From assembly GCA_018268655.1 (NCBI GenBank), contig JAFDWC010000016.1:1-32691 (forward strand): a stretch of DNA of 32,691 nt. Reading direction: 5' to 3'. The position numbers and the translations under genes were made by a program. Within the stretch, counting starts at the first letter, position 1. Every line of letters starts with the position of its first letter. Source of the stretch: Actinomycetota bacterium (GTDB lineage: Bacteria > Actinomycetota > Thermoleophilia > Solirubrobacterales > 70-9). A model generated the notes under the pieces. It was not told the origin of the DNA, searched no databases, and was given only the letters and a program-made list of their open reading frames with translations. This document shows positions 1 to 32,691 of this stretch, in pieces.

Positions 1-1
1 G

Positions 2-610
2 GCGCCGGTCGAGGGCGGCAAGCACAGCAACGGCGACCGCCACGTCCTCGTCGTCGACCGCGGCGAATGCAAGCTCTACGAGCTCTACCGCGCCTTCTTC
101 GAGCCGAGGCCGCGCCCGCACTGGAACGCCGACTCCGGCGTCGCCTGGGACCTGCGCTCGGCCGCGCTGCGCCCCGACGGCTGGACCTCCGCCGATGCCG
201 CCGGCCTGCCGATCTTCCCCGGCCTGGTCCGCTATGACGAAGTCGCCGCCGGCCACCTCGACCACGCGATCCGAGTCACCTTCGAGAGCACCCGCGACGC
301 CTGGGTCCACCCGGCGAGCCACTGCGCCGGCGATACCCGCTCCGCCGCGGCGCCGGCGATGGGGACGCGGCTGCGGCTGAAGGCCGGCTACGGGCTCGGC
401 GGCTTCAGCGGCGCCGCCCGCACGATCGCGGAAGCGATGAAGCGCTACGGGCTGATCGTCGCCGACAACGGCTCCAACTGGTACCTCAGCGGCAGCAGTG
501 ACCGCCGCTGGAACGACGGCAACCTCGACCAGCTCAAGCGGATTCCGGGCTCCGCCTTCGAAGTCGTCGCGAGCGCAGCCGCCGTCCACCCCTGCGGAGC
601 AGGCGGATGA
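2..610 (+). CDS. Conserved actinobacterial protein, 5' end outside window
   Basis: The frame is open from the first bases and stops with TGA at 608-610, so about 202 C-terminal residues are visible. The visible part contains the motifs LVVDRGECKLYELY, WDLRSAALRPDGWTSADAAG, GLVRYDEVAAG, GTRLRLKAG and ADNGSNWYLSG. I recognise these as a conserved, probably exported protein widespread in actinobacteria and Chloroflexi, with no established biochemical function. The order of Trp/Asp/Gly-rich motifs suggests an extracellular beta-rich domain. The N-terminus, where a signal peptide would lie, is missing. Its 3' end overlaps by 77 bases a convergent small membrane-protein frame (534-743). The family assignment is from memory of sequence pattern; the enzymatic role is unknown. 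Confidence 0.8.
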   Translation, partial: APVEGGKHSNGDRHVLVVDRGECKLYELYRAFFEPRPRPHWNADSGVAWDLRSAALRPDGWTSADAAGLPIFPGLVRYDEVAAGHLDHAIRVTFESTRDAWVHPASHCAGDTRSAAAPAMGTRLRLKAGYGLGGFSGAARTIAEAMKRYGLIVADNGSNWYLSGSSDRRWNDGNLDQLKRIPGSAFEVVASAAAVHPCGAGG

Positions 611-743
611 AGCGGCCGATCAGCTGAAAGACCTTGCCGACCACGGTGATCACGGTCATCGCCACCGCCAGCCCGATCGCCCCGAGGATCAGCAGGAAGA
701 CGATGAAGGCGACGATCGCCAGGGGTACGAGCAGGATTTTCAC
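534..743 (-). CDS. Small basic-tailed membrane protein (69 aa)
   Basis: A GTG start at 743 opens a 69-residue frame. Its first about 40 residues are almost entirely Leu/Ile/Val/Ala/Phe, enough for one long or two short membrane helices. The C-terminal about 22 residues are Arg-rich, which by the positive-inside rule would lie in the cytoplasm. The hydrophobic pattern is unlikely to arise by chance in a GC-rich shadow frame, which would normally give Arg/Pro/Ala-rich peptides. A weak GGAAG lies just upstream of the start. The 3' end overlaps the convergent upstream gene by 77 bases, which is the main reason for doubt. No function can be assigned. Confidence 0.5.
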   Translation of the reverse strand: MKILLVPLAIVAFIVFLLILGAIGLAVAMTVITVVGKVFQLIGRFIRLLRRGGRRLRSRRLRRRSPESA

Positions 744-825
744 GACTTCCGGAGGGTCCTCGACTTTCCTATCGCCAAGATGAACTCAATCTTCGCCCAC
801 TAGTCTGCCGCGAGGGACAGGCAGA

Positions 826-1620
826 GTGAAGGCGCCTCTTCTTACACGCTTCCACCGCGTCGCTGCGGCGCTGGTCGCCGTCGCGCTGCTGCTGCCCGCC
901 GGCGCGGCGGCTGCGGCGAAGCGGGGCGAAGGCGAACCCGGGCTCGACGCGCTCGGCTCGGCGATGGTCCGGGCCCTCGCCCACTCGCGGGCCGGCGACG
1001 CGATCGACACCCTCAACAACAGCCTCGCCCTGCTCGGCGCCCGCTACCGGCTCGAGCACCTGCAGGACCGTGAAGGAGCCGCACCACCGCCGAAGGTGAT
1101 CACCAACCCCGAAAAGATGCCGGCCGCCTCCGCCGGCAGCAACGGCTCCTACAGGCGGAGCCAGGCGGCCGCCTCGGGCAAGCTCTTCGCCCACGTCCGC
1201 AACGCCGACGGCTCCAGCGCGATCCTGCTCAGCGGCATCGCCCTCGCCCCGCCCGACGCGCCGGAAGCGGTCAAGGGCGTGATCAACAACGCCAACTCGA
1301 TCGTCGGCCGGCCCTACGTCTGGGGCGGCGGCCACGGCTCCTGGTACTCGAGCGGCTACGACTGCTCGGGCTCGGTCAGCTTCGCCCTCTTCGGCGGCGG
1401 CCTGATCCCGGAACCGCTCACCTCCGGCCAGCTCGAGGGCTGGGGCGCCCCCGGCCCCGGCAAGTGGATCACCGTCTACGCCAACGCCACCCACACCTTC
1501 GCCGAGATCGCCGGCCTGCGCTGGGACACGGTCGGCGACGCCAGCGGCACCGGCCCGCGCTGGCACCTCGCCCCCGCCGCGAGCGCCGGCTTCGTCGTCC
1601 GTCACCCGCCCGGGCTCTAG
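826..1620 (+). CDS. Secreted NlpC/P60-like (C40) cell-wall hydrolase
   Basis: 264 aa. A GTG start at 826 is preceded by a GAGGG ribosome-binding site at 812-816. Residues 1-30 form a classic signal peptide (basic MKAPLLTRFHR, then an Ala/Leu core ending in AAAAAK), so the protein is exported. The C-terminal half carries the NlpC/P60 signature: GRPYVWGGGHG at about 161-171, then YDCSGSVSFAL with the likely catalytic Cys180, and a downstream His223 in ATHTF. Enzymes of this family cleave peptidoglycan stem peptides. The spacing between Cys and His is short and Ala/Gly-rich, as in many actinobacterial C40-like proteins. The middle section (about 80-150) is low complexity and probably a linker. 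It is followed within about 60 bp by a membrane protein on the same strand. Confidence 0.82.
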   Translation: MKAPLLTRFHRVAAALVAVALLLPAGAAAAAKRGEGEPGLDALGSAMVRALAHSRAGDAIDTLNNSLALLGARYRLEHLQDREGAAPPPKVITNPEKMPAASAGSNGSYRRSQAAASGKLFAHVRNADGSSAILLSGIALAPPDAPEAVKGVINNANSIVGRPYVWGGGHGSWYSSGYDCSGSVSFALFGGGLIPEPLTSGQLEGWGAPGPGKWITVYANATHTFAEIAGLRWDTVGDASGTGPRWHLAPAASAGFVVRHPPGL

Positions 1621-1677
1621 CGGCGCTCCGGCGCGCGCCTTCATCTCTTCTTCATGGTGCGGGAGGACGCTGCGCCG

Positions 1678-2580
1678 GTGCGGATCGGCTCGCGTCTGAT
1701 ACCGGTGGCGGCGCTGGCGCTGGTCGCGTTCCTCATCCTCTCCCGCGGCGGCTCGGTGCTCGCCGCGCTGGCAGCGGTCCCGGCCTGGGCGATCGCCGGC
1801 GCCGTCGCCGCCCACCTGCTCACCCTCTCGTTGCGGACCGAGGCCTGGCGCACGGTCCTCCGCGCCGCCGGCGGGGCCGAGCTGGATCCCGCCGACCTCC
1901 ACGCGGCCAACGCCGGCGCCTTCCTCGCCGGGACGGTCCAGGGCCAGGCCGCGATGCCGGCGCGGATCGCCCTCCTGCGCCGCTTCGGCGGCGACGAGGC
2001 TCCGGCGGTCTCGCAGCTGGCGCTGGCCGACGCCCCGATCGTGATGTTCGAGGTCTGCACCTCGGCGGTGCTGGCGGCGATCGCCTCGACCGCCGTCGGC
2101 ACGATCCCGGCCTGGGCCCCGTTCGCGATGATCGGCGCCGCCGTCGCCGTCCTCGCCGCGCTCCGCCTGCTCTACGGGCGCTTCCGCGAGCGCCGCATCA
2201 CCGCCGGGCTCGGGGTCCTCGCCGACCCCGCCCTGCGCAACCGCCTCGCCCTCGTCGTCGCCGCCTTCACCGCGCTGGCCTTTGTCCGCACCTGGATCGT
2301 CCTCGCCGGCTTCGACCTGCCCACCGACCCCGCCCACGTCTGCCTCGTCCTCTTCACGATGGGCGCGATCGGGCTGCTGCCGCTCGGCATCGGCACCGGG
2401 CCGGCGGCGACGGTCGCCGCGCTCGGCTCCACCAACCTCATCGCCGCGACGGCAGCCGGCATGGTCGTCAGCTCGGCCACGGTGGTCGCGGTCCTCCTCT
2501 ACGCCGGCTTGACCTGGGTCTGGCGGACCCGCATCGCCCCCGCCCGCATCGCCGCCACCGCCCCCGCGCTGCCGAGGTAG
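1678..2580 (+). CDS. Flippase-like / LPG synthase transmembrane-region family protein
   Basis: About 300 aa, polytopic, with roughly seven hydrophobic segments. The pattern fits the UPF0104 / lysylphosphatidylglycerol synthase transmembrane region family (AglD-like): an N-terminal helix, a conserved SLRTEAWRTVLRAAG segment resembling the family's Arg/Trp motif after the second helix, and a late Gly-rich LLPLGIGTGPAATVAAL helix. Members are thought to act in lipid or polyprenyl-glycan translocation; the substrate here is unknown. Start choice: the GTG at 1678 has a strong GGGAGG at 1661-1666 and places the N-terminus directly before the first helix. An ATG at 1654 is in frame but lacks a ribosome-binding site. 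The preceding C40 hydrolase ends 57 bp upstream, so both may share an envelope-related transcript. Confidence 0.75.
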   Translation: MRIGSRLIPVAALALVAFLILSRGGSVLAALAAVPAWAIAGAVAAHLLTLSLRTEAWRTVLRAAGGAELDPADLHAANAGAFLAGTVQGQAAMPARIALLRRFGGDEAPAVSQLALADAPIVMFEVCTSAVLAAIASTAVGTIPAWAPFAMIGAAVAVLAALRLLYGRFRERRITAGLGVLADPALRNRLALVVAAFTALAFVRTWIVLAGFDLPTDPAHVCLVLFTMGAIGLLPLGIGTGPAATVAALGSTNLIAATAAGMVVSSATVVAVLLYAGLTWVWRTRIAPARIAATAPALPR

Positions 2581-2629
2581 CCCGAGCGTCGACCGGAGCG
2601 CGCTCCCAACGCCAGCCGGCGGATAACCG

Positions 2630-3382
2630 GTGCGCTACGGTCAGCCGACCCAGGTGAAGGTCGAGAGGCTCATCGTCGGTTCGTTCGCGGCGCCCGCCGG
2701 GCTCTTCCGCGCCGGCGAGCCGATGGAGGAGACGGTCAGCTACCCCGTCCCCGCCTATCTGGTCGAGACTGCCAGCGAGAGGATCCTCGTCGACACCGGG
2801 CTCAACCCGGCCGCGATCGCCGACCCGGCGGCCTACTACGAGCGGCCGGACATCTTCGCCGTCACCAGCCTCGAGCAGGAGGCGAGCATCGCCGACCAGC
2901 TCGACCTCGCCACCCTGACCAAGGTCGTGCTGACCCACCTGCACTGGGATCACGTCGGCGGCCTCGGCTTGGTCCCAGCCTCGGTGCCGCTGGTGATCCA
3001 GCGCCGCGAGTGGGAGGCGGGACATGACGAGGAGGCGGTCCGGCGCAACTTCTTCCTCGCCCGCGACTACGCCGGCAGCGAGCGCGAGCTGATCCTCCTC
3101 GACGGGGACACCGACCTGCTCGGCGATGGCAGCCTCGAGCTGCTGCTCACCCCCGGCCACACCCCGGGCCACCAGTCGCTGCGAGTCGGCGACCTCGTCC
3201 TCGGCGCCGACGTCACCCATTTCGCCGCCGGCCTCGACGACCACCGTTTCCCCGTCTTCGCCGACGACCACGAGCAGCAGCTGTGCTCGGCCGAACGCCT
3301 GCGGGCCCTCCGCGACGCCGGCCGCACCGTCGTCCCCGGCCACGACCCGGAGCTGTTGGCGCCGGGCCCCGTCGCGGTCTGA
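2630..3382 (+). CDS. Metallo-beta-lactamase-fold hydrolase, N-acyl homoserine lactonase-like
   Basis: 250 aa, GTG start at 2630. It has a complete set of MBL metal ligands: HLHWDH at 103-108, His177 in TPGHTPGH (His181 is the second motif histidine), Asp194 in LGAD and His238 in VPGHDPE. The N-terminal pattern (PVPAYLVETASERILVDTG) and overall length match the AhlA/AttM-like lactonase branch, cytosolic enzymes that open lactone rings such as quorum-sensing acyl-homoserine lactones. The substrate cannot be decided from sequence; other small esters or lactones are possible. The upstream ribosome-binding site is weak. It converges with the phosphotransferase gene, whose stop lies 12 bp beyond. 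Confidence 0.85.
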   Translation: MRYGQPTQVKVERLIVGSFAAPAGLFRAGEPMEETVSYPVPAYLVETASERILVDTGLNPAAIADPAAYYERPDIFAVTSLEQEASIADQLDLATLTKVVLTHLHWDHVGGLGLVPASVPLVIQRREWEAGHDEEAVRRNFFLARDYAGSERELILLDGDTDLLGDGSLELLLTPGHTPGHQSLRVGDLVLGADVTHFAAGLDDHRFPVFADDHEQQLCSAERLRALRDAGRTVVPGHDPELLAPGPVAV

Positions 3383-3394
3383 GGCCAGTGCCGG

Positions 3395-4231
3395 TCAGCC
3401 GCGGCGCTGGGCGTCGTAGAGCCGCCAGATCTCGCCGTAGACCTCGTGCGCCGGTATGAACGGCTCGAGCTCCTCTCTCTCGCCCCAGCCGTAGGCGTCG
3501 AGCGCCCGCCGCACGAGGTCGGAATCGGCCCCGTGGTACTCCCAGTCCATCACGTACCCGGCCAGATCCCACTGGACCGGCCCCCTGAAGGTGTCCTCGA
3601 AGTCGTTCCAGACCAGGCCTGCCGGGGTGCGGAGCAGGTTGCTGATCGAGGCGTCGCCGTGCAGCGGCTGGGACGGCCACGAGACCTCGAACAGGGTGTC
3701 GCCGAGCGCCTGCAACCGCTCGCCGAGCGAGTCGATCCTCTCCGCGCTGAGCCCCGCCGTGGGCACCAGCTGCCGGCGCAGACGCTCGATATCACGCTGG
3801 AGGTCGGCGAACCCGGCGAGCTCGTCCGGGAACCTCGACAGCGCTTGGTGGAGGTCGCGCAGCGCGGCGCCGAGCCGCTCCGGGTCCTCGAGCGGGCTCC
3901 AGCTCCGGTGCTCGACCCACTCGCAGAAGGTGATCCAGAGGCCGTCGCGCTGATATGGCCCCGAGTCGATCAGCGGGCTCGGAGCGACCGCCAGTCCCGA
4001 CGGCGCCAGGAAGCTCAGCACCGCGACCTCGCGGGTCAGCCACAGCTCCGGATCGTCATGAAGAGCCACGGTCCCGCTCATCACCCGCGCCATCACCGGC
4101 GACGGCAGCAGGTGGACGAGGACGTTGCTCCCCGAGTTCACCACCTCCGCCCGCTGGCACGGAACCCCGTGCTCCGCGGCTACCGCGCGAGCCGCCGCCA
4201 AAGCCCGCTGCTCGATCGACCCCGCCAGCAC
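3395..4231 (-). CDS. APH-family phosphotransferase
   Basis: 278 aa with the kinase-like fold of the aminoglycoside phosphotransferase/choline kinase superfamily. The catalytic loop is HGDASISNLL (Asp193, Asn198), followed by VWNDFED in which Asp210 is the metal-binding aspartate equivalent to DFG. The N-terminal lobe has the SGSNVLVHLLPSPVMARVM strand pair with a lysine-poor nucleotide site, as in many actinobacterial members. The acceptor substrate is unknown, and resistance should not be assumed. The GTG start lies 10 bp after the stop of the CU044_5270-type gene, so it is probably co-transcribed with the ECF sigma operon 5896-4242. The ribosome-binding site is poor, which fits translational coupling. 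Confidence 0.85.
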   Translation of the reverse strand: MLAGSIEQRALAAARAVAAEHGVPCQRAEVVNSGSNVLVHLLPSPVMARVMSGTVALHDDPELWLTREVAVLSFLAPSGLAVAPSPLIDSGPYQRDGLWITFCEWVEHRSWSPLEDPERLGAALRDLHQALSRFPDELAGFADLQRDIERLRRQLVPTAGLSAERIDSLGERLQALGDTLFEVSWPSQPLHGDASISNLLRTPAGLVWNDFEDTFRGPVQWDLAGYVMDWEYHGADSDLVRRALDAYGWGEREELEPFIPAHEVYGEIWRLYDAQRRG

Positions 4232-4241
4232 ACCGCCGACT

Positions 4242-5288
4242 CTAGGGGGTGCTCGACAACGACCTGACCCGACCAGAGCTGAGGTAGGCGGTCCAGGCGA
4301 GCACCGGCCGCGAGCCGCCGTCGGCGTAGCTGACTTCCCCCAGAGCCGTCTTCTCGGTCGCGAGGACCTCGGAGGTGCCGGGGTCGTAGATCAGCGAGTA
4401 GAGCGTGGCGCCTCCCGAGTAGGAGGACCTGACCCCCACCGCGACGCCCTTGCGGCCGGTCTGGTCGGTGGCGTCGCCCAGGTATTCGATCCCCGGGATC
4501 TGCGCCACCGCTTCGTAGAGCGCCTTGCGGAGGTCCGGCGAGGCCCCTGGGTTTTCCAGGTCGTTGGCGATCAGTTCGAGCATGCGGGCGGCGAGCGGAC
4601 CGCCACCCCCGCTCTTTTCGGCTTCGGCGCGCAGGGCGGCGGCGAGAGCGCCGGCGTCGACAGGTAGTCCGGACACGTCGGGGAAGGTTCCCGCCGGCAC
4701 CGCCTGCTCTTCGCTGTGAGCGGCGAATCCATGCGTGAGGAACTTGAGGCGGCCCGCCGCTTCCCAGGCGGCGCGATCCCCGGGGCCGACGAAGCGAGGT
4801 GCGCCCTCGAGGATGCGGACCCGACCCGAGCCATCGGCGGCCGACCACTCTTCGCGGATTTCGGGCTGGTAGACCGACCAGGAGCGGTGCTTCGCAAACG
4901 ACGTATCCATGAAGGTGGATTCCGTCCTCAGGTAGCCGAAGGGCAGCTGGTCGGCAACGGGGGGCTGTGCGGCGGCGGCGCTCGCCACCCGGTCGAGGGC
5001 AACGACGGCACCGCCGCCCTCACCGCCCCCCGGCAACCCGATCGCGAGCACCGCGGCGACCGTCGCCGCGACGGCGGCCGGCGCCAGGACGCGCTTGCTG
5101 GTCCACCACCGCCGGCGCCCCCCGGAGGTCGGCGCGGCAACCGGCGGCGGTGCCGACGGGTCGGCGGCGAGGATCGACGCCAGGAGCTCGTCGGCGGCGG
5201 CGTCCCAGAGTGGGCGGTCGAGGTTCTCGGCCCGCGCCGGGTCGAGGGCGCGCAACTGCGAGATGAGGTTGTCGGTCGTCTGGTTCAT
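4242..5288 (-). CDS. CU044_5270-family protein, membrane-anchored partner of ECF sigma factor
   Basis: 348 aa. The cytoplasmic N-terminus (about 1-62) has the family's LRALDPARAENLDRP start, then one transmembrane helix (about 66-88, ending in a Gly run), then an extracytoplasmic domain of about 250 residues. The CU044_5270 family is found in actinobacteria directly downstream of ECF sigma genes. That topology suggests a role like an anti-sigma or co-sensor, but no characterised zinc anti-sigma motif is present. Its ATG overlaps the sigma gene stop by 4 bp (5285-5288), so the two are translationally coupled. The role as anti-sigma is inference. Confidence 0.85.
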   Translation of the reverse strand: MNQTTDNLISQLRALDPARAENLDRPLWDAAADELLASILAADPSAPPPVAAPTSGGRRRWWTSKRVLAPAAVAATVAAVLAIGLPGGGEGGGAVVALDRVASAAAAQPPVADQLPFGYLRTESTFMDTSFAKHRSWSVYQPEIREEWSAADGSGRVRILEGAPRFVGPGDRAAWEAAGRLKFLTHGFAAHSEEQAVPAGTFPDVSGLPVDAGALAAALRAEAEKSGGGGPLAARMLELIANDLENPGASPDLRKALYEAVAQIPGIEYLGDATDQTGRKGVAVGVRSSYSGGATLYSLIYDPGTSEVLATEKTALGEVSYADGGSRPVLAWTAYLSSGRVRSLSSTP

Positions 5289-5896
5289 CGTGCCTCCGAT
5301 GCGTCTGGTCGTGGGCGCCGAACGGGTTGAGCCCCCCGTTCACCCCAGGAGTGTCCGTTTGCCTGCAGCTCCTTCAGCAGGCGGCGGCGGGCTCGGTGCA
5401 GACGCACCGAGAAAACCGCCGTGCTGCAGCCGACGACCGCGGCCGCCTCTCGCGGCTGAAGCCCCTCCCAGGCGATCAGCGCCAGAGCTTCGCGATCGTT
5501 CTCGCTCAGCCCCGCGAAGGCCGCGGCGAACGCGGTGCGGTCCGCCACCACCTCGGGAATCGGTTGCTGAGCGTCGGCAACGGCAACCAGCTCGAGCGGG
5601 ACGGAGGGACCGTCGGGTGGCCGCCGGCTGGCCCGGCGGCGCTCGTTGGCGAGGACCTTGCGGGCGACGCCGAGGAGCCACGGCAGCGCTTCGAGCGGAA
5701 CAACGTCGAGCCGCCGCCAGGCGACCAGGAACGTCTCCGCGGTCGCCTCCTCGGCTGAGGCCCGATCGTCACAGCGCCTCAGCGCGTAGGCGAGGACCCG
5801 CGGATAGAAGCTCCGAAAGATCGCCTCGAACCGCGCGGCGCGGGCGTGACTGGTTGGACCGGGGCCGTTCGCTGCCACTGCCCCCGTAGTGTCCAC
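5285..5896 (-). CDS. ECF RNA polymerase sigma factor
   Basis: 203 aa, GTG start at 5896. Region 2 spans roughly residues 22-65 (RFEAIFRSFYPRVLAYALRR, then AEEATAETFLVAWRRL). Region 4 lies at about 128-175, with the helix-turn-helix LQPREAAAVVGCSTAVFSVRL and RARRRLLKEL. The short Pro/Arg-rich linker and absence of region 3 define the ECF type. It heads an operon with the CU044_5270-type membrane protein (ATGA overlap) and the phosphotransferase. The N-terminal 20 residues are variable. It is divergent from the ECF41-type sigma gene at 6022, with 125 bp between them. The target regulon is unknown. Confidence 0.93.
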   Translation of the reverse strand: MDTTGAVAANGPGPTSHARAARFEAIFRSFYPRVLAYALRRCDDRASAEEATAETFLVAWRRLDVVPLEALPWLLGVARKVLANERRRASRRPPDGPSVPLELVAVADAQQPIPEVVADRTAFAAAFAGLSENDREALALIAWEGLQPREAAAVVGCSTAVFSVRLHRARRRLLKELQANGHSWGERGAQPVRRPRPDASEAR

Positions 5897-6021
5897 TCGG
5901 GGCCCGATCTTTCAGCCGAGAATTTCATCGGCGCCCGGACGAGCAGTTCCAGCGTCGGTCAGCTCTTGCCGGCGAAGCGTGTCTTTGATGGTGTGCAGCA
6001 GCCAAATGAGGTGATCCCGAA

Positions 6022-6906
6022 GTGGACGAGCGCGGCTCGCTGAGCGAGCACTTCGAGCGCAATAGGCCGCACCTGCGCGCCGTCGCGTACCGGATGCTCG
6101 GCTCGGTCGGCGAAGCCGAGGATGCGCTGCAGGATGCCTGGCTTCGGATCCAGGACCAGGACCCCGAGGCGATCGAGAACCCGCGGGCCTGGCTGACGAC
6201 CGTGGTCGGGCGGGTCTGCCTCAACCTGCTGCGCTCACGACGGACGCGACGCGAGCTGACGGACTTCCACGTGCCCGATCCCGTCGTCACCCTCGCGGAC
6301 GAGGTCGACCCCGAGCAGGAGGCACTGCTTTCGGACTCGGTCGGGCTGGCGTTGCTGGTCGTGCTCGACACGCTGTCTCCCGCCGAGCGGCTCGCCTTCG
6401 TCCTGCACGACGTCTTCGGCCTGCCGTTCACGGAGATCGCCGCCGTCCTCGACCGCTCCGAGGCCGCGGTCCAGAAGCTCGCCAGCCGAGCGCGCCGACG
6501 GCTGCAGGGCTCTCCGCAGCCCGACCGCGACCTCGGCCGACAGCGAGCGGTGGTCGACGCCTTCTTCGCCGCCGCTCGGGACGGCGACCTCGGGGCGCTG
6601 ATCGCGGTGCTCGCTCCCGACGTCGAGCTCCGGATCGACGGCGGCGCCCTCCGCCCGGACGCCTCGCTGGCGCTCCGCGGCGCCGAGGCGGTGGCCGAGC
6701 ACACGACCACCTACTCCGGGCTGTATCCGCATCTGCGGCCGGCGCTGGTCAATGGCGCCGCGGGGGTCGTGGTCGCGCCTCGAGGCCGGCTCTTCTCGGT
6801 GATGGCGTTCACCGTCGCCGGCGGGAAGATCGCCCAGATCGACGCCCTCCTCGACCCTGAGCGCCTGGCGGCGCTCGAGCTTCGCATCCCGCCCCAGCCA
6901 CGGTAA
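6022..6906 (+). CDS. sigJ: ECF41/SigJ-type sigma factor with C-terminal SnoaL-like domain
   Basis: 294 aa, GTG start with a strong GAGGTGA ribosome-binding site at 6008-6014. Sigma region 2 (HLRAVAYRMLGSVGEAEDALQDAWLR, residues about 17-42) and region 4 (LSPAERLAFVLHDVFGLPFTEIAAVLDRSEAAVQKLASRARRRL, split helix-turn-helix at about 118-160) are followed by a fused NTF2/SnoaL-like domain (about 172-285). That domain contains ELRIDGGALRPD and a DPERLAAL tail, matching the ECF41 architecture, in which the extension controls the sigma factor instead of a separate anti-sigma. The linker shows HVPDPVV where the family usually has a WLPEP-type motif. A DoxX-like gene follows; ECF41 genes usually neighbour small redox-type membrane or carboxymuconolactone decarboxylase genes. 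Confidence 0.9.
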   Translation: MDERGSLSEHFERNRPHLRAVAYRMLGSVGEAEDALQDAWLRIQDQDPEAIENPRAWLTTVVGRVCLNLLRSRRTRRELTDFHVPDPVVTLADEVDPEQEALLSDSVGLALLVVLDTLSPAERLAFVLHDVFGLPFTEIAAVLDRSEAAVQKLASRARRRLQGSPQPDRDLGRQRAVVDAFFAAARDGDLGALIAVLAPDVELRIDGGALRPDASLALRGAEAVAEHTTTYSGLYPHLRPALVNGAAGVVVAPRGRLFSVMAFTVAGGKIAQIDALLDPERLAALELRIPPQPR

Positions 6907-6908
6907 TC

Positions 6909-6947
6909 CCGCGGCGACCTCCGCTCCGCCGAGCCAAGTCGCCGCGG
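6909..6947 (+). terminator. Hairpin after the ECF41 gene
   Basis: A perfect 10-bp inverted repeat, CCGCGGCGAC (6909-6918) and GTCGCCGCGG (6938-6947), with a 19-base loop, starts 3 bases after the sigJ stop. There is no U-tract, which is common for GC-rich actinobacterial terminators. It suggests that the DoxX-like gene has its own promoter or depends on read-through. Confidence 0.5.
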
Positions 6948-6989
6948 AAGGCCAGGTCAGGTTCTCAGGGCCGCGGGTGTCTATTGGGT

Positions 6990-7346
6990 ATGCACATCAC
7001 CTACGTCGCAATCACGATCGTGGCGGCCCTCGCGAACGGCTACGCCGCCGCCCTCAACCTCGCCGGCGCCGAATCGGTCCAGCTCGTGGCGGACCGTGTC
7101 CGCGTGTCCAAGAAATGGATGATCCCGTTCGGGCTCCTGCTGGCGGCCGGCGCCGTCGGCCTCCTGACCGGCTTCGCGGCCCCAACCCTCGGAGCGGCAG
7201 CCGCGAGCGGCCTCGTCCTCTATTTCATCTGCGCCCTCAGCGCGCACCTCCGAGTCGGAGACGGCGGTTTTGGCGGGGCAGCCTTCTTCCTGGCGCTGGC
7301 AGCCTGTGCCCTGCTCGCGAACCTCTCCTACCACCACGATTGGTGA
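6990..7346 (+). CDS. DoxX-like small membrane protein
   Basis: 118 aa with four hydrophobic segments: residues about 1-22, 43-63, 66-86 and 95-112. The NGYAAALNL and VRVSKKWMIPFGLLLAAGAVGLLTGF pattern is that of the DoxX-like family of four-helix membrane proteins. Family function is loosely connected to redox or quinone chemistry and is not settled. The ATG at 6990 is preferred over an in-frame TTG at 6984; neither has a clear ribosome-binding site. The position directly after an ECF41 sigma gene is a familiar association and makes it a candidate target of that sigma factor, but I see no convincing ECF41 promoter upstream. Confidence 0.75.
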   Translation: MHITYVAITIVAALANGYAAALNLAGAESVQLVADRVRVSKKWMIPFGLLLAAGAVGLLTGFAAPTLGAAAASGLVLYFICALSAHLRVGDGGFGGAAFFLALAACALLANLSYHHDW

Positions 7347-7467
7347 GGATCGCTCGGCGTGGCGGGGGTGGTGCCGTCGGACAACGACCGGAGGAGCACT
7401 GGGCCCTCCCCGCACCGGGCAAGGAGCTCGTTGTCACAATCCGACCCCCTCCGGCACCGATGCAGGT

Positions 7468-8049
7468 ATGACGAGAAGCATGGGAACTCTCCCACCCTGC
7501 CCGCCCGGCGGCGTCGACGGCGGAGGCGAGGCCGAGGCGAGCCGGCAGAAAGAGGCCTTCGAGGATCTCTTCCGGTCCCACAGCCAACGGATCGGCCGCT
7601 TCCTGGCGCAGATCGTCGCCAGTCGCCAGCTGGCAGACGACCTCCTCCAGGAGACCTTTCTCGCCGCCTGGCGCGATCGGGCTCGGCTCGACGGACTGGA
7701 CGATCCCGAGGCCTGGCTGTTCGCGATCGCGCGAAACCGGGCCCTGCAGGCGTTGCGGCGCCGACGGCGCGGCGGCAGCGCTCTCCGCCGGCTGGCCTTC
7801 CAGCGGACCGAAGTGGAGCCCGACCCAGTCGAGGCGACAGCCGTCAGGGATTTCATCGCCAGGAACCTCGACGCCGAGGATCGAATCCTCGTCGTCCTCC
7901 GCTACGTCCACGGATTCGACGCCAACGAGCTCGGGGCAATCACCGGCCGATCGCCGGCGGCGGTGCGACAGCAGCTATCCCGAGTGACCCGGAAACTGGC
8001 CGGCGAGATCCGCGCCGAGGCCAACCGTACGTGCCAAGGAGACGAGTGA
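7468..8049 (+). CDS. ECF RNA polymerase sigma factor
   Basis: 193 aa from the ATG at 7468; an ATG four codons later is an alternative. Region 2 contains FEDLFRSHSQRIGRFLAQIVAS and QLADDLLQETFLAAWRDRARL, then DPEAWLFAIARNRALQALRRRRR. Region 4 contains LDAEDRILVVLRYVHGFDANELGAITGRSPAAVRQQLSRVTRKLA. It is compact, lacks a C-terminal extension and so differs from the ECF41 gene upstream. It ends in TGATG, overlapping the next gene by one base, so the following membrane protein is likely its regulator. This is the third distinct ECF gene within 2.8 kb. Confidence 0.92.
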   Translation: MTRSMGTLPPCPPGGVDGGGEAEASRQKEAFEDLFRSHSQRIGRFLAQIVASRQLADDLLQETFLAAWRDRARLDGLDDPEAWLFAIARNRALQALRRRRRGGSALRRLAFQRTEVEPDPVEATAVRDFIARNLDAEDRILVVLRYVHGFDANELGAITGRSPAAVRQQLSRVTRKLAGEIRAEANRTCQGDE

Positions 8050-8591
8050 TGGACACGAAGCAACGAGACGACGAACGAGTGGTGGCCGAGTTCCTGCAGC
8101 CGCTCTCGGAGCTGCAGCCCGCTTCCCGTCCCGCGGCAGGGCGCGCGCGCCGACCCGTTCGAAGGACGGTGCGGAGGACGACCGTGGTCGCCTTCGTCGC
8201 GATCTGCCTCGGTACCGGCGGGGCGCTGGCGGCGACCGGGGTCTTCGGCCCCCTGCACGACGTGACCTTGCAGCCTCCGGCCAATCCGATCTCCTGCTCC
8301 GGCCTGATCGGCAGGCCGGCTGGCGCCGCGATCCGTTTCTTCTCCGCCCACGGCTACTCCGTCTCGTGGCGCTACCAGACGTTCGGGACGACCGTGGTCG
8401 AACCATCACACCCCGGCGAACCGACCGGGGTGGTCGGAGGCCGGTCGACCGAGGTCGAGCGTCCCCCCCACGGCACCGTCCTCTTCGACGCGGAAATCGT
8501 CGGCGGGGCCGACTCCAAGCGCGTCATCGCCTTCGCCGTCGACCGCGACGATCCGAACGCGCCGCAGGTCCAACCGCCGCGCGGCTGCTAG
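8049..8591 (+). CDS. Putative sigma-associated single-pass membrane protein
   Basis: 180 aa, ATG at 8049 overlapping the sigma-gene stop and preceded by AAGGAG at 8036-8041. Residues 1-44 are a charged, Arg-rich cytoplasmic N-terminus. A single helix (VVAFVAICLGTGGALAATGVF, about 47-67) follows, then a small extracytoplasmic domain with two cysteines (CSGLIGRP and a terminal RGC). The arrangement is like ECF-coupled anti-sigma or sensor proteins, but no known anti-sigma domain is evident. The function is inferred from coupling only. Confidence 0.78.
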   Translation: MDTKQRDDERVVAEFLQPLSELQPASRPAAGRARRPVRRTVRRTTVVAFVAICLGTGGALAATGVFGPLHDVTLQPPANPISCSGLIGRPAGAAIRFFSAHGYSVSWRYQTFGTTVVEPSHPGEPTGVVGGRSTEVERPPHGTVLFDAEIVGGADSKRVIAFAVDRDDPNAPQVQPPRGC

Positions 8592-8634
8592 ATCGGTAGG
8601 GGAAGTCCGGGGACGCCGGGTGCGACCCGCGCCC

Positions 8635-8673
8635 GGGGCGCCTTTCTCTCGCATACCAAGAGAAAGGCGCCCC
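8635..8673. terminator. Perfect 15-bp stem terminator
   Basis: GGGGCGCCTTTCTCT (8635-8649) and its exact complement AGAGAAAGGCGCCCC (8659-8673) enclose a 9-base loop, 43 bases after the stop of the membrane-protein gene. The stem is GC-rich at its base and A/T-rich at its tip, and there is no U-tract. It resembles the hairpin at 32320-32364. Confidence 0.8.
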
Positions 8674-8819
8674 AGCCCCCCACCACCCCGAACGCGCCGA
8701 CGGGGATCGTGACCTGGCCAGGGCGATTGACCGCGAGATGCCGATCTGGGAGCTTGGGCGAACCGCGCAGAGCGGTGCCGTTCGTGGACGACGCGCAATC
8801 GCAAGTCGGGAGTCGAGCC

Positions 8820-9658
8820 GTGAAGAAGCTGATCCTGGTTCTCGCCCTCGCCGGACTTTGCCTCGCGGCCATCGCCTATGCACCCGCGCTCGGGTCCGCG
8901 GCGGCATTCCCCGGCCTCCCCGGCGTTCACGTGCACCTGCCAGAACCCGAAAAGGCGGCCTACTTCGACGTGGTCGTCGAAGGCACGACCGTCGACAGGT
9001 TGACAACGGAAATGTCGGGGGAAGCGGCCCCTGCCTGGTCACCGAGAACGGGACCGTGGTCGACACCACGACGTACCGGCGAGGTCGCGGCGTGACCGTG
9101 GAGTTCGCTCAATACGGGCACAAGATCGTCGTCACCCGTGCCGGCCGGATCGGAGACTCCTCGCTCGCGACGAAGGTTGAGAACAGTCGCACCGCGGAAG
9201 GCGGCAGCCATTTCGCGCCCTTCGACCCCAACCTGCCGTGCTTGGTGCCCACCTACGAATTCTCGAGCAACGGCGGCTGCGGCAAGACGTTCACCAGCAG
9301 TGGCGACCTCTCCTTCTCCTATTCGGCTCGCGGGCTTGGTCTCGAAGTCACCCGATCGACCAAGCGCAAGAGCGGCTTCGGCAATCCCAACGGCTGCGGC
9401 GAAGACCCGCAAACCGGGATCAACGAACCGTTCACCCTCGCCTGGCCGACGCAGCCGAAGCTGGAATCCTCGCCGAGCGTTACCGCGAGAGAGCTCTTCG
9501 GCGGCCGCCATGCGATCATCGCCCTGCTCCGGAACTCCGACGTGGGCAAGCCGGTGAAAGTGAGGACCCGCCTCGGCATCGCGCCGCTGACCGGCAGCGA
9601 GGAAGAGTCCGCCACCAATCAGGCGACAGTGCGACTGATCCGCGTACCCGCGCCGTAG
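8820..9658 (+). pseudogene. Secreted protein gene with a -1 frameshift
   Basis: A GTG at 8820 opens a clear signal peptide (KKLILVLALAGLCLAAIAYA) followed by PEKAAYFDVVVEGTTVD, then the frame loses coherence and would stop at 9095. From about 9015 the -1 frame gives a coherent beta-rich secreted protein (GPCLVTENGTVVDTTTY, FAQYGHKIVVTRAG, PCLVPTYEF, NGGCGKTF, then FTLAWPTQP) ending at 9658. Together they make one exported protein of about 278 residues with several cysteines, interrupted by loss of one base somewhere between about 8990 and 9020. Both halves are otherwise intact, so this is a recent mutation, an assembly error or, less likely, programmed frameshifting. I do not recognise a named family. 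The 3' end overlaps the convergent HxlR gene by 40 bases. Confidence 0.7.
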
Positions 9659-10275
9659 AACCTGCGGAGGACCGCCGGGTCCCCTTCGAAGCTGACCCCC
9701 TGGGCCTCGGCGTCGGCAAGCTCGAGCATGCCCACGAGCAGGCCGAGGACCGACCTGGGCGGACCGGCGAGGATCGCGTCGGGGCTTTCGACCGGGCCGA
9801 GCTTGATCTCGATCGCACCGTCGCCCAGCTCGATCGCGATCGGCTGATCCCCGGTCCGTAGCTCGACGGTGACGGGCGATTCGTCGGGTTGCAGGTCGGT
9901 GAGCATCAGCTCCAGGGCCGCGGCAAGCCAATGGCTGCGGATGGCGTCGTCGGGGGCCTGGTCGGCCATCAACGGCAGGCCCCAGCGCATCAGGTCGTCG
10001 AGCACCGGGCGCAGCTCCTCGCCGCGCGGCGTCAGCCGGAAGAGCGTGGTCGCGACCGGAGGCGGCGCCTCCTCGCGGACGACGACACCGGCGCCCTCGA
10101 GGTCGCGGAGCCGCTCGGCGAGCAGGTTGGACGCGATCCCCGGGAGTCCGTTGCGCAGGTCCGTGTAGCGGCACGCCCCCCGCAGCGCCAGCTCGCGGAC
10201 GATCAGCAGGGTCCACCGATCTCCCACGACGTCGAGCGATTTCGCAATCGCGCAGTACTCGGCATAGGACCTCAT
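9619..10275 (-). CDS. HxlR-type winged-helix regulator with SCP2-like C-terminal domain
   Basis: 218 aa, ATG at 10275. Residues about 6-95 are an HxlR-type winged helix (YCAIAKSLDVVGDRWTLLIVREL, then YTDLRNGLPGIASNLLAERLRDLEGAGVV). Residues about 115-215 form a domain of the sterol-carrier SCP2-like type seen in actinobacterial HxlR proteins (ELRTGDQPIAIELGDGAIEIKLG), which may bind a hydrophobic ligand. It is divergent from the DHA2 exporter at 10385, so it probably represses that gene and itself and is relieved by an exported compound (inference). A TAGAAT -10-like element sits only 10 bases before the ATG, implying a very short leader. Confidence 0.88.
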   Translation of the reverse strand: MRSYAEYCAIAKSLDVVGDRWTLLIVRELALRGACRYTDLRNGLPGIASNLLAERLRDLEGAGVVVREEAPPPVATTLFRLTPRGEELRPVLDDLMRWGLPLMADQAPDDAIRSHWLAAALELMLTDLQPDESPVTVELRTGDQPIAIELGDGAIEIKLGPVESPDAILAGPPRSVLGLLVGMLELADAEAQGVSFEGDPAVLRRFYGAGTRISRTVA

Positions 10276-10285
10276 GGCTCCACTT

Positions 10286-10291
10286 ATTCTA
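10286..10291 (-). promoter_or_regulatory. Likely -10 box of the HxlR gene
   Basis: On the minus strand TAGAAT ends 10 bases before the ATG at 10275, with a TTGAGA-like -35 (plus 10307-10312) and a 15-bp spacer. This would start transcription within about 5 bases of the start codon, suggesting a leaderless or near-leaderless mRNA. Confidence 0.4.
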
Positions 10292-10309
10292 GCAGGGAGT
10301 TTAAATTCT

Positions 10310-10353
10310 CAAGGTTTTACTTGACTTTTTTGTCTATCCGCTTTAGAACCTTG
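10310..10353. promoter_or_regulatory. Inverted-repeat operator candidate flanking the exporter promoter
   Basis: CAAGGTTTTA (10310-10319) and TAGAACCTTG (10344-10353) are complementary at 9 of 10 positions. One arm abuts the -35 box and the other covers the -10 box of the exporter promoter. This is where a divergent repressor would be expected to bind. Confidence 0.5.
10321..10349 (+). promoter_or_regulatory. Sigma-70-type promoter of the DHA2 exporter
   Basis: TTGACT (10321-10326), a 17-base spacer and TAGAAC (10344-10349) lie in an unusually A/T-rich gap, 35 bases before the ATG at 10385. Spacing and -35 match the housekeeping consensus well. Confidence 0.6.
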
Positions 10354-10384
10354 GCATGCACCTGCTTCCTCCCGAGGAGAACTG

Positions 10385-11950
10385 ATGAACCGCAAGCCCC
10401 TGATCCTGATCTCGCTGCTGCTGGCGGCGTTCGCGATCAACGTCGACACGACGATGGTCAACGTCGCGCTGCCGACACTGGTCGATCAGCTCCACGCGTC
10501 CAACTCGCAGCTCCAGTGGGTGGTCGACGCGTTCAACCTCCTGTTCGCGGCATCGGTACTCGCGTTCGGCAGCCTCTCGGATCGCTTCGGTCGCAAGGGA
10601 ATGCTTCTCGTCGGCCTCTCGGTCTTCGGCGCGGCGAGCTTCGCCGGTGGTCTCGCCGGCAACGCCGGCGAGCTGATCGCGGCGCGGGCCGTGATGGGCG
10701 TGGGCGCGGCGATGGTCTTCCCCGCCACCCTCTCGCTGATCACCAACGTCTTCACCGAACGTGGTGAGCGGGCATTGGCGATCGGCCTCTGGGGCGCGAC
10801 CACCGGCGTCGCGATCGCGCTCGGGCCGATCGTCGGCGGCGCCCTGCTGCAGCTGTCGGACTGGCGCAGCATCTTCTTCGCGATGGTGCCGGTGGCGGCG
10901 ATCGCCGGCGGCCTCGTCGCAACCTACGTCCCGAGCTCCCGGAACCCCAGCGCGCCGAGCATCGACCGCACCGGGTTCGCGCTGTCCACGGCGACGGTCG
11001 GGCTCCTCGTCTACACGATCATCGAGGCTCCCGGCCACGGTTGGGGGAGCGCCTGGACGATCGCCGGTTTCGCGATCACCGCCGCACTGGCGGTCGCCTT
11101 CATCGCCTGCGAGCGGCGAACCGAGCAGCCGATGCTCGACCTGACCCTGTTCCGGAACCCTCGCTTCACCGCCGCCAGCGCCTCGGTTGCGATCTCCTTC
11201 TTCGCCCTTTCCGGCTTCATCTTCCTCGTCACGCAGTACTTCCAGTTCCTCAAGGCGTACGGCCCGCTATCGACCGGTGTCCGCCTGCTGCCCGTCGCCT
11301 CCTGCGTCGCGATCTCCTCGGTCCTCGGCACGAGGTTGGCGGTGCGGCTCGGGACGAAGCTGGTCGTCGCCTTGGGTCTGCTGTTGATGGCGGCGTTCTA
11401 CTCATGGGTCGCGACTACCTCGGCGACTACGGGCTACGGGACGATCGCGGCGCAGATGATCGTGCTCGGGACCGGCATGGGCCTGACCAGCGCGCCGGCG
11501 ACCGAGGCGATCATGGGCGTCGTCCCGAAGGCGAAAGCCGGGGTCGGATCGGCGGTCAACGACGCCACGCGGCTGCTCGGCGGCACCCTCGGAGTCGCGG
11601 TGATCGGCAGCCTTTTCGCCTCGCTGTACGCAAGCCGGCTGACGAGCACCCTCCCCGCCGAGTTGCCGGGTGGCGTCGCCCACAGCGCCACCGGCTCGGT
11701 CGGCGCCGCGCTCACCGCCGCCGGCGAACTGAGTCAGGCCAATCCGCAGCTCGCGGCAACGGTTCACCACGCCGCCAGCTCGGCCTTCTTCCACGGCTTC
11801 CAGACGGCGAACTACGTCGCCGCCGGCGTCGCCGCTGCCGGTGCCCTGATGGCGCTGGCGCTGCTGCCGGCCCAACCGACGGCGAGCGGCGAGGACGTCG
11901 CGAGAACGCAGCCGCTCAGCTCGCCGGCCACCGCGGCAGCGGGCGACTGA
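10385..11950 (+). CDS. MFS drug exporter, DHA2 (EmrB/QacA) family
   Basis: 521 aa, ATG with GAGGAG at 10374-10379. There are about fourteen hydrophobic helices, as in DHA2 proton antiporters. Signatures: NVDTTMVNVALPTL in helix 1 (the D-x-x-x-V-N-x-A-L-P motif), GSLSDRFGRKG (motif A) between helices 2 and 3, ARAVMGVGAAMVFPATLSLI (motif B), and TTGVAIALGPIVGGALL (motif C, antiporter type). The protein exports hydrophobic compounds from the cytoplasm; the substrate is unknown. Control by the divergent HxlR/SCP2-like regulator is likely. A carbonic-anhydrase gene follows 30 bp downstream with its own strong ribosome-binding site, so the two may be co-transcribed. Confidence 0.92.
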   Translation: MNRKPLILISLLLAAFAINVDTTMVNVALPTLVDQLHASNSQLQWVVDAFNLLFAASVLAFGSLSDRFGRKGMLLVGLSVFGAASFAGGLAGNAGELIAARAVMGVGAAMVFPATLSLITNVFTERGERALAIGLWGATTGVAIALGPIVGGALLQLSDWRSIFFAMVPVAAIAGGLVATYVPSSRNPSAPSIDRTGFALSTATVGLLVYTIIEAPGHGWGSAWTIAGFAITAALAVAFIACERRTEQPMLDLTLFRNPRFTAASASVAISFFALSGFIFLVTQYFQFLKAYGPLSTGVRLLPVASCVAISSVLGTRLAVRLGTKLVVALGLLLMAAFYSWVATTSATTGYGTIAAQMIVLGTGMGLTSAPATEAIMGVVPKAKAGVGSAVNDATRLLGGTLGVAVIGSLFASLYASRLTSTLPAELPGGVAHSATGSVGAALTAAGELSQANPQLAATVHHAASSAFFHGFQTANYVAAGVAAAGALMALALLPAQPTASGEDVARTQPLSSPATAAAGD

Positions 11951-11980
11951 CACAGCGATCGAGCAAGGAGGCAGAGCACC

Positions 11981-12544
11981 ATGATCAGCCAACAGACTCA
12001 CCCGAGCCCCGGCCGGAAGCCCGCGACCGGGATGGCGGCGGCGCTGGCGCGCAACCGCGAGTTCGCCGCCGCCACCGGCCACGAGGGCGCCGTCGTCCTC
12101 CCCAACCTGCGCCTCTTCGTGATCACCTGCCTCGATCCGCGGGTCGACCCCGCCCGCGTCCTCGACCTCGGGCTGGGCGACGCGATCGTCGTCCGCAACG
12201 TCGGCGGCCGGGTGACGCCGGAGGTGATCGACGACGTCGCCTTCATCTCCCAGATCGCCGAGGGCGCCATTCCCGACGGTCCGCTGTTCGAGGTCGCGGT
12301 GATCCACCACACACAGTGCGGGGCCGGGGCCCTCGCCGACGACGGGTTCCGCCGCCGCTACGCGGCGCGGACGGGCAGCGAGGAGTCGCTCTTGCGCGAG
12401 CGGGCGATCCTCGACCCCGCCGCCACCGCCAAGGCCGACGTCGCCCGCCTCCGCTCGGCGGCCTCGATCTCGGCCCGGGTGCGGGTCTCGGGCCACGTCT
12501 ACGACGTCAGCACCGGCCTCGTCGAGCCGGTCGTGGATCCCTAA
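11981..12544 (+). CDS. Beta-class carbonic anhydrase-like protein
   Basis: 187 aa, ATG with AAGGAGG upstream (11966-11972). The zinc-ligand and catalytic dyad pattern is complete: Cys50-x-Asp52-x-Arg54 (ITCLDPRVD), His110 and Cys113 (HHTQCG). VVRNVGGRVTPEVI is the conserved core strand. The family interconverts CO2 and bicarbonate in the cytoplasm. This actinobacterial subgroup has an N-terminal extension and lacks part of the C-terminal helices, and activity has not been shown for all members. It follows the exporter by 30 bp. Confidence 0.85.
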   Translation: MISQQTHPSPGRKPATGMAAALARNREFAAATGHEGAVVLPNLRLFVITCLDPRVDPARVLDLGLGDAIVVRNVGGRVTPEVIDDVAFISQIAEGAIPDGPLFEVAVIHHTQCGAGALADDGFRRRYAARTGSEESLLRERAILDPAATAKADVARLRSAASISARVRVSGHVYDVSTGLVEPVVDP

Positions 12545-12614
12545 CCGGAATTTTCAGCATTGAACTCTGCCGAGTGCTTGTGGCAACGAGTCGGGCGCCG
12601 CTGGGGGCGAGGAG

Positions 12615-13098
12615 ATGGGGCGCCAGCCCGCCTATGACGGGTACGCGCAGATCATGACCGGCTACGCACCGGAGCTGAACGGCATCGCCAGGGGCTTCGG
12701 CGTCTTCGACCACTGGTTCAGCGAGGTGCCCTCGCAGACGTTCATGAATCGGTCGTTCTGGACCGCCGCGCGCTCCTCGGGCTTCGTGGTCAACAGCCCG
12801 GTCTCCGACTTCACCCGGCACAACACCGCCGAAACGGTGTTCGAGCGGCTCGAGGCGCACGGTCGTTCCTGGAAGGTCCTACATCCAGGAGCCGATGGCG
12901 CTCTCCTTCACGAGCCTGATCCACATGCCGCGCCTGAAACCCCGGCTCGCGACGAACTTCGTGCCTTACTCGGAGTTCGAGCGGGACGCGGCCGACGGCA
13001 CCCTGCCGGACTTCAGCCTGATCGAGCCGAACCTGACCTCGGGCCACGGCGACTATCTGGCCCCCGGCGCTCAGCAGGGAGAGGCCGCACGGCAGTAG
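12615..13098 (+). pseudogene. Phosphoesterase (phospholipase C/acid phosphatase family) fragment, frameshifted
   Basis: The frame from 12615 encodes YAQIMTGYAPELNGIARGF, FDHWFSEVPSQTFMNRSFW and NTAETVFERLEAHGRSWKV. One extra base at about 12879 then moves the reading into the frame YIQEPMALSFTSLIHMPRL, TNFVPYSEFERDAADGTLPD, FSLIEPNLTSGHGDYLAP. Joined, this is the central part of a PF04185-type phosphoesterase. The N-terminal region with the first metal ligands and the C-terminal third are missing, so it is truncated on both sides as well as frameshifted. A GAGGAG before the ATG at 12615 looks like a ribosome-binding site, but homology begins mid-domain. It is surely non-functional as the parent enzyme. 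Confidence 0.8.
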
Positions 13099-13104
13099 CC
13101 CGGC

Positions 13105-13695
13105 TCAGCGGCGGTAGACCAGGTGGGTGACATGGGGCGTGGTGCGGCTCGAGACCGGCTTCAGCTCGAGGTCGTCGGCGCCGGCGAAGATGCGCTCGCC
13201 GCGGCCGGCTACGAAGGGCACCACGTGCAGCCGCAGCTCGTCGACGAGGCCCGCGGCGAGGTACTGGTTGAGGGTGCTGGGGCCGCCGGCGATCGAGACC
13301 GTCTTCTCCCCCGCGACCTCGCGCGCCCGCTCCAGCACCGTCTCGATCCCGTCGCTGACGAAGTGGAAGACGGTGCCGCCCTCCATCTCGACGCTCGGGC
13401 GCGGGCGGTGGCTGAGGACGAAGGTCGGCGCGTGGTAAGGGGGGTCCTCACCCCACCAGCCCCGCCAGTCGAGGTCCCACTCGCCCCGGTCGGGCCCGAA
13501 CATGTTGCGCCCCATGATGAAGGCGCCGGCCTCGGTGATCGCGGCGAGCTCCTCGGCGTTTTCCTCCGGGTATTTGAACATCCAGGCGCTGAGGAGGTCG
13601 AGGTTCATGTCTCCGAACGGTCGCTCCCGGCTCTGGCCGTCGCCGGTGGCGTAGCCGTCGAGCGTGATCATCATGTTCGCGGTGACGTCTGGCAT
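13105..13695 (-). CDS. Dihydrofolate reductase-like (RibD C-terminal) protein
   Basis: 196 aa. The ATG at 13695 is chosen because GGAGGAGGAG lies just upstream; the longer in-frame extension to 13740 would run through an operator. Motifs of the RibD C-terminal/DHFR-like family: MMITLDGYATG at the N-terminus, GAFIMGRNMFG, TFVLSHRPR, and the nucleotide-binding SIAGGPSTLNQYLAAGLVDELRLHVVPFVAGRGERIF. These stand-alone proteins use NADPH and reduce unidentified substrates; they are not trimethoprim-target DHFR. Divergent from an HxlR-type regulator, with two identical-type palindromes in the gap, so regulation by that protein is likely. Confidence 0.88.
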   Translation of the reverse strand: MPDVTANMMITLDGYATGDGQSRERPFGDMNLDLLSAWMFKYPEENAEELAAITEAGAFIMGRNMFGPDRGEWDLDWRGWWGEDPPYHAPTFVLSHRPRPSVEMEGGTVFHFVSDGIETVLERAREVAGEKTVSIAGGPSTLNQYLAAGLVDELRLHVVPFVAGRGERIFAGADDLELKPVSSRTTPHVTHLVYRR

Positions 13696-13727
13696 TTCGT
13701 CTCCTCCTCCGGTCGGGGCGCGACCGA

Positions 13728-13740
13728 TTGCAAGCTGCAA
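13728..13740. promoter_or_regulatory. Operator palindrome copy 1 (TTGCA-N3-TGCAA)
   Basis: A perfect 5+5 palindrome, TTGCAAGCTGCAA, 33-45 bases upstream of the reductase start. The same pattern recurs at 13769-13781, with centres 41 bp apart (about four helical turns). It is likely a binding site for the divergent HxlR regulator. Confidence 0.6.
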
Positions 13741-13768
13741 GTGGCGTCAGCACGCTACCATCAACTAA

Positions 13769-13781
13769 TTGCAGAATGCAA
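13769..13781. promoter_or_regulatory. Operator palindrome copy 2 (TTGCA-N3-TGCAA)
   Basis: TTGCAGAATGCAA is a perfect 5+5 palindrome followed by GT as in copy 1. It coincides with the apparent TTG start of the regulator gene, so binding would block initiation of its own transcript. Confidence 0.6.
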
Positions 13782-14293
13782 GTAGAAAGACCAAAGGGCC
13801 GGGCGATGGCAGATCCGGCTGCCCGATCAACCTCTCGATCGAGGTGATCGGCGACAGGTGGTCGCTGCTGGTGATCCGCGACATGATGTTCGGCAACCGC
13901 CGCCACTTCGGCGAGCTGCTGGCGGGCTCGCAGGAGGGGATCGCCTCCAACATCCTCGCCGACCGCCTCCGCCGCCTCACCGAGCAGGGCCTCGTCTCCC
14001 GCTCCCCCGACCCCTCCCACAAGCAGAAGGTCATTTACAGCCTGACCGAGCCGGCGATCGAGCTGGTCCCGGTGATCGCCCAGCTCGGGACCTGGGGCCG
14101 CCGCCACCTCCCCACCACCCCCGAGCTCTCGATCCGGGCCGAGCTGCTCGAGGAGGGCGGCCCGGAGCTCTGGGAGGAATTCATGGTGGAGCTGCGCGAG
14201 CAGCACCTCGGGATCCCCAGACCACCCGGCGCCGGGTCGGTCCTCGACCGTCTCCGAGCCGCCTACGAAGCGGAGCTGGCGAAGGTCAGCTGA
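13769..14293 (+). CDS. HxlR-type winged-helix transcriptional regulator
   Basis: 174 aa if the TTG at 13769 is used. Winged helix at residues about 18-110: CPINLSIEVIGDRWSLLVIRDMMFG, HFGELLAGSQEGIASNILADRLRRLTEQGLVSR and KVIYSLTEPAIELVPVIAQLGTWG. The C-terminal 50 residues are charged and possibly helical. The start is uncertain: there is no ribosome-binding site, and the TTG lies inside an operator palindrome. A TACCAT -10-like element at 13756-13761 would place the transcript start at about 13768, consistent with a leaderless mRNA starting at this TTG. It probably controls the divergent reductase gene. Confidence 0.87.
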   Translation: MQNASRKTKGPGDGRSGCPINLSIEVIGDRWSLLVIRDMMFGNRRHFGELLAGSQEGIASNILADRLRRLTEQGLVSRSPDPSHKQKVIYSLTEPAIELVPVIAQLGTWGRRHLPTTPELSIRAELLEEGGPELWEEFMVELREQHLGIPRPPGAGSVLDRLRAAYEAELAKVS

Positions 14294-14380
14294 GCGCGAG
14301 CGTGGAGTCGAGGACCGATTTCGGCACCAGGTTTTCGGCGCCTCGCATCTCGTAACCGTCGATGGCAACGCACTGGCCGG

Positions 14381-14776
14381 CTAGAGGCCCAGACCCTCTG
14401 CGACCTTCTGCGCATCTTCCTCATGAAACGAGATCGGCTCGTACGGCATTCTGTTCACGAACAGCGTCCCGTCTCGCCACCGCAACTCGGCGTCTTTCGA
14501 CGATCCGTCAAACACGATCCCCTTGATGCTCGCCCTGAAGACACCCGGACGTCGCAGGGCCAGGACTACCAAGTTCCCCGCCCCGGTGGCCACGAGCACG
14601 TACTCGCGCTGGAATGGAGTGAAGGGATTGACGAGCCTAGCCCTGCCCCCGCCTCTGTTCACCGCAACGAAGAAGGCGTCCACTTCTTGGGGATTCAGGT
14701 ATTCCGGAACGATCCGCCTCAGCTTGGCGTAGGGGACCCCTCCCTTCTGCCATTCCGATATTCCCCCAGCGTTCAT
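14381..14776 (-). CDS. Conserved hypothetical protein (131 aa)
   Basis: ATG at 14776, preceded by GGAGTGAGG about 9-15 bases upstream. The protein is a mixed alpha/beta sequence of normal composition with no signal peptide or membrane segment. Notable stretches are GGGRARLVNPFTPFQREYVLVATG, LALRRPGVFRASIKGIVFDG and LRWRDGTLFVNRMPYEPISFHEEDAQ. The alternating hydrophobic strands and a final helix resemble a small beta-sandwich or PH-like domain, but I cannot name a family. It is convergent with the HxlR gene and stands alone. Confidence 0.75.
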   Translation of the reverse strand: MNAGGISEWQKGGVPYAKLRRIVPEYLNPQEVDAFFVAVNRGGGRARLVNPFTPFQREYVLVATGAGNLVVLALRRPGVFRASIKGIVFDGSSKDAELRWRDGTLFVNRMPYEPISFHEEDAQKVAEGLGL

Positions 14777-14933
14777 CCCAGCAGCCTCACTCCAGTCGGC
14801 GTTATACGGACCCGTGTCGAGCGGCCGCAGGCGCTCGATCGGTGGCGGCCTGCCAGGTGGCCAACCAGGTCAGGATCAACTCGGCGCCCACACAGGTAAT
14901 TCATCGGGCTCGGCAGCGTGGTTCTTTAGACCG

Positions 14934-15130
14934 TTGGAGGAAACGATCGCCTGCGACCGTCCGGACGAGGATGGCTCGATCGTCGCGCGCGTGCTCGAGG
15001 TTCCGGGGGCGGTGAGCCAGGGCCGCACTCCCGACGAGGAGCTGGCCGGCAAACGGCCGACTCGGATAGAGAGCACCTGCGGTTCACCGCGGCCGCGTCA
15101 AGCGCCGCGACCTCGAACCGCACGGCCTGA
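14934..15130 (+). pseudogene. HicBA-like toxin-antitoxin remnant
   Basis: Codons from 14934 give DEDGSIVARVLEVPGAVSQGRTPDEELAG, which closely resembles the N-terminal half of HicB antitoxins (D-x-D-G-x-x-V-A-x-V-x-E-x-P-G-x-x-S-Q-G-x-T). The rest of the HicB helices is not maintained. Some 40 bases later, codons 15097-15126 read VKRRDLEPHG, like the start of a HicA toxin (MKRRDLxxxLxxHG), with GTC where GTG would start. The following sequence is not HicA-like. It looks like a decayed, internally deleted hicB-hicA pair. The match is short, so confidence is modest. Confidence 0.38.
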
Positions 15131-15185
15131 CAGCTCCCTGGGCCGGCCGCCGCCCGGATGGACCAGCCTCCCCTGCGCGGCGGAC

Positions 15186-16070
15186 CTATTTGCCGGGGAG
15201 GGACGCGGTCAGGTGCCCGACCAGAGCCTCGGCGGCAGGTGAGAGCGACGTGTCCCGCCAGATCAGCTCGAGCCGGGTCCGCGGCGCCGTTCCCCGGAAC
15301 CGGATCGTCCGCAGGCTGTCCCCGAAGGCGGCGGCAACCGACTCTGGCAGGACGGCCACGCCGAGCCCGAGGGCCGCGAGGCGGGCGACGATCGCTGGGC
15401 TGCCCGCCTCGAGGGCGACCCGGACCTCCAGCCCCTGTTCGGCACAGGCGAGTTCGAGGCCCCGCCTGACCCCGGTGCCGGACGACATGCAGATCAGCGG
15501 CTCCTCCGACAGTCGCGACAGGGTCGTGCTCTTCACCGTGGCGAGTGAATGCCCCGGTGGCGCGGCGACGACCAAGGGCTCGTCGGCGAGCTCGAGCCGG
15601 TCGAATCGATCCGACCCCCGCCCGGCGGTCCCGACCACCGCGAGGTCAAGTCGACCGGCCTCGATCGCGCGCATGAGGTCCTCGCCGTTGCCCTCGGCGA
15701 GCGAGATCTCGACCTCGGGGAACCTACGATGGAAATCGGCCAGCAGCTCCGGGAGGTCGGCGACCGGGCACGAGGGGACGCTGCCGACCCTCACCCGGCC
15801 GCGTCGCAGCCCGACCACGTCGTCGACGGCGCCCTGTGCCGCCTCTGTCGCGGCGATCGCCGCGCGCGCCTCGGCGAGGACCGCCGTGCCCGCCTCGGTC
15901 AGGCGCACGGCTCGATCGGATCGGTCGAGGAGGGGGGCGCCGAGCTCCTCCTCGAGCTTGCGCACCTGCGCGCTGACGCCGGGTTGGGCCACGTGGAGCC
16001 GCCGGGCGGCGACCGTGAAGCTGCCCTCCTCGGCGACGGCTATGAAGTAGCGGAGCTGCCTCAACTCCAT
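15186..16070 (-). CDS. LysR-family transcriptional regulator
   Basis: 294 aa, typical LTTR length. The N-terminal winged helix is MELRQLRYFIAVAEEGSFTVAARRLHVAQPGVSAQVRKLEEELGAP (split: helix-turn-helix at about 18-37). The C-terminal effector domain has VRVGSVPSCPVADLPELLADFHRRFPEV, EAGRLDLAVVG and ALGLGVAVLPESVA. The effector is unknown. It is divergent from the NTF2-like gene at 16168; the 97-bp gap has ATAAG-type repeats and is the expected control region for both genes. Confidence 0.93.
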   Translation of the reverse strand: MELRQLRYFIAVAEEGSFTVAARRLHVAQPGVSAQVRKLEEELGAPLLDRSDRAVRLTEAGTAVLAEARAAIAATEAAQGAVDDVVGLRRGRVRVGSVPSCPVADLPELLADFHRRFPEVEISLAEGNGEDLMRAIEAGRLDLAVVGTAGRGSDRFDRLELADEPLVVAAPPGHSLATVKSTTLSRLSEEPLICMSSGTGVRRGLELACAEQGLEVRVALEAGSPAIVARLAALGLGVAVLPESVAAAFGDSLRTIRFRGTAPRTRLELIWRDTSLSPAAEALVGHLTASLPGK

Positions 16071-16090
16071 AAGCAGGAATTCTAGTGATC

Positions 16091-16117
16091 ATAAGATCCA
16101 GAACTTTGACTTCTTAT
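16091..16117. promoter_or_regulatory. ATAAG inverted repeat in the LysR intergenic region
   Basis: ATAAG (16091-16095) and CTTAT (16113-16117) form an inverted repeat with a 17-base spacer, and a further CATAAG overlaps the lysR start at 16068-16073. A TTGACT -35-like box (16106-16111) lies inside. This is a plausible LTTR control region, but the short arms keep confidence low. Confidence 0.3.
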
Positions 16118-16167
16118 CCTCGAGAGGCGATCCTCGCTCTGTCAACCAGATCGGACGGAGGTGCAGG

Positions 16168-16542
16168 ATGAACGGGTCACGAGACGTTGCGAAGGAGCCT
16201 GAGGACATCGCCCGACTCTTCGTCGAACGGGTCAACGCCGGGGATGCCGAAGGCCTCGCCGCGCTCTATGAGGAGGACGCCGTGATGGGCTTTCCCCCCG
16301 GACAGGTGACGGTCGGCCGCGAGGCGATCCGCGGCCTCTTCGACTCGATGGTCTCCGAGGCGCCTCGCTTCGAGATCGAGGAACCGCTGCCCACCCTGCG
16401 GCACGGTGATCTCGCCCTCACGGCGACGCGGCCGGCCGACGGCACCGGTGGCAGGGCCCAGGTCGCCAGACGCCAACCCGACGGAAGCTGGCTGCGGATC
16501 CTCGACCGCCCCGAGGCCGGGACGGGCCCGTCCGCGGAGTAG
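16168..16542 (+). CDS. NTF2/SnoaL-like protein
   Basis: 124 aa, ATG preceded by GGAGGTG at 16156-16162. The pattern fits the SnoaL/DUF4440-like NTF2 fold: an N-terminal helix pair (PEDIARLFVERVNAGDAEGLAALYEEDAVMGFPPG), VTVGREAIRGLFDSMVSEAPRFEIEEP, then beta strands ending in GSWLRILDRP. Such small cone-shaped proteins act as isomerases, hydrolases or ligand binders, and the role cannot be specified. It is divergent from the LysR gene and probably its target. An isochorismatase-like remnant follows directly on the same strand. Confidence 0.82.
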   Translation: MNGSRDVAKEPEDIARLFVERVNAGDAEGLAALYEEDAVMGFPPGQVTVGREAIRGLFDSMVSEAPRFEIEEPLPTLRHGDLALTATRPADGTGGRAQVARRQPDGSWLRILDRPEAGTGPSAE

Positions 16543-16547
16543 CGCTA

Positions 16548-16865
16548 GCCGCCGAGAACCGCCACACGCGCCTCGACTTCGGCACCACCCTGGAGGATCA
16601 TCTACGCACCGCGGGCGCCGACACCCTGGTCTTCGCCGGCTGCGACTTTCCCAACTGCCCGCGCAGCCCGATCTAAGAGGCGAGCGAGCGTGACTTCCGC
16701 TTCGTCGCCCGCGATGCGATCTCCGGCCTCTACGACCGGGGTGCGGCAGAGCTTGTCGCGATCGGCGTGGCCCTGGTCAGCGGCGACGAGCTCACGACGC
16801 GGTTACGTGGGCGAGCGGTAATGAGCCGCGCCGGGCAGTCGGGCCGCCGCGGAACGACCGCGTAA
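16548..16865 (+). pseudogene. Isochorismatase-like cysteine hydrolase remnant
   Basis: In one frame the sequence reads RLDFGTTLEDHLRTAGADTL, VFAGCDFPNCPRSPI, then a TAA stop at 16674-16676, and continues without a break as EASERDFRFVARDAISGLYD, RGAAELVAIGVALVSGDELT. The family consensus here has Tyr (SIYEASERDFR), so TAC has become TAA. The N-terminal half of the roughly 180-residue enzyme, including the catalytic Asp and Lys, is absent. The gene is therefore both truncated and stopped. Its end (ACGACCGCGTAAG) lies in a sequence similar to the mobile-element end at 17.63 kb. Confidence 0.78.
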
Positions 16866-16936
16866 GGCGCGTGCAGCTATTCGTGGGATCAGCGCCCACG
16901 AGCGGACACAATCCGAACCTGATGGCGCGGATTGAG
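16850..16936. repeat. Diverged copy of the element's left end
   Basis: About 87 bases resemble 17630-17718. CGACCGCGTAAGGC matches CGACCACCGTAAGCC with one gap. After nearly equal spacing (51 versus 53 bases), the 30-base stretch 16907-16936 matches 17689-17718 with two differences. The two copies bracket the transglutaminase-like gene. Confidence 0.6.
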
Positions 16937-16986
16937 CCGGGTTCGGTTTCGTTGACGACATTACGGCCCAATCGGGGCGTACGGCC

Positions 16987-17574
16987 TCAGAGGGTTGAGG
17001 GCAGGCCGTTAGCGCAGAGCGCCAGCATGTCGGTCGCCTGCGTTAGCGCGGCGACGACGGCCGGATGAGGCCAGATGAACAGGTCGGGGTAGTCGACCTC
17101 GCCCATCTCGGGCCTCATGGGCCATGCTAGCCGCTCGACCTCGAGCGAGAATTGGGCATCGACACCGGGCTTGTTCCCACGAGGGTCCAGCCGGTGCCAG
17201 GAGCCCTCGAGGAAGACGGCCACCAGGCCGTGCACGTAGAAGCTCTCCCCATCATCAGTCAGGCGCTGGTAGCAGAGCCCGGCGGGCACGCCCTCGGCGC
17301 GGAGAAGCGCCGTCAGGAGGTGGGCCTTGCAGTAGCAGAGCCCGACATGCTCACGGAGCGTGTCGGACGCCGAAACCGTTACCCGACGATCCTGGGCATC
17401 CCACGAATGAGCGACCTTGTCGCGTGCATACTCGAAGGCAGCCGCCGAGAACGCCACATCGTTCAGATCCTCGTTGCGTAGCTCGCGCGCGAGCGACGAA
17501 ACAGTCGGATGGGCGCCGTCGATGATCCGATCCGCAACCAAATACTCCGCTGGGTTGCCAGCGTTGAAGTGCAC
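16987..17574 (-). CDS. Transglutaminase-like protein
   Basis: 195 aa from the GTG at 17574; the same frame stays open to 17886, but that extension is Arg-rich, unlike the family, and crosses the element end. Catalytic triad of the transglutaminase-like superfamily: Cys80 in GLCYCKAHLLTALLRAEGVPAG, His115 in FYVHGLVAVFL and Asp130 in WHRLDPRGN. The N-terminal section (EYLVADRIIDGAHPTVSSLA) and the FEYARDKVAHSWD segment are typical. Bacterial members are usually cytosolic proteases or amide hydrolases of unknown substrate. The putative attachment core lies 57-71 bases upstream of the start, so its promoter region was probably altered by the insertion. Confidence 0.75.
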   Translation of the reverse strand: MHFNAGNPAEYLVADRIIDGAHPTVSSLARELRNEDLNDVAFSAAAFEYARDKVAHSWDAQDRRVTVSASDTLREHVGLCYCKAHLLTALLRAEGVPAGLCYQRLTDDGESFYVHGLVAVFLEGSWHRLDPRGNKPGVDAQFSLEVERLAWPMRPEMGEVDYPDLFIWPHPAVVAALTQATDMLALCANGLPSTL

Positions 17575-17906
17575 CGCCGCGATGCTATTCGGGCTTCCAT
17601 TTCGATGGCGCCATGAGAACGTGCGTAAGACGGTTCGACCACCGTAAGCCTCGGCGGTCCTCCCGGCCGTCGAGTGCCCCCGGCCGACCACAATCCGAAC
17701 CTGACGGCGCGGATCGAGGCTGAGCCGGTTTCTCTCGCGCGGTAGCGGTACTCGCGCATCGGCGCCACTCCCCGCGCATCCGCGCGTATCGACTCGCTTT
17801 GTGGCGGGCGTCGAGCTAACGTCGGCGACGCCAGACATAGAAGCGGCGACCCGCCGCGTTGGAGCGCGAACGGGCCGCCTAACCACAAGGAAGGCTGAGC
17901 TTCCCC
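17575..17906. other. Gene-free element left end
   Basis: No convincing gene lies in this 332-base gap. It contains the att core (17631-17645), the repeat shared with 16.9 kb (17689-17718) and a GTGCCCCCGGC motif (17674-17684). Just before the next gene is a small hairpin, GGAAG (17889-17893) with CTTCC (17900-17904), that would cover the AAGGAAGG ribosome-binding site of the gene at 17907. Confidence 0.6.
17631..17645. repeat. Left attachment-site core (att repeat copy 1)
   Basis: CGGTTCGACCACCGT is identical to 27307-27321 in direct orientation. In this copy it is followed by AAG, so in the recombinase reading phase (GTT CGA CCA CCG TAA) it supplies a stop codon at 17645-17647. It is also a partial palindrome (ACGGT...ACCGT). 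Confidence 0.7.
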
Positions 17907-18251
17907 ATGGCTAGCGATAACCCTACGGGCGGCGGCGGGACCGTTGCCCTCGATCTCACCGATGAGCAGCGGCGATTCCTGCTCTGCACTCTCCGCTACT
18001 GCAGGGCCGGACGCGAGGATGACCTACGGACTCACCCCGACCATCCCAATGCAGGGAGGTGGCGGACGGTCGCCGATGCCTACCGGCGCGTGATCGCCGG
18101 CATCGAGGCTGACGAGATCGCCCCCGACGATCTGGTCCGGCGCCTGGTCCGCGAGCTGGCCGATGCCAGCGATCGTGAAGAGGAGTACGAGCGCGTCGTC
18201 TTCGAGCACGATGCGCTCGCCGCTCTGTGCGAGCAGATCGGGGCGGGATGA
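17907..18251 (+). CDS. Hypothetical protein, first gene of the XRE operon
   Basis: 114 aa, ATG at 17907 with AAGGAAGG at 17887-17894. A Gly-rich start leads into a mostly helical, strongly acidic protein (LTDEQRRFLLCTLRYCRAGREDDL, WRTVADAYRRVIAGIEADEI, LVRRLVRELADASDREEEYERVVFEHDALAALCEQIG). There is no membrane segment. I do not recognise a family. The last codons overlap the ATG of the next gene (ATGATGA at 18248-18254), so it is co-translated with the XRE regulators, and a role in control or maintenance of the element is plausible. Confidence 0.75.
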   Translation: MASDNPTGGGGTVALDLTDEQRRFLLCTLRYCRAGREDDLRTHPDHPNAGRWRTVADAYRRVIAGIEADEIAPDDLVRRLVRELADASDREEEYERVVFEHDALAALCEQIGAG

Positions 18252-18550
18252 TGAGAGGCGGCGGCGGTGGCTTCGCGAGCCGCTTCGGTGCCAACCTCGC
18301 CTACTGCCGCAACCGGGCCGGAGACATCTCTCAGGAAGAGCTGGGGATGCGGGCCGATTTGCACCGCACGGCGGTTGGGCAACTGGAGCGAGGCGAACGG
18401 GTTGCCCGCACCGACACGCTGGTCAAGCTGGCTGGCTCGCTGCAAATCCCCTACGACGAACTGCTCGACGGGCTCCTCTGGACGCCGAGCATCCGGACGG
18501 CGGGCGCGATGGATATCGAGCCCTTCGCCGATCCGGAGGTGCCCCGATGA
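18248..18550 (+). CDS. XRE-family helix-turn-helix regulator 1
   Basis: 100 aa, ATG at 18248 overlapping the preceding stop. The Cro/C1-type HTH spans residues about 10-70: FGANLAYCRNRAGDISQEEL, GMRADLHRTAVGQLERGERV, ARTDTLVKLAGSLQIPYDELLDGL. It is a close relative of the following gene; both share the HRT, ERGE, R-T-D-T-L and ELLDGL landmarks. The C-terminal tail is short and acidic, with no ligand or peptidase domain. The stop overlaps the next ATG by four bases (ATGA). Confidence 0.9.
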   Translation: MMRGGGGGFASRFGANLAYCRNRAGDISQEELGMRADLHRTAVGQLERGERVARTDTLVKLAGSLQIPYDELLDGLLWTPSIRTAGAMDIEPFADPEVPR

Positions 18551-18858
18551 AGCCGCGCTACGAGGTCGCGGTCGGCCTCGGCGAGAACGTGCGCCGATGC
18601 CGCCGCCGCGCCGGTATTTCCCAGGAGGAGTTGAGCTTCCGTTCTTCGGTGCACCGGACCGACGTGAGCAAGATCGAGCGCGGCGAGAGCATGCCGCGAA
18701 CCGACACCCTCCTTAAGCTGGCGAGCGGGCTCGGTGTCGAGGCACAGGAGCTGCTCGACGGGCTCGCCTGGGAGCCGCCGCCGGCAGCCTCGCTGCCTTG
18801 GGGCTCGTTCCGGGTCGCTTCGAATGGCGGCACTCGTCAACGGGAGGCCACGCGATGA
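18547..18858 (+). CDS. XRE-family helix-turn-helix regulator 2
   Basis: 103 aa, ATG at 18547 in an ATGA overlap. HTH at residues about 8-70: VGLGENVRRCRRRAGISQEEL, SFRSSVHRTDVSKIERGESM, PRTDTLLKLASGLGVEAQELLDGL. It is about half identical to the upstream regulator, suggesting tandem duplication. Divergence lies in the recognition helix (HRTDVSKIERG versus HRTAVGQLERG), so the two proteins may bind different operators or form a heterodimer. It ends with another ATGA overlap into a small membrane protein. Confidence 0.9.
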   Translation: MKPRYEVAVGLGENVRRCRRRAGISQEELSFRSSVHRTDVSKIERGESMPRTDTLLKLASGLGVEAQELLDGLAWEPPPAASLPWGSFRVASNGGTRQREATR

Positions 18859-19160
18859 CCCTCTCGGCGCTCGGCACCCTGGCCCTCGCCCTGATTTGCG
18901 CCTGGCTCTTCGGTGGCATCGCACTTCGACTCGGGGGCGGCCTCGTCGCCCCCGGCGGCCTGGTCGGCCTGAGCCTTGCCGGCAATGCGAACGGCCTCCT
19001 GGTCTTCGCCCTCGGCGCCTGCCTTTGGCTTGCCGGCTACCTGCATTTCCGCCTGCGCCACGGATTCTTCAAGAGCGTGCTCGCGGAACGAGCGTGGCTG
19101 GTCACTGAAACCGTCTGGCAACGTGCATCGCCCAGCCGAGAGAGCAGACCGCCGCGCTGA
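18855..19160 (+). CDS. Small membrane protein coupled to the XRE pair
   Basis: 101 aa, ATG at 18855 overlapping the previous stop. Hydrophobic segments at residues about 2-22, 26-45 and 48-66 (the first and third strongest) are followed by a basic cytoplasmic tail, HFRLRHGFFKSVLAERAW and onward. No family is recognised. It is the fourth gene of an ATGA-linked unit (17907-19160), which indicates stoichiometric production with the regulators. A role in membrane sensing, exclusion or conjugal maintenance can only be guessed. Confidence 0.78.
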   Translation: MTLSALGTLALALICAWLFGGIALRLGGGLVAPGGLVGLSLAGNANGLLVFALGACLWLAGYLHFRLRHGFFKSVLAERAWLVTETVWQRASPSRESRPPR

Positions 19161-19267
19161 TTAGAGAGGAGTCGAGGCGGCCTGAAGCAACTTCCCCAGA
19201 ATTGGGCAGTAGAGATAAATCCAGGTCTTGCAGTCCGGACTAGGCGTTTGCATCCAGTAAGTCCGCG

Positions 19268-19273
19268 TATAAA
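19268..19273 (+). promoter_or_regulatory. Likely -10 box before the cargo block
   Basis: TATAAA at 19268-19273 lies in an A/T-richer gap, 29 bases before the ATG at 19302. No -35 with ideal spacing is seen; TTGCAT at 19248 is 14 bases away. It marks the probable start of a separate cargo transcript. Confidence 0.4.
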
Positions 19274-19301
19274 CTCGCCTTCCACGAGCGGGGGGGAACG
19301 A

Positions 19302-19499
19302 ATGCCGAATCCAGCAGACAATGAGCCAGACAGCGTGATTGCGGAGCTGTTGAAAAAGGGAGCACCGGGCGTCGAAACGGCCGTCCGGGCGGCCGAGGAA
19401 GTCGAGAGCGTCTACTACCGCGCAATCGCGGCAACGACTCCCGAGGTCCGGGTGAAGAGCGAATTGAATTCCGCTCACCCCGGCGTAGCCGCCCACTAG
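19302..19499 (+). CDS. Small acidic hypothetical protein (65 aa)
   Basis: ATG at 19302 with a GGGGGG ribosome-binding site at 19291-19296. The protein is soluble and helix-rich (DSVIAELLKKGAPGVETAVRAAEEVESVYYRAIAATTPEVR). It ends four bases before the start of the SppA/ClpP-type gene, so the pair is translationally linked. The small size and linked position would suit an accessory or inhibitor subunit for the protease-like protein, but this is inference only. Confidence 0.7.
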   Translation: MPNPADNEPDSVIAELLKKGAPGVETAVRAAEEVESVYYRAIAATTPEVRVKSELNSAHPGVAAH

Positions 19500-19503
19500 T
19501 CGG

Positions 19504-20439
19504 ATGCCAAATTGGGGCGAGCTCCAGGAAGAGCTCGCGGGGATTCAGGAGCAGGTCGCTGCTCAAGGCGTCGCGGACGTCGCCCCTGCCGACATCCTGC
19601 GACGGAAATACCTAACGATGCTGTCGCAGCAGACGGAACGAGCGACGATCCTCTACTACTCGGGCTTCCAGCAGAACCCTGGCGCAGCCCCCGTAGCGCT
19701 CTCCGTGACTACGGCTGACATGAACGGATTCATGCTCACCTGTTCCGGGCTCGATGGGCCACATCTCGATCTTTTCCTGCACAGCCCTGGCGGCGACCCC
19801 GATGCAGTCGAGCAAATCTGCTCCTACCTTCGAACCCGATTCGACCACATCCGAGCCATTGTTCCGTTGAACGCGATGTCGGCCGCAACGATGATGGCTC
19901 TCTCGGCTGACGAAATCCTGATGGGGGCGCACTCGCAGCTTGGGCCGATTGACCCGCAGATGACGATCGGTATGCCGGAGGGGCCACGCACCTACTCGGC
20001 CCAAGCGATCAAAGACCAATTCGCGCTCGCGGTCGAGGACTGCAAGGACCCCTCGAAGCTAAATGCCTGGATACCGATCTTGCGGTCATTCGCCCCTGGG
20101 CTTCTCGCGGCCTGTGACCATGCGAGCGAACGGGCACGAAACATCGTTGCCGATGCGTTGCGCGACTACATGTTCAAGGGGGACGACCAAGCCGAAGGAA
20201 AGGCTCATGCGGCGGCGGAGTGGTTCGGAGATGCTGCTCGCTTTCTCTCGCACGGTCATCCGGTTCGGCGTGAGGCGGCCCGAGAGCAAGGGATCGTTAT
20301 CCAGGATCTTGAGGGCCAGCCTGACCTACAAGATGCCGTCCTCAGCGTCCACCACTCCACCATCATCACTTTGGCCAACTGGGGCCTCGCGAAGCTGGTC
20401 GAAAACAACAACGGGCAGGTCTGGTCGCTCGCGGGATAA
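19504..20439 (+). CDS. SppA/ClpP-fold serine protease-like protein (SDH_sah type)
   Basis: 311 aa. The core resembles the serine dehydrogenase proteinase (PF01972) branch of the ClpP/crotonase fold: LDLFLHSPGGDPDAVEQICSYL at about 88-109, then VPLNAMSAATMMALSADEILMG with probable nucleophile Ser126, followed by HSQLGPIDPQ. An N-terminal helical segment has coiled-coil tendency (WGELQEELAGIQEQVAAQG). There is no signal peptide and no clear membrane helix. Family members are believed to be cytosolic or membrane-associated peptidases. Its ribosome-binding site lies within the preceding small gene. Its place on a mobile element makes a defence or regulatory proteolysis role possible. Confidence 0.82.
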   Translation: MPNWGELQEELAGIQEQVAAQGVADVAPADILRRKYLTMLSQQTERATILYYSGFQQNPGAAPVALSVTTADMNGFMLTCSGLDGPHLDLFLHSPGGDPDAVEQICSYLRTRFDHIRAIVPLNAMSAATMMALSADEILMGAHSQLGPIDPQMTIGMPEGPRTYSAQAIKDQFALAVEDCKDPSKLNAWIPILRSFAPGLLAACDHASERARNIVADALRDYMFKGDDQAEGKAHAAAEWFGDAARFLSHGHPVRREAAREQGIVIQDLEGQPDLQDAVLSVHHSTIITLANWGLAKLVENNNGQVWSLAG

Positions 20440-20510
20440 AGGTCGACCTTCCAAGCTCAGCCGCGGACACAGGAATTCCCATTTGACGCCGCTCGCGTAG
20501 TTAGCCTTCG

Positions 20511-20756
20511 ATGGTTGTGGAGGCCAGCGAGCCAGCAGCGGAGGTGTTCATCCTCGAGGAAGGGTTTGCGCCCGACTGGCCACAAGACATCCGCGAGCGG
20601 TGCGCCCAGCTCTTCAGCTACGACGCCGAGGAGATCCGGGGCAAGAATCGCCTCGGCTCGCTTTCCTTTGATGACGCCCCAGAGGCGGTCGAGGGGATCA
20701 AGCAGATCGTGCGAGACATCGCGCTCGAGCAGTGGACCAACTTCCCCCGAATCTGA
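20511..20756 (+). CDS. Hypothetical protein (81 aa)
   Basis: ATG at 20511, without a good ribosome-binding site. It is an acidic soluble protein: VEASEPAAEVFILEEGFAPDWPQDI, RERCAQLFSYDAEEIRG, KQIVRDIALEQWTNFPRI. Its non-random codon use and lower GC match the neighbouring cargo genes. It lies 71 bp after the protease-like gene. No family is recognised. Confidence 0.6.
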   Translation: MVVEASEPAAEVFILEEGFAPDWPQDIRERCAQLFSYDAEEIRGKNRLGSLSFDDAPEAVEGIKQIVRDIALEQWTNFPRI

Positions 20757-20801
20757 CCAGCCAAGGTCAGCGCCGAACCCCACGCTACCTTTGCTCGTCC
20801 T

Positions 20802-21233
20802 ATGTCCTTTGATTGGAACACAGAGATTCGCCCGGTACTCGATGCGCTCAACGCAGCGATCGACGTCAACGGGACCGGATATGCCGATAGCGGTGAGATC
20901 AATTCCATGCTTGGGAGGGACACCGAGGATCGCGCCACTGATCGTGCCCTCACCAAGCTCCGGGACGCAGGATTCATCAAGGGCTATCGAGGGGCAGAGG
21001 GGTGGTCGAATTGCACGCTGGAGGAGAAGGGCTTGCAGATCGTCGCAGGCTGGCCAACACGCCCGGGCGACGACACGTACGACCAGCTACTGGCGATCCT
21101 GGAGCAGCGCATCGAGTCGGCTTCGACCAACGAGGAGAAGTCGAAATGGGTCAAGCTCCGCGATGGATTCGCTAGCGCCGGCAGGGACTTCGCCATCGAC
21201 CTTCTGAGCAACCTTGCCGCTCAGAGCGCCTGA
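20802..21233 (+). CDS. Hypothetical winged-helix-like protein (143 aa)
   Basis: ATG at 20802. The first half (FDWNTEIRPVLDALNAAID, GEINSMLGRDTEDRATDRALTKLRDAGFIKGY, EGWSNCTLEEKGLQIVAGWP) has the helix-helix-helix-wing order of a small DNA-binding winged helix. The second half is a helical tail (YDQLLAILEQRIESASTNEEKSKWVKLRDGFASAGRDFAIDLLSNLAA). I associate this with an unnamed protein type found in actinobacterial accessory DNA. DNA binding is inferred from predicted fold only. Confidence 0.68.
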   Translation: MSFDWNTEIRPVLDALNAAIDVNGTGYADSGEINSMLGRDTEDRATDRALTKLRDAGFIKGYRGAEGWSNCTLEEKGLQIVAGWPTRPGDDTYDQLLAILEQRIESASTNEEKSKWVKLRDGFASAGRDFAIDLLSNLAAQSA

Positions 21234-21277
21234 CCTTCCGGCCCTACCTCGAAAACTTGAAGCCGTCCATGACGTAA

Positions 21278-22093
21278 GTGGCAGATCCGAGCCCTGACCA
21301 AGCCGACTGCCATCTTCGGGTCCTCGACCTCGACCTCGACTTCTTCATCGACGGGGTGGCACACTGGCGTACCGCGGATTCGGCGCGGCTCGATGCGGAG
21401 GAGTTCCCGCCGTGGCCACATGATGAGGCACTGCGCTTTCTTGAGGAGAGATGCCTTTTAGATGGTCGGCTACCTGGCATTGCCATAGAACACCATCGGG
21501 AACTCTTTCCCCGATGGAGAGCCGGCGTGGAAGCGGGGTCTCTCGCGGCCCCTTTTCACGTTACGCACGTCGATGCACATGCCGACCTCGGGCTCGGGGA
21601 AATCAGCTACCAATATCTGATGACTGAATTGCTCTTCGAGGCCCCAAAAGACCGTCTTTGGCCCAGGGAAGGGCCGGGTGGCCTCGATGACGGCAGCTTC
21701 CTGGCGTTCGCGATTGCCTGTCGCTGGATTTCCGATCTCGTCTACGTCTTCAACGACGGAGGCGGGAGCGATGTGTTCAGCTTCTTCAGAGAAGGCTTTG
21801 ATCCGGCAGCCGACCGCATCCAGCTTCCGGCGATGAATCGAGCCGAGATGGAAAAGGTTGCCGGCCTGCGGGGAGGAGAGTTTGGCAAAGGCAATGCGGA
21901 ACGGTTGGAGCCGAGCGTTCCGTTCGCAGAAGTTCCTTGGCACAGCTTTCAGGCCCCGGCGCCGTTTGACTTCATCTCTTTGACGCGCTCTCCCGCCTTC
22001 ACGCCGCCGGAGGCGGACGTGCTCTTCGATGAGATTCGGCGCAGATGGATAGACGAGTCGGCCGGAGAGTCGTTCCTCGGCGGGATGGCGTAG
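21278..22093 (+). CDS. UPF0489-family protein
   Basis: 271 aa, GTG start at 21278. The N-terminal VLDLDLDFFIDG (17-23 core) and HVTHVDAHADLGLG (His97, Asp99, His101, Asp103) are the hallmark of UPF0489 proteins, whose D-x-H-x-D motif resembles metal ligands of arginase-like ureohydrolases. A metal-dependent hydrolase role is likely, but the substrate is unknown. There is no ribosome-binding site of note. It is part of the lower-GC cargo block, 44 bp after the previous gene. Confidence 0.8.
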   Translation: MADPSPDQADCHLRVLDLDLDFFIDGVAHWRTADSARLDAEEFPPWPHDEALRFLEERCLLDGRLPGIAIEHHRELFPRWRAGVEAGSLAAPFHVTHVDAHADLGLGEISYQYLMTELLFEAPKDRLWPREGPGGLDDGSFLAFAIACRWISDLVYVFNDGGGSDVFSFFREGFDPAADRIQLPAMNRAEMEKVAGLRGGEFGKGNAERLEPSVPFAEVPWHSFQAPAPFDFISLTRSPAFTPPEADVLFDEIRRRWIDESAGESFLGGMA

Positions 22094-22176
22094 CCGAACA
22101 AGCGAACACTCGCTGTCAACCGGCACGCGAGAGAGGGCGCCGATAGCCATCCGACTCGACTGACAGCGTCAGGGGC

Positions 22177-22848
22177 ATGGGTGCGGTGGTGACGTGGACG
22201 GAAGTGGCCCAAGTTGTGATCGTCGGCGCGCAGCTGGCTGTGTTGATCGCCGCGGCTGTCGTTGCCTGGTACCAGGTTCGCGAGGCGCGGCACCTCCGCG
22301 AGCAGCAGATCCGGCCCTTCGTCGTAGTGGATTTCGACGTTGAAAGCGACACGAATGTCTACTTCCAGGTCAGCAATCTCGGCACGTCTCTCGCCCGCGA
22401 CGTGAAGATCGTTATCGACCCGCCGCTCGAAAGCGCGATCGACACCGATGTCGGCAGACTCAAGATGCTCAACGAGGGAATCGCGACTCTGGCGCCTGGC
22501 AAGGTCTACCGGACGTTCTTCGATATGGGTTTCCGTCGGGCCGAGACGGATCTACCGATGAACCACCTCGCGACGGTCACCTATGCCGACGAGACTGGCG
22601 AGCGTCCTTTCAGGGAGACGGTGAACCTCGATCTCGACCAGTACATGAACATGAAGTTCATCCAGAAGCGCGGCATCCATGATGTCCATAGGCAGCTTGA
22701 GTCCATCGGCAAGATCTTCGAGAAATGGGGTTGGGGCAACGGACAGGGCCTAATCGCAATGACTCCTGAGGAAGCACGCAGGGAGAACAACCGGATCATG
22801 GAGGAAATGCGGGAGCGTCAGCGCCAGCGCGAATCGACAGAGGATTAG
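22177..22848 (+). CDS. Single-pass membrane protein, unknown function
   Basis: 223 aa, ATG at 22177. One N-terminal helix (VVIVGAQLAVLIAAAVVAWYQV, about 13-34) is followed by REARHLREQQIRPFVVVDFD, then a soluble beta-rich domain (FQVSNLGTSLARDVKIVIDPPL, GIATLAPGKVYRTFFDMG) and a strongly charged helical C-terminus rich in Glu/Arg. The N-terminal arrangement (helix, Gln/Arg-rich linker, then a domain starting RPFVVV) is common to a widespread family of uncharacterised bacterial membrane proteins. It lies on the element cargo, 83 bp after the UPF0489 gene. Confidence 0.75.
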   Translation: MGAVVTWTEVAQVVIVGAQLAVLIAAAVVAWYQVREARHLREQQIRPFVVVDFDVESDTNVYFQVSNLGTSLARDVKIVIDPPLESAIDTDVGRLKMLNEGIATLAPGKVYRTFFDMGFRRAETDLPMNHLATVTYADETGERPFRETVNLDLDQYMNMKFIQKRGIHDVHRQLESIGKIFEKWGWGNGQGLIAMTPEEARRENNRIMEEMRERQRQRESTED

Positions 22849-22932
22849 CGAGAACAAGGCCTTGCGCCGTTCAGGTCCGCTGTGAAACTCTCGCCCAGCG
22901 GCGGGATTTCTACCTAACAGGAGGCGCAACCG

Positions 22933-23385
22933 ATGGACGCAAGCTACCCGAGGTACGAGGAGAGGGGCGAACCAGCAATCCGGTCGTCAGAGCGAGACGA
23001 ACGGCGCCACCTCACCAACTACAGGTGCCCCTACTGCGGCGGCCAATCCCTGCTGATCAGCTACGGGGACATTCCGGAAGACAAGTATCGAATTGAGCTG
23101 TACTGCGAGAACTCAAGTTGCGTGGTGCGGGAGATGACGATTATCGCCCTATGCACCGACACGGCTGTTTCCCAAGATCGAGCGGACGTCAGAGCGCTAC
23201 ACGTGGTCGACCGGGGGACCGAGGAGGAACAGGTCGCCGAAGGCTACGAGCTCATCCGTGATGAGGCCGGGAATGTAATCGGCCGGGGCATCTCTGCAGG
23301 GACAATGCTGAGCAACACGGACTTCGGAGCATCGACCCTTCGTCGACGGCAACGTCCCACGACGATTCAGGTCGGGCCGGACTAG
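22933..23385 (+). CDS. Zinc-ribbon hypothetical protein
   Basis: 150 aa, ATG with AGGAGGCG at 22919-22926. A four-cysteine zinc ribbon, CPYCGG at about 33-38 and YCENSSCVVREM about 25 residues later (C-x2-C and C-x5-C), is followed by an acidic region (HVVDRGTEEEQVAEGYELIRDE) and a basic tail (LRRRQRP). The ribbon suggests nucleic-acid or protein binding. No homologous family is recalled. It is the last clear gene of the cargo block. Confidence 0.75.
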   Translation: MDASYPRYEERGEPAIRSSERDERRHLTNYRCPYCGGQSLLISYGDIPEDKYRIELYCENSSCVVREMTIIALCTDTAVSQDRADVRALHVVDRGTEEEQVAEGYELIRDEAGNVIGRGISAGTMLSNTDFGASTLRRRQRPTTIQVGPD

Positions 23386-23495
23386 AAGCGTCCCACCCAC
23401 ATGGGCTAGCGCGGATCTACGGAAAGCAGTAATCCGAACGCATCCCCGCACATAACCCTTGACTTCCGCGCCGCACGGAGTTACGTCCTCGTGCG

Positions 23496-24005
23496 ATGCA
23501 CTCATTCAGCGAATCGCTAGCAGCACCAAGGCGGCGAGGATTCCGGCCTGTTTCCACCTGCGCTGATCTCCGCCTCGCCCCACCTTGCCAATCGCTCGAA
23601 TCCGAACGGCAAGCACCCAGCCCGACCATTCCGCACCGCTGCGCGGAGTCGTGGCCCACGCGGCGCGCCCGACTCTCTATCCACTCGGTATCTACACAGA
23701 GTCACGGTGGACCGCTCCTCCTCCTTCAGTCGCCTCACGGCTCGCGTCGCACCGCCCTCGACGCCCGCTGTCGCCTCCGCGCTAGCTACGCACCGCTTCT
23801 CCGGCTCGCCGGCCACGATCGCACTAGGCGCGACCGCGATCCCCTCGGCGCCGGGGACTCGGCGGCCCTCGGCGAGCGCGCCGGCGTCGACCCCACACAA
23901 GCCGCCCTTCGCGCCTGCGGCGCCGCCGGCGGCCGACAGGCGGCGCGAGCTTGGCGCTCGCTCGGGGCGGCGATCATCGCCGCGCTGGGAGGTCCGAGCG
24001 CTTGA
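23496..24005 (+). CDS. Doubtful ORF overlapping the replication-relaxation gene
   Basis: An open frame of 169 codons whose last 40 (GVDPTQAALRACGAAGGRQ, AARAWRSLGAAIIAALGGPSA) look protein-like and whose TGA overlaps the next start as TTGA (24002-24005). The N-terminal two thirds are Arg/Ser/Pro-rich and may be non-coding. There is no good ribosome-binding site near the ATG. Either a shorter real protein ends here, or this is a remnant of a lost upstream gene. The remainder of 23386-24001 holds nothing I can identify. Confidence 0.25.
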   Translation: MHSFSESLAAPRRRGFRPVSTCADLRLAPPCQSLESERQAPSPTIPHRCAESWPTRRARLSIHSVSTQSHGGPLLLLQSPHGSRRTALDARCRLRASYAPLLRLAGHDRTRRDRDPLGAGDSAALGERAGVDPTQAALRACGAAGGRQAARAWRSLGAAIIAALGGPSA

Positions 24006-25636
24006 CTCCTTCCGCCTCGGCGGCCCGCCGCCGCAATCGCTCGCGCTCGCGCAGACAGGCGCCGCCGCTCTCCGATCTCGATCAGCGCATTCTCTCGCTG
24101 CTCTCCCACCACCGGGTGCTGACGCAGAACCAGCTCGCGGCGATCGAGCCGCAGACGCCGGAGCGCACCCTGCGCTACCGCTGCGCCCGGCTCGCCCGGC
24201 GCGGGCTCCTCGGCCGCACCCGTCCTTACCGCGAACGGGGATCGGCGCCGCACCACCTGTGGCCGACCCGCAAGGGCGAGGCGATCGCCTGCGGCGGGCC
24301 GCCGCCGCGCGGCGGCGAGCGCCAAGAGCCGAACCCCCTATTCCTCGCCCATGCCGCCGGGCTCAGCGAGATCTACGTCGCGCTGGAGACGACGCTGCCG
24401 GCGGGCGTCGAGCTGGCCCGCTTCGAGCGCGAGGCCGAGGCGCGCGAGCCGTTCTCGACCTGGATGAAGCATGAGCAGCGGGCGATCGCCCCCGACGTCT
24501 TCATCGAGATCGCCGATGGTGACGGCGGGCCGCTCCTCGCCTTCATCGAGCTGGACATGGGGACGATGTCGCACCGGAGGCTCAAGCAGAAGGCGGCGGG
24601 CTACGCCGAGTACGCGAAGGCCGACGCCTGGCGCGAGCGCCACGACTTCTGCCCGGCCCTGCTATTCGTTACCACGACCGAGAAGCGCGCCCGCGCATTC
24701 CTCGCCGCGATGGAGAAGGAGCTGGGCCGCGATGCGTTGCTCCTGACCTGCGCATCCGATCTGGCGCGGCGGCTCGGTGGCATCGCGACCGAGGAGCGCT
24801 GGCTGCTCGGCACCGAGGGCGAGGACGCCGTCGACCTGCTGGGGGCTCTGCGCGAGGCACGTAGGCCCTGGGACGAAGAGCGCGAGCGAATCGCGACCGA
24901 GCGGCAGGAGGATGACGCCGAGCGCGAGCGCCTGCGCTCGGACCCCGCGGCGCTGCGCTCCCACCTGCGCTCTTGGCGCCGCCGTGAGTGGAGCGTTGAC
25001 GGCCTCGGCGAGGGGGTGGCGAGGCCGCTTGAGATCACCCTGGAGGGAGACGGCCCGCTCGCGGAGGCAGAGCACCGGGCGCTGCTCGCGCTCGGCGCGA
25101 TCTTCGCCGACCCGCTTCACTTCCGGCTCGCCGAGCGGGAACCGACCGTGCGAGAGTGCCGCGCCTTTGCCGACCTCGCCGACCACTGCCGCGCCGCGCA
25201 GCTTCGGAAAGTTGCCGATCTCGCCTTGCGCTTCGGCGAGGGACCGGAGCTGCGGGAGGCACGAAGGCAGATCGAGGCCAGCGAGCTGCTGAGCGCCTCA
25301 GACGCGCATTGGCTCGAACAGAAGGCCGCCGACGAGGAGCGCTCGCGCGCCGAGCAGGCGCGCCTTGCTGATGCCTACTTCGCCTGGCGCGAGGAGGAGG
25401 CGCGGCGGCTGTTCAAGGCAAAGGGCTTCGCCGCCCGGCTGCGCAGCGACCCCGGAGACTTCCTCGATGAGATCGACCGCCGCTCGCTGCGCCTCTGCCG
25501 TAGCTGCGAGGAGATCGCCTACCCCGACCCGAAGCGGGCGCGATACGAGCGCGCCCGCCAAGACATTGCCTTCCGCTGCCACTTCTGCGGCGGTGGGGCG
25601 CTCGCCGAGCTGGACGACGAGGGAGGCGCCCACTGA
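24002..25636 (+). CDS. Replication-relaxation family protein
   Basis: 544 aa from the TTG at 24002, chosen because GGGAGG lies about 9 bases upstream; an in-frame TTG at 23951 lacks one. The N-terminal winged helix (LDQRILSLLSHHRVLTQNQL, TPERTLRYRCARLARRGLLG) followed by HHLWPTRKGEAIACGG and LFLAHAAGLSEIYVALE, then a PDVFIEIAD and AFIELDMGTMSHRRLKQKAAGYAEYA core, fits the Replic_Relax family of plasmids and integrative elements of actinobacteria. These are thought to act at replication or transfer origins. A long charged helical region follows, then a C-terminal zinc ribbon (Cys499/Cys502 and Cys526/Cys529). It sits upstream of the recombinase in the standard element order. Confidence 0.85.
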   Translation: MTPSASAARRRNRSRSRRQAPPLSDLDQRILSLLSHHRVLTQNQLAAIEPQTPERTLRYRCARLARRGLLGRTRPYRERGSAPHHLWPTRKGEAIACGGPPPRGGERQEPNPLFLAHAAGLSEIYVALETTLPAGVELARFEREAEAREPFSTWMKHEQRAIAPDVFIEIADGDGGPLLAFIELDMGTMSHRRLKQKAAGYAEYAKADAWRERHDFCPALLFVTTTEKRARAFLAAMEKELGRDALLLTCASDLARRLGGIATEERWLLGTEGEDAVDLLGALREARRPWDEERERIATERQEDDAERERLRSDPAALRSHLRSWRRREWSVDGLGEGVARPLEITLEGDGPLAEAEHRALLALGAIFADPLHFRLAEREPTVRECRAFADLADHCRAAQLRKVADLALRFGEGPELREARRQIEASELLSASDAHWLEQKAADEERSRAEQARLADAYFAWREEEARRLFKAKGFAARLRSDPGDFLDEIDRRSLRLCRSCEEIAYPDPKRARYERARQDIAFRCHFCGGGALAELDDEGGAH

Positions 25637-25698
25637 TCGCGATAGCGACCGGCTCGGCACAACGGCGCCGCGGCGATGAGCACCCGGATCGGCTCGGC

Positions 25699-25869
25699 GT
25701 GCGGCCGGCGCGGCTGGTCCGCCGCAGCGGCGAGCGCTCGGCCGAGCTGCACGGCGCCCTGCGCACCCTCTACCGCGACTACCTGGCGGCCGGGGGACTT
25801 GACTCCGTGCGCGCGTCGAGGTGTCGTGGACGTTCGCGAACGGCGAGTAAGCGACGGAGGCCACGATGA
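25699..25869 (+). CDS. Possible small basic ORF coupled to the recombinase
   Basis: A 56-codon frame from the GTG at 25699 ends in TGA at 25867-25869, overlapping the recombinase ATG as ATGA. It reads VRPARLVRRSGERSAELHGA, LRTLYRDYLAAGGLDSVRA, then an Arg-rich tail. The middle forms a plausible amphipathic helix. There is no ribosome-binding site, and composition alone could create it. Its size and location would suit a recombination directionality factor, but no motif supports this. Confidence 0.3.
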   Translation: MRPARLVRRSGERSAELHGALRTLYRDYLAAGGLDSVRASRCRGRSRTASKRRRPR

Positions 25870-27512
25870 GGATCGCCACCTACACCCGGATCTCGACCGA
25901 CGAGGTCACCCAGCCCTACTCGCTGGAGGCCCAGGCGGTCCGGCTCGATTCCTATGCAGAGAGTCAGGAGGACTGGCGGATCGTCCGCCGCTTCACCGAC
26001 CAGGCGTCGGGCGCGATCCTCGAGCGCGACGGCCTGGAACGGGCGCTGCGTGAGGCCGAGGCGGAGCGGTTCGATCTCCTGCTCGTCTACCGCGTCGATC
26101 GCCTCTCGCGATCGGTGCGGGGGTTGGCGCAGATCCTTGAGCGCCTTGACGCCGCCAAGGTTCTGTTCCGCTCGGCGACCGAGCCGTTCGACACCGCCAG
26201 CTCGGCCGGGCGGATGATGGTGCAGCTCCTCGGCGTCTTCGCCGAGTTCGAGCGGGCGACGATCGTGGAGCGCACGATCGCCGGGATGGAGCGAAAGGCG
26301 GCGCGCGGCGAGTGGACCGGCGGCTCGGTGCCCTACGGCTATCGCCTTGACCCTGAGCGGCGCTTCCTCGTCCCCGAGCCGAGCGAGGCGTCGGTCGTGC
26401 CGCAGATCTTCCGCCGCTACGCCGAGCGGCTTGAGGGCTCCTCGGCGCTGGCAAGCTGGCTGAGCGAGCGCGGCCTGCGGACGCGAGGTGACAAGCCGTT
26501 CAACAATCACGCCGTCCTCAGCATCCTGCGCAACCGCGCCTACGTCGGCGAGATCTTCTTCCGCGGCAACCACTACCCCGCCCCGCACGAGCCGCTGGTC
26601 GATCCGGCGCTCTTCGAGCGCGCCCAGGAGGTCTTGCGCGAGCGCAGCGAGGACGTATCGCTGCGGCGCTCGAACAAGTCCGAATACCTGCTCACCGGTC
26701 TCGTCAAGTGCGCGCGCTGCGGCAAGCGCTACGTCGGCGCCGCGGCGAAGGGCAACGGCGGCCGCTATCGCTACTACGTCTGCTTCTCGCGCCAGCGCTA
26801 CGGCAAACGCTCCTGCGACGGCGACCGGCTGGCGGCCGACGAGCTGGAGGAGGCGATCCTCGCGCAGCTCCTCTCGGTGCTCGAACGCGAGCCGGTTGTT
26901 CGGGAGGCGATCGCCTCGGCCTTCGAGGAGCTTGAGGCCGAGGCACCGCAGCGCGAGGAGGAGATCGCCCGGATCGACGCCGAGGCGAAGCGTGTCGGCG
27001 AATCGCTCGACCGCTACTTCCGCGCCTTCGAGGAGGGCTCGATGCCGGAGTCGGCCTGCGCGCCGCGGATCGATGAGCTGAGCGGGAAGCTGCGCGGCCT
27101 CAAGGCGCGGCGTGAGGAGCTGGGCGCCGAGGAGCCCGATGAGCATGAGCCGCTGAGCGACGAGGACCTGGAGCTGCTGGTCGCGCACGTGCGGGAGGTG
27201 ATCGAGGGCGGCGACCCCCCGACCCGCAAGGCGCTCCTGCAATCGCTGGTCGAGGAGATCCGCGTCGTCAGCCGCGCGGAGATCTACCCGTCCTTTTCTT
27301 TGCCTGCGGTTCGACCACCGTGCGGGTCAGTGCCCCCGGCTGGATTCGAACCAGCGACCGTCGGATTAGAAGTCCGATGCTCTATCCAGCTGAGCTACGG
27401 GGGCTCAGCGGGAAGGGTAGATGCGGAGCGCGGCGGCGGGCTGCTCGGCCGGAGGGTCTATTCCGGTTTGCATTCGCCGGGGTTGAGCTTGCCGTTGATC
27501 TTGAAGACGTAG
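25866..27512 (+). CDS. Large serine recombinase, reading through tRNA-Arg
   Basis: 548 codons as integrated. Catalytic domain: RIATYTRISTDE with nucleophile Ser10, VYRVDRLSRSVRGLAQ, and ATEPFDTASSAGRMMVQLLGVFAEFERATIVERT. It is followed by the recombinase domain (VPYGYRLDPE, NNHAVLSILRNRAYVGEIFFRG) and the zinc ribbon Cys282, Cys285, Cys306, Cys317. A coiled-coil region comes next (about 340-430). Conserved protein ends near RIRVVSRAEIYPSF (about 475). After residue 485 the frame crosses the att repeat, the antisense of tRNA-Arg and chromosomal sequence, adding 63 residues that are not part of the family. In the circular form a TAA would follow residue 485. It catalyses integration and excision of the element. 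Confidence 0.93.
   Translation: MRIATYTRISTDEVTQPYSLEAQAVRLDSYAESQEDWRIVRRFTDQASGAILERDGLERALREAEAERFDLLLVYRVDRLSRSVRGLAQILERLDAAKVLFRSATEPFDTASSAGRMMVQLLGVFAEFERATIVERTIAGMERKAARGEWTGGSVPYGYRLDPERRFLVPEPSEASVVPQIFRRYAERLEGSSALASWLSERGLRTRGDKPFNNHAVLSILRNRAYVGEIFFRGNHYPAPHEPLVDPALFERAQEVLRERSEDVSLRRSNKSEYLLTGLVKCARCGKRYVGAAAKGNGGRYRYYVCFSRQRYGKRSCDGDRLAADELEEAILAQLLSVLEREPVVREAIASAFEELEAEAPQREEEIARIDAEAKRVGESLDRYFRAFEEGSMPESACAPRIDELSGKLRGLKARREELGAEEPDEHEPLSDEDLELLVAHVREVIEGGDPPTRKALLQSLVEEIRVVSRAEIYPSFSLPAVRPPCGSVPPAGFEPATVGLEVRCSIQLSYGGSAGRVDAERGGGLLGRRVYSGLHSPGLSLPLILKT
27307..27321. repeat. Right attachment-site core (att repeat copy 2)
   Basis: CGGTTCGACCACCGT, identical to 17631-17645, lies in the 3' coding part of the recombinase (codons for AVRPP) and 9 bases before the 3' end of tRNA-Arg. 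Here it is followed by GCGGGTCAG, presumably chromosomal. Confidence 0.7.
27331..27404 (-). tRNA. tRNA-Arg (anticodon TCT)
   Basis: A complete cloverleaf of 74 bases on the minus strand: acceptor GCCCCCG paired with CGGGGGC plus discriminator A, D-arm with AGCTCAGCTGGATAGAG, anticodon stem TCGGA/TCCGA with loop CTTCTAA (anticodon TCT, reading AGA), and T-arm GCTGGTTCGAATCCAGC. CCA is not encoded. The 3' end points to the integrative element, whose right att repeat ends 9 bases away. Confidence 0.97.
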
Positions 27513-29626
27513 TCCGGCTCGGGGACGATCGTCGGCTCTTCGACGACTTTTTCGACGGCCGGGTCTTTTTTGATCCAGGCGTAGATCGGATAACGGTAGG
27601 GGGCCAGGGGCGAGTCCTGGGTGTACTGGCTCATGATCACGTAGTCGTATTCGCCTTCGTTGATCAGCCGGCGCAGCTGGCGGCAGCTGGTGGCGAGGCG
27701 GAGGGAGCCGTGGGGACCCTTCTGGCCGATGTATTCGACGCGGTTGGAGAGGTCGGCGCCGAAGAAGCCGAACTGGCCGAAGATGATCTCGCTGGAGCCG
27801 ACGATGCCGATTTTCTGGTCCTTCAATTTGCGCGCGTAGTCGTAGGCTTCCTGTGGGCCGCCTTCGCCGAGGAAGAGTTTCGAGTTGGTGTAGGCCTGCT
27901 GGTTCCACTGGACCTCCTGGGCGCGCCCGAGGACGACCATGAGGAGGACGATCGCCGCCCCCACCAGGGCGACCTTGGCCCGGGAGATGACGCCGCGCAC
28001 GCGAAGGATCCCGAGGCCGCCCGGCGCCCAGACGAGAGCCAGGGTGATCAGGATCGTCCCCAGGATGTAGGTCGGGTACCAGCGTGGCGTGGCCAGGACC
28101 GTGATCGCGTAGACGAGGGTCAGGAAGTAGAGGGTCCAGCGGGCGCGCCCGTCGGGCGCCCGCAGCGGTCGGGCGATCGGGAGCAGGACCATCGCCAGCA
28201 CCAGGCCCGGCATCAGGTAGCGGGTGTTGGTGAAGAAGCCGGTCGGCGACCCCGGCTGGCCGGCCGCGGTCAGCGGCGTGAACAGGTAGACGACCGCGGT
28301 CAGCAGCGCCGCCGCGGCGACCACCCGCAGGATGATGTTGCGCGAGCGCCAGATGATGAAGACCGCCGCCGCGACGGCGAGGATCAGGATCAGCGGCCAC
28401 AACGGTCCCAGCGCGTTTTCGAGTTGGGGGAAGAACCAGCGGCGGTAGATCGTCGGTTCGCCGAGGTAGTGGGCGACCGAGAAGCGCGGCCGCGGGTCGA
28501 GCGGCATCTGGTTCGGCACCGGCAGGTTGAGCGGCCCGAACTTGGTGATCGGGATCGGGTTGCCGCCGCTCTTGATCGCCGCCCGCAGGTACCAGTAGCC
28601 GCCGACGATCAGCAGCGGCAGCCCCATCACCCAGGCGGTCGTCCAGCGACGGCCGCGGCCGCTGAAGATGAAGACCCCGATCGCGATCGCCGCCACCGGC
28701 ACCAGGAAGGTCGTCTTGACCGAGATCGCGAGGCCGGCGGCGATCCCGGCCAGCACCAGCGGGCCCTTGTCGAGGAGGGCGGCTCCACGCTCCGGGGTGT
28801 CCTGGACGGCCGACCCCTCGGCCGGCGCTCTTCGTTGGTGGCCGTTGATGAGGAAGGCCACGAAGGCGATCAGGAAGGCGAGGCCGAGGATGTCGTTGCG
28901 TGCCTCGCCCGGCTGGGTTTCGACCATCACCCCGGAGTCGAGGACGAGGGCGGCGGCAACCAGCGTCGCCGGCCCGACCTTGTAGGGCCGCCCGACGCAC
29001 CAGGCGGCGAGCAGGGCGATCGCCAGGTAGAAGAGGTTGATCAGCGGCGCCAGCCAGGCGCTCTTGAAGAGGACGATCGTCGCCCCGTCGATCAGCTCCG
29101 AGCTCTGCGGGTAGAACCACGCCGCGAGCCGCAGCGGGTCGGTGAAGTGGAGGTTGATCGTCGAGTGTTCCTGGGCGAAGGTCGCCGCGAACGGCATGTG
29201 GTACCAGGTCGTGTCGCCGCCGAACATGCCCTGGTCAAGCGCCAGCTGCGAGGGGAAGGTCCACTCGGCGACCGTGAACGAGGCGACCCCGATCGCGATC
29301 AGCAGGGCCAGGTTCTGAACCCGCGGCGCCGCCACCTCGCGCCGGTCCTGTGGCGCTTTCCAGTAGCCGAGCAGCGCCGCCAGCAACCCGACCAGGATGC
29401 AGAAGAAGATGATCCAGCCGAGCCGCAGGGCGCTCAGCGTGCCGAGGATCTCGAGCGAGACGACGAGCAGGGCGACCCCGATCGTGACGTCGCCGAGCCG
29501 CGCCAGAGCGCCGGAGAATTCCGGCGCGATCCAGCGCCGCAGCCAATAGCCGCCGAGACCGTCGGCGGCGACGATCCCGATTACGGCGAGGCAGCCGACT
29601 ATGTAGGAGCCAAAGTCCGGTGCCAC
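27458..29626 (-). CDS. Large GT-C-like membrane glycosyltransferase
   Basis: 722 aa, GTG start at 29626. About a dozen or more hydrophobic helices occupy residues 1-560, followed by an extracytoplasmic C-terminal domain of about 150 residues (VQWNQQAYTNSKLFLGEGGP onward, ending NPGECKPE). The first large loop carries DQGMFGGDTTWYHMPFAATF, resembling the acidic catalytic motif of GT-C enzymes (ArnT/PMT/GT39-like), which transfer sugars from polyprenyl-phosphate donors outside the membrane. Donor and acceptor are unknown. It is convergent with the recombinase; the read-through tail of that frame overlaps its last 55 bases, another sign that the tail is an integration artefact. Confidence 0.82.
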   Translation of the reverse strand: MAPDFGSYIVGCLAVIGIVAADGLGGYWLRRWIAPEFSGALARLGDVTIGVALLVVSLEILGTLSALRLGWIIFFCILVGLLAALLGYWKAPQDRREVAAPRVQNLALLIAIGVASFTVAEWTFPSQLALDQGMFGGDTTWYHMPFAATFAQEHSTINLHFTDPLRLAAWFYPQSSELIDGATIVLFKSAWLAPLINLFYLAIALLAAWCVGRPYKVGPATLVAAALVLDSGVMVETQPGEARNDILGLAFLIAFVAFLINGHQRRAPAEGSAVQDTPERGAALLDKGPLVLAGIAAGLAISVKTTFLVPVAAIAIGVFIFSGRGRRWTTAWVMGLPLLIVGGYWYLRAAIKSGGNPIPITKFGPLNLPVPNQMPLDPRPRFSVAHYLGEPTIYRRWFFPQLENALGPLWPLILILAVAAAVFIIWRSRNIILRVVAAAALLTAVVYLFTPLTAAGQPGSPTGFFTNTRYLMPGLVLAMVLLPIARPLRAPDGRARWTLYFLTLVYAITVLATPRWYPTYILGTILITLALVWAPGGLGILRVRGVISRAKVALVGAAIVLLMVVLGRAQEVQWNQQAYTNSKLFLGEGGPQEAYDYARKLKDQKIGIVGSSEIIFGQFGFFGADLSNRVEYIGQKGPHGSLRLATSCRQLRRLINEGEYDYVIMSQYTQDSPLAPYRYPIYAWIKKDPAVEKVVEEPTIVPEPDYVFKINGKLNPGECKPE

Positions 29627-29667
29627 GGGCGCGGGATGCTAGTCACCACCGCACCCGGGACGCTGGC

Positions 29668-30342
29668 TCACCGCGCGACGGCGGGGATGCTGCAGGCGAC
29701 GCCGGTCCCTTTCAGGCCGCAATAGCCGTTCGGGACCTTGTGCAGATACTGCTGGTGGTAGTCCTCGGCGTAGTAGAACGGGCCGGCCGGCTCGATCTCG
29801 GTGGTGACCGAACCACGGCCCGCCGCCTTCAGCGCCTCGTCGTAGGCATCCCGGACCATTTCCGCGGTCGCCTTCTGGGCGTCGTTGGCGATGTAGATCC
29901 CCGAGCGGTACTGGGTGCCGACGTCGTTCCCCTGCCGCATCCCCTGGGTCGGGTCGTGCTCCTCGAAGAAGACCTTGAGCAGGTCGGCGAAGGAGATCTT
30001 CGCCGGGTCGAAGGCGACCAGCACCGCCTCGGCGTGGCCGGTGCGGCCGCTGCAGACCTCCTCGTAGGTCGGGTTCGGCGTGGTCCCGTTCTGGTAGCCG
30101 ACGGCCGTCGAGTAGACCCCGTCAAGTTCCCAGAACAGCCGCTCCGCGCCCCAGAAGCAGCCGAGCGCGAAGAAGGCGACCTCGATCCCGTCCGGGAACG
30201 GCGGCTGCAGCGGCGTGCCCAGCACCGCGTGCTCCTTCGGCACCGGGAAGGGCCGCTCGCTGCGCCCGGGAAGCGCCTCCTCGGGCGCCGGCATCCTCGT
30301 CTTCTCGGGGCTCAGCATCGTCATCAACCTTCCAAAGTCCAT
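29668..30342 (-). CDS. msrA: Peptide-methionine (S)-S-oxide reductase
   Basis: 224 aa, ATG at 30342 preceded by AAAGGA with good spacing. Catalytic motif GCFWG with Cys62, then [25 protein letters not shown] (split motif), [23 protein letters not shown] and DYHQQYL are all conserved MsrA landmarks. Cysteines in the C-terminal [14 protein letters not shown] provide resolving residues. The first about 50 residues are an extension with the [16 protein letters not shown] pattern seen in longer MsrA proteins. It repairs oxidised methionine in the cytoplasm using thioredoxin. It is a single gene, 42 bp downstream (in plus coordinates) of the glycosyltransferase start. Confidence 0.96.
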
Positions 30343-30447
30343 GTTCGTCCTTTCTTCCTCTCCCCAAGGTTACGCACCACCGCTAACGAATCGGTGAACC
30401 GCCGGCGCCCGCACGGCGCCCGCCGCCCGAGCCAGTACGGTCCGCCG

Positions 30448-30726
30448 ATGGGTTGTCTCGTCGTCCTCCTCGCCTTCCTCTCGCCGCGGCTGGCGCTGTT
30501 CGTCTTGTTCCTCTTCACCGACCTGCTCTCGCACGCCTACGAGAGCTGGATCCTCCCCTTCCTCGGCTTCTTCCTGCTGCCCTGGACGACCCTCGCCTAC
30601 GCGGTGATGTGGGACATCGGCAGCGACGGCGTCCACGGCTTCGAGTGGTTCATCGTCGTCCTCGCCTTCGTGGTCGACCTCGGCTCCTACGTCCGCGGCG
30701 AGCGCGGCTGGGCCTCGCGCCGCTGA
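30448..30726 (+). CDS. Small conserved membrane protein (92 aa)
   Basis: ATG at 30448. Three hydrophobic stretches (MGCLVVLLAFLSPRLALFVLFL; WILPFLGFFLLPWTTLAYAVM; WFIVVLAFVVDLGSYV) are separated by short loops such as TDLLSHAYES. The pattern is common in actinobacteria, and the protein is uncharacterised. It ends just before tRNA-Pro on the opposite strand and is divergent from msrA. There is no clear ribosome-binding site. Confidence 0.8.
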   Translation: MGCLVVLLAFLSPRLALFVLFLFTDLLSHAYESWILPFLGFFLLPWTTLAYAVMWDIGSDGVHGFEWFIVVLAFVVDLGSYVRGERGWASRR

Positions 30727-30766
30727 GCCCAGCCGATCGGGGTCGCCGTGAGGTCGCGGAGGAAGG

Positions 30767-30840
30767 TCGGGGTGCCCGGATTCGAACCGGGGGCCTCCGC
30801 CACCCAAAGGCGGCGCGCTACCAGGCTGCGCCACACCCCG
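30767..30840 (-). tRNA. tRNA-Pro (anticodon TGG)
   Basis: 74 bases on the minus strand: acceptor CGGGGTG/CACCCCG with discriminator A, D-arm TGGCGCAGCCTGGTAGCGCG, anticodon stem CCGCC/GGCGG with loop TTTGGGT (anticodon TGG, reading CCA), and T-arm CCCGGTTCGAATCCGGG. CCA is not encoded. No element is seen beside it. Confidence 0.97.
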
Positions 30841-30864
30841 ACCGCGCAAGTGTAGGTTGCGGGA

Positions 30865-32145
30865 ATGGCGGAAGTGCTCCCGTTCAAGGCGCTGCACTAC
30901 GACCTCGGCCGGGTCGGGTCGCTGGCGGCGGTCGCTTCGCCGCCCTACGACGTCATTGACGCGCCGCAACGGGCCGCGCTGCTGGCCCGCTCGCCCCACA
31001 ACGCGGTCGCGATCGACCTGCCGGTCCCGTTCGACCCGGCCGACCCCGACCACGAGCCGAAGGGCGACCCCTACGCGGCGACGGCGGAGCGAATCGAGCA
31101 GTGGCTCGCTGACGGCGCCCTGGTCCAGGACGAGCGGCCCTCGCTGTGGGCACTGACCCAGGACTACACCGCCCCCGACGGCAGCAGCCACAGCCGCCAC
31201 GGCGTCCTCGCCCGGGTCCGGGTCGAGGACTACGAGGCCGGCGGCATCCGCCCCCACGAGCGCACCCACCCCGGGCCCCTGGTCGACCGGCTCGAACTGA
31301 CCCGGGCCACGGGCTACAACCTCTCGCCGATCTTCTCGCTGGCCAGCTCCGACCCCTGGCCGCTGGTCGAGCCGGCGCTCGGCCCCGAGCCGTGGGGCGA
31401 GGTGACCGACGAGGACGGGACGGTAAACCGGCTCTGGAAGATCGATGACCAGGACACCCAACAAGCGGTCACCGAGCTGCTCAGGGGCGCCCAGCTGCTG
31501 ATCGCCGACGGCCACCACCGCTACGAGACCGCCCGCGCCTTCCGCGACGAGGTCGGCGGCGAGGGCCCGCACCAGTACACGCTGATGGCGCTGACCGGGC
31601 TCGACGATCCCGGGCTCACCGTCTTCCCCACTCACCGCCTGCTCGCGGTCGGCGACGAGGAGGCGCAGCGCCGGCTCGGCGGCGGTGTCCGCGAGCTGTT
31701 CGAGGCGACCGAGGTCCCCGCCGGCGAGATCGACCCGGCGGGCGCCGAGGGGGTCGGCGTCTTCGGCCTCTACGACCGCCACCATCGCACCGCCTACCGC
31801 CTCCGCCTCCGCGACGAGGCGCTGGCCGAGCTCAACCGCCAGCTCGCCGGCAAGCCCGAGGCCTACCGCCGGCTCGACTCGGCGATCCTCGAGACCCTCG
31901 TCCTCAAGGGCCTGCTGGGGATGAGCGACGAGGACATCGACGCCCGCCGCGGGCTCGAGTACGCGAAGAGCGTCCCCGACGCTCTGGCCCAGCTCGAGCA
32001 CGGCTACGACGTCGCCTTCGTCCTGCGGCCGGTGCCGATCGAGCAGGTCCGCGCCGTCGCCGCGACCGACGAGAACATGCCGCCGAAGTCGACCTACTTC
32101 TTCCCCAAGGTGATGACCGGCTTCGCCTTCAACCCCGTGCGCTAG
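30865..32145 (+). CDS. DUF1015-family protein
   Basis: 426 aa, ATG at 30865. Family hallmarks in order: VLPFKALHYD at the start, SPPYDVIDAPQRAALLARSPHNAV, SRHGVLARVRVEDYEAGGIRPHERT, LLIADGHHRYETARAFRDE and a C-terminal MPPKSTYFFPKVMTGFAF. DUF1015 is a widespread cytosolic family, often linked to serine metabolism genes, without a firmly established reaction. The length matches the family. The TAG stop at 32143-32145 lies inside the terminal CTAG of the inverted-repeat element that follows. Confidence 0.92.
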   Translation: MAEVLPFKALHYDLGRVGSLAAVASPPYDVIDAPQRAALLARSPHNAVAIDLPVPFDPADPDHEPKGDPYAATAERIEQWLADGALVQDERPSLWALTQDYTAPDGSSHSRHGVLARVRVEDYEAGGIRPHERTHPGPLVDRLELTRATGYNLSPIFSLASSDPWPLVEPALGPEPWGEVTDEDGTVNRLWKIDDQDTQQAVTELLRGAQLLIADGHHRYETARAFRDEVGGEGPHQYTLMALTGLDDPGLTVFPTHRLLAVGDEEAQRRLGGGVRELFEATEVPAGEIDPAGAEGVGVFGLYDRHHRTAYRLRLRDEALAELNRQLAGKPEAYRRLDSAILETLVLKGLLGMSDEDIDARRGLEYAKSVPDALAQLEHGYDVAFVLRPVPIEQVRAVAATDENMPPKSTYFFPKVMTGFAFNPVR

Positions 32146-32270
32146 TGGTCCATTCGGCAAATTCCGACCCCCATCTGGCGGCTGCAAACCGTCGCCCGCC
32201 TTCCTGCGTCCGCGGCGTGCTCGGCTTTCGCTCGCCGTACGGGCCCCGGACTCACCGAATGGACCACTAG
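32142..32270. repeat. MITE-like inverted-repeat element, 129 bp
   Basis: CTAGTGGTCCATTCGG (32142-32157) and CCGAATGGACCACTAG (32255-32270) are perfect inverted repeats enclosing 97 bases. The outer CTAG is itself palindromic and could be a target-site duplication around 12-bp terminal repeats TGGTCCATTCGG. There is no coding capacity. The interior has further stem-forming GC-rich segments, including a GAAA-type loop on the minus strand (CGGCGAGC, then GAAA, then GCCGAGC). It separates the DUF1015 gene from its probable terminator. Confidence 0.7.
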
Positions 32271-32319
32271 ATGGGCAGCTCCGCGGCCATGCCCACCTGG
32301 ATGACGCATCCGCCAAGAA

Positions 32320-32364
32320 CCTGGGGCGCCTTATCCATCGCTGGGACGGATAAAGCGCCCCAGG
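32320..32364. terminator. Strong terminator hairpin
   Basis: CCTGGGGCGCCTTATCC (32320-32336) and GGATAAAGCGCCCCAGG (32348-32364) pair at 16 of 17 positions around an 11-base loop. It is probably the terminator of the DUF1015 gene, displaced by the 129-bp insertion. The remaining sequence to 32514 shows no gene. Confidence 0.75.
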
Positions 32365-32514
32365 CTCACTCCGCACTGCCGCGTCCTCGACCTCGCCTTG
32401 GCAAACCGGCAAAGGCGGCGGCCCGCGCCCTTGGCCGGCTCGGCCGGGCGCGCCCCCAGGCACACCTCGCCGCGGAGCAACCCAGCTAACACCGAGACGA
32501 CCGAGGAGGCCGAC

Positions 32515-32691
32515 GTGGTCAAGATCTACACCAGGAAGGGCGACGACGGGAGCACCTCGCTCTGGTACGGCGGTCGCGTCCCCAAGCACCACGGCCGCAC
32601 CGAGGCCTACGGCACCCTCGACGAGGCCTGCGCCCAGCTCGGCGCCGCGCGGGCGCTGTGCGGCGAGGACCAGGCCGAGCTGGCGGCGGCG
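32515..32691 (+). CDS. PduO-type cob(I)alamin adenosyltransferase, 3' end outside window
   Basis: GTG at 32515 preceded by GAGGAGG at 32503-32509. The 59 visible codons read [21 protein letters not shown], then [21 protein letters not shown]. The TRKGDDGST phosphate-binding motif and the [10 protein letters not shown] helix (family: x-E-A-x-G-x-x-D-E) identify a PduO/MMAB-type ATP:cob(I)alamin adenosyltransferase, which makes adenosylcobalamin in the cytoplasm. The rest of the trimeric four-helix domain is beyond the window. Confidence 0.9.

What the first reader, a model, noticed from the sequence alone, without database searches (positions are those of the whole stretch)
27290..27512. Recombinase stop codon is lost on integration: the attachment core lies in the 3' end of its own gene
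Seen: the recombinase frame contains CGGTTCGACCACCGT at 27307-27321 and then runs through antisense tRNA-Arg to a stop at 27510. The same 15 bases at 17631-17645 are followed, in the same codon phase (GTT CGA CCA CCG), by TAA. Joining the ends would give a 485-residue recombinase ending AVRPP; integration replaces that stop with 63 residues encoded by host DNA. This resembles integration-dependent switches in some mycobacteriophages, where attP lies inside a regulatory gene. The tail could alter activity, stability or directionality of the integrated-state protein.
Basis: partly seen in the sequence, partly recalled or inferred. Interest (0 to 1): 0.82.

Follow-up and report, generated by a model that had tools for sequence, protein, structure and literature searches.

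The report
Integrase gene overlapping its attachment site
A mobile DNA element in an actinobacterium splices itself into the end of a tRNA gene, and because its attachment site overlaps the end of its own integrase gene, each insertion swaps the integrase's last residues for ones read backwards from the tRNA; relatives across actinobacteria share the layout.

Summary
In detail: ORF 25866-27512 encodes a large serine recombinase that runs into antisense tRNA-Arg(TCT), and the 15-mer occurs at 17631 and 27307. The central idea, that attP overlaps the gene's 3' end so integration replaces its C-terminus, is supported. The proposed junction is wrong. The 15-mer is an element-borne outer arm of attP: it sits beside Arg, Leu and Glu tRNA genes in other genomes but not beside empty tRNA-Arg sites. 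The exchange lies at the tRNA 3' end, inside the shared GTGCCCCCGGC (27330-27340 / 17674-17684). The reconstructed attP is GGTTCG-N16-GTG-N19-CGAACC; the tRNA T-arm supplies CGAACC exactly 5 bp closer to the core, matching the published attP/attB rule. The free form would be 511 residues ending ...EAEPVSLAR, not 485 ending AVRPP; the TAA at 17646 lies outside the element. A strongly supported clade of relatives, beside tRNA-Ala, Val, Leu, Lys or Arg genes, keeps the arm in one codon phase (21 of 21); one contig carries an unsplit attP. The swapped tail follows the last ordered strand of the predicted fold. A functional switch is untested. Closest precedent: phage Mx8 intP/intX.

The parts
17674..27333 (+). 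integrated element (about 9.66 kb) carrying an HTH regulator, a ClpP-like protease, a Replic_Relax protein and the serine recombinase; exchange inferred inside GTGCCCCCGGC at each end
   Evidence: both ends defined by P and P' arms and the shared core; relatives with the same end sequences: L109 (4.49 kb), G362:C22 (3.64 kb)
25866..27512 (+). large serine recombinase, integrated-state ORF, 548 aa (residues 1-488 element, about 489-548 read from antisense tRNA and host flank)
   Evidence: Pfam Resolvase, Recombinase, Zn_ribbon_recom; predicted fold matches SPbeta, Bxb1, phiC31 and A118 integrases
   Evidence: same motif and spacing, same codon phase in 21 of 21 relatives
27330..27340 (.). right core GTGCCCCCGGC (attR); crossover by attP symmetry at about 27332-27333
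   Evidence: direct repeat of 17674-17684; inverted symmetry of relatives' attP centred there
27330..27404 (-). tRNA-Arg(TCT), the target, left complete by integration; base 73 would come from the element
   Evidence: ARAGORN; the same tRNA locus in related genomes without the element
27347..27352 (.). CGAACC of the tRNA T-arm, proposed B' zinc-ribbon-domain motif, starting 17 bp after the first core base
   Evidence: at +17 in the tRNA-adjacent relatives examined
17674..17684 (.). left core GTGCCCCCGGC (attL)
17674..17701 (+). attP P' arm, CGAACC at 17696-17701 (22 bp after the first core base)
   Evidence: matches left ends of L109 and G362:C22; 16 of 16 score, 0 of 40 shuffles reach it
17685..17745 (+). 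3' tail of the recombinase gene in the circular form (DHNPNLTARIEAEPVSLAR, stop TAG 17743-17745), separated from the rest by integration
   Evidence: in-frame joining of the two ends
17631..17645 (.). left copy of the 15-mer: outside the element; P-arm-like relic, 42 bp from the left core
   Evidence: similar displaced copy in G010:C212
16892..16950 (+). second P' arm: left end of a decayed tandem relative ('element A')
   Evidence: 78% match to 17673-17732; motif hit
23951..25636 (+). Replic_Relax (PF13814) replication-relaxation protein
   Evidence: Pfam 3.6e-24
18163..18858 (+). HTH_3 regulator
   Evidence: Pfam 3.4e-13
19504..20439 (+). ClpP-like SDH-type serine protease
   Evidence: Pfam 1e-15

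Best explanation
[quoted passage not shown] attP spans the 3' end of the recombinase's own gene: the left (P) arm is coding, the crossover falls at codons 489-490, and in the circle the frame continues through the P' arm to a stop (TAG 17743-17745), giving a 511-residue protein. The recombinase uses GGTTCG/CGAACC as its zinc-ribbon-domain motif. The universal T-arm of the tRNA supplies that motif 5 bp closer to the core than in attP, so the tRNA 3' end serves as one attB half-site. Integration leaves the tRNA complete and replaces the last 23 residues of the recombinase by a tail read from antisense tRNA (here 60 residues, 12-20 in many relatives). Shown by sequence: the two ends, the motif geometry, the conserved codon phase, an unsplit attP in a relative, and the same layout at several tRNA species. 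Inferred: the exact crossover base pair, the circle, motif recognition by the zinc ribbon domain, and that both tails are translated. Not shown: any effect of the tail on activity.
For: Large serine recombinase: Pfam triad, conserved R8, S10, D78, R79, R82, Foldseek to SPbeta, Bxb1 and A118 integrases. Ends: best left-end match in 12 kb is 17674, 16/16, none of 40 shuffles reaches it; L109 likewise. Five elements with both ends, and one contig with P and P' contiguous (G280:C194, 7521-7571) where the ORF reads straight across attP. P' motif at +22 and tRNA motif at +17, matching the 5-bp shift of the zinc-ribbon motif between attP and attB (PMC3783163). attP inverted symmetry centred on the core in three relatives, 15-18 of 24 pairs. 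P arm in one codon phase in 21 of 21 relatives despite different spacer lengths before it. 100/100-supported clade of relatives beside tRNA-Arg, Lys, Leu, Ala or Val genes or tRNA-like sites. Empty tRNA-Arg sites in the genus share only the tRNA, not the arm.
Against: The left junctions of G362:C22, G360:C24 and G360:C38 are not significant by the score alone; they rest on resemblance to other P' arms or on P/P' inverted symmetry. By symmetry the window's core dinucleotide would be GC, which is palindromic and should not enforce orientation. The lengths of the free tails (21-34 codons) are what random stops would give. The window's own P/P' arms are only weakly symmetric (11 of 24). No circular junction was seen, and no empty site of the same strain is held.
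Confidence: 0.86

Rival explanations
1. One reading: the core is the 15-mer, the circle joins 27321 to 17646, and the free recombinase is 485 aa ending AVRPP.
For: Exact 15-bp repeat in the right phase with TAA after the left copy.
Against: The 15-mer and the following 8-10 bp travel with the recombinase to other tRNA genes. Left ends of relatives start at GTGCCCCCGGC-like cores, not at the 15-mer. Only one of 12 related tRNA-Arg sites has the 15-mer close by, and that one is a recombinase scar. The left copy lies 42 bp from the left core, not 22.
Confidence: 0.05
2. Same geometry as the best explanation, but the overlap is passive: attP simply abuts the gene, the frame reads on by lack of a stop, and neither tail matters. 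(This and the next rival divide the functional question; both are compatible with the best explanation's anatomy.)
For: The tail is predicted disordered (residues 481-548 under pLDDT 50) and follows the last strand, residues 473-478. Free-tail lengths fit random stops. Tails differ between relatives.
Against: P arm kept in one codon phase in 21 of 21 sequences across deep divergence, and V-S-L kept with synonymous codon changes in the tails of the window and L109.
Confidence: 0.6
3. Same geometry, and the tail swap is a real integration-state switch, as in phage Mx8.
For: Conserved overlap in frame; fixed frame of the tRNA tail (GxEPxT) in most relatives; Mx8 precedent.
Against: No functional data. 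Integrated-state tail lengths vary from 11 to about 60. No degradation-type C-termini.
Confidence: 0.2
4. Assembly artefact of the metagenome bin.
For: The genome is a 335-contig bin, 79% complete.
Against: The same end sequences and arrangement recur in independent genomes.
Confidence: 0.03

Closest known systems
Phage Mx8 intP/intX of Myxococcus (PMC6070905; Tojo 1996 and Magrini 1999 as cited there)
   Same: attP inside the integrase gene; integration gives the integrase a new C-terminus; integrated form altered but not inactivated
   Different: As I recall a tyrosine-type integrase (not checked here); here a large serine recombinase, a small integrative element, many tRNA species, and a lineage-wide arrangement
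Large serine recombinases (A118/LI, Bxb1, phiC31, SPbeta)
   Same: Domain order, fold and attP/attB geometry including the 5-bp shift of the zinc-ribbon motif
   Different: The well-known members target protein genes or intergenic sites (own knowledge); this clade uses the tRNA T-arm as half of attB, and its attP is in-frame coding sequence
Serine-recombinase AICEs in Mycobacterium tRNA-Leu (PMC3218068)
   Same: Serine recombinase integrating at a tRNA gene in Actinobacteria
   Different: Overlap of attP with the gene not mentioned in the passages read; relationship to this clade not tested
phiRSM filamentous phages, tRNA-Ser (PMC3816273)
   Same: Serine recombinase with attP/attB identical to a tRNA 3' end in reverse orientation
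   Different: Described as homologous to small serine recombinases; attP lies between ORF14 and ORF15
SSV-type archaeal integrases (PMC4383910 names SSV with Mx8)
   Same: Integrase gene extends across attP
   Different: Tyrosine family; integration partitions the gene (from memory)
Integration-dependent immunity of mycobacteriophages (PMC8092301)
   Same: attP inside a gene; integration changes its C-terminus
   Different: The gene is the repressor; the effect runs through -AA degradation tags

Membership tests
Large serine recombinase | Resolvase domain followed by Recombinase and zinc-ribbon domains | tested here: met
   Pfam 6.9e-39, 1.6e-17, 5.3e-17
Large serine recombinase | Catalytic serine and active-site arginines | tested here: met
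   R8, S10, D78, R79, R82 invariant or nearly so
Large serine recombinase | Fold of solved integrases | tested here: met
   Foldseek to 9dxd (SPbeta), 9iu2 (Bxb1), 4kis (A118), E 1.4e-14 or better; pTM of the model is modest, 0.41
Large serine recombinase | attP with zinc-ribbon motifs 5 bp further from the core than in attB | tested here: met
   CGAACC at +22 (P') and +17 (tRNA); the B-side half could not be compared because host flanks are variable
Large serine recombinase | Non-palindromic core dinucleotide | tested here: inconclusive
   Symmetry puts GC at the centre in the window; exact crossover unknown
Integrase with attP inside its own gene (Mx8-like arrangement) | Integrase ORF extends across attP | tested here: met
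   Direct in G280:C194; by reconstruction in five elements
Integrase with attP inside its own gene (Mx8-like arrangement) | Integrated form has altered activity | not testable with these tools
   needs assays
Tyrosine-type tRNA island | Element carries a long copy of the tRNA 3' part that restores the gene | tested here: not met
   Only 11-12 bp shared; tRNA complete without it

The most novel reading that the evidence does not exclude
A lineage of actinobacterial large serine recombinases has turned the universal tRNA T-arm into half of its attB, and has kept its own gene in frame across attP so that the enzyme carries one C-terminal tail when free and a tRNA-encoded GxEPxT-type tail when integrated, marking and controlling the two states of the element.
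Probability: 0.2. Interest if true: 0.82.

Novelty: new variant of a known kind. Interest (0 to 1): 0.62.

Why it matters
Serine recombinases at tRNA genes were described as rare (2011) or unknown (2014). Here is a supported clade with a simple reading of how they do it: the T-arm is the zinc-ribbon motif and sits exactly where attB needs it. That predicts target choice from tRNA sequence and adds recombinases with short, universal half-sites. The overlap of attP with the gene makes the question 'does the C-terminal tail of a serine integrase report or control its state' testable with 511- and 548-residue forms. It also explains why recombinases of this kind can end in GFEPAT-like antisense-tRNA peptides.

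Tried and rejected
The 15-mer as core: rejected. Looking for unintegrated attP in IMG/VR by pattern: 37 hits, five in records that hold serine recombinases of another type, at unrelated positions; none of this clade. Left ends in IMG/VR proviruses: records appear trimmed before attL, none found. Left end of G252 and of G360:C64: no convincing P' arm. Plasmid and phage collections: the best-listed records are only distant serine recombinases. A second attP-pattern search in 399 genomes gave G280:C194 and two sites (L267, L268) without a recombinase of this clade within 1.5 kb. -AA degradation tags as in mycobacteriophages: none among the tails. Selection on the free tail: only a V-S-L hint, not enough sequences. 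Structure of the 511-aa circular form: not submitted, since that sequence is not in the window letter for letter.

Full report
Observation. The recombinase ORF 25866-27512 (+) is open for 548 codons and runs through the antisense strand of tRNA-Arg(TCT), 27330-27404. The 15-mer CGGTTCGACCACCGT is exact at 17631 and 27307, more than chance, and TAA follows the left copy in the stated phase. A second repeat, AGTGCCCCCGGC, at 17673 and 27329, was missed; its spacing differs from that of the 15-mer by 20 bp, so only one of the two can mark the crossover.

What the protein is. Pfam finds Resolvase, Recombinase and zinc-ribbon domains; the predicted model (mean pLDDT 76, pTM 0.41) matches SPbeta, Bxb1, phiC31 and A118 integrases. 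It is a large serine recombinase. The element also carries an HTH regulator, a ClpP-like protease and a Replic_Relax protein. Named relatives are Thermoleophilia/Solirubrobacterales bins; the window's genome is a 335-contig bin.

Which repeat is the core. In empty tRNA-Arg sites of the same genus and family only about 27329-27404 is shared; the 15-mer is absent beside the tRNA in 11 of 12 related sites, and the twelfth, G008, carries a recombinase scar. Conversely the stretch GCGGTTCGACCACCG..GGRTCAGT moves with the recombinase: it sits beside tRNA-Arg(CCT) in L107, tRNA-Leu(TAG) in L110 and tRNA-Glu(CTC) in L111, and in the same order in L109. So 27307-27329 is element DNA, and the junction is at the tRNA 3' end.

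Left end. Searching for the tRNA-side core followed by the CGAACC motif finds 17674 (16 of 16; best of 40 shuffles 14) and, in L109, position 4252 (16 of 16; best shuffle 13). The following sequence, GTGCCCCCGGCCGACCACAATCCGAACC, recurs with changes at the left end of L109 and G362:C22, and at 16892 in the window, where it is taken as the left end of a decayed tandem relative. Upstream of these starts the sequences differ. The left 15-mer at 17631 is therefore outside the element.

Geometry. In the reconstructed attP GGTTCG starts 22 bp before the first core base (27330) and CGAACC starts 22 bp after it; in the tRNA CGAACC starts 17 bp after it. This 5-bp difference is the rule reported for the zinc-ribbon motif of serine integrases in attP versus attB (PMC3783163). 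In three relatives the arms form an inverted repeat centred between the third and fourth core bases, 15-18 of 24 pairs; the window's own attP gives 11 of 24 at the same centre, its second-best. That places the crossover at about 27332-27333 and 17676-17677. The dinucleotide there would be GC, palindromic; this is unexplained.

Gene and site overlap. The P arm is in the same codon phase in 21 of 21 relatives examined, although the spacer between the conserved domain and the arm varies from about 36 to 60 codons; a decayed fragment in G008:C31 is out of phase. In five elements with both ends the frame crosses the core and stops 21-34 codons later; in G280:C194 the P and P' arms are contiguous and the frame reads across them to a stop. 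For the window the circle would encode 511 residues, ending AVRPPCGSVPPADHNPNLTARIEAEPVSLAR, with the stop at 17743-17745. In the integrated state the last 23 residues are replaced by 60 from antisense tRNA-Arg and its flank; in many relatives the replacement is 12-20 residues of GxEPxT type. Random stops would give similar free-tail lengths, so selection on that tail is not shown.

Clade. Recombinases with this layout (16 rows) form a 100/100-supported group in a tree of 26; ten serine recombinases without it fall outside, L119 being the nearest. Targets in the tree are Arg, Lys, Leu, Ala and Val tRNA genes; two closely related copies in one genome (L159, L163) use tRNA-Val and tRNA-Ala. L109 keeps only 23 nt of a tRNA at its right end and G360:C38 has no recognisable tRNA there, which suits recognition of a half-site rather than of a whole tRNA.

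Effect. The last ordered strand of the model ends at residue 478 and residues 481-548 are below pLDDT 50, so the swap leaves the catalytic and DNA-binding parts intact. In phage Mx8, where attP also lies in the integrase gene, the new 3' end is reported to change the enzyme's specificity without inactivating it (PMC6070905). Whether that holds here is open.

Literature. Islander (2014) states that only tyrosine integrases were known to target tRNA genes (PMC4383910); Ghinet 2011 calls serine-mediated tRNA integration rare and lists Mycobacterium AICEs and phiRSM1 (PMC3218068). In the library searched no paper was found that describes attP overlapping a serine recombinase gene at tRNA sites; this is a limited search of open-licence papers.

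Noticed in passing
window 16892-17673: Decayed tandem relative: a second P' arm at 16892 and a P-arm-like 15-mer at 17631, with a transglutaminase-like ORF between; the ORF call 16987-17886 crosses the boundary at 17674, so its N-terminus is doubtful.
   Followed up: partly
window 17631; L078:792; G360:C24 about 36470: P-arm-like copies lie near left junctions or tRNA remnants at odd distances (42, 41 and 19 bp instead of 22). Possibly old right junctions whose spacing was changed and which could then be targeted again.
   Followed up: no
window 1620-27330: The tRNA-Arg(TCT) locus is an insertion hotspot: in G001 about 410 bp separate the flank matching window 1620 from the tRNA, in the window 25.7 kb.
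   Followed up: partly
L078 840-1800 (G010): About 950-bp insert, by eye MntA/HepT-like nucleotidyltransferase and HEPN genes (not searched), between a duplicated 3' part of tRNA-Arg and the full gene; looks like a tyrosine-type tRNA island.
   Followed up: no
L267 1501-1551, L268 1164-1214: Conserved GGTTTG-N16-ATG-N19-CGAACCG site in two genomes of one genus, no serine recombinase of this clade within 1.5 kb.
   Followed up: partly
L109 7277-8748: Recombinase gene of L109 appears frameshifted near codon 300; could be a sequencing error or a dead copy.
   Followed up: no
window 16540-16690: By eye, isochorismatase-like coding fragment with an in-frame stop just left of the tandem relative; a gene relic.
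   Followed up: no
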